Assembly (NCBI RefSeq): GCF_021134715.1
Contig: NC_060024.1
Coordinates: 6,324,001 to 6,388,000, forward strand
DNA: 64,000 nucleotides
Direction: 5' to 3'
Source of the DNA: Daphnia pulex
Lineage: Eukaryota > Arthropoda > Branchiopoda > Diplostraca > Daphniidae
In this document: in pieces, positions 1-64,000 of the stretch
How positions within the stretch are numbered: position 1 is the first letter of the stretch
Layout: each line of letters starts with the position of its first letter
The notes under the pieces: generated by a model
Told to the model about the DNA's origin: nothing
What the model saw: the letters and a program-made list of their open reading frames with translations, nothing else
The model's database searches: none
Translations under genes and position numbers: made by a program

Positions 1-1488
1 TTTACACGCTTCCCATACATCAACGGTAGGATGAGGTAGTCCAACGTCTCGTGTGTAGGTATCCCACTAGAAATGTAAATTTTAAGAAGTTCTATTGATT
101 ATCTAGGAAGCATTGAATTGCAAAGAAAGAAAACATACATTTTGATTATTACAGCAACCCCCCATTTTCATTATGATGTTTGCTGTTGCATCGGATTCCT
201 TTCCTAGTTCGTCCAACATCAATTTCGTAAAATTCTCCCGCCACATGTCACTTGCGTACATGTCAATCTCAGCGTTGATTAATTTTAGTTTCAGAGATCC
301 CACATGCGCCTTGAGTAAAAATAATACATATTAATAATAACGAGAATTAAAGGTCATAACAAACTAAAGAAATTAATAAAAAGGGGCAAGAAATTAAACA
401 AGAAAGAAAACAAAATAATTCAGTAATAACTCACTTTAACTATAAGAAAGTTATATTCACCAGATTCCTCAACGGGAAGTTGTACGGCTTCGTGGGAATC
501 ATAAGACACATAAGTGTTCAACAGCGTTACGCTAGAAATAATTTAAAAAATTAAAATATTATTCAAACTCATGCTGGAAATGGACTAGAAATGTACCTCA
601 TCTGATCGTTGAATTCATAAATAAATCTGAAATTGGGGAGACTCTTTTTAAGGCGATCGAGAGTGGCCGGCTCGACGTTGTAGAGAAACACAACATCAGG
701 ATTTTGTGCTTTCAAGATATTAACAAGTGATGTCATCAACAGAGGAAATGCAGGAATGTCATTAAACATGAAACCTTCCCAAGAAATAATTCGCAATTTA
801 GCTGGTTTTTCTGTATTCGGTATCTTCACAGAAGTATGATGAAAATGGTTGACGGCGTCCTTACTGCATTGCAACAGATCAAAAATAAATCATTCAACTC
901 AACATTTCTTAATGGAAATAAATCAATATTTGACCTGGCGTTGAAAGACATAACCTTTGGCTCATGATCATCAGTTATGACAAACACTTGGCATTCAGAC
1001 TTGTTGGATTTGAAATATGCATCCAGTAACTTTGAGGATCTAGAAAAAAAGTGAGTTAAATTAAATTATTTAAAGAGCAACTGAATGATTAATAAAGAAC
1101 AAACAATTTGGCCTCAGCTTCAGCTTTCTCTAACTTCTCATTCAAAAGAATAATGTGTTCGGCATGAACATTGTTGGGTAGGGATTCAACTTTATCAATT
1201 CCAACTGCTGTTTGTCGACACATGGGACATTTCAATGGATTCCCAGAACTAATCATAGCCTGATAGAAGTAGGAAAAGTCATGCAAAATTAGTTTTAATC
1301 GCACACTGCAAATCATCCAAACATTTTTACGACTAGTTTTGTTTTAAGAAACTTACTTGAATGCAGGTGAAACAGTATGTATGAGAGCAAGGCAGTACTT
1401 TGGGCCGATTCATGAGAAGGTCATACTTGATGAAGCATATGCCACAAGTTGATAAATAATCATCTTCATTTGAACCTCCTGTAGCCAT
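1..1488 (-). CDS. RING-finger protein, array copy 1 (layout A), 3' end cut by the window
   Basis: Seven exons fit GT-AG splicing in one open frame: 1488-1357, 1259-1105, 1039-935, 863-597, 531-435, 309-139 and 66-1, the last continuing outside the window. This gives 331 residues so far. Residues 1-58 form a C3HC4 RING (C15, C18, C34, H36, C39, C42, C55, C58), so a ubiquitin-ligase role is likely by family, with no substrate evident. A short charged helix rich in E, K and A follows. The rest, including a segment reading NPDVVFLYNVEPATLDRL, matches no domain I recognise. The start is the first ATG before the RING and is conserved in the other layout A copies. Exon 3 (35 residues) occurs only in layout A. 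Exons and upstream flank are nearly identical to the copy at 17671-19475, so this is a recent duplicate. Confidence 0.8.
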
Positions 1489-2133
1489 TTTGATGCCTAG
1501 AATAAAATTCAATGGATGAGTGAAACAAATCAGTTTTAAATTCGAGACAGACTATTTGTTTTCGAATTCAGACGAACTCTCAAGGCCACGCAATATTAAC
1601 GTCTGTGCATTACAGATGCAGACGTCGCAGAGCCAGAGGGGCACAGACCGCCAGAGCCGCGCAGACTACAAATAAAACATAAACAATCTCAAGCTCATGA
1701 CTCTTATGATTGATTAAATTGAAAAGATTTTGCTGGGAAAATTAAAGCGATTGCATGTAAAATGTGATGTAAAATGTGACGTTCGTAAATTCTAGTTTAT
1801 AGTTGTCATTGCAGCTCAGGCCCAGGGTCTATCTATGTAAAAAAGGTTAATAAATGCGCAAGGCAGATGCGCTCATTTTCTCGTTGAAAATCTAAAAATC
1901 AACATTTCATAATTCTTGCATAATTAGTTGCACATGAAAGTACTATGTACAACTTTATACAACAACTACCAATTTAAGTCCTATTCCTATAGAAAATTTG
2001 TTAAATAACAACGTCTGCTCGTTCGTTGAAATCAGTCTGTAAATTCTGAGAGTGAAAAAAGGGAACCAACGGAAGAAAATGGAAAGTTCTCTACATGGCA
2101 ATGCTCTAGAAATCCCAAAAAAGGTGCGAAAGT
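1489..2133. other. Upstream flank shared by layout A RING genes
   Basis: No gene is seen. The stretch is closely repeated upstream of the other layout A genes (about 7448-8129 and 19476-20118). It includes a GC-rich patch near 1617-1665 and a run of over 200 bp (about 1736-1975) that is essentially identical to 19720-19970. It probably holds the 5' untranslated region and promoter, but I see no clear core promoter motif. Confidence 0.45.
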
Positions 2134-2206
2134 TGGAGATGCAGGGTATCGATCCCCGTACTTCTCGCATGCTAAGCGAGCGCTCTACCATCTGAGCTAC
2201 ATCCCC
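2134..2206 (-). tRNA. tRNA-Ala-AGC: tRNA-Ala (AGC)
   Basis: A 73-nt cloverleaf on the minus strand. The acceptor stem GGGGATG pairs with CATCTCC, followed by discriminator A. The D-arm is TAGCTCAGATGG, the anticodon loop carries AGC, and the T-arm reads GGGGATCGATACCCT. There is no intron. Identical copies lie at 11188, 20119, 30186, 30503 and 30871. Confidence 0.95.
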
Positions 2207-2685
2207 GATAGATGCTCAGCTACATTTTAAAATTACACCTTTGTCCTGGGTTTCTTCTACCTGCCTTAATGATATCTTTTTGAATTCTCCGGCATTCCTG
2301 TTTTACTTGACTGGAACTTAATGAAAAGTTAAAGGGAAATCATTTCTTTGGTTTGGGCGGTATTTTACCGAAAATCTAAATCAGAAAAGCAGAAATCATC
2401 ACGAATCCGATATAAAACACTTAAATGAGTTAAATCGATTGCCTGTACATCGCAAAGAGGTGGAAATTGCGTAGAAACATCGAATTTGAAACACTTAAAA
2501 CTCTATCAGCAAGTCTGTCAATTTTCCAATTCGGAAACTGAAATGAACGAAGGTCACTTTGACGATTAATATGCAATCTGGGAGAAACCATATTTTATTA
2601 TTTAACTGTAATTGGCAGTTGGCTTAATGCAACGGAAATTATTTCATGTTTTAACAAAAATTATTTCATTTGCTAGGTGTCTTAA
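2207..2685. other. Intergenic spacer, no gene seen
   Basis: AT-rich sequence between the tRNA gene and the 3' end of the next RING gene. It is repeated with changes at about 8198-8690, which shows it belongs to the duplicated array unit. Confidence 0.5.
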
Positions 2686-4154
2686 TTAAAATTTGATTAT
2701 CAAATCTACTATAATCACCGAATGGTTGCGCAAAGAAAGAACACGGAACGACTTCGGATCGACGCAATATGATTTTGGTGACGGGGACCAAAAGAAGCGA
2801 TCAGATCCATAAACGTAGTCCAAACCAGTCAAATCGGCAGTAAAGTTCTCTTCATTTAAACTTTTTATTTCAAGCCCGACAACGTCCGAGGTCAATTCTA
2901 ATTTGCATTTTTGAGGTTTGCCGCACGCCTCCCACATGCACTTTAGCCTTGTGGGCAATCCTCCAGCATTCATTAGCTGACCAAAAAAAAAAACAGTTAA
3001 GCAAAACAAATGCAATTGATATTAAAAACATATTTAAAACCTCTCTGTAGCCCACGTATCCTCCTACGCCCAAAATAACGTTGACAGTTTTGTCCGTATG
3101 CTGCGCTTCTCTGAAAATGGCTTTCAAATGATTTCCGTGACGTTCTCTTCCTACATAATCTCTTAATTCCGTTTGTAATAACTTGAGTTTCATAGGACCA
3201 CAATGCACCTAAAAAATGAGTGATTCAATGTGAAAACGCATAGCTCAGTTGATTATGAGGAACAGGGTCCTTTTGACAATTTCACTCACATTCACTTCGA
3301 GAATGAAATCTTGGCGACTACCTGCATCTTCAGGAAGACTTATGGTGAAGTGGGAGTCATAAGAGACGGTTTCGTTAAGAATTACTACAACTCTTGATCA
3401 AATAAATAAATCCAAAAAGACAGAAATTAGCGAAATAATAAAACTGCCAGCCACTTCAATTGCATCCAAATTACCTTAGCTTTTCGGGTGCTATGAACTT
3501 GAACTTTGGAAAAGCTTTTTTAAGAAGATGTAATAGATCTTCATCAATGTCTTTAACGAATACAATGTCGGGATTTTGCAGGAGCAACATCCCACTGAAA
3601 AACGCGCATCCACTGACCAAACGTCCCCAGTCTAAAACGCGCAAATTTTTGGGAGCTGGGTTTGATGAAACTTTGACGGTACAGCCACCCACGTAGATAC
3701 GTTGTACCGGGATATTATTACTAAAATGAATGTCCAAGTAAAACTTAAATTTTTAAAAGTTGAATTTGCTGTATTGTAACCCACCGTTTTATCTGCTGGT
3801 CTTGAGCATTCAGTAACTTTTCACTGAGATGAATGATGTATTGAACATATTTGTTGTTCGGTAAGGTCAAAACGTCTGTGATTTTGACGGCCTCGCGTCG
3901 ACACACGGGACACTTCAAAGTGTTTCCTGAATGGAGAGCCTAAAGAGTTCACAGTTTTCGAATTTTGAAAATAACAATCATGTTATGTACAAATGCATGT
4001 TGATGGCTGATTTTACCTTGAGACAGGTGAAACAAAATGTGTGTGAGCAAGGCAGCACTTTAGGTCGCATCAGCTGGAGATCATATTTATGGAAGCAAAT
4101 GCTGCAACACAGGAATTCATCCTCATTCAACTCGCCACCACCAGAATCTGCCAT
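2686..4154 (-). CDS. RING-finger protein, array copy 2 (layout B)
   Basis: Six exons join in frame with GT-AG sites: 4154-4017, 3939-3785, 3720-3475, 3392-3290, 3208-3041 and 2976-2686, giving 366 residues. The C3HC4 RING has C17, C20, C36, H38, C41, C44, C56 and C59, followed by a short amphipathic helix. The third exon holds NPDIVFVKDIDEDLLHLL, the equivalent of the NPDVVF segment of the layout A genes. The C-terminal exon has WEACGKP and SDRFF motifs. The 35-residue exon 3 of layout A is absent, and exon phases otherwise match exactly. E3 ubiquitin ligase activity is inferred from the RING alone; the other domains are unrecognised. It lies between tRNA-Ala units in the array. Confidence 0.8.
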
Positions 4155-5156
4155 AGTCTTTCAGCCACTCAGGGCTATTATTCTGAAAATAAAATAATTG
4201 AGTTGATTAAGGATTAACTTCCTTATGTACTTAAATAAAATTGATGCCATTGTGAAAAATGCATTTAAAAATACCCCACATATTTTTTACTCGACAATAG
4301 GCCATCACCACTCACCAACGCATTATTGTAATGAAATATTAAGCCAATCGAGGGTCTCGCACAAAGAATTCGTTGCTGACATACGACTTACGAGTGTATC
4401 AGGGCCATATGATCAGGGCAATTTGAACTGACAATTGAGTAAAACAAGCTTAAGAAATTACCTTATGTCAAATTTGGTCCCAACTTGATTAAGAATTATA
4501 CGAGGTAAAGGAAGCTGAATTTCAATACAACTGCCCACTGATTCTGGAAATCGCTAAATTATAAAATGGCAGACAACCACGACTTTATCCACACGAAACA
4601 ATGAGAACTCTAACGGCAAAAAATTCAACTCAAATGAGCACACCAAATGTAATTCCCTAATTAGTTTATAGTTTCCTGCCACAGGTGGAATTAGTTGCAA
4701 TCCAAAAAATCAGCAGTCTGTCACAGAACACAGATCCTTGTCATGTAGTTTGACATTTGAAATAAGCGCGCGTGATTGAGACCACACGAACTGTGATATG
4801 ACTGACGATATAAATAACTCGAAAACAAAATATAAATATATTTACGGATTTTGACATTTCTATTTGTTTGTCTCTACTTGAAGAGCAATCAGCCAGGTTA
4901 TTAGTTGTATAATGATTCATTTGAGGCAAGCTAAAGTGAAGCTGTAATTAGAACGACACACTTGCAATTGAAAGCCAATTTCGGCCAATATGCAGTAATG
5001 TCACTATTTCTAAAGGATTCATTATAAAAATGTTTAAACTACTCGTTCGTTGAAGTCAGTCATGTGTTCTGAAAAGTGAGAAGGATACAACGTAAAAAAT
5101 AGCGAGAGACAAAAGGAAATTAGACATTTTCCGCAATGAAAAACTGAACGTTTTGT
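4155..5156. other. Spacer between array units, no gene seen
   Basis: AT-rich, with only small open frames. It is repeated almost intact at 10175-11187, upstream of the other layout B gene, so it is the 5' flank of layout B genes. A related version lies at about 15700-16380. Confidence 0.5.
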
Positions 5157-5229
5157 TGGAGATGCAGAGTATCGATCCCCGTACTTCTCGTATGCCTACC
5201 AATCGCTCTATCACCTGAGCTACATCACA
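5157..5229 (-). pseudogene. Decayed tRNA-Ala (AGC)
   Basis: It aligns along its length to the intact 73-nt tRNA-Ala(AGC). The anticodon arm is altered (CGTATGCCTACCAATCG instead of CGCATGCTAAGCGAGCG, read on the plus strand), and the 5' acceptor strand no longer pairs with the 3' strand. It is not expected to fold or function. Confidence 0.85.
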
Positions 5230-5417
5230 CTGCAAATGTCCAGCTAAAAGGGTCAAAAGTTTTGCAATTTCGACGGCTTTGCGTCGACGTAGCTTAACTC
5301 CATGCTGGAGTTTTGTAACGTGGCTTGATGTTTTAGTTTGAATTCAATCTCCGATGTATGGCCTAAAGGAGGGAAACTCTAAAAAATAAATGTAGGCAAT
5401 CAAAGAGGAGATAATTT

Positions 5418-5600
5418 ATGAGCGCTCCAAGCGACAACCTGAAAAGAGCGCGGATTTTTCAAACAATACAACAATTTGATTCCAACTTTTTAGATTTTGA
5501 ATGTGGAACGGATAAAAATAACGGATGGTTTAGAATTGTTTTCAGTAAACAAAGTAGGATGAAAAATGATTTGTTCAATTTGACAAAAGAAATTTACAAC
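5418..5600 (+). pseudogene. Orphan first exon of an unrecognised gene
   Basis: A 61-codon open frame starts at ATG and ends exactly at a strong donor (GTACGTG), so it looks like a real 5' coding exon. The peptide starts MSAPSDNLKRARIFQ. No following exon is visible before the convergent RING gene at 5701. A second copy at 17409-17592 carries a nonsense change. I read both as remnants of a gene copied with the array. Whether this copy is still used is open. Confidence 0.4.
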
Positions 5601-5700
5601 GTACGTGTGTTGTATATTTTAACTGCAATTGGCGCAAAATGAAACAATTCAAAGTTCTGGATTTTTAGAGTCATCCTAAATCACGAAAGACAGAATGTGC

Positions 5701-7447
5701 TTAAAATATATCAAAATCAACTAAAATCGCTGAGTAAGTGGCTCGGGTGATTTTTAAGAATTGAATTTCACCATAGAATTTTGGTTGAGCAAAAACAGAA
5801 TTTGACGGACGTAAGAATACGCGTAAAAGACGATATTCGTCGTCATTAGCATTGGGCGATTCACCGTTAAAATCCTTATACTCCAAGACATCGGTTTCAG
5901 TCATGTCATGGCGCCAGATGAAGTTGCACATTCCTGGTTTTTTGCACGCTTCCCATACATCAACGGTGGGATGAGGTAGTCCAACGTCTCGTTGGTAGGT
6001 ATCCCACTAGAAATGTAAATTTTAAGAAGTTCTATTTATTAACTAAGAAGTAATGAATTGCACAGAAAGAAAAACATGCATTTTGACTTCCACTGCAGCC
6101 TCTCAATCCCAAAATAACGTTCGCTGCTGCATCGGATCCTTTTATAAGTTCGTGTAACATCATTTTCGTAAAATTCTCCCGCCACATATCAGATGCGAAC
6201 ATGTCGATCTCAGCGTTGATTAACTTTAGTTTCAGAGTTCCCACATGCGCCTTGAGTAAGAAAAGAAAAGAAAAGAAATAATAAGGAGAATTACCAAGTC
6301 TTGATTATAAACAAGTTTAAAAAAAAAGACAAAATTAAAAACAAGAAAGAAACTAAAATAATTAAGGTCAATAACTCACATCAAGTTTAAGAAAGCTATA
6401 GCTATAGTAACCATTTTCATCCTCTTTGGGAAGTTGTACGACTTCGTGGGAATCATAAGACACGGAAGTGTTCAACAGAGTTACGCTAGTAATAATTTAA
6501 AAAAAAATTACACAGATGCTGGAGTTAAGTGAATAGTAATGTACCTCATCTCCACATCGTGGAAATCATAAATGAATTTGAAATTGGGAAGACTTTGTCT
6601 AAGGCGATCGAGAGTGTCCGGCTCCACATGGTAGAGAAACACAACATCAGGATTTTGTGCTTTCAAGACATTAACAACTGATGTCATCAACAGAGGAAAC
6701 TCGGGAATGGTATTATCCATGAAAGATTCCCAAGAAATAATTCGCAATTTAGCTGGTTTTTCCGTATTCGGAATCTTCATAGAAGCTTGATGAAAATGGT
6801 TGACAACTTCTTTACTGCATTATTTACAACAGATAAAAAATTATTCAATTAACTCAACAATTGTTAAAGGAAATGAATCAATATTTGACCTGGCGTTGAA
6901 AGACAAAACCTTTGGCTCATGATCATCTGTTACGACAAACACTTGGCATTCAGACTTGTTGGATTTCAAATATGCATCCAGTAACTTTGAGGATCTAGAA
7001 AAAAAAGTGAGTTTAATTAAATTATTCAAACAGCAACTGAATGATTTAAAATAAAGAACTAACAATTTGGCCTCAGCTTCAGCTTTCTCTAACTTCTTAT
7101 TCAAAAGAATATTGTGTTCAGCATGGACATTGTTGGGTAGGGATTCAACTTTATCAATTCCAACTGCTGTTTTACGACACATAGGACATTTCAATGGATT
7201 CCCAGAACTAATCATAGCCTGATTTAAGTAGGAAAAGCCATGCAAAATTAGTTTTAATCGCACACTGCAAATCATCCAAACATTTTTACGACTAGTTTTG
7301 TTTCAAGAAACTTACTTGAATGCAGGTGAAACAGTATGTGTGAGAGCAAGGCAGTACTTTGGGCCGATTCATGAGAAGGTCATACTTGATGAAGCATATG
7401 CCACAAGTTGATAAATAATCATCTTCATTTGAACCTCCTGTAGCCAT
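5701..7447 (-). CDS. RING-finger protein, array copy 3 (layout A)
   Basis: Seven exons: 7447-7316, 7218-7064, 6994-6890, 6814-6545, 6485-6380, 6250-6080 and 6006-5701, giving 414 residues in one frame. The C3HC4 RING matches the array copy at 1-1488, with KCPMC as the last ligand pair. The complete C-terminus is visible: WDTY, then VDVWEACKKPGMC, ending in ILVDFDIF. The intron after 6080 starts GCATGT rather than GTATGT, so it needs a GC donor; the other copies have GT at this position. An upstream in-frame ATG exists near 7567, but homology between copies starts at the ATG at 7447. Ubiquitin ligase activity is inferred from the RING; the rest is unrecognised. Confidence 0.78.
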
Positions 7448-8129
7448 TTTAATGCTTAGAATATAATTCAATGGATGAGTGAAACCACAAATCAGTTTTA
7501 AATTCGAGACACTGTTTGTTTTCGAATTCAGACGAACTCTCAAGGCCACGCAATAACGTCTGTGCATTACAGATGCAGACGTCGCAGAGCCAGAGGGGCC
7601 AGACCGCCAGAGCCGCGCAGACCGCAGACTACAAATAAAACATAAACAATCTCAAGCTCATGACTCTTATGATTGATGTAATTGAAAACATTTTGCTGGG
7701 AAAATTAAAGCGATCGCATGTGAAATGTGATATTATGATACGTTCGCAAATTCTCGTTTATAGTTGCCATCGCAGCTCAGGCCCAGGCCAGGCCCCCAGC
7801 CCAGGGTCAATGTAAAAAAGGTTAATAAATGCGCAAGGAATAAGATGCGCTCATTTCTTCGTTGGAAATCGAAATCTACAGGATCAACTTTTCATAATTC
7901 TTGCATATTATTAGTTGACCATGAAAGTAATATACAATATTATGGAACAACTACCAATTTTTAAATCCAATAGAAAATTTGTTATTAAAAAACGACGTCT
8001 GCTCGTTTGTTGAAATCAGTCATGTAAATTTTGAGAATATAATGTATGCAAAATAGGGAACCAACAGAAGAAAATATAAAGTTTTCTATATGGCAATGCT
8101 CTAGAAATCCTTAAAAGGAATCGAATGTG
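7448..8129. other. Upstream flank of a layout A RING gene, no gene seen
   Basis: This is a repeat of the flanks at 1489-2133 and 19476-20118, with small indels. One indel is a local expansion of a CCCAGGCC-type motif near 7785-7805. No convincing open frame is present. Confidence 0.45.
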
Positions 8130-8197
8130 TGGATGCAGGGAATCCGTACTTCTCGCATGCTAAGCGAGCGCTCTACAATCCATCGAGCTACATCCCC
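8130..8197 (-). pseudogene. Decayed tRNA-Ala (AGC)
   Basis: The anticodon arm (CGCATGCTAAGCGAGCG on the plus strand) is intact. The T-arm has lost several bases and the D-arm is interrupted (ACAATCCATCGAGC). At 68 nt instead of 73 it cannot form the normal cloverleaf. Confidence 0.85.
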
Positions 8198-8694
8198 AAT
8201 GGAGCTACATTTTAAAATTAGACCATTGTTCTGGGTTTCTTCTACCTCCCTTAATGATATCTTTCTGGATTCTCATGACTTTATTTACTTGCCTGGAGCT
8301 TAAAGAAAAGTTAAAGGGAAATCATTTCTTTGGCTTGGGCGGTATTTTACCGAAAATCTAAATCAGAAAAACAGAAACCGTTACGAATCCGATATAACAC
8401 TTCAATCGATGCTTCCTACTGCGTTCAGCAAGCTGCCTGCATCAAAAAGTGGCGAAAAGTGCGTAGAAACATCGAATTAGAAACACTTTAAACTATCAGC
8501 AAGTCTGTCAATATTCTAACTCGGAAACTGAGATGAATTTCACTTTAACGATCTGAAGAAAGCACATTTTATTATTCAAATGTAATTGGCTTTATGCAAC
8601 AAACTTAACGATGAGCAGATCCTGACTTAATTACCTCATTGTCGTTCTGCATAAGGAAATGATTTCATTTGTTAGGTGTCTTTACAATTCACTA

Positions 8695-10174
8695 TCAAAT
8701 CTACTATAACCAAGGAATGGTTGTGCAAGGAATGGTTGTGCAAAGAAAGAAAACGGAACGACTTTGGTTCGACGAATGCTCCCAAAGCTGACGGGGACAA
8801 AAAGAAGCGATGTGATCTATGATCCAGGTGCTCCGAATTAGTCAATTCGGCGATAAACTTCTCTTCATTTAAACTTTATATTTCAAGCCCAGAAACGTCC
8901 GAGGTGAATTCTAATTTGCATTTTTGAGGTTTGCCGCACGCCTCCCACATGCACTTTAGCCTTGTGGGCAATCCTCCAGCATCCATTACCTGACCAGCAA
9001 AGAAATGTTAATTTTCAAAAAAAAAATTCAAATTTGATTTTAAAAACATCTTTGAAATCGTTTGAAACCTCTTTGTTCTCGACATATCCTCCTACGCTCA
9101 AAATAACGTTAGCATTAGGGTCCGTAGTCCGCACATCTTTAAACATGGCTTTCAAATATTTGTGGCGGTGTTCTCCTAATTCTTCGAATAAATCCACGTG
9201 TAATAATTTGAGTTTCATTGGACCACAGTGCGCCTAAAAAATTTATGATTTGTGGAAACGAATAAAAGTTTATTATGAGAAGATGTACTGTCGACAATTT
9301 CAGAATTTCACTCACATTCACTTCTTGGATGTAATCTTTGCAGTAACTACTTCCATGATAATTACTTAAGGTTAAGTCTAAGTGGGTGTAGGAGTCATAA
9401 GACACGGTTTCGTTAATAAGAATTACTACAACTCTAGATCAAATAAAAATCCAAAAGACAGAAATTAGCGAATTAATAAAACTGCTGTCCATTTCAATTG
9501 CATCCAATTTACATAAACTGTTCGGATGTTATGAACTTGAATTTTGGAAAAGCTTTTTTAAGAAGATGTAATAGATCTCCTTCGAATACTGTAACGTATA
9601 CAATGTCGGGATTTTGTAGGAGCATAATCCTACTGAAACATTCAATGCATCCACTGACCAATCGTCCCCAGTCTATAACGCGAAAAATTTTGGGGGCTGG
9701 TTTTGATGAAGTTTCAATGACATTATCTTGACATTATTACTAAATGAATGTCCGAACAGAAATTAAATTTTAAAAGTTGAATTTGTAATAAACGTAAAAT
9801 GTATAACCCACCGTTTTATCTGGGCTTGAGCATCCCGTAACTTTTCACTGAGATGTACGATGTGCTGAACGTATTTATTGTTCGGTAAGGTCAAAACGTC
9901 TGTGATTTCGACGGCCTCGTGTCGACACACGGGGCATTTCAAAGTGTTTCCTGAATGGAGAGCCTAAAGAGTTCACAGTTTTCGAATTTTTAAAATAACA
10001 CGTTATATACAAATGCATGTTGATGGCTGATTTTACCTTGAGACAGGTGAAACAAAATGTGTGTGAGCAAGGCAGCACTTTAGGTCGCATCAGCTGGAGA
10101 TCATATTTATGGAAGCAAATGCTGCAACACAGGAATTCATCCTCATTCAACTCGCCACCACCAGAATCTGCCAT
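8695..10174 (-). pseudogene. RING-finger gene, array copy 4 (layout B), broken
   Basis: Exon remnants match the layout B gene at 2686-4154: 10174-10037 (RING first half, intact), 9963-9812, 9739-9513, 9433-9316, 9233-9069 and 8989 to about 8695. The third exon has a net 22-base deletion near its 5' end relative to its paralogue, which breaks the reading frame. The last exon has an in-frame TAA at 8878-8876 (ATATAA where the paralogue has ATAAAA) and a small local duplication near 8720-8745. A transcript could still give a truncated RING protein of about 97 residues before the frameshift. The RING cysteines and histidine are all kept, so a dominant-negative or partial product is possible but unsupported. 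Confidence 0.75.
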
Positions 10175-11187
10175 AGTCTTTCAGCCACTCAGGGCTATTA
10201 TTCTGAAAATAAAATAATTGAGTTGATTCAGGATTTACTTCCTTATTTACTTAAATATATTAATTGATGCCATTGTGAAAAATGCATTTAAAAATACCCC
10301 ACATATTTTTTACTCGACAATTGGCCATCACCACTCACCAACGCATTAGTGTAATGAAATATTTAGCCAATCGAGGGTCTGGGTCTCGCACAAAGAATTC
10401 GTTGCTGACATACGACTTACGAGTGTATCAGGGCCATATGAATTATGATCAGGGCAATTATTGAACTGACAATTGAGTAAAACAAACTTAAGAAATTACC
10501 TTATATCAAGTTTGGTCCCAACTTGATTAAGAATTATACGAGGTACAGGAAGCTGAATTCAAATACAACTGCCCACTGATTCTGGAAATCGCTAAATTAT
10601 AAAATGGCAGACAACCACGACTTTATCCACACGAAACAATGAGAACTCTAACGGCAAAAAAATGAAACGCAAAGGAACCCACCGAATGTAATTCCCTAAT
10701 TAGTTTACAGTTTGCTGCCACAGGTGGATTAGTTGCAAACCCAAAAATCAGCAGTCTATCACAGAGCACAGATCCTTGACATGTTGTTTGACATTTGAAT
10801 AAATAAGCGCGCGTGATTGAGACCACACGAACTGTGATGACTGACGGTATAAATAACTTGAAAACAAAATCTAAATATATTTACGAATTTTTACATTTCT
10901 ATTTGATTTCTCTACTTGAAGATCAATCAGCCAGGTTATTAGTTGTATAATGATTAAATTGAGGCAAGCTAAAGTGAAGCTGTAATTAGAACGACACACT
11001 TGCAATTGAAAGCCAATTTCGGCCAATAATGCAGTATGTCGCTATTTCTAAAGGATTCATTATAAAAATGTTTAAACTACTCGTTCGTTGAAGTCAGTCA
11101 TGTGTTCTGAAAAGTGAGAAGGGTACAACGTAAATAACAGCGAGAGAAAAAAGGCAAATAGAAATTTTCCACAAATAAAAGTCAAAT
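10175..11187. other. Spacer between array units, no gene seen
   Basis: Near copy of 4155-5156. It has AT-rich sequence and short open frames only. Confidence 0.5.
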
Positions 11188-11260
11188 TGGAGATGCAGGG
11201 TATCGATCCCCGTACTTCTCGCATGCTAAGCGAGCGCTCTACCATCTGAGCTACATCCCC
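11188..11260 (-). tRNA. tRNA-Ala-AGC: tRNA-Ala (AGC)
   Basis: Intact 73-nt gene identical to the copy at 2134-2206. Its 3' flank (coordinates below 11188) resembles the flank of the decayed copy at 5157. Its 5' flank (above 11260) resembles the flank of the copy at 20119. Confidence 0.95.
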
Positions 11261-11381
11261 GGTGTTCGACTTGGAATATTTGTCGGATATAATCGTCGGA
11301 AAGCCGTTTCACAAAAATTACGGGCATCTCGGACATCTAACTGGTTTGGCACAAGTGTAATACTGTTGTAATTTTGCTATC

Positions 11382-11405
11382 TCTACCATCTGAGCTACAT
11401 TTCCG
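11382..11405 (-). pseudogene. Fragment of tRNA-Ala 5' half
   Basis: The 24 bases TCTACCATCTGAGCTACAT plus flank match the D-arm and 5' acceptor strand of the tRNA-Ala(AGC). No anticodon arm or 3' half follows. It is absent from the otherwise homologous stretch near 20290-20330. Confidence 0.6.
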
Positions 11406-11930
11406 GCATTGATATCTATTGATAATGAAATCTAACAAAATGTTGAATTTGTTTGTTCTGCTGCTTTTTTTTATTGAACAGATAACGCAGCCAATGACCA
11501 AAAAACAAACAGCCTTTTTGTTTCTTTCAATAAGGCCAGAAAAATATAAACGAAGCGATCTCGCCATTGAAAGCCGAAATGGCGAAATACCCAGGCATAG
11601 CTCAGTTAGGCTGAATTCAATGATGTACAAATAAAAAATTAAAAAACAAATTATTTCCGGATTAAAAATCATATTGTATTGGCTTAAAATAAAAGCTCGT
11701 GTAAGTATATATGTTATAATTAAATTCAGCTCTTGCAGGTTATTATGGTACCAGCAATGAGGATAAATCAATTGATGAGATATATATTTTTAAAAAATTA
11801 AAAATTAATATAATAGTCGCTCTTGAAACCAAAAAGACGACGTGTGTAAATTATATGCGAATATATGTAGATTCCTTCTTGTTGTTTTATTTTTTTTTCT
11901 GTTTTTATTTCCTTTGATTCTGGTTTCGGT

Positions 11931-12684
11931 TTAAGCCTCGGGTTGACGTTCTTCGTGGTGATTCCTGATGATTATTTCTAAATCATCCCTACTAATCTGT
12001 CTGTTGTTTTTCTTATTAGTATTTACAGTGTCGATTTTGACGCCCATCTTACACTTGTTGGGTGTGCCGACTCGATTACCATCGGGCATGCAATAACATC
12101 TTTTAGGGAGTACATATGAAATTCTCGCTGAATTGTTTGATTCCTCGCTATTGTTCTCGATTTCCGGAGACCTTAAAAATTTAATTCTATCTTTATTGGC
12201 TATTACAAATTGTAAATGCTCTTCAATTGCCAGATCTAATTCATATCCATTTGTTGATTGTTTGACTTCTTTTTCTCGCCAAACTAAAATGTTTTCTTGA
12301 CGGAATTTCTCCAGCATCTGATCCTTTTTGAATTTTGTTTCAGGCGTTCGAATGTAACAGATCCCTGTAGTAGATTCAGCTGCCATCTCCCCATCCACGT
12401 CAATTGTTTTATGAAACCCTCCAATGATTTCTGATCCATACTTGCCGATGATCGTTAAAATGGTGCTACGTTCACCGGCGACTGTGTATGCATTACCGCC
12501 GATAATAGCTTCGTCTTTGTTCACAAGGCATATAAGAATTAAGGGAGAAAAATTAAATAAAATAAAATTAGAAAACTTGATCTACATCAGTCAAATAATT
12601 GATGCACAAAGCAGTTTCGATTTGGATAACTGTACCTGATGGTGGAAGAGATTGTAAGAGTGCCGTCGTGTCAAAAGTGGCCAT
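11931..12684 (-). CDS. Unrecognised protein D1, paralogue of D2
   Basis: Two exons, 12684-12636 and 12514-11931, join in frame (phase 1; donor GTACAG, acceptor CAAAG) to give 210 residues. I do not recognise the family. Visible features are a conserved block with YGSEIIGGF and DVDGEMAAES, a charged region with ILVWREKEVKQ, and a cysteine motif CYCMPDGN near residue 160. There is no signal peptide or membrane segment. The start lies in a short separate exon beginning MATFDTTALL; the in-frame ATG at 12524 falls in the intron. Compared with D2, the C-terminus is shorter: a small deletion shifts the frame and ends the protein at HEERQPEA. It lies between the tRNA-Ala at 11188 and the RING gene at 13798. 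Confidence 0.65.
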
Positions 12685-13797
12685 GTTTTTAATTTCACTT
12701 TTGTCTTTCTTCACTTTTGACTTGTTCGTCTCTCGTGGTTAAAGTGACCAGAACTCAATAAGAACAAGCTCTTTTCTATTTATTTTTCCGCACACGATTC
12801 AGTTTAGAGACTTGAACAAAAAGCGAATGCTCAACTCATTCGTTGGCGTCAAATGCATGTCATGTATATATATACAACAGTGTTTCCTAATTTTGGAAGA
12901 GTGAATAAGGTAAGATAAGATAAAATTGCTATCGTCTTCCGGCGGATCTCTATTTGACGAAATACTTGTATATAGCCTATACTATATACAAGTCTGTATA
13001 CTTGTACGACAATGTGCGTCAGTGAGTGAGATAGTTACCTAGGTTACCTGCTTGTTATCTATTGTCAGTTTTACCAACAGCATATGTTTTCCCCTAATAT
13101 AGTTGGGTTTCCTTCCAAAAATGTTGTTGCGCAACAGCTCTGCTGTATCTGTATATGATGCGCTTATTATATTAATTGTATACCCTACCTATACAACGTG
13201 TAGAATAGCTTTGATCTGATGAGCATAGAACCGACTCGACTTATCAATAATTCTATTTTTAAAAGCTACTGTTGCATCATCAGTTATTATAAAATCAATG
13301 CGCACCAACGACGTCAAAAATGTTTAATGAAATTACACAAGTAAAACAAGACTATACGTCATTTTATGGAAACTTGTCGTGGTTTAGATAAGATGATGCT
13401 GGATGAATCCGAAAATAAGCCTCATTCCCTTTATCCACTACTATATCCAGTCACACATATTGCCCCAGGTGAAAGCTCGATTAAATGTTGCATTGTCATT
13501 TACTTCTTGTATTACACGAATCGTAATTCTGAGATCGCTGCTTCTTATTACATTTACTGCCTATACCGCAAAGTGAAAGTAGACTAAAGTAGAGACATGG
13601 AATTGGATACCGTGTTGTTTACATTAGCAAAAATTTTCCACCTCAAAAATTGAAATGATGTTCTCTTTGACGATTAATATGCTATCTAAAGAAATCATAA
13701 TTGTATTCAACTGTAATAGGATCATTGAAACAAACCAAACGATTAACAGATCCTAACTTTCGTTAATGCAAAAAGAAAATAATTTCCTGGTTTTTTG
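12685..13797. other. Spacer upstream of D1, no gene seen
   Basis: It is homologous to 21604-22282 and then, after an interruption in that copy, to about 22703-22800. It contains short palindromic AT-rich stretches near 12965-13010. No coding frame is supported. Confidence 0.45.
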
Positions 13798-15387
13798 TTA
13801 TTCACTTTCACCTCTCGTCATCACGTCTACTATCATCACCGAATGCTCCAATCCGGAAACTTTCAGTATGCCAATAACACGGAACGAATTGGGTACGGCG
13901 AGCGTCCCAGTTGACGCCGGACGCAAAAAGAAGCGATCAGTTCGACCAAGGTATTCCAAACGAGTGAAATTGGCGGTGAAGTTCTCTTGACTTAAACATC
14001 CCAAGGTAAGGTTGGCGTCGTCCAAGATGAATTTCAATTTGCATGTTTTCGGTTTACCGCACGCATCCCACATGTCTGCAGTACGACTGGGCAGTCCTCC
14101 AACACTCGTTACCTAACAACAGGTAATGAAATATATTTTTTAAATTTGATTTACTGATATTTGGGTTAAATGTATAAAGGTACCTCTTTGTCTCCCAAAT
14201 AACCTCCTACGCCCATAATAACGTTGACATTTTCGTCCGCATTCCGCACCTCTTCAAAAATAGCTTTCAATAGGCTTTGGCGATATTTTCCTGATAATCC
14301 ATCGACGGTTAATTGCGTATTCAAAAGTTTGAGTTCCATATCGCCAAAATGGGCCTGATGAAAAAATCAATGAAAATGTAAACAGTTGATTGCATGAGAA
14401 ATTACCAATATAAGAAGTTAACTCACTTTGACTTTAAGAATGTTTAAATTACTATCACTATGAGATTCCCAGGGTTGAACAGGGACAGTTGTAAATTCGT
14501 GGGAATCATAAGTGACAGTGGCATTCAGCATTGTAACCCTGAAATCAATCAACGATAAGAAATTGGTGGAAATGTGACTTATTTGAATATATGTAGACTG
14601 CTGTATATCCTTTTACCTCAGAAAGCTGTATGATCCAAAAAATGATCCCCCTAGATAATTATCATCCTGCCGAGGAGCCATTTTCTTTTCCGATATGAAT
14701 TTGAAGCGTGGAAACAACTTTTGAAGTCGGCCGAGAGTTGTCCGATCAATGTCGTAAAAAAATACAACATCAGGATTTTGCGATCGTATGACCTTGACAA
14801 AAGTGTCGATTCTTTCTGCCATGAAACTCCCCAAACTTCCCCAGTCAATGACTCTCAACATCCTGGTAGAACTGGAAGAATCGGGAGTCAGAGTTTCAGA
14901 GACACCGTCGATGACGTCTTCACTACATGTAATACAAATAGAATAATGGAATGGATGTTTTTGAAAAGAATGTAGTTGTTGCATTGTTCGCAATTGAAAA
15001 ATTTTAAAAGACCTACACATTTGTCGGTTGGATTCGAGTATTCCACAACTTCTCAGTGAGATGTGCAATATGATGGACATGTTTGTTGTTCGGCAAGGAC
15101 AGAACACTTTCAATTTCGCCAGTCACACATTTACATGTCGGACATTTCAAAGTGTTTCCTTTATGGAGAATCTGCAACTCGTAAATGTCAGTTTAGCCTA
15201 AAACGTGGTATTGATACTTAGCGGGCTATTACTGACTTACTTGGAGGCACGTGAGACAAAAGGTGTGAGCGCAGGACAAAACTTTTGGCCGAGACCTGTG
15301 GAAATCGTATTTGTGACGGCAAATGCCGCAATACAAGAATTCTTCACTTTCACTCTGAATGAGTTTAGCCTCACCATCTGTCGGCAT
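13798..15387 (-). CDS. RING-finger protein, array copy 5 (layout B, diverged)
   Basis: Six exons: 15387-15241, 15171-15017, 14922-14617, 14538-14427, 14354-14184 and 14112-13798, all in frame, giving 401 residues. The RING ligands are C20, C23, C39, H41, C44, C47, C59 and C62. The exon phases are those of layout B, but the sequence is clearly diverged: for example CSAH-type SCAHTF replaces PCSHTF, and there is a longer third exon. The segment NPDVVFFYDIDRTTLGRL is again present, and the C-terminal exon keeps WDACGKP and TDRFF. Being more diverged than the others, it is the older member here. E3 ligase role is inferred from the RING only. Confidence 0.78.
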
Positions 15388-16384
15388 TTTTCAGGGACTA
15401 TCCTACTCATAAAATAATTTCATTAAATAAGGATATTATAGGTTGCAACAATTATTTATGACATGTTAATTTATTTTACAGTATATGAGTGAACATGACT
15501 AGGCCTATAGTAATATTATTCCACCACCAGCACATGAGATCGATCGGATATTTACAGATAACACATGTAATTGTCACGAATTCGTTACCATCGGTTACCA
15601 TGAGGGCCTACAATCAAGTTCAATAAATAGAAAGAGAAAAATAAATATACCGAATGGTGCCAGCTTATAGGAGACACAAGATAGAACTCGAATATTTAGA
15701 GCCGGATCAACTAATGAACGACTGATGAACGATAGAAGAGAAAACCCCCAAATAAAATTACGACAGCACGCAAACCGCGCGAGCTAAGCAATAAAGCAAC
15801 GCGAAACAATAAGAACTCTAACGGCAAAAAATGAAAAGCAAATGAACACATCCCTAATTGTTTTAAGTTTCCTGCCACAGGTGGAATCACTTGCAATCAC
15901 AAAAATTAGCAGTCTGTCACAGAGCACATATCCTTTTCATGTTTGTTTGACATTTGAATAAATAAGCGCGCGTGATTGCGAGTTGAGACCACACGAACTG
16001 TTAGGAATGACGGTAAATAACTAATAAAAGATATATGTATAAATATTTGACATATTTTGACATTTCTTTTTGAGTTCTCTACTTGAAGATAAATCAGCCA
16101 GGTTATTGGTTGTAGATGATTTAATTGAGGCAAGTTAAAGTGAACCCGAGTGAAGCTAAAATTCAACTGACTTACAATTGAAAGCCAATTTGCAGTGTTT
16201 CTATTTCTAACTAGGATTCATTATAAAAAGGGTATGACTACTCGTTCGTTTAAGTCAGTCATGTAGATGTACGTTCTGAAAAGTGAGGACTGTAGCCTAC
16301 AACGTATGTCATAAAGAATAGAGACAAGAAAAATTCTATAATCTAAAATGTAAAAATACAGAAATCCATAAAATGAGTCGAATG
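15388..16384. other. Spacer between array units, no gene seen
   Basis: AT-rich. The right part (from about 15780) is a diverged copy of the spacer before the decayed tRNA at 5157. No coding frame is supported. Confidence 0.45.
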
Positions 16385-16457
16385 TGGAGATGCAGGGTAT
16401 CGATCCCCGTACTTCTCGCATGCTAGGCGAGCGTTCTACCATCTGAGCTACATGCAC
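16385..16457 (-). pseudogene. Probable decayed tRNA-Ala (AGC)
   Basis: Full length (73 nt), with the AGC anticodon and T-arm kept. The 5' acceptor strand reads GTGCATG against the 3' strand CATCTCC, so two of seven acceptor pairs are lost and one is weak. It is probably inactive. Confidence 0.75.
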
Positions 16458-16490
16458 AACGATTCTTTATCTAAATTTTAAAATTACATA

Positions 16491-17230
16491 TTTGGACCAC
16501 AGTGCGCCTAAAAAATTAATGATCTTTGAAAGCGGATAAAAGTTGATTATGAGAAGGGGTACTGTTGACAATTTAAGAATTTTACCTTGAATTTTACTCA
16601 CATTCACTTCGAGAATGAAATCTTTGCGAAGACTACCTGCATCTTTAGGAAGACTTAAGGTTAAGTGGGAGTAGGAGTCATTAAGATACAGTTTCGTTAA
16701 GAATTACTAAAACTCTTAATCAAATAAATCCAAAAGACAGAAATTAGCGAAATAATAAAACTGCCAGCCACTTCAATTGCATCCAAATTACCTTAGTTTT
16801 TCAGATGTTATGAATTTGAATTTTGGAAAAGCTTTTTTAAGAAGATGTAATAGATCTTCATCAGCACGGTTATGGAATACAATGTCGGGATTCTGTAGGA
16901 GCATAATCCTACTGAAACATATGCATCCACTGACCAATCGTCCCCAGTCTATAAATGAGCAAAATTTTGGAGTTGGTTTTGATAAAACTTTGATGACACT
17001 ACCGGACTACCATGGAATAAATATTTGGTACCGGCATATTACTAAAATGAATGTCCAAATAGAAATGAAATTTTTAGAAGTTGAATTTGTAAGGAGGCGC
17101 ACAATGTTACCCACCGTTTTATCTGAGCTTGAGCATTCCGTAATTTTTCACTGAGATGAATGATGTATTGAACATATTTGTTGTCCCGTAAGGTCAAAAC
17201 GTTTCCAATTTCGACGGCCAAGCGTCGACA
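16491..17230 (-). pseudogene. Fragment of a layout B RING gene
   Basis: It matches the inner part of the layout B genes: the last bases of exon 5 near 16491-16510, exon 4 near 16605-16710, exon 3 near 16795-17045 and part of exon 2 from 17113. The RING first exon and the last exon are missing. Exon 4 has an extra base (ATTAAGATAC against ATAAGACAC), and exon 2 runs into unrelated sequence near 17225. It is clearly dead. Confidence 0.8.
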
Positions 17231-17408
17231 GTCGGTGAATCGACGTAGTAACTTTCACTCTTTAACTTACAACTCCATGCTGGAATTTTGTAACGTGGCT
17301 TGATGTTTTGGTTTGAATTCAATCTCCGATATTTTCCACCAGATGACTTGCATGGCTTAAAGGCGGGAAGCTTTAAAAAAATTTAGTCAATCAAAGAGGA
17401 GATAATTT

Positions 17409-17592
17409 ATGAGCGCTCCAAGCGACAATCTGAAAAGGGCGCGGATTTTTCAAACAATATAACAATTTGATTCCAACGTTTTAGATTTTGAATGCGGAAC
17501 GGATAAAATAACGGATGGGTTTAAAATTGTTTTCAGAAACTAAAGGAGGATGAAAAATGATTTGTTCAATTTAACACAATAATTTACAACGT
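17409..17592 (+). pseudogene. Second copy of the orphan exon, with a stop codon
   Basis: It is homologous to 5418-5600. A CAA-to-TAA change stops it after 17 codons, and single-base indels follow (GATAAAATAACGG lacks one A). Flanks on both sides are also shared with 5270-5690, so it moved with the array unit. Confidence 0.65.
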
Positions 17593-17670
17593 ACGTATGT
17601 TGTATATTTTAACTGAAATTGGCGCAACATGAAACAATTCATAGTTCTGGATTTTCAGGGTCATCCTTAA

Positions 17671-19475
17671 TCACGATAGACAAAATGTGCTTGAAATATC
17701 GAAATCAAATAAGATCGCTGAGTGAGAGGCTGGGGTGATGTTTAAGAACTCAATTTCACCATAGAATTTAGGTTGGGCGATAACAGTGTTGGCCGGACGT
17801 AAGTATACGCGTGAAAAAAGATAACGGTCGATATAGGGCATTTTACCGTTAAAATCCTTATACTCCAAGACATCGGTTTCAGTCATGTTGTCATAGCGCC
17901 AGATGAGGTTACACATTCCTGGTTTTTTGCACGCTTCCCATACATCAACGGTGCGATGAGCTAGTCCAACGTCTCGTGTGTAGGTATCCCACTAGAAATT
18001 TTAATTAGTTCCATTAATTAACTAAGAAGCAATGAATTGCAAAGAAAGAAAAAATACATCTTTATTATCACAGCGACCCCCCATTCTCAAAATGATGTTC
18101 GCTGTTGCATCGGATGCCTTTCCTAGTTCGTCCAACATCAATTTCGTAAAATTCTCCCGCCACATGTCACTTGCGTACATGTCAATCTCAGCGTTGATTA
18201 ATTTTAGTTTCAGAGATCCCACATGCGCCTTGAGTAAAAAATAAAATAAAATACATAGAATTTAGAATAGAATTTTTAGGCCTTAACTAAAAAAGTTAAA
18301 AAACAAGACAAAATTAAAAGCAAGAAAGAAAATAAAATAGTTCAGGCTAATAACTCACATCAACTTTAAGCAAGTTATAGTTATAGTTATAGCAATCAGT
18401 TATATCCTCTTGGGGAAGTTGTACGACTTCGTAGGAATCATAAGACACGGAAGTGTTCAACAGCGTTACGCTAGAAATAATAATAAAAAAAATTACACAG
18501 ATGCTGGAGTTAAAAGTGCTGCAATTCATGCTGGAATTAAGTGACTAGGAATGTACCTCATCTCTAGATAGTTGAATTTATAAATAAATCTGAAATTGGG
18601 AAGACTCTTTTTAAGGCGATCGAGAGTGGCCGGCTCGACGTTGTAGAGAAACACAACATCAGGATTTTGTGCTTTCAAGATATTAACAAGTGATGTCATC
18701 AACAGAGGAAATGCAGGAATGTCATTAACCTTAACCATAAAATTAAAAATTCGCAATTTAGCTGGTTTTTCTGTATCCGGTATCTTCACAGAAGTATGAT
18801 GAAAATGGTTGACAACTTCTTTACTGCATTATTTACAACAGATAAAAAATTATTCGATTAACTCAACAATTCTAAAAGGAAATGAATTAATATTTGACCT
18901 GGCGTTGATAGACAACACCTTTGGCTCATGATCATCTGTTACGACAAACACTTGGCATTCAGACTTGTTGGATTTCAAATATGCATCCAGTAACTTTGAG
19001 GATCTAGAAAAAAAAGTGAGTTTAAATAAATTATTCAAACAGCAACTGAATGATTTAAAATAAAGAACTAACAATTTGGCCTCAGCTTCAGCTTTCTCTA
19101 ACTTCTTATTCAAAAGAATATTGTGTTCAGCATGGACATTGTTGGGTAGGGATTCAACTTTATCAATTCCAACTGCTGTTTTACGACACATAGGACATTT
19201 CAATGGATTCCCAGAACCAATCATAACCTGATGAAAGTAGGAAAAGCCATTATGCAGAGAAATTGCAATAGCAAATTAATTTTAATCGCACACTGCAAAT
19301 CATCCAAACATTTTTACGACTAGTTTTGTTTCAAGAAACTTACTTGAATGCAGGTGAAACAGTATGTGTGAGAGCAAGGCAGTACTTTGGGTCGATTCAT
19401 GAGAAGATCATACTTGATGAAGCATATGCCACAAGTTGATAAATAGTCATCTTCATTTGAACCTCCAGTAGCCAT
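17671..19475 (-). CDS. RING-finger protein, array copy 6 (layout A)
   Basis: Seven exons: 19475-19344, 19227-19073, 19003-18899, 18823-18557, 18470-18359, 18228-18058 and 17991-17671, giving 420 residues in one frame with normal GT-AG sites. The RING is the same as in the other layout A copies. Most exons are nearly identical to the copy at 1-1488. The fourth exon differs locally, reading LRIFNFMVKVN where its sisters have LRIISWEGFM, which points to a small replacement or conversion event. The C-terminus ends FDISSTFCLS. Ubiquitin ligase role is inferred from the RING; no substrate is suggested by the sequence. Confidence 0.8.
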
Positions 19476-20118
19476 TTTAATGCTTAGAATATAATTTAAT
19501 GGATGAGTGAAACAAATCAGTTTTAAATTCGAGACAGACTATTTGTTTTCGAATTCAGACGAACTCTCAAGGCCACGCAATAACGTCTGTGTATTACAGA
19601 TGCAGACGTCGCAGAGCCAGAGGGGCCAGACCGCCAGAGCCACGCAGACTACAAATTAAACATAAACAATCTCAAGTTCATGACTCTTATGATTGATTAA
19701 ATTGAAAATATTTTGCTGGGAAAATTAAAGCGATTGCATGTAAAATGTGATGTAAAATGTGACGTTCGTAAATTCTAGTTTATAGTTGTCATTGCAGCTC
19801 AGGCCCAGGGTCTATCTATGTAAAAAAGGTTAATAAATGCGCAAGGCAGATGCGCTCATTTTCTCGTTGAAAATCTAAAAATCAACATTTCATAATTCTT
19901 GCATAATTAGTTGCACATGAAAGTACTATGTACAACTTTATACAACAACTACCAATTTAAGTCCTATTCCTAAAGAAAATTATTTAAAAAAAAACGACGT
20001 TTCCTCGTTCGTTGAAATCAGTCTGTAAATTCTGAGAGTGAAAAAAGGGAACCAACGGAAGAAAATAGAAAGTTTTCCACATGGCAATGCTCTAGAAATC
20101 CCAAAAAGGTGCGAAAGT
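19476..20118. other. Upstream flank of a layout A RING gene
   Basis: Near-identical repeat of 1489-2133; no gene seen. Confidence 0.45.
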
Positions 20119-20191
20119 TGGAGATGCAGGGTATCGATCCCCGTACTTCTCGCATGCTAAGCGAGCGCTCTACCATCTGAGCTACATCCCC
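20119..20191 (-). tRNA. tRNA-Ala-AGC: tRNA-Ala (AGC)
   Basis: Intact 73-nt gene identical to the copy at 2134-2206. Sequence below it is a copy of the 1-2133 unit. Sequence above it is a copy of the unit after 11260. The tRNA is therefore the point where homology switches partner. Confidence 0.95.
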
Positions 20192-20756
20192 GGTGATTAG
20201 CTGGGATATTTGGGACTAATTTCAATCGGAAAGTCATTTCACAAAAAATCACGGGCATCTCGCCATCTCGGACATCTAACTGGTTTGGTACAAGTGTAAC
20301 TGTTGTAATGGAACTATCTGGTATCTGGTTTGTTCTGCTGCTTTTTTGTATTGAACAGATAGCGCAGCCAATGAAAAAAAAAGAGCCTTTTTGTTTTTCT
20401 TTCAATAAGGCCAGAAAAATATAAACGAAGCGATCTCGCCATTGAAAGCCGAAATGGCGAAATCCCCAGGCATAGCTCAGTTAGGCTGAATTCAATGATG
20501 TACAAATAAAAAATTAAAAAACAAATTATTTCCGGATTAAAAATCATATTGTATTGGCTAAAAATAAAAGCTCGTGTAAGTATATATGTTATAGTTAAAT
20601 TCAGCTCTTGCAGGTTATTATGGTATACCAGCAATGAGGATAAATCAATTGATGAGATATATATATTTAAAAAATTAATATAATAGTCGCCCTTGAAACC
20701 AAAAAGACGACGTGTGTAAATTATATGCGAATATATGTAGATTCCTTCTTGTTGTT

Positions 20757-21603
20757 TTATTTTTTTTCTGTTTTTATTTCCTTTGATTCCTGTTTCGGTT
20801 TAAGCCTCGGGTTGACGTTCTCCTCGGTTCTCTCTAGGTGATTCGTGATGATTATTTCTAAATCCTTCTTACTAATCTGTTTGTTGTTTTTCTTATTAGT
20901 ATTCACGCTGTCGATTTTGACGCCCATCTTACACTTGTTGGGTGTGCCGACTGGATTACCATTGGGCATGCAATAACATCCTTTAGAGAGTACATATGAA
21001 ATTTTCGCTGAATTGTTTGATTCCTCGCTATTGTTCTCGATTTCCGGAGACCTAAAAAATTTAATTCGACCTATATTGTCTAATACAAATTGTAAATGCT
21101 CTTCAATTGCCAGATCTAATTCATATCCATTTGTTGATTGTTTGACTACTTTTTCTCGCCAAACTAAAATGTTTTCTTCACGGAATTTCTGCAGCATCTG
21201 ATCCTTTTTTAATTGTGTTTCAGGCGTTCGAATGTAACAGATCCCTGTAGTAGATTCAGCTGCCATCTCCCCATCCACGTCAATTGTTTCATGAAACCCT
21301 CCAATGATTTCTGATCCATAGTTGTCGATGATATCTTTAATGGCGTCGTATTCACCGGCGACTGTATATGCTTTGCCGCTGACAATAATAGGTGCGTTCG
21401 GATTTCCTTCCGGAATCGGTTCAGTATTCTCTTCCGAGTTTCCTTCTTCCTCTTTTTTGATTGGCGCTAGACATAAGGGAGAAATATTTAATTTGAAAAC
21501 TTGATCTACATCAGTCAAATAATTGATGCACAAAGCAGTTTCGATTTGGATAACGTACTGTACCTATTGAAAGGGATTTTGCACCGTCCGTTATGTCGTC
21601 CAT
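20757..21603 (-). CDS. Unrecognised protein D2, paralogue of D1
   Basis: Two exons, 21603-21564 and 21466-20757, join in phase 1 (donor GTACAG, acceptor TGTCTAG) to give 249 residues starting MDDITDGAKSLSIAPIKK. An in-frame ATG at 21533 lies inside the intron and is not used in this model. The protein has an acidic N-terminal stretch (KKEEEGNSEEN) absent from D1, the shared YGSEIIGGF / DVDGEMAAES block, a cysteine motif CYCMPNGN, and a lysine-rich tail (KPKQESKEIKTEKK) that D1 has lost by frameshift. It is soluble by appearance, with no signal peptide. I do not recognise the family or function. The two copies are close but not identical, with mostly in-frame differences, so both may be under selection. 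Confidence 0.65.
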
Positions 21604-22282
21604 GTTTTTATTTCACTTTTGTCTTTCTTCACTTTTGACTTAGCTTCTCTCGTGGTTAAAGTAACCAGCCTCAATATAAGAACAAGCTCTTTTATATTTA
21701 TTTTTCCACACACCGATTCAGTTAAGAGACTTGAACCAAAAGCGAATGCTTATAACTCATTCGTTGGCGTCGAATGTCACATACACAACAGTGTTTCCTA
21801 TTTTTGGAAGAGTGAATAAGGTAAGATAAGATAAAATTGCTATCGTCTTCCGGCGGATCTCTATTTGACTAAATACTTGTCTAGCCTATATTACTATATA
21901 TACAATTAAGTGTGTATACTCGTACGATAATGTGAGTGAGATAGTTACCTAGGTTACCTGTGCTTGTTATGTATTGTCAGTTTTATACCAACAGCATATG
22001 TTTTCCCCTAATAATAGTTGATGGGTTTCCTTCAAAACATTTTATATTAACAGCTCTACTGCTGCGCATGCGCTTATTTTTAATTGTATATATACTCTAT
22101 ATAACGTGTAGAATATATAGCTTTGATCTGATGATAAGTGAAACCGACTCAACTTCTCAATAATTCTAATAAATAATTCTAGTAAAATACCACAAGGAAG
22201 ACAATTACGCAAGACTTAGTCATTTTTTGGGAACTTGCCGTGTTTTGGTTATATGCTGGATGAATCCGACAATCAATCGTCT

Positions 22283-22649
22283 GAAAGCTAAATTCCATTT
22301 GATGTCAAAGTCGTGTAATTTCTTTGTTTCTGCTGCTGCGTAGTTTTGAAAACCAACTGTTGCTGCTCTGTGGTGATGTCAAGGATAGGACACGGAGGCA
22401 TTTTATCACCATTTCCTTTAGTACATTATGCTGGCAATAGCGATAAAAAAGAAATGCACTGTAATATATACGGCGCCAGCTAGCGATCGGACCGTGAATC
22501 CCGCTCTGCCACCGAAGGCGCTTGATGCTGGAAAAAATTTCCAGCGACTCTTATATCCCTGGTCTACAGGTATATTTAATTGAACTGGTACTATTTAGAT
22601 TTATCCGACGGATTTATCTAAACGAATAATTAACCGTTTAACCGACAGT

Positions 22650-22702
<53 letters not shown>
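22283..22702. other. Insertion relative to the paralogous spacer, ending in T31 and G21
   Basis: Left of here the sequence follows 13,000-13,400. Right of here it resumes homology with about 13,425. The roughly 420 bases between have no counterpart in that copy. The stretch contains an 8-bp hairpin (GCTGGAAA/TTTCCAGC near 22527-22545) and an imperfect palindrome near 22597-22627. It ends in 31 T (22651-22681) followed directly by 21 G (22682-22702). It may be an insertion or an assembly join. Confidence 0.5.
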
Positions 22703-23056
22703 CTCACGATCTCTTGTCCCTTTCCACTCCTAAATCCAGTCATACATATTGCTCAGGTGAGAAGTCGATTAAATGCTGCATTGTCATTTTTCTTGTATGG
22801 TAATATTTTTGAATTCTATTTTTCATATTTATTTCATCAGTTGACAGTGTTGAGTCTGAGAATCATTCAAACATCAATCGACCCCGTTGCTGGCCCGTTG
22901 GCGTGTCTCCCGTGGCGCTATCGATCCAACAACGGCCATCGAATACCCAGTCCACTGCCGACTTTCATTCCCAACAGACGCGGCCTTTCCACTTTGATTA
23001 TACGCCACGAAGAAATTACTCTCTATTTAGCAATTCGGCTGGGAAGCAGACGGACA

Positions 23057-26000
23057 ATGCACAAGAGGATCAGACGGCCACCAGTGACGGTGTTGTCGTC
23101 CACCCGGACAGAGTCGACCTGCATCTTTCATCGACGCTATCGGCTCAACGTCAGACGGAAACTCTTGCGGACCATCGTGCTGGGCAGTGACGACAATCCT
23201 ACTCACCTGAGAGACAACGAAATGGCTGCCCGTCTAGAAGAGGCCCTGCTGGACCCGCTCCCGCGTCCGCACACCGACGTGGCAAGGATCTGGTTGCGCT
23301 ACTCTTTCCACGTTGCCGATTACTTCCAGTCGGATCGCCTGGCCGCCATCCAGCCGTCGCTGCTGGAACGTGTCAGCGAAGGCGGCCGGCTGCTGATCCT
23401 GCCCCGATGCCGGACCCTGTGGGAGGATTGCCTCGAGTCCGACATCCGCAAAAGTTACAACCGCTACGTCAAAACGGCGGCGCTGGATTTCATTTTGAGC
23501 GACGGCAGTTCACTCAGTTGGACCTGCAAACGGGATCAGCCGATCCTGATGGCCAGGAGCTGTCCACGTCAAACCGATCGCCACAAGCCCATGCTGACCG
23601 TCCAGCGCTCCCTCGGCCGGAAGCTTTGCATCCATCACTTTTACGGCCGGAAATTCGTCGCCCTGTGGTACAAATTCATCAGGTCAGTTTTTTAAATTTT
23701 TTAAATTTCCCGCCAAAAAAATTTGAATGACAATTTGCATTTGGCGGTTGAATTAACACAGACCGATGCAGTGGCAAAAGTGCAGTCGACTGCGTAAGGA
23801 TCACTGGGAAATTGGCGAATTGAAAATCAGCTGGGAAAAGGAATTGGCGACGGCCGAACAACTTTTGGTCGACGGTTGGCAGACGATTGTCAAGAGCGTC
23901 GTCAAATACGTAACAAAATTTCATTTGATTTTCTATTCTAAACAATTATTATTATTATTATTTTAATGCCATAGGCGCTGAGGAAGAAATTGGCTCTTCC
24001 GTCCGACGGCAACGTCCAGCTGATTTGCCGGACGCTGGACACTCTCATCGGCTTATTACTTCAAGAATGGCGCCAGGAGAACATGACCAACTTCGGGTTG
24101 TGGCTAAACAATCGCCAAGATGTCAAAGTATTTCATTCATTAATTGTTTTCATTAACTTAAAATCATTTTGATTCATTTTTAGAATCAATTGGTGTTTGT
24201 GATTCACGTGTCGATGAACGACGGCCAACTCAAATTCGATCCGCCCGTCCAGGAAATCAGTTTAGCCTGGGGACAATTTTGCGACCTCCTCTCAGTGGCC
24301 GCTTACCGGTCACTCCAGTCTAGTCGCCTGGTCTTTGAAACGATTAGGAAACAAATGAATCAGAGCGATCCTGCCCAGCAATCAGAACCCATTCATTCAA
24401 TTAAAGTCTGTCATCTCAAATCGTATGGATTAATTGAATTGTTTTTATTTGAAATTGAAATTTGTACAAATTCAGGTGAAAACTCCGGCGGAATTTCTGG
24501 ATCACATCCGCCGGGTCATTGCGGACGCATTCGCCGACGACAACGTCATGTTGACTACAGCCCTGGAAAAATTCCTGGTCTTTTCTTCCTTCTTAAAAGA
24601 AGATTCGGTAATTGAATCATCTCTAATTGAATTGAATGAAACAATTTAAAAAAGAATTTTAATTATAGGAGGAGCTGGAAAATTTGGATCAAGAAGGTGT
24701 TGATTTCGACCTGCTCCAGGAAAGAGTCCAGCACTACCGCCAGGTGCTCAAGCGGATCGAAACGGACCTGCCCTGCACTCTGCCCGTCGGCCGGCGCTAC
24801 CTGGTCCAGATGGGCGGACTCAGGTCGTCCCTCAAGAACAAAATCGCCTCCATCATCGATCGACTGTTGGTCCGGTTCAGCAAGAATTTCACCTTATCGG
24901 CCACCAGGTATCAAATTTTAAATCAAATTTAATTTAATTAAATCTATAAAATTTGGGTGTCAAAAGTATCTGCCAAGATTACGCGGAATACGCCGACATG
25001 GCCCTGACTGTTCCGCAAACGACGGCCCAGTGGATCCACCAGCGGGACCAGGTGTGGACTTTAGTGGATTCGACCCTGCCGGAAGCGGATGAGAAAATCC
25101 TCAAGATCCTGCGCTGTTACCTGTTCATGTGCGACGAGATGAAGGTCAGCGAGAGCCACTCGGCCCTGGCCCGTGAGGTCATCATGTGGAAGAGGCGGAT
25201 GAACGCCTCCGAGGTCGAGCACGGCCGTCTGCTCAAGCGCAAACGGACCGAACTGGAAGAGGCTCTCAAGGTTTATTGTGATTGAATTAATAATTTGATA
25301 ATTCCATCCGGAATGTGAATAACATTTTTTGATGAAATTTGAAATAGAGTAAGCGCGGGAAAGTGGCCCAGAACGTGACAGTCTACACCAGCATCATGGA
25401 CAGCTTCCAGAAGATGGGCGAACTGGAATCACTGGGCCAGTACGTCGTCCAGGCCCGGTCGCTTCTCTTCCGCCTAGAAGAGGCCATCACCAACGTCAAA
25501 GGAATCAACGAGGAGGAAGTCTATTTCGAATGGGAAGTCACCGAGTACCCCACTCTTGCCAAGGTCAGTTTGACATTAATTTTAATTGATTTCAAATTAA
25601 TGTTAATTCATTTAAAGTAAAATTTTATTCATTCAAGTAAAATTTTATAATTTTGAAATTGATTCAAATTTAATCTAAAATAAATTTTAATTGATTTAAA
25701 TTAATTTTGATTACATTAAATTTTTTTATATGATCAGGTCCGGGAGCGTTTGAGTCCGTTTTTGAATTTCTTCGAGATGTCGTCGTCGTTTCTGACGCAG
25801 CAACAAAATTGGCTGGACAGCCGGCTGGGCTCCTTCAATCCGGACACGATCGTCAAGGAAACGGAGAATTTTGCCCAGAGCCTGTCGACGGTGGAGGAGC
25901 AGCTGCCGGACGTGTCGGACGTCCGCCATCTGTTGAGCCAAGTGGAGACCAAGTTGAGGGACTTTAATAAGGTCCTGCCGCTCATCCGCACGCTGGGCAA

Positions 26001-29000
26001 TCCGGCGCTGAGGGAGCGCCACTGGGAGCAGATCTGGGACACGGTCGGCGTCCGGCTCAGCTCCGAGGCGGCCACTTCGCTCCAGCAGCTGCTGGCCCTG
26101 CAGCTCAACGAGCATCTCAAGAAGATCGAAGTCATCAGCAATTCGGCAACGCAGGAAATGGCCCTGGAAAATTCTTTACTCCGCATGAAGAACTTGTGGG
26201 TCCAGGTCGTCCTTCCGGTGGAAAATTATCGGTAACTTTAATTCGATTTAATTTTTTGCATATTGATTTAATTTAATTATTTTTATGTTTGTAGAGTGGG
26301 AGAGGGTAAAGTGCTGGGCAAAGTGGACAGCATCCAGCTGTTGGTCGAGGATCACATGATGGAGACTCAGATCATGCGGCGATCGCCTTACGTCAAACCC
26401 TTTGAAAAAGACGCCAAGTATCATTTTTATTTTATTATTTAAGTTTTATGCAAATGAATTAAAATTAATTAATTAATGAATTAGGGAGTGGGAGCAGCAA
26501 TTGAACGATTTGCAAGTGTTGCTGGAACAGTGCGTCTTCATCCAGGAGCGCTGGTGCAGTCTGGAACCGTTGCTGACGTCACCCGACGTCCTCAGCATCG
26601 CCCCGGAAGAGGCCCGTAAATTCAGCGCCATCGACAAGGTTAAATCATTTAATTTTAATTCTAATTCTAATTCACTTATTCGAATTATTATGGGCAGAAT
26701 TGGAGGGATGTGCTCGGACTGATTAGCCAATGCAAACAAGTTTTTTCGCTTCTCTACGCCGAGCGGATGAACGAGCGTCTCATCGTCTGCATCCAGCAGG
26801 TACCGTTTCATTTTCAATTCTTTTTATTTAATTCTATTTAATTTAAATTCAAATGAATTGAGCAGATCCAGCTATTGGAGAAGAACTTGCAGAATTTGAT
26901 GGAGAACAAACGTTTGCAATACCCGCGCTTCTTCCTGCTGGCCGAGGATGAGCTGAAGCGGCTGCTGTCCTTGTCGCGTGACCCGCACCGGTTCGCCACT
27001 TGCCTCTGGCGACTCTACGAAGGCGTCCACAATTTGGAATTCACGGCCGAAAATGACGTCACTCACGTCGTTTCCGCCACCGGCGAGCGGCTACCCCTCA
27101 AGGAGCCCGTCAGCTACGCCAAATGCAAAGGCCAGCTGGACAAATTTCTCAATCATCTTGAGTCCGTCCTCAAACAAACTCTCAATCAGGTAATTAATTT
27201 CCCTATTTTTTAATTCAATAACAATTTACATAAAATTTGCATAAAATTTCAATAGAATTTGCATAGAATTTACATAAAATTTGCATAACATTTACATAAA
27301 ATTTGCATAACATTTACATAAAATTTGCATAAAATTTACATAAAATTTGCATATAATTTGCATAAAATTTACATGAAACTTGCATAAAATTATTACAAGA
27401 ATTTACATAAAATTTACATAAAATTTTACGTGTCTAGGTGATTACGGATACCCTGAAGGATTTCGACGGAACCGATTTGAATGTTTTGCTATCTGCTCCG
27501 TCGCAAATCGCCATCTTGTCCGTCCAGGTTTATTGCACGGGCACCATCGACACGGCCTTTGAATCGGGCCGGCTGCTGCAGGACGACGTGGCCGGCAAAC
27601 TGGACTCGTTCCTCAGCGGAGTGCAGAAGAAATTGGCGGCTTCTTCGGACACTGTTCACCGGTTGACGGCCGAGTCCGTCACCCTGATGGCCCTCTACTA
27701 CCGGGACCTGCTCCGCGATTTGACGTCGACCGAAGACCAGGCGGCGGCCGTTCTGGCCTGGGAGGCCTCGCTGAAATTCCGCTGGACCGACAACCGCGTC
27801 CAGATTCACGTCCTGGACATGGCCCTGGAGTACGGCATGGAGTACATCGGCCTGCCGCCCAGGATGGTGGCCTACGCCGACGCCAAACGGACGGCCATGA
27901 TCGTCACCAACGCCCTCAGTCACCACCTGGCCGGCATTTTGATTGGCGAGCCGCGCAACGAGCTCCTGGAAAGTCTTTCCCACTGTCTCGGCCAGCGTCT
28001 GGTCCGTTTCGACTGCTCCGAGCGGGTCGGGCCGGCCGACATCCTGCGCCAGATCCGCGGGGCCACCACCTGCGGCATTTGGCTCTGCTATCACCGCCTG
28101 GACGTCCTGGGCAAGTCCACCATTTCCTTCATGACCTCGCTCCTGGTCCAGCTGCAGAACATGGCCTCCACCACACCTCCCTGGCTGGAATTAACCGAGG
28201 CCGGCCTGCCTCAGTACGGAATATTTTGCCTGACGGAATCGTCCAGCTACCATCAACAATATTTCGACGCCAATCTCAAACGGACCACCAATCTTTCACT
28301 GCCCGAAGTGGACGCCCTGGCCCAGATTCTCTTTCCAGGACCCTGGGCGGCCGTTGTTGGCTTCCTGGACCACTGCCGGAAGCCGGAAGATAAAGACGAA
28401 CAGCAATCGTCGGCCATTGGCATTCTCAAACAGATTTTCGCCACTTCCAGGAGGTCCAGTTTGAGCGCCGCCCTGGACTCGTGGCAATCGGCCAGGCTGC
28501 CGGCCGATCAGGCGGCCGATCGGACCAGGAAATTGACTCAAATGATCCCGGGCGACAAGTTGGTGACCACCGAGTGGACTCAAGACCCAGTGGTGCTGGC
28601 CTGCCCGTCTGCCTGTCAGAAATTGAAACTGCACGTCAGCGATCAGATCAAATGGAAATTGTGTCACCTCTCGCAAGCGTTCCAGCACGCCCGTCTGCCC
28701 ATCTTGCTCTACGGCCTCCGGCTGAGTGGCAAAAGTTCTTTGCTGCAGATCCTGGTCGAGTGCCAGCGGCTGGCCAAGCCTCAAAGGCCCATTGTCCAGG
28801 AGAGGATCTGCATCGGAGCCTACGCCGAGGAAGATCTCATGAGCAACATGTCCACTTCCATCATCCCCCAGCTGGTCCAGCGCAGCGGTGGGCCGGACAA
28901 AGGCGAACTGATGATTGTCCTTAACGGGCCCTGGATCACGGCCGTCCAGGACGTCCTCCTGGAAGCTTTGTCGACCGAGGGACGAGGCATTCTCATTCTG

Positions 29001-32000
29001 CCCAGCACGGAGCAGATGACCCTGCCGGACCACGTCCATTGGGTCTTTGAGATGAACAGCATCGAGCACGTTTCGCCCGGCCATGTGGCCCAGTGTCGAT
29101 TGATTCCGCTGGACGGGCAGAACCATTTGACTTGGAAATGTGTCGTCCAGTCCTGGATGGCCACTCTGCCGCCCGTCCTCCTCTTCCTGGACCCACTTTT
29201 GAATTTGATTTTGCCGTCCGTCCTGGAATACGTCGACTCGTCGGTCGATCATCGGGTCCGGACGGCCAGCGGCTTCCACCCCATCAAGGCCGTCAAGCAT
29301 CTCCTGTCGCTCATCCGCTGCTTGACGGACCCCAGCACCGAGGCCCTGGCCAAGAAACAGGCCGTTTTGGACCCGGAAATGAGGGCCCAGCTCCAGGGGA
29401 CCGTCCTCTTTTCCATGTTGTGGACGCTGGCCGTTCCGGCCTACATGGACAGCAAGTCGGCCTTCCACGAGTTTTTCGTCCAGCAAATGGATTTGGCCGT
29501 CCAGAACGGCCATCTCTTCCCGTCGGCCAAGCCGCCGGCCGAAGGGTCCGTCTTTGATTTTAAATTGATGGTCCAGTGGGGCCACGAGATGGGCAAATAC
29601 AACGGGCCGTTGTGGCAGCCGTGGGGCGAAGAGTTGCGCTCCTTGCCGTCGCTGTCCAGGGAAATTCCCGTCAACGAACTGTTCATCGCCACGGCCGATT
29701 CACTCCGCTCCCATCACCTGATGTCGCTCTTCATCCAGTGCGGAATTCCTTGCGTCATCGTCGGCCCACGCTCCTCCGGCAAGACGGCCACCGCCCGTCA
29801 CTACCTGCGCACTAGGCTCAACCGGGCGACGCATCAAGTGATTATCGTCAACACTTCGAAATCGATGGACGCCAAAACGGCTCAGAAAATTCTGATGGGC
29901 CAAATGGAGCGCCGCCGCAAGTCCGTTTACGGTCCAACGGTAACTTTATTTTATTCATTTTGTCTTTTTTAATTCATTTAAAATGTGAATGAATTCATTT
30001 GGTTTGGGTGAATATAGATGGGCAAGAAGGCCGTCATTTTCTTCGATGATGTGCAGACGGAAACTTTGAATTCCAGGGTGGCTAACCGGGTCGATATGCT
30101 TCTCAAGCAGTGCATTCAACACGGGCAGGTGAGATTGAATTTTATTTAATTGGATTTATTTGTAAGGTTTTATTGATTTTGTGTCGGGGATGTAGCTCAG
30201 ATGGTAGAGCGCTCGCTTAGCATGCGAGAAGTACGGGGATCGATACCCTGCATCTCCAAAATTATTGCCTTTTTGGGATATCCAGAGCATTTAGATTACC
30301 TTTTGGAAGGTGTCATAAAACTTAAACTTTAAATCAAATTTCTATTTGGACGTTTTGACAATTTAAGATTATTGATAGATCGTATATTCACGTAATTTGA
30401 ACTACATTTTATAGGGACAATTTTTGACTTTTTATAGATTTTATGATTATTTTTGCACTCTCAGCATTTTGAATAATTCTTTAAATAACTGATAGAGTTA
30501 CAGGGGATGTAGCTCAGATGGTAGAGCGCTCGCTTAGCATGCGAGAAGTACGGGGATCGATACCCTGCATCTCCATATTGATTTTTTCCTAATTAAGTTC
30601 ATTGAATTTTAGTCATTTTTCAAAAACTCAATATTGTCATGGCCGCAATTTTAATGTTTGTTGTAAATTTTTACGGAATTTTTATGTAGTTATTCTGATT
30701 CCCTTGTCTACGGTGCTTCGCGCCTTCGCCTAATTGAGTTCGTGTGGCTGAAGCGGCAAGAACCGGATTTATTTGGTCAACTGATTTTTCTGGGTCATTT
30801 TAGAAATCCCGTTTTAAGAATTTTTAGCCATCGGGTTAAAAATAGTGAAAGAGACTTGTTCATATTATCAGGGGATGTAGCTCAGATGGTAGAGCGCTCG
30901 CTTAGCATGCGAGAAGTACGGGGATCGATACCCTGCATCTCCAATTCCTTTTTTTCAATTTCTTCTAATCACAATTACATTAAAATCTTAAAAATTTCAA
31001 TCGTATCGCTATCCAAAAAAGTGTAATCGTTTTACAAATAGTTATCGCAGTTTTGAATGGTGTTTTCCATTATTTCCTTGAGTGCGCTCGAGTGTCACTC
31101 AATTAAGTTAAAATCAAGGTTTATTAAGTCATATTTATTTAAATCTATAAAATAGTCATTAGCCCTTCCGCACGTGCAATCAAGTTTAAAGTATAGCCAG
31201 TTTAAGCCAGTTGAAAGTATAGCCATGAGCCAATTCCGATATTAGAAAAACGATAAAAAAAGAAGAGATTCTTGTCAGTTATCAAGGACTAGACATCACG
31301 TCAATGTCCAGCTGATAGACGCGGGCATCTTAAAAAAAAAGCGTTGCAACTTAATTGAATACCAGCCAAATGCCTCGAGCGATAAACGGTTGGACGCAAG
31401 GGGTCCGCAACTCAAATTTACTACAATAAAAAAGGTAAAAAAGCAAAAAAAAGTGAAAAAAGGAAAAAAAAAGGAAATTTACTTTACGTGCTAAAAGAAG
31501 GGCGCGCGCGAACGAACCCCCCCTCCTCCCCATCCCCTCCCTACCCTTTTATTTTCGCTTGAAGGAAAGCCTATCTCAAAAGTAAAAAAGGAAAAATAAA
31601 GCAAGGAAAAAGTAAAAAAAATAAAAAGTAAATTTGAGTTGCGGACCCCTTGGTTGGACGCGGCTGTAATCTCTCTGCATGGATGAATTTTAAAATGCTG
31701 AATAATGTTTTAGCCTAGAGCAATTCAAGTTGTGATTGTTTATGTAACGTCGATAAGTTTTAGTCCGTCTGGAACCTTATCTGAACATATTTTGTTTTGA
31801 ATTTGAATTTCCAGTTATCATTTTTTGTTTCGTATTCGTTTCATCAAAATTTTACACGAATGAAACTTGATAGGACTTTGAATTAAATTAAATTACAATT
31901 GACATTAATTCGTATTATTCAAATTCATTTCAAAATTTAAGGTATTTGACGGCCTGGAAGGCGGTCCGTCGAATCTGATTGACATCAACTTTGTGGCGAC

Positions 32001-35000
32001 ATCTCGCGTCTGGGCCGACCAACTATCCGACGCTTCCGTAGCGGAAGAAGAACCGGAAGACGGAAGTGACGTACACCAACGGCTACCGGATGAGGTGCTG
32101 CAAACATTCGCTGCCATCGTGTCCGAGCCGCCCACCCTGGACACAGCCTCGACCATCCTCTACCGGATGCTCATGTGGCACCTGGACGCCCGCGGGTTCG
32201 CCAAAGAATTCGACGCCGTCATCGACCAGATGATCAGCGCCTCTATGGGCATTTATCGGCACCTGACGGGCTGCCCGGTCATGGCCGCCTATCCGGCCCG
32301 TTCCGGCTGCCGCTGGAACCTGCGCGACCTGATGCGCTTCACCCACGGTCTGCTGCTCTCCGTTCCGGAATCGATCGAAGACGTCGGTGCCATGAAGCGC
32401 CTCTGGCTGCACGAGGCCTGTCGGGTCTACTCGGACCGGCTGACGCTCCTGGAACCCGTGGCCCTGGTCACCCGCTACGTGGAGCAATCGTGCGAAACGT
32501 ATTTCCAGGCCACCGTGTCCGACCTGTTCGCCCAGATGGACATGGTGGAACTGGCCGACCTGGCCGACATGAACATCTACACGATTTTCTTCTGCGACTT
32601 CTCCGATCCCAAATCCGAGTCCAGGAGCTACGTCGAAGTCATGGACATGGAGCACTTGACCAGGGTCGTCAACGGTTACGTCACCGAGTACAACAACATG
32701 AACAAGCGGCCCATGCACTACGTCAACGTCTTCCGCCACCTGATGCGCACCATGGCCAAAGCGTCCAGGGTCCTCAAACAGCCCAGTGGCCATTTGATCC
32801 TGGTCGGAGCCAAGGGCGTCGGTCGGCACACCCTGGCCAGACTGGCCGGCCACGCTTCCGACTCGACCGTCCACCAGTACGAGTCCAGCTGCGCCAGTGG
32901 TGAGAACGGGCCGACCAAAGGAGGTGCCTGGAACCTTGGCGACTGGACGGACGCCCTGAAAGCGGCCCTCATCGACTCGGCCGACGACGACAAGAAATGC
33001 GTTTTCATCTGCTCGGACGTCGAGTTCCAGCGGCCGGAATGTCGCTCCTTGGTCAACCACATCGTCTCCCACGGCGACCTCATGTACCTGTTCGACGCCA
33101 AGGAGCGCAACGAACTGGTGGAACAAATGAGGGCCATCGACCTCCAGAAGGAGAAAACTCTTCAGGTAAATTGTTCTGCACCTCATTTGCATACATGAAT
33201 TTATAATTGATGAAATTAATTAATTGAAGAAATTAATTAAAACTAATTAAATTAATTAAAATAAATTGAAATAATAATTTTTCAATATATAGACGGACGG
33301 GAGTCCAGCAGCGCTGAAATCCATGTTTGAAACGCGGATGTGGGAGCAGATCAGGATCGTGATTATTTTGTCGTGCGAGCAGTACACGGAAATGGTCATG
33401 GATGAATGTCCGCAAGTGGCTTCCGCCTGTCAAACCGTTTGGATCTACGTAAGTTTTATTTTTTAATCCGCCGGAATTGATTATAAATTATTAAATTGGA
33501 AATTGATATTAGCCATGGCCGTCGGATGCTGTTGCCGATGTGGCGTCCGGATGCTTCAAAGATATCGAGCTGGACGCCGAGCAGAAATCCTGGCTGATGG
33601 TCGTCATCAAATTGATCCACGAGTCGACGGAAGGCGGACACCACCGGCCGTGTCCCAGCGATCCGCAATGCCAGCGCTACGGGCTCCTGATGGATTTTCT
33701 CCACGTGGCCGTCCGCTTGACCAGGAATTTCAAACAGGAATTCAAATGCCGACAGGAGCTGTGCTGCCAGGCCGTCGAGAAACTGGAACTGGCCGCCCGG
33801 CGGGTCGCCGATATGGAGGCCGTCGCCCAGCAGTGGAAAGACGCCCTGGCCGGCCTCAAATCCTCCACGGATGAATCCTCGCCGTCGGATGGAAATGGAG
33901 AGAAAGTAGTGCGGACGGAACGGGACGTCGAGCAGATTTCGTGTCAAATCGACCGGGCCAGAGATTTGCTGGCCAGTTTGGACGTTTACCAGCGAGTGTG
34001 GCAGAAGCAGGTGGTCAGTCTGGAGGATCGCATCCGCTGTTGCCAGGCCGATTGCAGTTTGACGGCCGCCGCTTTGGTCTACGGGGCTGAACTGAAAGAA
34101 TCCCAACGGATCGACATGTTCCGCAGCTGGATCGAGCAATGCCGGGCCCTGAGTCCGTCGGATCAGGCCGGCAGCATCATCACCATTCCGGCCGATCCTG
34201 ACGATTACTTGACGCTGCTGGAATCGGAAGTCCGGGAAGTGGAAGCGGCCTGGATCATGGCCAACCTGTCGCGAGACGACCACTGCATCCGCAGCGGAGT
34301 TGCCATGCGTCACATCCAGCGGGTGCCGCTCCTGATCGATCCTCACAACATTGCCGAGCGCTGGATCGACGCCCTCAACGCTACTAAAGAGAACCGGCCC
34401 ACTTACCTGCACATGTCGGCGCCGGATTACCTGGAACCGCTATCCGGCGCCCTTCAGCTGGGCACGGTGGTGGTGATCGACATCACCCAGACGGAACTCG
34501 ATCCGGCCATCATCCCGCTCATTTTGAAGCAGACCTTCAGTCAAGGATCGACTAATTACATCAAACTGGGCTCGGACGTTGTCGAGTACGCGGCCGAGTT
34601 CCAGCTGTACCTGCGGACGCAGACGTCGCTGGAAGACGTCGACCTGCAGCTGCGACTGTGCGTGACGGTGGTCGACTTGACGCTGGAGCAGCCGGGCATC
34701 AACGACACGCTGGTGTCGGCCCTGGTCAACAGCGAGCGGCCCGACACGGAGGAGAAGATCCAGCTGTGCAAGCAAATGTCGGAGATCCGCTGCCAGCTGG
34801 ACGAGACGGAGCAGAGTCTGCTCAACATTTTGTCGCAGAGTGAGCACGACTGGATCGAGAACGACGCCGTCATCACCTCACTCCTGCCGGCCATCACCCA
34901 GTCGAAATTGCTCAAGGAGAAGCTGGACGTCGTCCTGCAGACCCGCGAGCGGATGGAAACCCAGCGACAGAGCTTCGCACCCACCGCCGTCCTGGCCGTC

Positions 35001-38000
35001 CAGATTTTGTCGGCCCTCTGGCGGATGGAGGATCTCTTCCGGCGACTCCGCTTCCCCCTGGCCTGCTTCTCCGACGCTGTCGTCGCCTGCCTGGAGGACG
35101 GCGAAGGCGACCAGGCCGATGATTTCGATTCCAACACCAGCACCGGACGCAAATTGGCCGCTCGTCTCTTCACCCGCAAATTGAAATCCGGGCTGGATCG
35201 AGTCCAGCGGCTTTTGGCTTCGCTGCTTCTGGCCTTTTGCGTGGCCAGGAGCGAGAAACTCTGCCGGTCGACGTTCGTCAACCATCTGGCGACTGGGCGG
35301 CTGGATCAGACCAATACGGCGCATCACAGGGATGACGCCATGGACGATTCGCTCGTCACTCCCGATCCGGAATGGGACGAATGGGTGGCTGAGGTCCTGC
35401 TGGAGGAGAACCGTTGGCGCTTTGCTGCCGGAGTGGAGACGATGGCCCAGAAATTCTTGAAAATCGGCCAGAAAGTCGAATTCAACGATTACGTCACGTC
35501 GATCGCCGACGTTAGCAGTGTCACGCCCTTGTTGATGTTTGTCGAGCCGGGTGTCGATCTCCTGGCCATCATCTCCAGACTCTGCCGGGAATTCGATTTC
35601 CCCGAAGACCGGGTCCGTTTCGCCGCCGTGGCCGGACTGGACAGTTTGAACTGGGTCGAAGTGGAGGATTGCGTCCGTCGAGGCAACTGGCTGGTGCTTC
35701 AGGGATTCGCTCATCTTCGATCCATGATTAACAACGTCCGGGTGCTCCTGGAACACCTGGCCGCCGATAATATTTCGGCGGAATTCAAACTGTTCATTTT
35801 GTGGGAGGCTTTCGATGAGGAAGACGAAAGCGATGGAGTCGGATCGGTGGCAAGTCGACGACGGGCTCGGCTACCGCGACTTCTCATGGAAAATTGCCGG
35901 ACAGTTTACATCGAGCACGTCCACACCTTCGAGGACTGCTTTCAGGTTGGTCGGATTTTTCTCTTACGATAATAATTAGAGAAACAATTTATAAAAGAAG
36001 TTTGTTACTGTAGTGTATATATCGGTTAGTTTTACATAACAAAGTACGGCTTGTTAGCTCAGTTGGTTAGAGCGCCGTGCTAATAACGCGGAGGTCATGA
36101 GTTCGATCCTCTTACGAGCCAAACTTTTTTCAATTATATGCGACTTTATACTTAACAACGGTTTTGGTTAACAATCTCATGTAAATTTTGTTAGCGGAAT
36201 TATTCGTTTTGAGCTGTTGTAATTAAACTTTTAAAGGTTCGCATAGATTATTGTTTTCATTTGAAATTTTAAAAGAGAGACAGTTTTACTGTTTTTATAC
36301 AACATTCAATTATTTTATGCCAAGGAGCCCGTACAATCTTACATATAATTATATAATCCAATCTAGAAGTAGAGTATTTTAGAAAGCCATTAGAAAGAAT
36401 TGGCATTATATGTTGCCGAACCCCATCATCGTAGAATTAGCCTATCAAAAAAGGTTTCGGCAAAAGGTCTCATTCTTTTCCAGAACAGGCCACACCCCAC
36501 ATGCTTTCTCCCATCCTGTTCCATCCCCTATGAGCTCCCCCCTCCACCCCTACTCCTATCAGTCCCTCGCTTTCCAAATAACGGCATTCAATGCAACGCC
36601 ACTTTTTTTATACATCGATGCGAATTGCAGACTAATTAAATAATGAAATCAATTTTCATTATATGAACTTTAATTTCTTTGATTGCTGCTTGCATTTGAA
36701 TTGATTTCCGTTCGCATAAATTTACAATCCGCTAAGATACAGCGATTCGAATGCGGTGGGTTTAGCCATCGAGCTTCTTGTTTTGGGAAGATTTAAGAAG
36801 GAGACGAAAACCAGCAATAAGCATACTTACCTGGCTCAGAGGCAACCATGATCACTAAGGTGGTTCCTCCAGGGTGAGGCCCTTCCATTGCACTACGGTC
36901 GGGCTGACCCTTGCGATTAACCCAAATGCGGTTAACTCGGGAGTACAATTTTTGGTAGTGGGGGACTGCGTTCGCGCCGTTCCCTGATTAATTAAAATAA
37001 TATTAAAATGATCATGGGTGGAAATGAAGAAAAAAGTTATCTTTTAAATTTGCTAGTTTTCTTTAAAAACTATATTTCGTGTAATTCAACTAAATTATGA
37101 ATTTAATATTATTATGTACGTATTTCGCCATTCCCACTATACATATTCAGTTGTGCGAGACCTTATTTGCGAACGCCGAAAACTCAACAGGATGAAAGTT
37201 TCAATAAACCCATCACGTTTTCTTTATTTGAAATCCTTTAATGGAGCGCTAGGATCGTGACTCACGCTGGGAAATGTGCCTTTTTAAAAAAACCTTTTGT
37301 CTTTCGCAAACTTCGAGCTCCTTGTTTACCAGCTCTCCCCGCTGAGGAACATCCATTTGCGGAAGGACTGTGTGTGTCAATATTGATTAATACTCATCGT
37401 CATCTACACGGGCTGCGGCTGCCTCTTTGTGTTTGCCAAGACCCTGAACGGCACACAGAGTTTCATGGATGACGTGATCGGCTAAAGGGATATCAGGAAT
37501 CGTACCGTGAGACTCTCATCTTGATGTATTTAAATTAAAGAGATAGCAAACTTAACGACTGTCGCCGTTAAACAAAGTTGAGAGAGTACAAGTGTACACT
37601 GGTAAATATTTCTTGTGTTTGTAGCTGTTCGCTTTCGCCATCTGACGAGTAACGAAACAAAAAACAATTAACTCCTATAACAATTCCAAAGAAAAATACT
37701 AATTGAAACAGGGAATAATGATTGCTGATCCTCCTTCGCTGCTGTAACACTAAGTTAAATATGCTTGGTTCAAACTCAATTCAACATTGAAACACTAAAT
37801 AGAAATATAGAATTTTAAAGCGCTCCGAATACAACCCAAGCGGAGGTAAATGACACCTTGAAAAGCGTTGGATTTTTTTACATCAGATTTCATCGAAAGA
37901 TTGCCGTTTTGACATGCAAATTGCCACCACTCGAGGCTGGACAATTAAAGACCGTTAAAAGCTGGGCTTGACCCAAGCATTGATGCGCGTATACAAGAAA

Positions 38001-40354
38001 CCTCACGTACTTGAATGACCCTTAAAAATATTGCCATTTTCTGGGGGGCTATTTCCATTTGCCAATTAATTTGCGTTGATAAAAATAGATTTATGAAAAA
38101 TAGTAGTATGTACCGCCGGTGGCTGTTTTATGAGATTGCTATCTTTTCAGTTAACTGATGACTATATAGCAATAAAAAATTGGGGGTTGGCCTGGGTTTG
38201 GCCAAGTTTGTTGCAAGCGCCGTTTTGTTGCGGGCAATGAATTCCCCCCCCATCAATTTGAATATTCATGAAGGTTTGATACGTTACATGTCTTTGGGAA
38301 AGCTGGTGGTGCCAGTAACGGAGCAATACACTATACACGGGAAAACCCGGGCTGTGTTCATTTCAACAACGGTGATTGCGTGCTACCCTGTGCTACCCGA
38401 TTGCATCCACGTGGGCTATTAAATGGCCTTTTTTCCAACTATGTGGTTCTTCTGACTTACTACGCGGTAATACATTCCCCGTTCCCCCATATAAAGCCCG
38501 AAATAGAAAAAAACATTAAAACAAATTTATAGCCATTTTCATCCGCATTCCGCCTCGGGTTATTTGTGAGCTGGACGAATTGTTGAATTCAGTAAATGCC
38601 CTTTGAAAATTTCACGCCAAATTCCATTTCACTTCAATGATTTTTCATCTTTAAATTTTCTTGTCAACGCAATTCTAATTTTTTTTCTTTTCATAGGATA
38701 TAGCAAATTATGTTATTAGTTATTACACCCTTAATGGGTATTTCAATATGCATTCTTACAGATTTGCTACAATGAGTGGATGAGTTTTTAGCGCCATTTA
38801 TCTAAATGTTATCACGCTGGAGCTCGGTCCCGATGTGATTAACTTTATTTTTCGTTCGGGCAATTGGGTGTCTGAAAATCGAACGATAAAACTGAAATGG
38901 AGTCGAAGAAGATGTTTTCTTGTATTGAGTAGATGTGTTACTTAATCTTTGATAGGAGAACTGTATTTGATTATTATCATGTCCGATTTTGAAACGGATT
39001 CTCGAAAGAAAATTATTGCAGATTCCAACAAAATATTTCAGATAATTTGTTACATTTCGCCACCGTACTTTCAGCTTAACAAATATTAAAATAGCTGTGG
39101 AATCACGATTATATTTAAGGTAAATCTTAATGATGGCTAAATCTCTATAGATGTAGGCTTAAATGTGTTTGGTTGAATCATCTTCATACTGTGGATTATG
39201 AAGTTCAAGTATTCAAGTCATAGAATCAGCCAGTTGCAATTATGGAGTTCTAGTCATATTCAAGATTAATTTTTGAAAACAGGGGATTGTGTTCGTACAA
39301 TTCCCGACGCAATAGTTAATTAAATTATGATATAAGAGAAAGTATAAAGTATAATGATAAATATGAAATTGGTAAAGTATTCGAAGTCAATAGACATCAA
39401 TTTTATTTGCTATGTCTTTGTCAACGGCCATACCACGTAGAATTCACCCGGTCTCGTCAGCTCCCGGAAGTTAAGCTACGTCGGGTCCCGTTAGTACTTG
39501 GATGGGTGACCGCTTGGGAATACGGGATGCTGTTGGCATTAAACTTTTTCTTTTTTTACCAAAATTTTTTGTGGTAAAATTTCCCTAAAATATTCTAACG
39601 CTAAACTGTTAGTGTCATTTAATTTATCTTTTCGATTCTACAAAAAAACACATTTTAATTCATATTCTTGCTCTTTTCAATGCACTTAAATCGCTTAATT
39701 ATTATGCGACATGAAATTTCAATGAATTGTTTTATGGTCTTAAATTTCATGAATTTCTTCCCCACATGACAGGAATTCATCCGATCGGCGGAATTCGACC
39801 GGCTGATGAATGATCCGCTGAGAGCGTGTGCCAGCTACCCGTTGAAAGTGAAAACTGCCGCTCTCTTACTGATCCTGCGCTTGATCGTCTGGGATCGTTG
39901 GGGCTGTCTGATACCGCTGGTTGAACTGTGGCAGACGGCCAAACAGATCGCCACTCTGACATCCGTCAAGAATCACGACTGGGCCGCCACTTTCCACCGC
40001 GTGACCATCGGCAACCTGGAGGAATACGTCCCTTCCGCATGCCGTCAAGAATTTGTCTGCCGCTTCCTGCCGGACTTGGTGAGCGGCTCCCGGACCGGCT
40101 ACAAAAAGGCGTTCGACCAGTTGATGGACACCTGGTCCTCCAATCTGACCCTGCCGTCGGCCGATTTCCAGTTCATTTACGACTGTCTGGGTGATCCAGT
40201 CAACGAGACTCGACGGCAGACGCTCCTGTCGCAGCGTCTCTGGAGCCAATTGGTCCGTGGATTTGGCGGTCAATCGTTGCCCATGGAATCCATCGACGTC
40301 ACAATGACCGAAGACGACGAAGAAGAAGCGCTAATGGACGCCAAAGATCACTGA
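23057..40354 (+). CDS. Divergent axonemal-type dynein heavy chain lacking stalk and AAA1 site
   Basis: Exons after the first: 23762-23909, 23975-24127, 24184-24405, 24476-24607, 24669-24907, 24967-25270, 25348-25563, 25738-26231, 26295-26417, 26485-26638, 26698-26799, 26866-27189, 27438-29939, 30018-30128, 31942-33165, 33293-33448, 33513-35945 and 39773-40354. All join in frame. The first exon ends at 23682; its start is uncertain (first in-frame ATG 23057), and N-terminal exons may be missing. The model gives about 3,414 residues. The linker is recognisable (VYFEWEVTEYP; YPRFFLLAEDEL). In AAA1, EYGMEYIGLPPRM matches the family, but the P-loop position reads IGEPRNELL and the Walker B position reads LCYHRLD. 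AAA2 (GLRLSGKS, 28713) and AAA3 (GPRSSGKT, 29763; Walker B FFDD) keep P-loops. AAA4 has GAKGVGRHT. AAA5 has ELDPAIIPLILKQTF. Only about 75 residues separate the stalk entry and exit. The protein ends soon after AAA6. Confidence 0.85.
27225..27427. repeat. AT-rich 12-bp tandem repeat in a dynein intron
   Basis: About 16 degenerate units of the type CATAAAATTTGC / CATAAAATTTAC fill most of the intron between 27189 and 27438. Confidence 0.85.
30186..30258 (+). tRNA. tRNA-Ala-AGC: tRNA-Ala (AGC), first intronic copy
   Basis: Intact 73-nt gene on the same strand as the dynein gene, in the intron 30129-31941. It is identical to the array copies. About 35 bp of its 3' flank (CTTTTTGGGATATCCAGAGC) resembles the 3' flank of the copy at 2134, so flank and gene were copied together. 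Confidence 0.95.
30503..30575 (+). tRNA. tRNA-Ala-AGC: tRNA-Ala (AGC), second intronic copy
   Basis: Intact and identical to the first intronic copy, 317 bp downstream of it. A T-rich Pol III stop (TTTTTT) follows within about 15 bases. Confidence 0.95.
30871..30943 (+). tRNA. tRNA-Ala-AGC: tRNA-Ala (AGC), third intronic copy
   Basis: Intact and identical to the other copies, 368 bp downstream of the second. A run of seven T follows, a likely Pol III terminator. Confidence 0.95.
31398..31651. mobile_element. 254-bp non-autonomous inverted-repeat element (MITE)
   Basis: Perfect 25-bp terminal inverted repeats lie at 31398-31422 (starting AAGGGGTCCGCAACTC) and 31627-31651. They are flanked by perfect 10-bp direct repeats GGTTGGACGC at 31388-31397 and 31652-31661. 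The interior is A-rich with a short GC-rich stretch and no coding frame. A 9-10-bp target duplication fits Mutator-like elements best, but the superfamily is an inference. Confidence 0.9.
31662..31941. other. Rest of the tRNA-bearing dynein intron
   Basis: AT-rich sequence up to the acceptor at 31940-31941; nothing further seen. Confidence 0.5.
36048..36121 (+). tRNA. tRNA-Ile-AAT: tRNA-Ile (AAT)
   Basis: A 74-nt cloverleaf. The acceptor GGCTTGT pairs with ACGAGCC (one G-U pair), the D-arm is TAGCTCAGTTGGTTAG, the anticodon loop is CTAATAA with anticodon AAT, the T-arm contains GTTCGATC, and the discriminator is A. It has no intron. It lies in the last dynein intron, same strand, with TTTTTT following. 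Confidence 0.95.
36823..36986 (+). ncRNA. U1: U1 spliceosomal snRNA
   Basis: The 164-nt sequence starts ATACTTACCTG, the canonical 5' end that pairs with 5' splice sites. Loop I has ATCACTAAGG (U1-70K site region), loop II has ATTGCACTACGG (U1A-type loop), the Sm site is AATTTTTGG near 36948-36956, and the final hairpin is GGGGGACTGCGTTCGCGCC. All expected parts are in order, so it looks functional. It lies in the last dynein intron on the same strand and would have its own snRNA promoter. Confidence 0.95.
36987..39419. other. Middle of the last dynein intron, no gene seen
   Basis: AT-rich intron sequence between U1 and 5S. Only short open frames without coding character are present. Confidence 0.5.
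39420..39539 (+). rRNA. 5S rRNA: 5S ribosomal RNA
   Basis: About 120 nt from GTCAACGGCCATACCACG to GGGATGCTGTTGGCA. It contains GAAGTTAAGC and the internal control region with TTAGTACTTGGATGGGTGACC. The ends pair to form helix I. Pol III T-runs follow at 39546 and beyond. It is a lone copy in the last dynein intron, not a tandem array. One position in the CCCGGAAGTT segment may carry an extra base compared with the usual CCGAAGTT. Confidence 0.93.
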
Positions 40355-42760
40355 CCGTCCGTCCCCAGTCCACTTTAAAAGTCATTTCCAAAAATATAAA
40401 TTATACATCAAGAAACAATGTTTTCGCCAATTCTTTTTTTGATAAAATCTATACACAATTGGACGTTACTCAGCGTCTTTTGCCAAGTTTTCCCGCAGAC
40501 TATGCCATTATTAGATAGCACTCAACAACCTGTGCTGTGTGTGTATTATTCACGGTTAATGTACACGCCTTGAACGGACGTGACTGGCGCTGCTGCGGGC
40601 GGCGCTCTTTCAACTTCCTATATAGCGTGACGATGATCCATTCGCACTTTTCTGTGCCGTGATAAACAAAACATAAAAGGCGATGTCGCTTGTTTTACAA
40701 CTATACTGTGCCAGGCACCATTTTTCACGGAATAGCAAATCAAAAAATCGTCGTGCATGCTGTAAAACGGCGATATAGACTTCTAGCGATGTTATCAGTT
40801 GACCAGCAGCAATAGCCGACGAGAGAGAAAAGACATTCTATATAAGAGGGGAAGACCCTAAAAAGACAAATGGGACCCTAAAAAAAAACGAGTTGTTATT
40901 TGGCTGTATAGATATACAATCGAATAGTAATATCATTTGCAGAGTAGTTCTTTGATTTGGATGCGTCATGAGCCGCGGGTGCGGTTAACGACCCGTGAAA
41001 ATGATTGCCAAAGTGATGTCACCTAGCTAGACTATCTAGTCAATTGTCGGTAGATTTGTAATCATAGAGCTCGTGTAGAAAACGCCGGTGATTAGATGCC
41101 GTTCGATCAAACTTGTCATTTTTTCCCAGTTATTCAGACTGTGTGGGTGATTGCGTATACAGCAGGGAGTTTAATATAATATCGGGAAATCCCATTTTTT
41201 CCTCTATTTAGGTTGCATTACGTCTGGATTTCTACCGAATGCGCTGTCAGCAAGGTCTCGACTAGCTACATAACTGACAGCCGCTGTTGCCAGTCGATAT
41301 TCGGGCGACCTCGGCTGCTGGCGGCTGATGGTCATTACACAGCAATCCGGTTGCTGGTATGATACACACCCCTCCGAGCAGTTAAATTGCTTTTTTCAAT
41401 TGGGGAAATTTTCACGGGATAAATCAAACCGGTTGGCAATCGTCATTATAAATTGTCGCAAAAAAAAAACGAGTTATGTTAAAGACTTAAAGGGACCGTG
41501 AGAATTTTATGCATCGCCAAAGTGATTGAAATATATCGATTAAAATCTTCTTTTGGGTATGCTGTGTTAGTCTATTCCATTGACTGTTACATATACTCGT
41601 CCATACTGTCAGCCTTGTTGGATTGTTGATGCATTGTTGTCTGCTTGTTTAAAAAACCCTTTGGTTCTTGAATAACATTGCATCGCCTCCAGGAACGGAC
41701 GACTATGAGCTACCCACTGGGACTACCAGTTTTTTTTTCTTTTTGGACGAACGAACGACAAAAACGATAATCATTTATTCAGGGAAAAAAAGAAGACTGA
41801 CGAGGTCAAGAAACCCAAGAAACTCTCGGCATTTCTTCGAATTCGCATTGTTCGCCTCTCTCCGCCATTTTCTGATTATTTTTCTTCCCTCAAAGAATAA
41901 GCGCGCAATTTTTTGAAAATAATAAAATATCGTCCGGTTGTGCATCAGACTAAATAAAAATTCGATCAAAAGCAGCGGATATTGGCAATTTAAATTCGTA
42001 TACTACGGGGGAATATTTTGCCATCCGTGAACAACAACAACAACAACAACAAAATAAGAGAGAGAGAAAGGAATAGAAGGCTCCTCCCACATAGTTGTTG
42101 GTGCGGAGATATTTCTTTTTCGAAAGGGAATGGCGCATAGAACAACAGAGGAGGAGGAGGGAGGTCTCCTGGTCTGGGGCAGTGGTGGCGTTCATGGCCG
42201 CGGGCGCAGCACCATCCTGCCGAGCGCGCATGTGCGGCAGCAGGTAACCAAAAATATCAAAAGAGAAAAGAAAAACAAAATAAAAGAGAATAGAAAGAGA
42301 GAGAGAATAACTTGCAACCGTGGCTCATCGAGTTAACAGTCGGCCAGAACAGTCGGCCAGCACTCACGCTCTTCCAGCACAATATTAGAGACTGTCGAGT
42401 GTTTATTAGTACCTTGTGTAAAGTGTGTGCGTGTCTTGTATTTGATTTTTTAGTGTGTTGAACATTTTTATTGATTGCAGTTTCTTGTTTGAGTGTTTTA
42501 CCCGCACTGGTTGTCGAGTTGGAAAAGAAATTGGGCCACATATAATTCGATCGTGACATTGTGTGCAGTATAGCAACAGGGAGAAAACGAAAAAAAAGCA
42601 GACGACATGAACTGAACCAATCACCGGCGTGAGTCAAAAGAATTTTCAGACAAAAGAAAACCAGTCGACATTCGGCGAATTGTCACCAGTTGATTGACCG
42701 AGAAAATTATTATAAACTGGAAACATTGTATCAAAACAGTCCAGCTGCAGCACTCCAGTC
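40355..42760. other. Intergenic region between the dynein gene and the first Mcr
   Basis: No gene is supported. It should hold the dynein 3' end and the Mcr promoter and 5' untranslated region. A TATAAA lies at 42711-42716, but it is only 45 bp before the start codon, so its role is unsure. Confidence 0.5.
42030..42053. repeat. CAA trinucleotide repeat
   Basis: Seven or more CAA units in a row in intergenic DNA. Confidence 0.9.
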
Positions 42761-45700
42761 ATGAAACTGTCCAGTTCCGTCTCTGTCGTGCTGTTGTTTC
42801 TCCACTCCATCAATAAGGCCGTGCTGCTGTTGTTGTTTTGGTTGTTGGCGGTGACGGCGTCGACTCTGAACAAGCAAAACATCAGCAACGATGTTGCCGG
42901 CCTGCCGCTGCTCTCCTCTTCCGGTCGCTCTTTATTGGCCGTCAAAGAACCTCCGGACGACCCCAATAATAAAAATCACGTCCTCCAGCAGAGTCGACTC
43001 GTTCACCCGTGAGTATTTATTTACAATTCATATACTATAATCTAATTAAACCTATAACAATTTGTCGTTTCCCTTTCAATAATGTAACCAAACACCCGCG
43101 CTATAATTCGACCAATTGATTTTATTGGCTCGTCCAAAATGGCGAAATTCAATTCGGCTGTATATTCCTGTATTATGTAACCGGTACTAAAAGTACCGGT
43201 ATATGCGGTATATGTGGGGTATATATCTAACGCGTACCCAATGTGCTGTAATACTATTGGAACTGAACCACATTGTGCAAGTGGCACTCATATATTGACA
43301 CAACTGTATACACACGCCAACGTCGTCTTGACACCACGTTTCGATTGATTTCACGCGTTGCCATGGCGACCTTATCAAATAATTGGCTTTATCGATGAAA
43401 GGAGAAAGTGGTGAATAAGCCACTCGGCGTACAGGTTCTTTTGCGACTGTCAAATAGGAAACGTGAGAATCTTTGGCTGAAATTTCGATTGGTGTGTGGC
43501 AACCCCCCTGCGATGTATTGTTGAATATGCTTATAAGTTCTAAATGATTTAGATGTCACGCCATCGACAGATTACGTCAGACAAAATTGTCCAAGCCCTT
43601 CCCCCCCCCCCAAACCGACGCTATCATCAACAGATGATGATAGATGAATATATTCCGCATATTATTCTTCATCTCCCCCCCAGCACTTAACTCCCAGAAA
43701 ATAGTATCAAAAGTATTTCCCCCCTCCATCAATTGTCCGCATTCAGCCGCGCATAATTATCAGAATTTCATTTTTTCTTTCCGTCTGGTGCATATGTAGA
43801 TACAACAATAAGGGGAACAACCCGAGCAATAACAGACAATAGCGCACATCCGGATTGGCCGTCCTATTTTTATTTTGTATTTTGTATTTTGAATAAAAGA
43901 AATTTTTAGGAGGCTCTCTATCAGAGATAGCATTGCATTTTTGTGGCCGTCCATCATCGTCACACGCTCGATACGATTACACACACGAGGGAGGGGCTCC
44001 CGTATGTGTACGTGACGCATATAAGGTCCGGTCCGTGTGGTATGTTGTTCCCGTGTCACTTCCGCCGTCGCTATTTTCGATGATGTTGGCAGGCCAACCG
44101 AAACAAAACAGAATTTGAATGGAAAAATAATTATATTAAGGAATAGCATTTATCAAAGTTGAAATTAACGCATTCAAAAAGATAATGCTGTGGAATTAGA
44201 TACAAATGGTTTAAACTTAATTTTTGAAAATCCCGCCAAATTAAATTCGGTTTAATGACGTAACTCTCATTCCCGTTTCCCCCAAACCGACAGCAATATC
44301 TGAAAAACAAAAAGATTGATCGGCTGAATTATCCGTACTTGAGCTACTGTCAGTTGAAACACGGAATAATAAGAGTCTCACGTTATTCCGCGTTCGATGG
44401 GATATTACGAAACAATTCCAAATCTACAGGAACAAAAACAAAAAGTTGCTGAAAATATTTTTCAAGGAAAATGGAATGCAGCCAAAAATGGGAGCTGCTG
44501 GGAAAAACCCAGCTGTCCCCCCCTTTTTTCCTACTTTTCCTTCGTACCTCGCGTACCTTGCACGATGGGTTACAGAGTGTGGCCGTGAACAGTCTACATT
44601 TTTATTAGCTCCTCTATTCTACCCATTTTCATCTGTCCGTCACTCAGCTTCTTTTCGAGTCTTTTCTTCTGCTTTTCTTCTGCGGTGAATGGATATCGCG
44701 TCTTTGTGAAATCATAACCAGTCAACTTTTCTGACAATTCTTTTTTTCACCGTTATTATTATTATATTTCGACGACGATGGATAAGACTTGCGGCGTTAT
44801 TAGTTAGCAATAATTTGCATATACGATCCCGCCGTTTTGTTGTTATTTTCTGTACAGCTCGGATATCTGCATACAACTCCATCTTCCATCGCTTGACGTA
44901 GGTATTAAAATGAATATTTGAATATTGAGAAGACGGGCGGATTACACGTCTTACCTTGGGTCGGCCATTGACACCGACAAAACAAAACATAATCCTTTGA
45001 CTCTATGAGGGGGCGTTGTCTTCCCATAACTTTCCTAAGACTTAATTTATTTATTATTCTCTTATTTAATCAATCTATAGTGGAATTACGTTTTAACAAC
45101 GCGGCAGCTCAGAGATAGAAATGATCTCTCTATTGACTGTTGACTGCCCAATCAAATTTTAAAAATTTTGATGATTGAATTTTATTCCTTTCAAGGACTT
45201 TTGTGGCGACGGCCTCGAAGATCGTCCGCCCCAACACGGTGTATCGGGTGAACGTGGTCGTTCTGCCCGCATCACCCGATCTCATCGTTAAGGCCGTCAT
45301 CACCAAAGGCGGCGGCCACCAGATCGCCTCGGCCGCCCAAGTCGTCGACGCCGGATCCAGTCACGATCTCTTCTTGAAAGTGAGACGACGACCCCCATGA
45401 TATCCTTGATAGTTCGTCTCCTCCGCGCGTGATTCATTATTTTAATTGATGCAGATTCCGGCATCCGTCACCAACGGCAGGTACCGCCTCAAACTGGAAG
45501 GCTACGACACGCTGCATCCGCAAAAGGCCGTTTTCGTCAAGGAAAGTCAACTCGACTTTCATTCCGACTTTCTCTCCATCGTCGTCCAGACCAACCGCAA
45601 AGTCTTCCGCAACGGAATGAAAGGTGTACAGCTATTACCCGAGAAGCCTTAAAAATTTAGAACCAAAAATTAATAAGAATGAATTATTATTTTTTTTTTT

Positions 45701-48700
45701 TCAGTTCGATTCCGGGTGATTTTAACGCAATTAAATCTGAAACCTTACACGGATCCAATCACCGTCTTCATTGTGGTATACAAAATTAATGATTAGACGC
45801 TCTTACAATTGAACTATTTAATCATTTTGATCCATTTGTCAAATTAGAATCCGCAGGGATTCATTATGCGTCGCTGGCCGTCGCGTAACCCAAGAAACGG
45901 TTCGTCAAATTCTTCTTAAAAACTAATTTTAACGTCAATTAAATAATTAACAACGAATATAAATTATCAGGAGTGGCAACACTGTCGTACGACGTGCCGT
46001 CCTATCCGACGATGGGCAACTGGACGATCCGCGTCGAGGCCATGCAACAGGTACACGAGCACCAGTTCGTGGTGGAGCGCTACTACATTCCGTTCTTCGA
46101 AGTCATTCCGTCGGCGCCGGCCTACGTCCTCGACTCGGACGAGAAATACACGGCCGGCGTGACGACTCCGTTCCACAGGGCCCGCGTCGCCAACGGCAAC
46201 ACAACCGTCCAGGTCCACGCCAGACCGGTCAACACCTCTATCCGGGCCTACCGGCTAGTCAGCGAAGAACATCCTCCGTGGGTATAAATCAATTGCTGAA
46301 TGACCTACAGTTAATTAGCGCCATGGAATTTCATTCATTCGGCCCGTCTCTGGTTGTACAGACTCACGAATTTTCCTACGCGGTCGACTTGAATGACGTG
46401 AGGAGCGCTATGGGGACGAGAAGCTTGGCCGGCTGGGTCATCCGAGTCACGACGTCGGTGCACAATTATTTCATGGGTGAAACGCGTCGGGGTTTCATCG
46501 AGACGCGCGTCATCCGCGCTCAACTCAAATTCAAATTTTCTGGCGCCAAAACGGCCGTTTTCAAACCGGGGATGCCATTCGAGGGACACGTTTACGTCAT
46601 GTACGACGACGATCAAGCCCTTTCGCCTGAAAAACTGGCCGGAGCGACTCTGACCATCCGGCCGGTGGTGACGACGTCCAACGGCCAATTGAAGACGCTG
46701 CCGGAAGTGATTGTTCCGGCCACGGGCGAATATCTGAGCAATCCTAAAGGCGCAAGCAAGAAAAAATACGGCGCCGATTTCAAACAGTGGATGGAACGGC
46801 AAGCGGAAGACGCCGAGTTTGGCCAATTTCGACGCACCGGCGTCTACCATTTTCGCGTATGCATAAATTATTCTGGTGCATAATAAGGCTAGATTGTTAT
46901 TTAATTGATTTTCCGTCTCGGTAGTTCTCGGTACCGAAAGACGCCAGCGCAATCAAAATCACGGCAACGTACAAGGACGGAGAAGGCGACAAGGCAACCG
47001 CTGAAATGCGGGCCGTCGCTTTCTATTCGGCCAACGAAATGTACGTCCATGTCGGGACCAGCACTGAGCAAGGACGACTGGGCGAGAACGCCGTGATTCA
47101 CCTGCGGAGTAATTTCGGATTCCAGGTCTACAGTTACGTTGTAAGTTCTTCGGTGAAATAATTATTGGCTTCTCGGAATTGTTTTAATGGGACACGAATT
47201 GGGGATGTCCACAGGTCGTCTCGAAAGGTTTGGTGATCCACGGCGCCACTGAAACGCATCCGCATCCGACCAAGTTGGTGACTTTCTCAGTTCCCGTTTC
47301 CTCCGAAATGGCGCCAACTTTCAAACTGGTGGCCATGATTGTCAGTCCAGTCGGCGAACTGGTGGCCGATTCCGTCACGATCCCGGTCCAAAGTTTCAAC
47401 CGTTACAAGGTAACAAATTTTTTCAAATGTTATTTCATTGTAGTACAACTATAATTTGTGGATAGATGAATGTGACTACAGTTCAAGTGCGAGATCATTC
47501 GAAAGAGACGGTCCAGCTGGTGACAAGGACTCGACCGGGCGCGTTTGTCGGAGTTTCCTTATTACGTTCCATCAATTACATTTTCCAAGCGGACAACGAC
47601 TTAAATCCCAGCAGAGTACTTAAAGCGCTTTACAAATTGGAACCTTTCACAAAGTACGGGTTTCATTAAATTAATAAGTTCGTCTAATAGGAAATGATTA
47701 TAAAGTTGGATTATATTTGGCCAGGTCGGTGCACGGAGTGACTTGGACGGACCGCGAGGGATTGAAAGCCGAACGGACGGAATATTTCAAAGGAGCCAAT
47801 CCCGGAGCAGATACGAAACGGACCTTCGATCTTGCCGGACTTTTGCTTTTCTCCGACGCTCGAATCAGTCAATACCCTGACACTGGTGAGTTTTTAATTT
47901 CAAAATTGGTTAACCATTTGATTTTATTATGTAACGCAAATTTAATTTCTGCAGCCAACTGTGATCAGAGCAATGGATACGAGCCGTGCCTGGCAGCTGG
48001 ATGTTTCCACAAGGATCAGCGCTGTGACGGGAAAGCCGATTGCACCGACGGATCCGACGAGGATGACTGCAAGTCTTTTTAGACATTTGGGATTTGAAAG
48101 ACCATTTGTTTTATTGATTTGGCGATCTTGTCTTTTTCCAGGTCCTCCTGTCGTAGATGACAAGATGAATTTTCGAATATTTCGCAGGAGTCGTTATCAC
48201 GTAATTGGCGAAAACTATTATGAAAGGTTGTCATTTCATTGAACGATTTGCGCTGTTCATATCTACAGGATTTCTACGATTGGCTGGACGGCGATTGGGC
48301 CTGGTACGATATTCCGACCACCGACGACGGCATAGAGTTCCACGACCGAGGCATAGCAGCCACCGATGAAATTTGGTACATTAACGCCTTCAGTTTCCAT
48401 CCGGAATTCGGTTTTTCAATGATGGATCAAGCGGTCGAGGTACAGGAAAGAACTCTCACAGATGAGTTTTCATTCATTCATTCATTCATTTTTTTTTTTT
48501 TTCAATCAGTACGACGGAACGGCTCCGTTTTACTTTTCAGTCGAAACGCCCAGCGCCATCCGCCGAGGCGAGACTCTCGGCGTCCGGTTGATGGCCGTCA
48601 ACAATCTCAAAGAAGAAGTGATGACGCTGATCGTTTTGGAAGCGTCGGACGATTATCTTTTCGTCGAAACGGGAGACGATGGCGAAGTTGAGCATTACCG

Positions 48701-51698
48701 ACCGAAACTAGTCGGTGGAGAGCGTCAGCACATGGTCGCCGTACGTAAAATGAATTTCTCTGAATTTTGATAAGCCAACCGTTACGTCAGTTCTAATCAT
48801 CTAATCTATTGATTTGTAATAATTAGGTCAAGGCCCAATCTTTTAGGGAAGTCCACTTGCCGATTTCTCCACAGGTGGAACAGGGCACCATCACGATTAA
48901 AATCCAAACCATCAGCCAGATTAGACGGCAGACTTTCGAAATTGATCTCGATATCTTGGTAAACTATATTAGTTGATAATATTTGAAATTTTTGGCGCCA
49001 ATTCTGTAAGAAATGTATTTTTCATCATAGCCGGAGGGTGCTACAGTTACCAGATACACTTCGCTTTTATTGGATTTGAAAAATCGAGCCCACGTTCTGC
49101 GATATCTCGACATTCCGGTTGAAGAGTCGCCCATCATTCCTTACTCCAAATTCCGCCGATACGTTTTCGGCAGTCCTCGAGCTTCCGTCACTTTGTGCGG
49201 TAACAACTTTCCCGGATTTCATGAGATAAGATGTTTGTAATTACATTTTTAAAATTTATAAATAGGCGATGTCTTTGGGCCCGTTTTCCCGTCTACGCCC
49301 ACCTCGACCGACTCGCTACTGAGCAGATCCCTGCACGGAACCAAAGCCAATCTGTACAACCTGGCCAGCACTTTGTGGAGTCTCCACTATCTTCGGCTGA
49401 CGAACCAACTCAAATCCAGAGTGCTGTACAGGGGATTGAACACGATGAACATCCAAATGGCAGAGCTCATGCGTCTCTATAATTACGACGGATCATTTAT
49501 CGCTCAAAAAGCCTCCGACCCCAGTGTTTGGGTGACTGTAAGATTTGAAACAAAAAAATCAGTTGTTCAATCAAATGATTTCAATTGATTTTATTTCTAT
49601 AAGGCTTGGGTGATTCGAGTTCTGGGCCAGTCGCAATTCCAAGACTGGGAAAATCATTTCTTCGTCGACAGGCGACTGCTCGGCACTTCTGTTCAATGGA
49701 TTTTGAAAAATCAAAACCGGGACGGTACCTTCGAGGAACCCGACGATTACCCGTTTCCTCTGGAAATTCAAAGTGTAATTGATTAAATTGCCATTTTATT
49801 CTTTACGGTTTTTCTCATCGATTGTTCGATTGCAGGTGCGGAATGCTACGAGAAAGGTTGCACTGACAGCTCACGTGTTAATTGGTTTGCATCATTGCAG
49901 CGAAAGTTTAGAAGGGCCGTTAAAAGTGCTCACGGCGACGGCCAAAGCTCGTTCAGTCAAGTATTAATCTAGTTTTAAAAAATGCTCTACTTTTACGTAG
50001 GCTGACTTCTTTTATTGATTTATCTAGTTATTTAGAACGGGCTGTGTCACGTCTGACGGACCCTTACGAAGTGGCAATCGTCACCTACGCGCTGACGTTG
50101 GCCAACAGCCCGGCAAAAGAATCCGCATTCAACGGGTTGCACAAAATCAAACGAGAGAGCGGTAAATTTGAATTTTGAATTTATTTGTCAAACGACATTG
50201 ATTGATGAATTTAATGATACATTCATTCGCAGACGGAATGGTTTATTGGTCACGGGAACCGGTTCCGTCCAATCAAATTCTCTACGAGAATCAGCGGCCG
50301 TTCCTCCAGCCGCGTTTGCCCATGCACCAAGACGCCGCGGCGGTTGAAGCGACGTCCTACGCTCTTCTCGTCTATTTGGCTCGTGATGGCATCGGCGATC
50401 TGCAGGAGAGGGTCGTCTCTTGGCTCAACACGATGCGCATGGTCGACGGTGGTTTCGTTTCCATCTACGTAATTATTTCACGAATATATCCTTCCTCGCC
50501 GCAACCGATGTATTTATAGAAGAAGTTGATTGACTTTTCTAATTTCTTCTCTACTACAGGATAGCATTGTTGCTATGGAAGCCCTCACGGAATACGCTTA
50601 CCGAGCCAGATTGCGTGATATTACCGACATGAGTGTCGTCGTGGAAGCGTCCGCTTCCAAAATGGGCAAAACTATGCGCATTAACAGCAACAGTTTGGCC
50701 AACGTTCACCGGATGAATGTAAGGTTTTCCTTTATCTTTTTAAGAGACAATTGTTGATTTAAATAACTTATTGTAGATTCCAAATGTCTGGGGCCATGTC
50801 AACATAATCGGCCGGGGAGCCGGCCAGGCCGTTTTGCAGCTCAAAGTTCAATACGGAATCGACTGGGAGGAGTTGAACGACGTGCCAAAACGGCGCTATT
50901 TCGATTTATCGGTCGACGAAACGTACAGTCATTTCCGCAACAAGTCTCACGTGACCGTTGAAGCCTGCATCAGGTAGAATAATAATAATAAGAAGAACCA
51001 ATTTGATTCTAGTTTGATACCCGCCCTGGTGGATGGATTAATAATTGAACCAATTATAAAAATGCAGATGGTTGGCAACGGACGAAGCCAAAACAAGTGG
51101 TCCAACCACATTAGAAGTGGAAACGCCGTCGGGTTACGGGTTCGTCCAGTCCGATGCCAACGAGTTAGTCATCAAAAACAATTACACGTTCATCCGCGAC
51201 GTGTTCATTGGCCGCAGTAAAATCATTTGGGTTTTCGACCGGGTAATGAATACAATTTCCCCCCGTAATCAATTGACAAATAATAATTTGAAAATGATTA
51301 GGTTGGCGAGGAGCGGCTTTGTATTAAATATAATGTCCATCGTTGGTTTCCCGTTGCCAATATGACCCTGTACCGCGAGGCCGTTGTCTACGAGTCCCAC
51401 ATGCCGGGTAATATTTAATTATTACAGCTATTAACATGTTTTACGTTTCCTTTAATTATTTAAAAATACAAATGAAAAATCAGAACACTTTGAGATGATC
51501 ATCTTCAACGCTACGCCGCTCTACGTGTTGGACATTTGCGAGGTGTGCGGCAGCTACCAGTGTCCGTACTGTCCCTATTTCAGCGGCTCGCCCGTCTCCG
51601 CCAAATTGTCATCGCCGCTGCTCGTCATCTTCGGTTCTCTCCTGGCCAACGCTTTCGTCCATTACCTTCACCGCCGTCAGTTTCGACCAACTTTGTGA
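42761..51698 (+). CDS. Mcr: Macroglobulin complement-related protein (Mcr), first copy
   Basis: Twenty-seven exons (first 42761-43008, then 45196-45379 and on to 51484-51698) join in one frame to give 1,651 residues. The N-terminus has hydrophobic segments consistent with a signal peptide. Macroglobulin domains start with TFVATASKIVRPNTVYRV. One LDL-receptor class A module (six cysteines, DGSDEDDC) lies at about residues 764-801 (exons 47955-48068 and 48142-48200). A complement-like thioester/alpha-helical region follows, but the GCGEQ position reads GTKAN (near 49339), so no thioester can form. A cysteine-rich segment (CEVCGSYQCPYCPYF) and a hydrophobic tail end the protein, suggesting membrane attachment. 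In Drosophila, Mcr acts at septate junctions and in immunity; the same role here is inferred. The length is close to insect Mcr. Confidence 0.9.
43009..45195. other. Mcr: First intron of Mcr copy 1
   Basis: A 2.2-kb intron, by far the largest of this gene, with no coding frame supported. It contains an 8-bp perfect inverted repeat ACCGGTAC/GTACCGGT at 43179-43200 and C-runs near 43600. It may hold regulatory sequence, but I see no specific site. Confidence 0.5.
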
Positions 51699-52843
51699 TG
51701 TTCCATCCATTCTGCATTTTCCGCACTATTTAGAAAATAGTTGACATCCGATATAATTAAGCGCCCTGTGTCCTTCTTTCGTTTTGGAACAGAAGGTGGG
51801 TGATTTTGTTTTTCGTGTCTTGTACATAGAAGTTTAAAAAGGCTTTGAAAATGTTGTTTTTTGTTTCGCGCGTTATTTGGTTACTCTTATTCCTACAAGA
51901 ACAAACAGAACTCAAAGAATTTCAATAAAAGAGAAGCATATTATTTCAGTAAGAAATGATGGATTTCGCGTCCAATTTCATTCCGTCAAACCAGTTTTTC
52001 TTATTATGTGTTGAAGCTCTCGCAATTTAAATTAAATAATAAGTTTTATAAATGTCAAAACGCTTGCGGCTAGAGCGAGAGCTAGAACATAGTAACGTAG
52101 CAACATTCATAATTTCATAGTTTTTTATTAGATTTCATTTATCTATACAAGTATTACCGGTACGGATATAATAACTAGGCGATTGAGATTTCAACACAAC
52201 TTTCCGTTTTGGAGTCCACTTTTTGTTCCAACTCCACGCCTCGACTGATGTAAAATTTGATTGATGTCGCATCTCTCAAGGATTCTCGGGAATCGCAACA
52301 TAGAAAACCCGATTTTTTCTTTCTGGTCTTTTTAAGTCGTCATGGTATAATGTTATATTTTCCAGGTAACATCATCAATATTTATATCAATATTTTAGTG
52401 TTATCGGACGTTTCCATACCAACAGTCCACACACAACAAAGAACGAGTTCACTTTGTGTAAATAAAAAAACACAGCAGCCCCATCTGGTATAATAATTAT
52501 TACTTTTGTTTGCTCAAAAGAGGAGGAAAGAGGGAAGGGCGTAAAGGGTCTCTGACGTAATTTGCGGTTAACTCGCGGCATGTGCTGGCCCAACACAGCC
52601 GGGGACTGTTGCAGCTTTGAACGGTGCCCACCTTTTTACAAAACAGTTGGCAGAAAGATCTGCTGTCGGCTACACCACGCGCTCGTCTCCTGTGTTGTGT
52701 TCGGCTTTCACCCTCCCCCGTTACAATTTCTTTTTTTTTTATGACGCCATATAATAACTGGAATCGTCGTGTGTATTATAATTGTGCGCTCTACATCGTA
52801 ATCGCCCCAAATTTGGCCGGAATTCACCGCTGGATATCGCATC
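51699..52843. other. Intergenic region between Mcr copies 1 and 2
   Basis: It holds the 3' untranslated region of copy 1, with an AATAAA polyadenylation signal at 51924-51929, and the promoter of copy 2. No other gene is seen. Confidence 0.55.
51924..51929 (+). promoter_or_regulatory. Mcr: Polyadenylation signal AATAAA of Mcr copy 1
   Basis: Canonical hexamer 226 bp after the stop codon, the first one downstream on this strand. Confidence 0.6.
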
Positions 52844-55800
52844 ATGAATGTCCTGTTGATTGCGATACTAATCGACTCGATGATGATGTCACACGTCTTC
52901 ACTCAATCTGTGATTTCCAGCACACAATTCCAGCAAGATGATGGTCGCTATTCCGTGAGTCCAATTTCACCTGACAACCGAATAGTTCTCCAGCAGCAGG
53001 ATCGTCTCCTTCATCCGTAAGTCTATTTCGTTTAAATAGCAAATAACATCCGACTTGTATAGTTATAGCGCCCTTTAGGCATCTGAGCTACTTTGGCCGG
53101 AGTAGATTGGCGTTTTATGATGGATGGCGAACTGCTGGAGAGTTGTTGTTGCTGGCTGTTGTGTTGTTCCCGTTTGTTGCTGGGCTTCGGGACATCATAA
53201 GAAGTGTTCCATCCGGCACTCAAGGACGCCAAACTCGTCTCCCAAGAAACTAATGAAGGATCATAAACCTTGGAAGCTCTTGAGCCTATATTGCATATTT
53301 TCCAGTGTTCGTAATGGCCTATTGTTGTTGGCCTTGATGGGTCCAGGTTGTTGAAAAGAGAGCTAGAGACCATGACGTAGCAGCAGCTGCTGCTGCCTAG
53401 CTGTTGGGTCTCTCGAGCACAGAACCCAATAGCACCACAGGATTGAATAGCGTCTGGCTCATGTCTACCTGCAACCTTTTTTTGTTTTGGGCTCTTTGTC
53501 GTGAGTAGATAACAAATAAAAAAAATACCGGTAGTACGAAAACAAGAAAAACGGACACTGGATGTGAACAACCCCAAAAAAGGAGCGCACCCCAATCTGA
53601 ATAGAATCATAGCATTTTATTCTTAATGGATTTCAACGATAACTGCATGGGAGTATATACCCAAAGGTTGCGCTTATAGATCTAGAGCGAAAAGTCGAGT
53701 CATTATGACCATTGCGTTGCAAATAATGTGACTGCCAGCCTTTAAGTTTTAAAAAAAAGGAGAGAAAAACCAACATTACAAAATGACGAGGAACGAAAGT
53801 CATGAAAAGCAACGACGAATAATATAACGCAGGGAAAAACCCAGGGCCTTGGGCTCGTCGTCCCCATGTGAAGCTCTTATTTGTGTACTTGTTATACCCT
53901 GCAATCTATTTGTCAAGCGAGTCAGTTTCGTATTTTTCGTCGCTTTTCCACTTCACCGGACGCACTTATTGCCGTTTTGTAACACGGCTAAAGGCCTTAA
54001 CACATATACTTATAGTCACCATATATTTTTATTTTTTGGAAATAAGGCTGATTCTCACCGTAACGCTCAAGGGCGACTTGCCGAAAACCGCAAATAAATT
54101 TCGGGTGGAATGCGTCTCGTTCTTGCGCTGTGCGATTCATCACAAAACAAAGTCAATATCCTTGTGATAATTTCCGTATATAAGGATGTGTATTAATGCT
54201 GTGGGTTGTTGCCCTGGTGACAAACGGATTTAAAACACAAGTGTTGCAATCTGGTATAAAGGAATTTCTTCGTCACGGCTTCGGCGATCCTCCGACCAGA
54301 CACGGTCTACCGGGTTCACGTTGTCGTCCTGCCGGGCTCGCCAGATTTGGTCTTCAAGGCGCTGATTACCAAAGGAAGTGGCCAGCACGTCGCTTCGGCC
54401 AGCAGCGACTCGGTCGACGCTGGAACTAGCACTCATCTCCTGCTCAAAGTGCATTTTCTCTCTCTTTAATATACACCGCATTCTATGGAAATTCGATGGA
54501 ATTGAGATTCAACGATCCGAAATTCATGCAAATGTACAGGTCCCGGCTTCCATTTCCAAGGGCGATTACCGCCTCAAACTGGAGGGCTACGATGTCCAGC
54601 ATCCGCAGAAAGCCGTTCTTATCAAGGAGAGTCCTCTGGTCTTCCATTCCGACTTTCTCTCCATTATCGTCCAGTTGAACCGAAAAATATTTGCCAATGC
54701 AATGACCGGTATAATAAAATTGAAAAAAACCAGAGTAAATTGAATTTTGGCGGGTTAAACATTAATTTGATTTCATATAACAGTTCGATTCCGGATTATT
54801 CTAACTCAAATGGATCTGAAACCTTACACGGATCCCATCACCATCTTCATTTTGGTCAGTTGTTAAATATGATTCAGTTATCATAGGATTAAACAAAATT
54901 TCAAATGTTTCAGGATCCTCAAGGATTCATCGTTCGTCGCTGGCCGTCACGGAACCCAACAAACGGTATTCACATCTTGTATATAGGGGTTGACTATTTG
55001 TCTTCTCCGATTGCGTAATATAAATACAATTGAACAAATGGTGTCGTCAGGTGTGGTGTCGTTGACCTACCAGTTGCCACCCAATCCGAGTGTGGGCAGC
55101 TGGACGATCCGCGTCGAGGCCATGCAACAGGTTCACCAGCACCAGTTCGGTGTCGAGCACTATTACATTCCATTCTTCGAGGTGATGCCATCGGCACCTG
55201 CTTACGTTCTCGACTCGGATGAGACGTACACGGTCGAGGTGACCACTTCAGTCCACACACAGTTCGTTGCCAATGGCAATCTGACCGTCCACGTCTACGC
55301 CCGGCCAGTCAACAGTACGGCGAACGATTACCAACTAGTTGTCGAAGAACTTTTTCCATGGGTACATAAAATAACAGTGTATAGACCTTGATTTTTTAAA
55401 CTGAAATTTGAAAACGCTGAAATTTTGTTTCGGGAATTTGAACAGAATCACGAATTCACTTACGACGTTAACCTGGGCGACGTGAAAAGTGCGATCCGAT
55501 CAAATAGTCTAGTCGGTTGGGTGATCCGAGTGACGACTGTGTTGCACAGTTATTTCATGGGGGAAGCGCGCGACGGTTTCATCGAGACGCGCGTCATCGG
55601 GGCCCAACTCAAATTCAAATTTTCTGGCGCCAAAACTGCCGTTTTCAAACCAGGGATGCCGTTCGAGGGACATGTTTACGTCATGTACGACGACGACCAG
55701 GCCCTGACGTCTGAAAAATTGGCCGGTGCTACGATCACGCTCAGACCAGTCGTCACTTCTACAAACGGACAGATGAAGACACTGCCGGAGATTACAGTGC

Positions 55801-58800
55801 CGGCCAAAGGCGAATATCTCAGCCACAAGCAGGAGAATAGTCAAATGTATAACAACGAATTCGACAATTGGATGGAACATAAGATCGAGGACGTCAAATT
55901 TAATCAATTTCGCGCTACTGGCGTGTACAATTTCCGCGTACGTCATTTCTTTTCCTGTCATTGCGTAATAACCAACATATGGTAACTTTTGGATGTATTG
56001 TCAAAAGTTTTCGGTACCTAAAGATGCCAAATCGATGCGAATATCGGCTACTTATAAGGACGGAGACGGAGACAAAGCAACCGCTGAGCTCCAGGCCGTC
56101 CCTTTCTACTCTGCCAAAGAAATGTATGCCCATGTTGAGACCAGTACCGAATACGGCCAGCTCGGAGAAAACGTTGTTATTCACCTGCGGAGTAATTTCG
56201 GATTCCAGGTCTACAGTTACGTGGTAAGTTCTTCGGTGAAAATATTATTGGCTTCTCGGAATTGTTTTAATGTGACACGAATTGGGAATTTCCACAGGTC
56301 GTCTCGAAAGGTTTGGTGATCCACGGCGCCACTGAAACGCATCCGCACCCGACCAAGTTGGTGACTTTCTCAGTTCCCGTTTCGTCCGAAATGGCGCCAA
56401 CTTTCAAACTGGTGGCCATGATTGTCAGTCCAGTCGGCGAACTGGTGGCCGATTCCGTCACGATTCCAGTCCAAAGTTTCAACCGCTACAAGGTAACAAA
56501 CTTTTTCAAATGTTATTTCATTGCAGTACAACTATAAATTGTGGATAGATGAATGTGACTACAGTTCAAGTGCGAGATCATTCGAAAGAGACTGTCCAGC
56601 TGGTGACAAGGACTCGACCGGGTGCATATTTCGGAGTTTCTCTATTACGAACTCTCAGCTACATGTTCCAAGCGGACAATGAGCTAACGCCCAGCCGAGT
56701 ACTCAAAGCGCTTTACAAATTGGAACCTTTCACAAAGTACCGGTTTCATTAAATGAATAAGTTCGTTAAACAAGAAATAATTTAAGTTGAATTATTATTT
56801 GGCCAGGTCGGTGCACGGAGTGACTTGGACGGACCGCGAGGGATTGAAAGCCGAACGGACGGAATATTTCAAAGGAGCCAATCCCGGAGCAGATACGAAA
56901 CGGACCTTTGATCTTGCCGGACTTTTGCTTTTCTCCGACGCTCGAATCAGTCAATACCCTGACACTGGTGAGTTTTTAATTTCAAAATTGGTTAACTCTT
57001 TGATTTTGTGTAACGCAAATTTAATTTCTGCAGCCAACTGTGATCAGAGCAATGGATACGAGCCGTGCCTGGCTTCTGGATGTTTCCACAAGGACCAGCG
57101 CTGCGATGGAAAATCGGATTGCACCGACGGATCCGACGAAGATGACTGCAAGTGTTTTACTTTCCACAGTTCAAGTTCCTATAATTTATCGATTGCTCAT
57201 GTTTGAATAATTTCCAGGCCCTAGTGCGGATGACAAAATGGAATTTCGCCTCATGCGTTGGAGCCGTAATCTCGTAATCAAATTTGAATTATGCTTTTTT
57301 TTTTAAATCACGATTCCAATTTCTCAACATTTAATTGTACAACAGGATTTTTACGATTGGCTGGACGGCGATTGGGCCTGGTTTGACGTGCCAACAACAG
57401 ACGACGGTATAGAATTCCATGACCGAGAAGTAGCCGCCGACGACGACAGTTGGTACATTAATGCCTTCAGTTTCCACCCGGAACTCGGTTTCGCAATGCT
57501 GGACGAAGTCGTCGTGGTACGTACAACTAAAGATTTGATTGTTTTCTTGAGGACATTTCTATTTCAGTTTGGTACGTTTCAAACAGTACGATGGATCGCC
57601 GCCGTTTTATGTTTTAGCGGAATCACCTAGCGCAGTGCATCGTGGGGAAACCCTCGGCGTCCGGTTGATGGCCATCAACAATCTCAAAGAAGAAGTGATG
57701 ACGCTGATCGTTTTGGAAGCGTCGGACGATTATCTCTTCGTCGAAACGGGAGACGATGGCGAAGTTGAACATTACCGACCGAAACTAGTTGGTGGAGAGC
57801 GTCACCACATGATCGCTGTTCGTACCTAAACGTCTAAGCTTTTTAACATAGTCTGATGAATGATCATTCTTGATTTGATCGATCACTAGGTGAAGCCGGA
57901 ATCGTATCAGGAAGTCTACTTGCCTATTGCTCCACAGGTGGAGCAAGGTATGATTACCGTTAAAATCCAAATTCATACTCAAATCCGCCAGCAAGTTTTC
58001 GAAATCGATCTGGAGATTATGGTACGAAAATCACCAAAGTAATCATTTTAATTAAAGCTAACGATAATGAGTCATTATTGATTTGAATTTCATAGCCTGA
58101 AGGAGCCACCATCAGTCGACATACTTCGCTTTTATTGGATTTGAAGAATCGAGCGCACCTCTTAAGATTTCTCGACATTCCGGTCGAAGAGTCGCCCATC
58201 ATTCCATACTCCAAATTCCGCCGATATGTTTACGGCAGTCCTCGGGCCTCCGTCACTTTGTGTGGTAAGAAACATCAACTTTTCTTCCGGTTTGGTAAAT
58301 AAGGTTTACTTATTTTTTTCCATCGATAACAGGCGATGTATTTGGACCTGTGTTTCCATCGACGCCCATCACCACCGACTCGCTACTCGGCAGATCTCTG
58401 CGCGGAACCGAGGCGACTTTGTTTAACTTGGCCACCACATTGTGGAGTCTTCACTATCTCCGGCTGACGAACCAACTCGAGTCGGATGTTTTGTACAGCG
58501 GACTTAACGACATGAACGTCCAAATGGCGGAACTGATGCGTCTCTACAGTCACGACGGATCTTTTCGCGCCCAAACAAATTCAAATCCCAGCGTCTGGGT
58601 GACGGTTAGTCATTGTCCCTGTGTTTATAAACTTCCAATGTATAATCGCGTAATTAATTTATGTGAATGATGAATATAGGCTTGGGTGATTCGAGTTCTG
58701 GGCCAGTCGCAATTTCAAGATTGGGAAAACCATTTCTTCGTCGACAGGCGGCTGCTCGGCACTTCTGTTCAATGGATTTTGAGTCATCAAACGAATGACG

Positions 58801-60759
58801 GCAGTTTCGAAGACCCTGACGAATACCTTTTCCCTCTTGAATTGCGATCAGTGAGGACTTAATTTTAAATCTTTCATTGTATTCCATTAACGAGAATCAA
58901 TCGATCGTTGCAGGCCGTACACAACAATACTACTCGTAAGGGGAGCCTTACCGCATATGTTTTAATCGGTTTGATGAAATGCAGAGAAAGTCTTGAGGGA
59001 TCTATGAGGGTGACCACTGCGATAGCCGAACTTCGTGCAGTCAAGTGAGTAGCAACTGTTGTATTAAAAAAAAACAGCATTATAACTTTGTTCACTCATT
59101 TATGTCTTATTTCGGTATTTTAATCTCTGCTTTCTGTTAGCTATTTAGAGCGCATCATCTCTCATTTGGCGGATCCTAGCGAGATTGCCATAATAACTTA
59201 TGCGCTATCCATTGCCAATAGTCCAACCAAAGAAGCAGCATTTTATTTACTTCATAACATTAAGCGAGAGGGCGGTAAGTTTGAATTTGTAAATAACGAA
59301 ATCCAATTTTTAAAATGCTCAACTCATTCGCAGAGGGAATGGTTTATTGGTCACGGGAGCCGGTTCCGTCCAATCAAATTCTCTACGAGAATCAGCGGCC
59401 GTTCCTCCAGCCGCGTTTGCCCATGCACCAAGACGCCGCGGCGGTTGAAGCGACGTCCTACGCCCTTCTCGTCTATTTGGCTCGTGATGGAATCGGCGAT
59501 CTGCAGGAGAGGGTCGTCACTTGGCTCAACACGATGCGCATGGTCGACGGCGGTTTCGTTTCCATCTACGTAATTATTTCCTAACATTTTTTGGGTTCGC
59601 CGCAACTTAATCGATTCCTTAACTCTCGTCATAACAGGACAGCATTGTCGCCATGGAAGCTCTAACGGAATACGCTTACCGAGCCAGATTACGTGACATC
59701 ACCGACATGAGTATCGTTGTGGAAGCATCAGCTTCCAAAATTGGCGAACCGGTGCGCATTAGCAGCGAAACTCTCGCCGCTGTTCATCGGATGGATGTCG
59801 GTTACCATTTCGTCGTCTTTTAATCCTAATGGAATTTAAAAATCTCGAATTAAATTCATTTAGATTCCCAACGTCTGGGGACACGTAAATGTCATCGGTC
59901 GAGGAGCCGGCCAGGCTATTTTGCAGCTCAAAGTTCAATACGGAATCGACTGGGAGGATTTAAGGGACACTCCGAAAAGACGCTACTTTGACTTGTACGT
60001 GGAAGAGACATACAGTCACTTCCGGAATAAATCCCACATCACCGTCGACGCTTGTGTCAAGTATACATAGGAACATCCTGTTTCTCTTATTCAATTTTAT
60101 TTAGGCCCAATCTGTTTAATTTGTAATTTTAGATGGATGGCGACGGATGAGATGAGAACGAGTGGGCCAGCCACGCTCGAAGTGGAAATGCCATCGGGAT
60201 ACGAATTCATCCAATCCGATGCCAACGAATTAGTCATCAGAAACAATTACACATTCATCCGCGACGTGTTTATCGGCCGCGGTAAAATCATTTGGATGTT
60301 CGACCGGGTAATAACAACAAAACCAAAACGCCACTCTTGCCATATCCTGTCAAAAATTTTACCCTAAATTAATCCCACATGATGAATGAAAATATAGGTG
60401 GGCGAGGAGCGTCTTTGTATCAACTATCCCATCCATCGTTGGTTTCCGGTAGCTAATATGACGCTGTACCGTACGGCCATCATTTACGAGTCACACATGC
60501 CAGGTATACATATGTGCATTTCGTATATAGTTCACAAGATAAATATTCCCCCTTTTTTCCAGAGCATTTTGAAATGCAAGTGTTCAACGCTACGCCGCTC
60601 TACGTGCTGGACATCTGTGAAGTCTGCGGGAGTTACCAGTGTCCGTACTGTCCCTATTTCAGCGCATCGCTCCCGACATTCTCCTCTCCTTTCCTGATTG
60701 TCTGTTCTCTCGTTGCCATCGCTCTCGCTTACTTGCATCGACCTTATTCATCCCTGTAA
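52844..60759 (+). CDS. Mcr: Macroglobulin complement-related protein (Mcr), second copy
   Basis: Twenty-seven exons matching copy 1 one for one, from 52844-53016 and 54262-54448 to 60563-60759, giving 1,621 residues. The first exon (57 codons, MNVLLIAILIDSMMMSHVFT) encodes a signal peptide. The LDL-receptor class A module is in exons 57034-57147 and 57218-57273. The thioester position reads GTEAT (near 58402) instead of GCGEQ, so it is also thioester-less. The C-terminus has the same CEVCGSYQCPYCPYF motif and a hydrophobic tail ending HRPYSSL. Exon lengths agree with copy 1 except for small in-frame changes, and both have the same GC-donor intron. It arose by tandem duplication with later gene conversion. 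A membrane or junction role is inferred from insect Mcr. Confidence 0.9.
53017..54261. other. Mcr: First intron of Mcr copy 2
   Basis: It is not alignable by eye to the first intron of copy 1. No supported gene; the long minus-strand open frame at 53032-53610 is not convincing. Confidence 0.5.
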
Positions 60760-60763
60760 TAAA
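60758..60763 (+). promoter_or_regulatory. Mcr: Polyadenylation signal overlapping the stop codon of Mcr copy 2
   Basis: The stop TAA at 60757-60759 continues as TAATAAAAG, so an AATAAA overlaps the stop codon. If used, the 3' untranslated region would be only about 20-30 bases. Confidence 0.45.
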
Positions 60764-62170
60764 AGACTTGATATTAAACAGATCCGCCCAATTAATGTAT
60801 ATTAGACAGAGAATGTTGAATGACCCAGCGCCAACCAGCAACTAATCACTTTTGTGCAAAACAGCAACAACATTCCGGTGTGTCAAATAATAAAACGCAA
60901 GTTTTGTCATTGCCATTGCCACGTCCTATATACCATGTCCCTTATCAGATGTGTACACAGGTGATTGAACGCAAACCCCGTCAAAGCGGCGAATCATTGC
61001 CATGCCCCACCCTTTTTTCCCCCCACATTTCTATGTTTGCCTTTCTCTCCCGCATTTTCATTTTGTCCGCTGCTGCTGCATTGTACACCGCACACATACT
61101 CGATCGGTGCATTCAGCATTCACGGCTGCTGGACAGACACACGTATATACATATCCCCCGCTTCTCCCCTCACACATCAGTGTACTGTAGGACCGCCGTT
61201 GTGTTCGGTCGCTTTCTTTATTGTGTGTGTGTGTTGTTTTGCGCCGCTGGTCGGCCCTCCCCATCATCAACATCATCAGCGTTTCTCTTTTTATCCCTTT
61301 TTCGGTAACATTGTCGCCAGCAGACTCCCCTTTTCAATCTCTTATATGCATACGGTAAGCTCACAAATAGCCACCGTTTTCATCATCAGTTCAACAGTTT
61401 GCAAAGAAATATATCCGCAATACTTTTAGCCTATCTAACAGCAATAATTGCGTGAGGTTGAATAAAGTTGTTTTTTTGTTTTTCGCATAAAGTGGCACAG
61501 CAACCGTCGTCCTACATTCTGACTGTGTAAAAACAATAGTTGGACTTTTAAATGTTTGGCTCCAGTTGATGTAATATTACGCCAACTTTCGCTTTGTTTT
61601 TAACGAGCCCAGCCACGCCGTTGACAAAACACACGTGTCACAAACGATAGTGTAAATATAACAGTTGGTGTACAGATGTACAGAATCCAAGTGAAATATA
61701 GCGTATAGTATATGTTATATACTATCGAACGGGTTATTGTCGCCGCCCCGACTAGATGTATATAAGCTTAAAATAAAAATATGCGACTTTCTTTCGATGC
61801 TGGTCGACCAGTTTGCGAAAATTTCTTGGAAGTTTTTTTATTAGTTTTTTTGTTTCTCATTTGCTATTTTTTTTTTGTCTGTTATTTTCAACCCGTTTCA
61901 TCTTTATCTTCTATTACATAAACACTTTTTTTTAACGTGTTTTTTTTTTTGTTGGTTGCTCGTCATTATAATTCAGGTCGGCGAAATTTACATTTCTGCG
62001 TAACACGACAACCGCACATACTTCTACCAAAGGCTAGATTATTATTCACCACTGCACGTTGTGTGGAGCGCTATACAACAATTTTCGAAAGTGATTGTTG
62101 TGTTCGGGGTTTTTCCAAGCGCCGAAACTTTTTAAATAAGAAGAAAAGTAAAAGAAAAGGCTGCGGAAAA
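60760..62170. other. Intergenic region before the third Mcr exon
   Basis: No gene is supported. It contains pyrimidine-rich stretches, a short TG repeat near 61224 and a palindromic AT-rich segment near 61705-61728. The 5' untranslated region of the next gene should lie at its right end. Confidence 0.5.
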
Positions 62171-62313
62171 ATGAAATCGAAAGTGTTGGTAATGTTCTCG
62201 TTGACTCTTGGGCTTCTTCTCTTGGGCGACCTCGCCAGCAGCCAAGACGATAATGTCGGCCAACAGTTGGATTCACCGCTCGCCCTACAGCACCAGGATG
62301 GCAACGTTAAACC
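62171..62313 (+). CDS. First exon of a third Mcr-like gene, continues beyond the window
   Basis: A 47-codon exon starts MKSKVLVMFSLTLGLLLLGD, a clear signal peptide, and ends with CC before a GTAATT donor. The exon has the same phase (2) and the same ending pattern (basic or polar residue then P) as exon 1 of both complete Mcr genes, and it lies the next step downstream in the tandem. The frame is open upstream, but this ATG is the one that starts the signal peptide. No second exon is seen before 64000, which fits the long first introns of its sisters. Identity as Mcr is an inference from position and exon form. Confidence 0.55.
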
Positions 62314-63237
62314 GTAATTATAGCCTTTTAAAAAATAAAAATAAAATTGGCTTATTCATTTGCACCATGCCCTTGAAATTTCCCTACTTTTTATGTGCAG
62401 TGTTAAAACTATGTAGTTAATTTGAAGTCATGTTAATCATGCGTAAGTTTTGATCGCTTAGATTTACTTAAATGCTATATGATTCCATTATTTAATCAGA
62501 ACTATACTGTATCCGAATTTAGGGAGCTTCTTCGTACGTATGTATACCGACTGAAAAATTAGCATTTAAAAAATATTTGTTGTTCCCCCTTCGCGTCATC
62601 TTTGAGGTGAACACAATGCAAGAGTGGAATTGAGTGACTGGGCCCCGGGCAGTCTAGACAGCTCCTCCGTGATGGTCAATACGGAAGACAGTGTAACAAT
62701 AAGCAAACACCGCGGCCGATACATATTCTATGTAGTCCCCTCCGCGTTCGTTTATTGAGTTGCCGACACTCCCGACAACCAATATTTCACTTGAGCTTAC
62801 AAAAAAAAAATATAACTGAATTATTAAAATCGGATAGATTAATTCGTCCCCACAAAATAAGGCTATTCAAATACTTTTTTTGTCTTTTGAGAAAGTTATG
62901 AGAATCTACTGTATTGATATTGAGTAGTCGGACTCAGAGTTTGAGGTTGAATGAGAAGCAAATAACTCTTTGAAAAAAAACCCACATTGTCATATCCACC
63001 CTTTTTGTACAATTTAGATTTCGCGTAATCATCACTTATAGTGCGAAGCCCTACAAGCAGTAGTGTGCATGTATTTAGCCTTCGTCACTACTTGATGGTG
63101 ACGCGCATAGCAAATATATAATGTAGTATAGTATTTTCAATTCAAAAGTGGTTCCGGCATCCGTGCCATCAAATAAGATGGTACGGATGTCGAAGGGAAA
63201 AAAAGAAATTGTCGAGTCATTGCTGTATAGGCCTACC

Positions 63238-63241
<4 letters not shown>
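62314..63241. other. Probable first intron of the third Mcr-like gene
   Basis: AT-rich. It holds a 13-bp stem with a 6-base loop at 63158-63189 (one mismatch) just before the retrotransposon tail. Nothing coding is seen. Confidence 0.4.
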
Positions 63242-63275
<34 letters not shown>

Positions 63276-64000
63276 TGAAAGGCCTACTCAGTTTTGAGTG
63301 TTGCCTTAGCTCAGACCATACAGTTACAGTGCTCATGTGTCGTTGTGATTAACATATAAAATTATTACAAAGCTATACAATCAGTTTAAAACTATACGGG
63401 AGCAGAATAAAACAGCACGTTGGTACAGAGGTTTTGAAGTCACAAAGAAGGAGCAAGAAATCATTTAAGAGATATCGTATAGGTTTTGCGCATTGACGAG
63501 TGACAGGGAGAAGGTAAGACCGGCATGAAGACGGAGAAGAGAGAAGGAAGAGAGCGAGGGCAGAACGAGAGCAGACGAGCTGGAAAAGGCAATGGCTTGG
63601 AGGGCATTTGTTTGATTCGCTAGTGATGGGTAAGACTAATATTCGTGGTGGGCTTTATGTTTGTTGCGAGCTGAGAAGATTAAGAATGTTGCGAAGAGAG
63701 AGAAGTTAAGATTTGTGATGGGCTTTATGTTTGTTGCGATCTGAGACTTTGGGCGGTACTGCATATTTTTATTTTAACCTTTCGGTCTTCAGGATGAAGT
63801 CTTTAAACTCTTTCCATATGTGCCGGAACTTTGGGATGTCCTCTAGCGATGGTGGAAACGTTTTTTTGCTGCTTGAGCACGCCTGGATGAGGTGTGATCT
63901 TTGACTTGCGTATCGTGCACAGTGGAACAGAAAATGTTCTACTGTTTCGTCGCCATGGCCGCACTCACACTGCGGTGATGAGATTGTTTTGATGAGATGG
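63242..64000 (-). mobile_element. 3' end of a non-LTR retrotransposon (LINE)
   Basis: On the minus strand the element runs from the window edge through the end of its second open frame (stop at 63771-63769), about 490 bp of 3' untranslated region and an AATAAA (63276-63271) into a poly(A) tail of 32 (T run at 63242-63273). It probably sits in the first intron of the third Mcr-like gene. Confidence 0.8.
63769..64000 (-). CDS. C-terminus of a LINE reverse-transcriptase polyprotein (partial)
   Basis: About 76 residues are visible. CECGHGDETVEHFLFHCARY is the typical cysteine/histidine motif found at the end of many non-LTR retrotransposon ORF2 proteins, followed by a basic tail ending KTERLK and a stop. 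The reverse-transcriptase and nuclease parts lie outside the window. The frame is intact as far as seen, so the copy may be young. Confidence 0.8.
   Translation of the reverse strand, partial: HLIKTISSPQCECGHGDETVEHFLFHCARYASQRSHLIQACSSSKKTFPPSLEDIPKFRHIWKEFKDFILKTERLK

Follow-up and report, generated by a model that had tools for sequence, protein, structure and literature searches.

A DNAH7-type dynein heavy chain gene of Daphnia pulex predicted to lack the stalk, the microtubule-binding domain and a working AAA1 site

A gene in the 64-kb stretch of Daphnia pulex DNA analysed here (the window) encodes a dynein heavy chain that, as read from its sequence, has lost the stalk and the microtubule-binding domain within a single open exon and whose AAA1 ATPase site is destroyed. 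It would be missing ATP use at AAA1 as well as the grip on the microtubule, the two halves of the motor cycle; having neither an AAA1 site nor a stalk, the protein would fail as a motor on two defining points. The deletion of stalk and microtubule-binding domain within a single uninterrupted exon had been claimed in an earlier note on this DNA, and both parts of that claim hold. The loss of the AAA1 Walker A and Walker B motifs and of a recognisable AAA6 lid goes beyond it.

Gene model and the shortened stalk

Dynamic programming yielded a gene model of 3402 residues in 20 exons, which extends over 23057-40354. Its start codon at 23057 is a guess, its 13-residue exon at 37333-37371 is weak, and the protein may alternatively end at the stop after 35969. 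AAA1 to AAA5 are recognised, and the large part of AAA6 is weak. The features, all on the plus strand, are as follows.

23057..27189 (+), exons 1-13: tail and N-terminal linker (gene model; aligned to DNAH7 from its residue 149)
in exon 25738-26231 (+): DHC_N2, E 6.6e-33
27438..29939 (+), exon 14: linker end, AAA1, AAA2 and AAA3 start (AAA_6, Dynein_AAA_lid, AAA_7; DNAH7 best match)
27942..27965 (+): AAA1 Walker A position, IGEPRNEL (alignment to DNAH7)
28074..28109 (+): AAA1 Walker B position, GIWLCYHRLDVL (DNAH7: GAWACFDEFNRI; alignment to DNAH7)
28713..28736 (+): AAA2 P-loop GLRLSGKS, kept (alignment)
29763..29786 (+): AAA3 P-loop GPRSSGKT, kept (alignment)
30018..30128 (+), exon 15: likely AAA3 Walker B, FFDDV, at 30039-30053 (gene model; motif by eye)
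31942..33165 (+), exon 16: AAA3 lid and AAA4, with GAKGVGRH at 32806-32829 (AAA_8 65 bits; DNAH7 188 bits against DNAH3 134)
33293..33448 (+), exon 17: AAA4 continued (gene model)
33513..35945 (+), exon 18: AAA4 end, shortened stalk, AAA5, buttress and AAA6 start (translation, Pfam, phmmer)
33663..34082 (+): putative mini-stalk, a helix-loop-helix in place of coiled coil and microtubule-binding domain (AlphaFold2 model and sequence)
33663-33866 (+): first helix of the mini-stalk (AlphaFold2 prediction)
33867-33893 (+): polar loop of the mini-stalk, TDESSPSDG, 9 residues (sequence)
33894-34082 (+): second helix of the mini-stalk (AlphaFold2 prediction)
34248..34883 (+): AAA5 (AAA_9), E 1.3e-43, 149 bits; block pLDDT 64-86 at residues 241-390
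35517..35801 (+): AAA6 large part (Dynein_heavy D6), weak, 27.7 bits, under the Pfam cut-off of 30.5; z 10.4 against the DNAH12-type protein
39773..40354 (+): possible last exon of some 194 amino acids with an acidic end, membership uncertain; GC3 0.71, similar to that of the other exons

The possible last exon was unlike the AAA6-lid regions of three paralogues in all three comparisons and gave no Pfam match. Three tRNA-Ala(AGC) genes at 30186-30943 lie within the dynein intron 30129-31941; a tRNA-Ile is found at 36048-36121, and three further tRNA-Ala genes are located in the left part of the window.

Exon 18 leads from AAA4 to AAA5 in a single frame, with 811 residues and no stop. The motif KLELAARR, at the entry to the stalk, starts at 33780, and RARDLL, at its exit, at 33954, so that the start-to-start distance is 58 residues; the earlier note was right about their closeness, and its figure of about 75 residues has to be corrected. 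Measured between slightly longer matched motifs of the coiled coil, the spacing is 62 residues in this gene as against 278, 276, 271, 250, 333 and 284 in its six paralogues from this genome, whose models were made mechanically with a simple splice predictor, so that single values may be off by one exon. A DNAH7 of the PDB has 285 residues there, counted by eye on the alignment. Comparison via phmmer assigned residues 2-103 of the exon, which cover the last part of AAA4 and the first helix of the coiled coil, to DNAH7 2504-2607, with a weak score of only 3.4 bits when taken alone, and residues 99-534, with the second helix and AAA5, to DNAH7 2832-3249 with 151 bits. The weak segment is contained in one continuous match of the full model (residues 68-2488) to DNAH7 149-2607, which reaches 811 bits. 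Since this match continues to residue 2607 and similarity resumes at 2832, some 225 residues belonging to the stalk and the microtubule-binding domain appear to be absent, and microtubule binding in the usual way would not be expected, as had been proposed before. AlphaFold2 predicts that a short helical hairpin replaces the stalk, with block pLDDT values of 60-80 at residues 81-160 and below 60 toward the outer ends of both helices. Alignment to dynein heavy chains and structure prediction, both suggested in the earlier note, are in line with it.

The Pfam family MT (PF12777) gave no match to exon 18 at E values up to 1; AAA_9 scored 149 bits in the same exon. Searched against the whole genome, the PF12777 profile revealed eight matches, none of them in the window. 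Of the six other dynein genes it caught five and failed with the one of DYNC2H1 type, so that its absence from the window is not proof by itself. A tblastn search of the window with the stalks of six paralogues uncovered no convincing stalk, the single match having an E value of 0.97 over 26 residues. As controls, AAA5 segments of the paralogues matched exon 18 for five of six queries (E 9.6e-32 to 3.0e-14), and when the stalk queries were run against one another's loci, 24 of the 30 pairs gave matches with E no higher than 1, from weak ones to a best value of around 2e-29.

These searches bear on the explanation that the deletion is an artefact, with the stalk insert missing from the assembly or residing in an unrecognised exon. 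The gene is known from one assembly only, which would leave room for such an error, but we consider it very improbable: the junction is in frame, the linker between the helices fails to align with DNAH7, the window contains not a single N, no convincing stalk-like sequence turned up in it although most AAA5 controls were clear, and the loss of the stalk is one among several losses in this gene.

Motor parts, class of the gene and the dynein set of the genome

At the Walker A motif of AAA1, IGEPRNEL stands opposite AGTGKTET of the DNAH7 sequence GPAGTGKTET, lacking the lysine and the threonine, and at Walker B, CYHRLD stands opposite CFDEFN. Four paralogues (C10, C9, C7 and C8b) carry GPAGTGKT and CFDEFN. 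The sensor stretch MNPGYAGR is absent from the DNAH7-type gene as well, and its AAA4 reads GAKGVGRH as compared with GVGGSGRQ in DNAH7, while the P-loops of AAA2 and AAA3 survive. In a genome profile search the AAA6 lid (PF18198) gave no match in the gene, the nine matches covering all six other dynein genes. The C-terminal domain (PF18199) was not found in it either, its ten matches across the genome falling into four of the other six genes; as this profile also misses the DYNC2H1-type and DNAH3-type genes, the absence of the C-terminal domain is less certain. The ring is probably without an AAA6 lid and may thus be incomplete as a scaffold too, which counts against the structural reading given below. 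The predicted protein was described earlier as intact-looking, with well-kept flanking AAA4 and AAA5; the first label suits its reading frame, and the second suits AAA5 (149 bits), AAA4 being weaker (65 bits).

When the full model was compared with the PDB, the best 60 of 84 matches included DNAH7 with 965 and 948 bits, a chain behaving as DNAH3 with 718 and DNAH12 with 705. DNAH7 came first both with the full protein and with all three exons tested singly, the AAA4 exon by itself scoring 188 bits as against 134 for DNAH3, and separate DNAH3-type and DNAH12-type genes exist in the same genome. By these best-match scores, the gene can be classified as a DNAH7-type heavy chain, which belongs to the single-headed inner-arm dyneins of the IAD-3 group. 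It is collinear with DNAH7 (Drosophila Dhc36C) from the tail through the AAA6 region and differs from it by the missing stalk and microtubule-binding domain, the dead AAA1, the undetectable AAA6 lid and the C-terminal domain that was not found. The affiliation with DNHD1 suggested in the earlier note is not supported in view of this collinearity and of a score about 250 bits above the DNAH3 and DNAH12 classes among the best 60 of 84 matches. DNHD1 is likewise an unusual dynein-related heavy chain, with 4753 residues in human according to excerpts of PMC9916431; none was among those best 60 of 84 PDB matches, and in view of the preference for DNAH7 we regard it as unlikely.

The genome searched comprises 133,188,837 bases in 13 contigs. 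The classes of its six other dynein genes, each judged on one segment against the PDB, are as follows.

C7: DYNC1H1 type
C1: DYNC2H1 type
C10: DNAH5/8 type (outer-arm)
C9: DNAH9/17 type (outer-arm)
C8:10.70M: DNAH12 type
C8:13.75M (C8:13.74-13.76M): DNAH3 type

Judging from these assignments, the dynein set seems to comprise a cytoplasmic pair, an outer-arm pair and three heavy chains of the inner arms. The genome profile search revealed no separate DNAH1, DNAH2, DNAH6 or DNAH10 gene among the AAA_6 and AAA_9 loci listed, which are lower bounds for such large families. In aligned stretches the DNAH7-type gene shares only about 19-26% identity with the six others. A gene for a light chain of the DNALI1 family was also found.

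The DNAH3-type gene (C8:13739001-13759000) has kept its stalk, with 284 residues between the motifs, and its Walker A; at Walker B it has FDDID, the mechanical model lacks MNPGYAGR, and there is no match to the C-terminal domain. Perhaps it is a second partly degenerate inner-arm dynein. An eighth AAA1 locus at C8:6.745M (within C8:6726001-6752000) duplicates part of the DNAH9/17-type gene on C9, with five pieces 94.7-97.4% identical and an AAA1 part at 57-59%, where alignments may cross introns. At C12:4173082-4173444 on the minus strand, a stretch with weak similarity to the dynein stalk family (26.3 bits) contains one internal TAG and no AAA_6 or AAA_9 match accompanies it; this is probably another coiled coil.

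Signs of selection and of decay

The three largest exons (2502, 1224 and 2433 bases, together more than 2000 codons) contain no stop. Upon shuffling they showed 25.4, 12.5 and 27.0 stops on average and never reached zero in 500 tries each, and 1000 shuffles of exon 18 gave a mean of 27.3 and a minimum of 12; of random point changes in the model, 3.9% create a stop. Only the long exons count in this respect, because the predictor forbids stops and the openness of the whole model is no evidence. GC3 amounts to 0.76 in this gene of very long exons, whose introns have a GC content of 28%, and to 0.44-0.58 in the six other dynein genes; three actin exons displayed 0.75, 0.67 and 0.71, although in two of these stretches a stop occurs close to the edge. 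A freely drifting gene would be expected to shift toward the AT-rich introns. So high a GC3 is unusual, and does not prove selection. A search for related loci in collections of genome contigs and of viral contigs confirmed none.

Decay is a serious alternative, if the less probable one in our judgement: after the loss of sperm flagella, the inner arms would have come under relaxed selection, and the gene would be a pseudogene to come whose frame is still open. It would fit with the absence of flagellated sperm in Daphnia, as given in excerpts of PMC2582488, with the low identity to the six other dyneins and with a D6 domain beneath the Pfam cut-off. The altered AAA1 of the DNAH3-type gene and its lack of a match to the C-terminal domain point the same way, and such a partly degenerate second gene fits a general decay of inner arms, which counts against the reading that we prefer below. 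What speaks against decay is that the three largest exons have stayed open despite deep divergence, that the model continues through 35945 for 3196 codons, though stop-free by construction, that third positions of the exons have 76% G+C as compared with 28% in the introns, and that the gap left by the stalk is closed in frame, with a polar loop between predicted helices.

The composition also bears on a new job outside the cilium, for example as a cytoplasmic scaffold using tail and ring. In favour of it are the loss of the motor functions and a GC3 that differs from that of the other dyneins and resembles that of the actin exons. Linker and tail, however, remain collinear with DNAH7, and the gene of a partner from the DNALI1 family is still present, so that we hold this explanation to be improbable.

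A possible non-motor role and known systems

Among these explanations we lean toward a kept structural part rather than a slowly dying gene. We give about even weight to the view that this DNAH7-type inner-arm heavy chain has turned non-motor and has been retained in 9+0 sensory cilia, where it would serve structure or set the gain. Somewhat more tentatively, it may be a natural pseudo-dynein, an inner-arm chain that selection maintains after the loss of ATPase site and stalk because it gives the sensory cilium structure or acts in it as a brake, and does nothing else. Tail, linker and AAA2-AAA5 are still recognisable, while the AAA1 Walker motifs and the stalk are lost and the AAA6 lid and, on weaker grounds, the C-terminal domain are undetectable. 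Such a chain would neither hydrolyse ATP at AAA1 nor grip the neighbouring doublet, and would produce no power stroke. With less certainty, its tail might still dock with some light chain at an inner-arm position of the doublet, which would be the reason why the gene is kept, and the place might be 9+0 sensory cilia of the chordotonal type. There its role could be that of a passive spacer, or of a component that sets the gain, beside active outer arms and the DNAH12-type arm, where any nucleotide at AAA3 would only set the shape of the ring.

In Drosophila, chordotonal neurons are described as having outer arms together with DNAH7, DNAH3, DNAH12 and DNAH6, without the two-headed I1/f (excerpts of PMC6367277), and the dynein set of our genome resembles this one. 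Loss of DNAH3 in the fly leads to excess amplification (excerpts of PMC4660584), which suggests that a single-headed arm can restrain rather than drive. By analogy, the chordotonal-like set, the DNALI1-family gene and the restraining fly DNAH3 would make a DNAH7 spacer or gain-setter plausible, though unproved. For Daphnia itself, excerpted sources report that flagellated sperm are absent and that 9+0 sensory cilia remain in its group (PMC2582488), that the motility machinery is partly lost (PMC10425847) and that tektin-1 is the only tektin kept (PMC6357514). A fragment of radial-spoke protein 3 was also found in the genome and is at odds with a pure 9+0 picture.

The gene bears on the question of whether single-headed inner-arm dyneins act beyond force generation. 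A heavy chain with tail, linker and most of the ring, and with neither AAA1 hydrolysis nor the reach to the next microtubule, would separate a structural from a motor role. Further, the dynein set, which seems to be small and mixed, belongs to an animal that has no flagellated sperm, and this makes steps of motor loss visible within one genome. Searches of a literature collection listed no report of this gene, and dynein heavy chains had not been classified in a 2009 survey of arthropod motors that included Daphnia, as far as excerpts of PMC2674883 tell.

The result also bears on the published claim, made in excerpts of a 2025 paper (PMC11949491), that DNAH12, of the same inner-arm group, is a dynein lacking the microtubule-binding domain. 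Two DNAH12 chains of 3960 residues from the PDB (8j07_g1 and 9fqr_PW), however, can be aligned to the DNAH12-type gene across its stalk and its microtubule-binding region, in the two stretches 2272-2665 and 2697-2929, and the reported lack may trace to the entry Q6ZR08-1 used in that paper; in the DNAH7-type gene of D. pulex, by contrast, the loss is in the genome itself. A dynein motor domain without the microtubule-binding domain can fold and crystallise, as indicated by the title of PDB entry 3vkg ("MTBD truncation mutant of dynein motor domain"). That construct is engineered, whereas the change in D. pulex is natural and AAA1 is lost too.

Two further PDB chains carry names that misfit their behaviour in our comparisons: 9fqr_Xx ("putative malate dehydrogenase 1B") behaves as a DNAH3-type dynein and 9fqr_I3 ("Cilia and flagella associated protein 57") as one of DNAH5/8 type. 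In the mitochondrial contig (15,333 bases), translations of the first 10,000 bases, read by eye, revealed nad2-cox1-cox2-atp6-cox3-nad3, followed on the opposite strand by nad5, nad4 and nad4L, which is the arthropod gene order.
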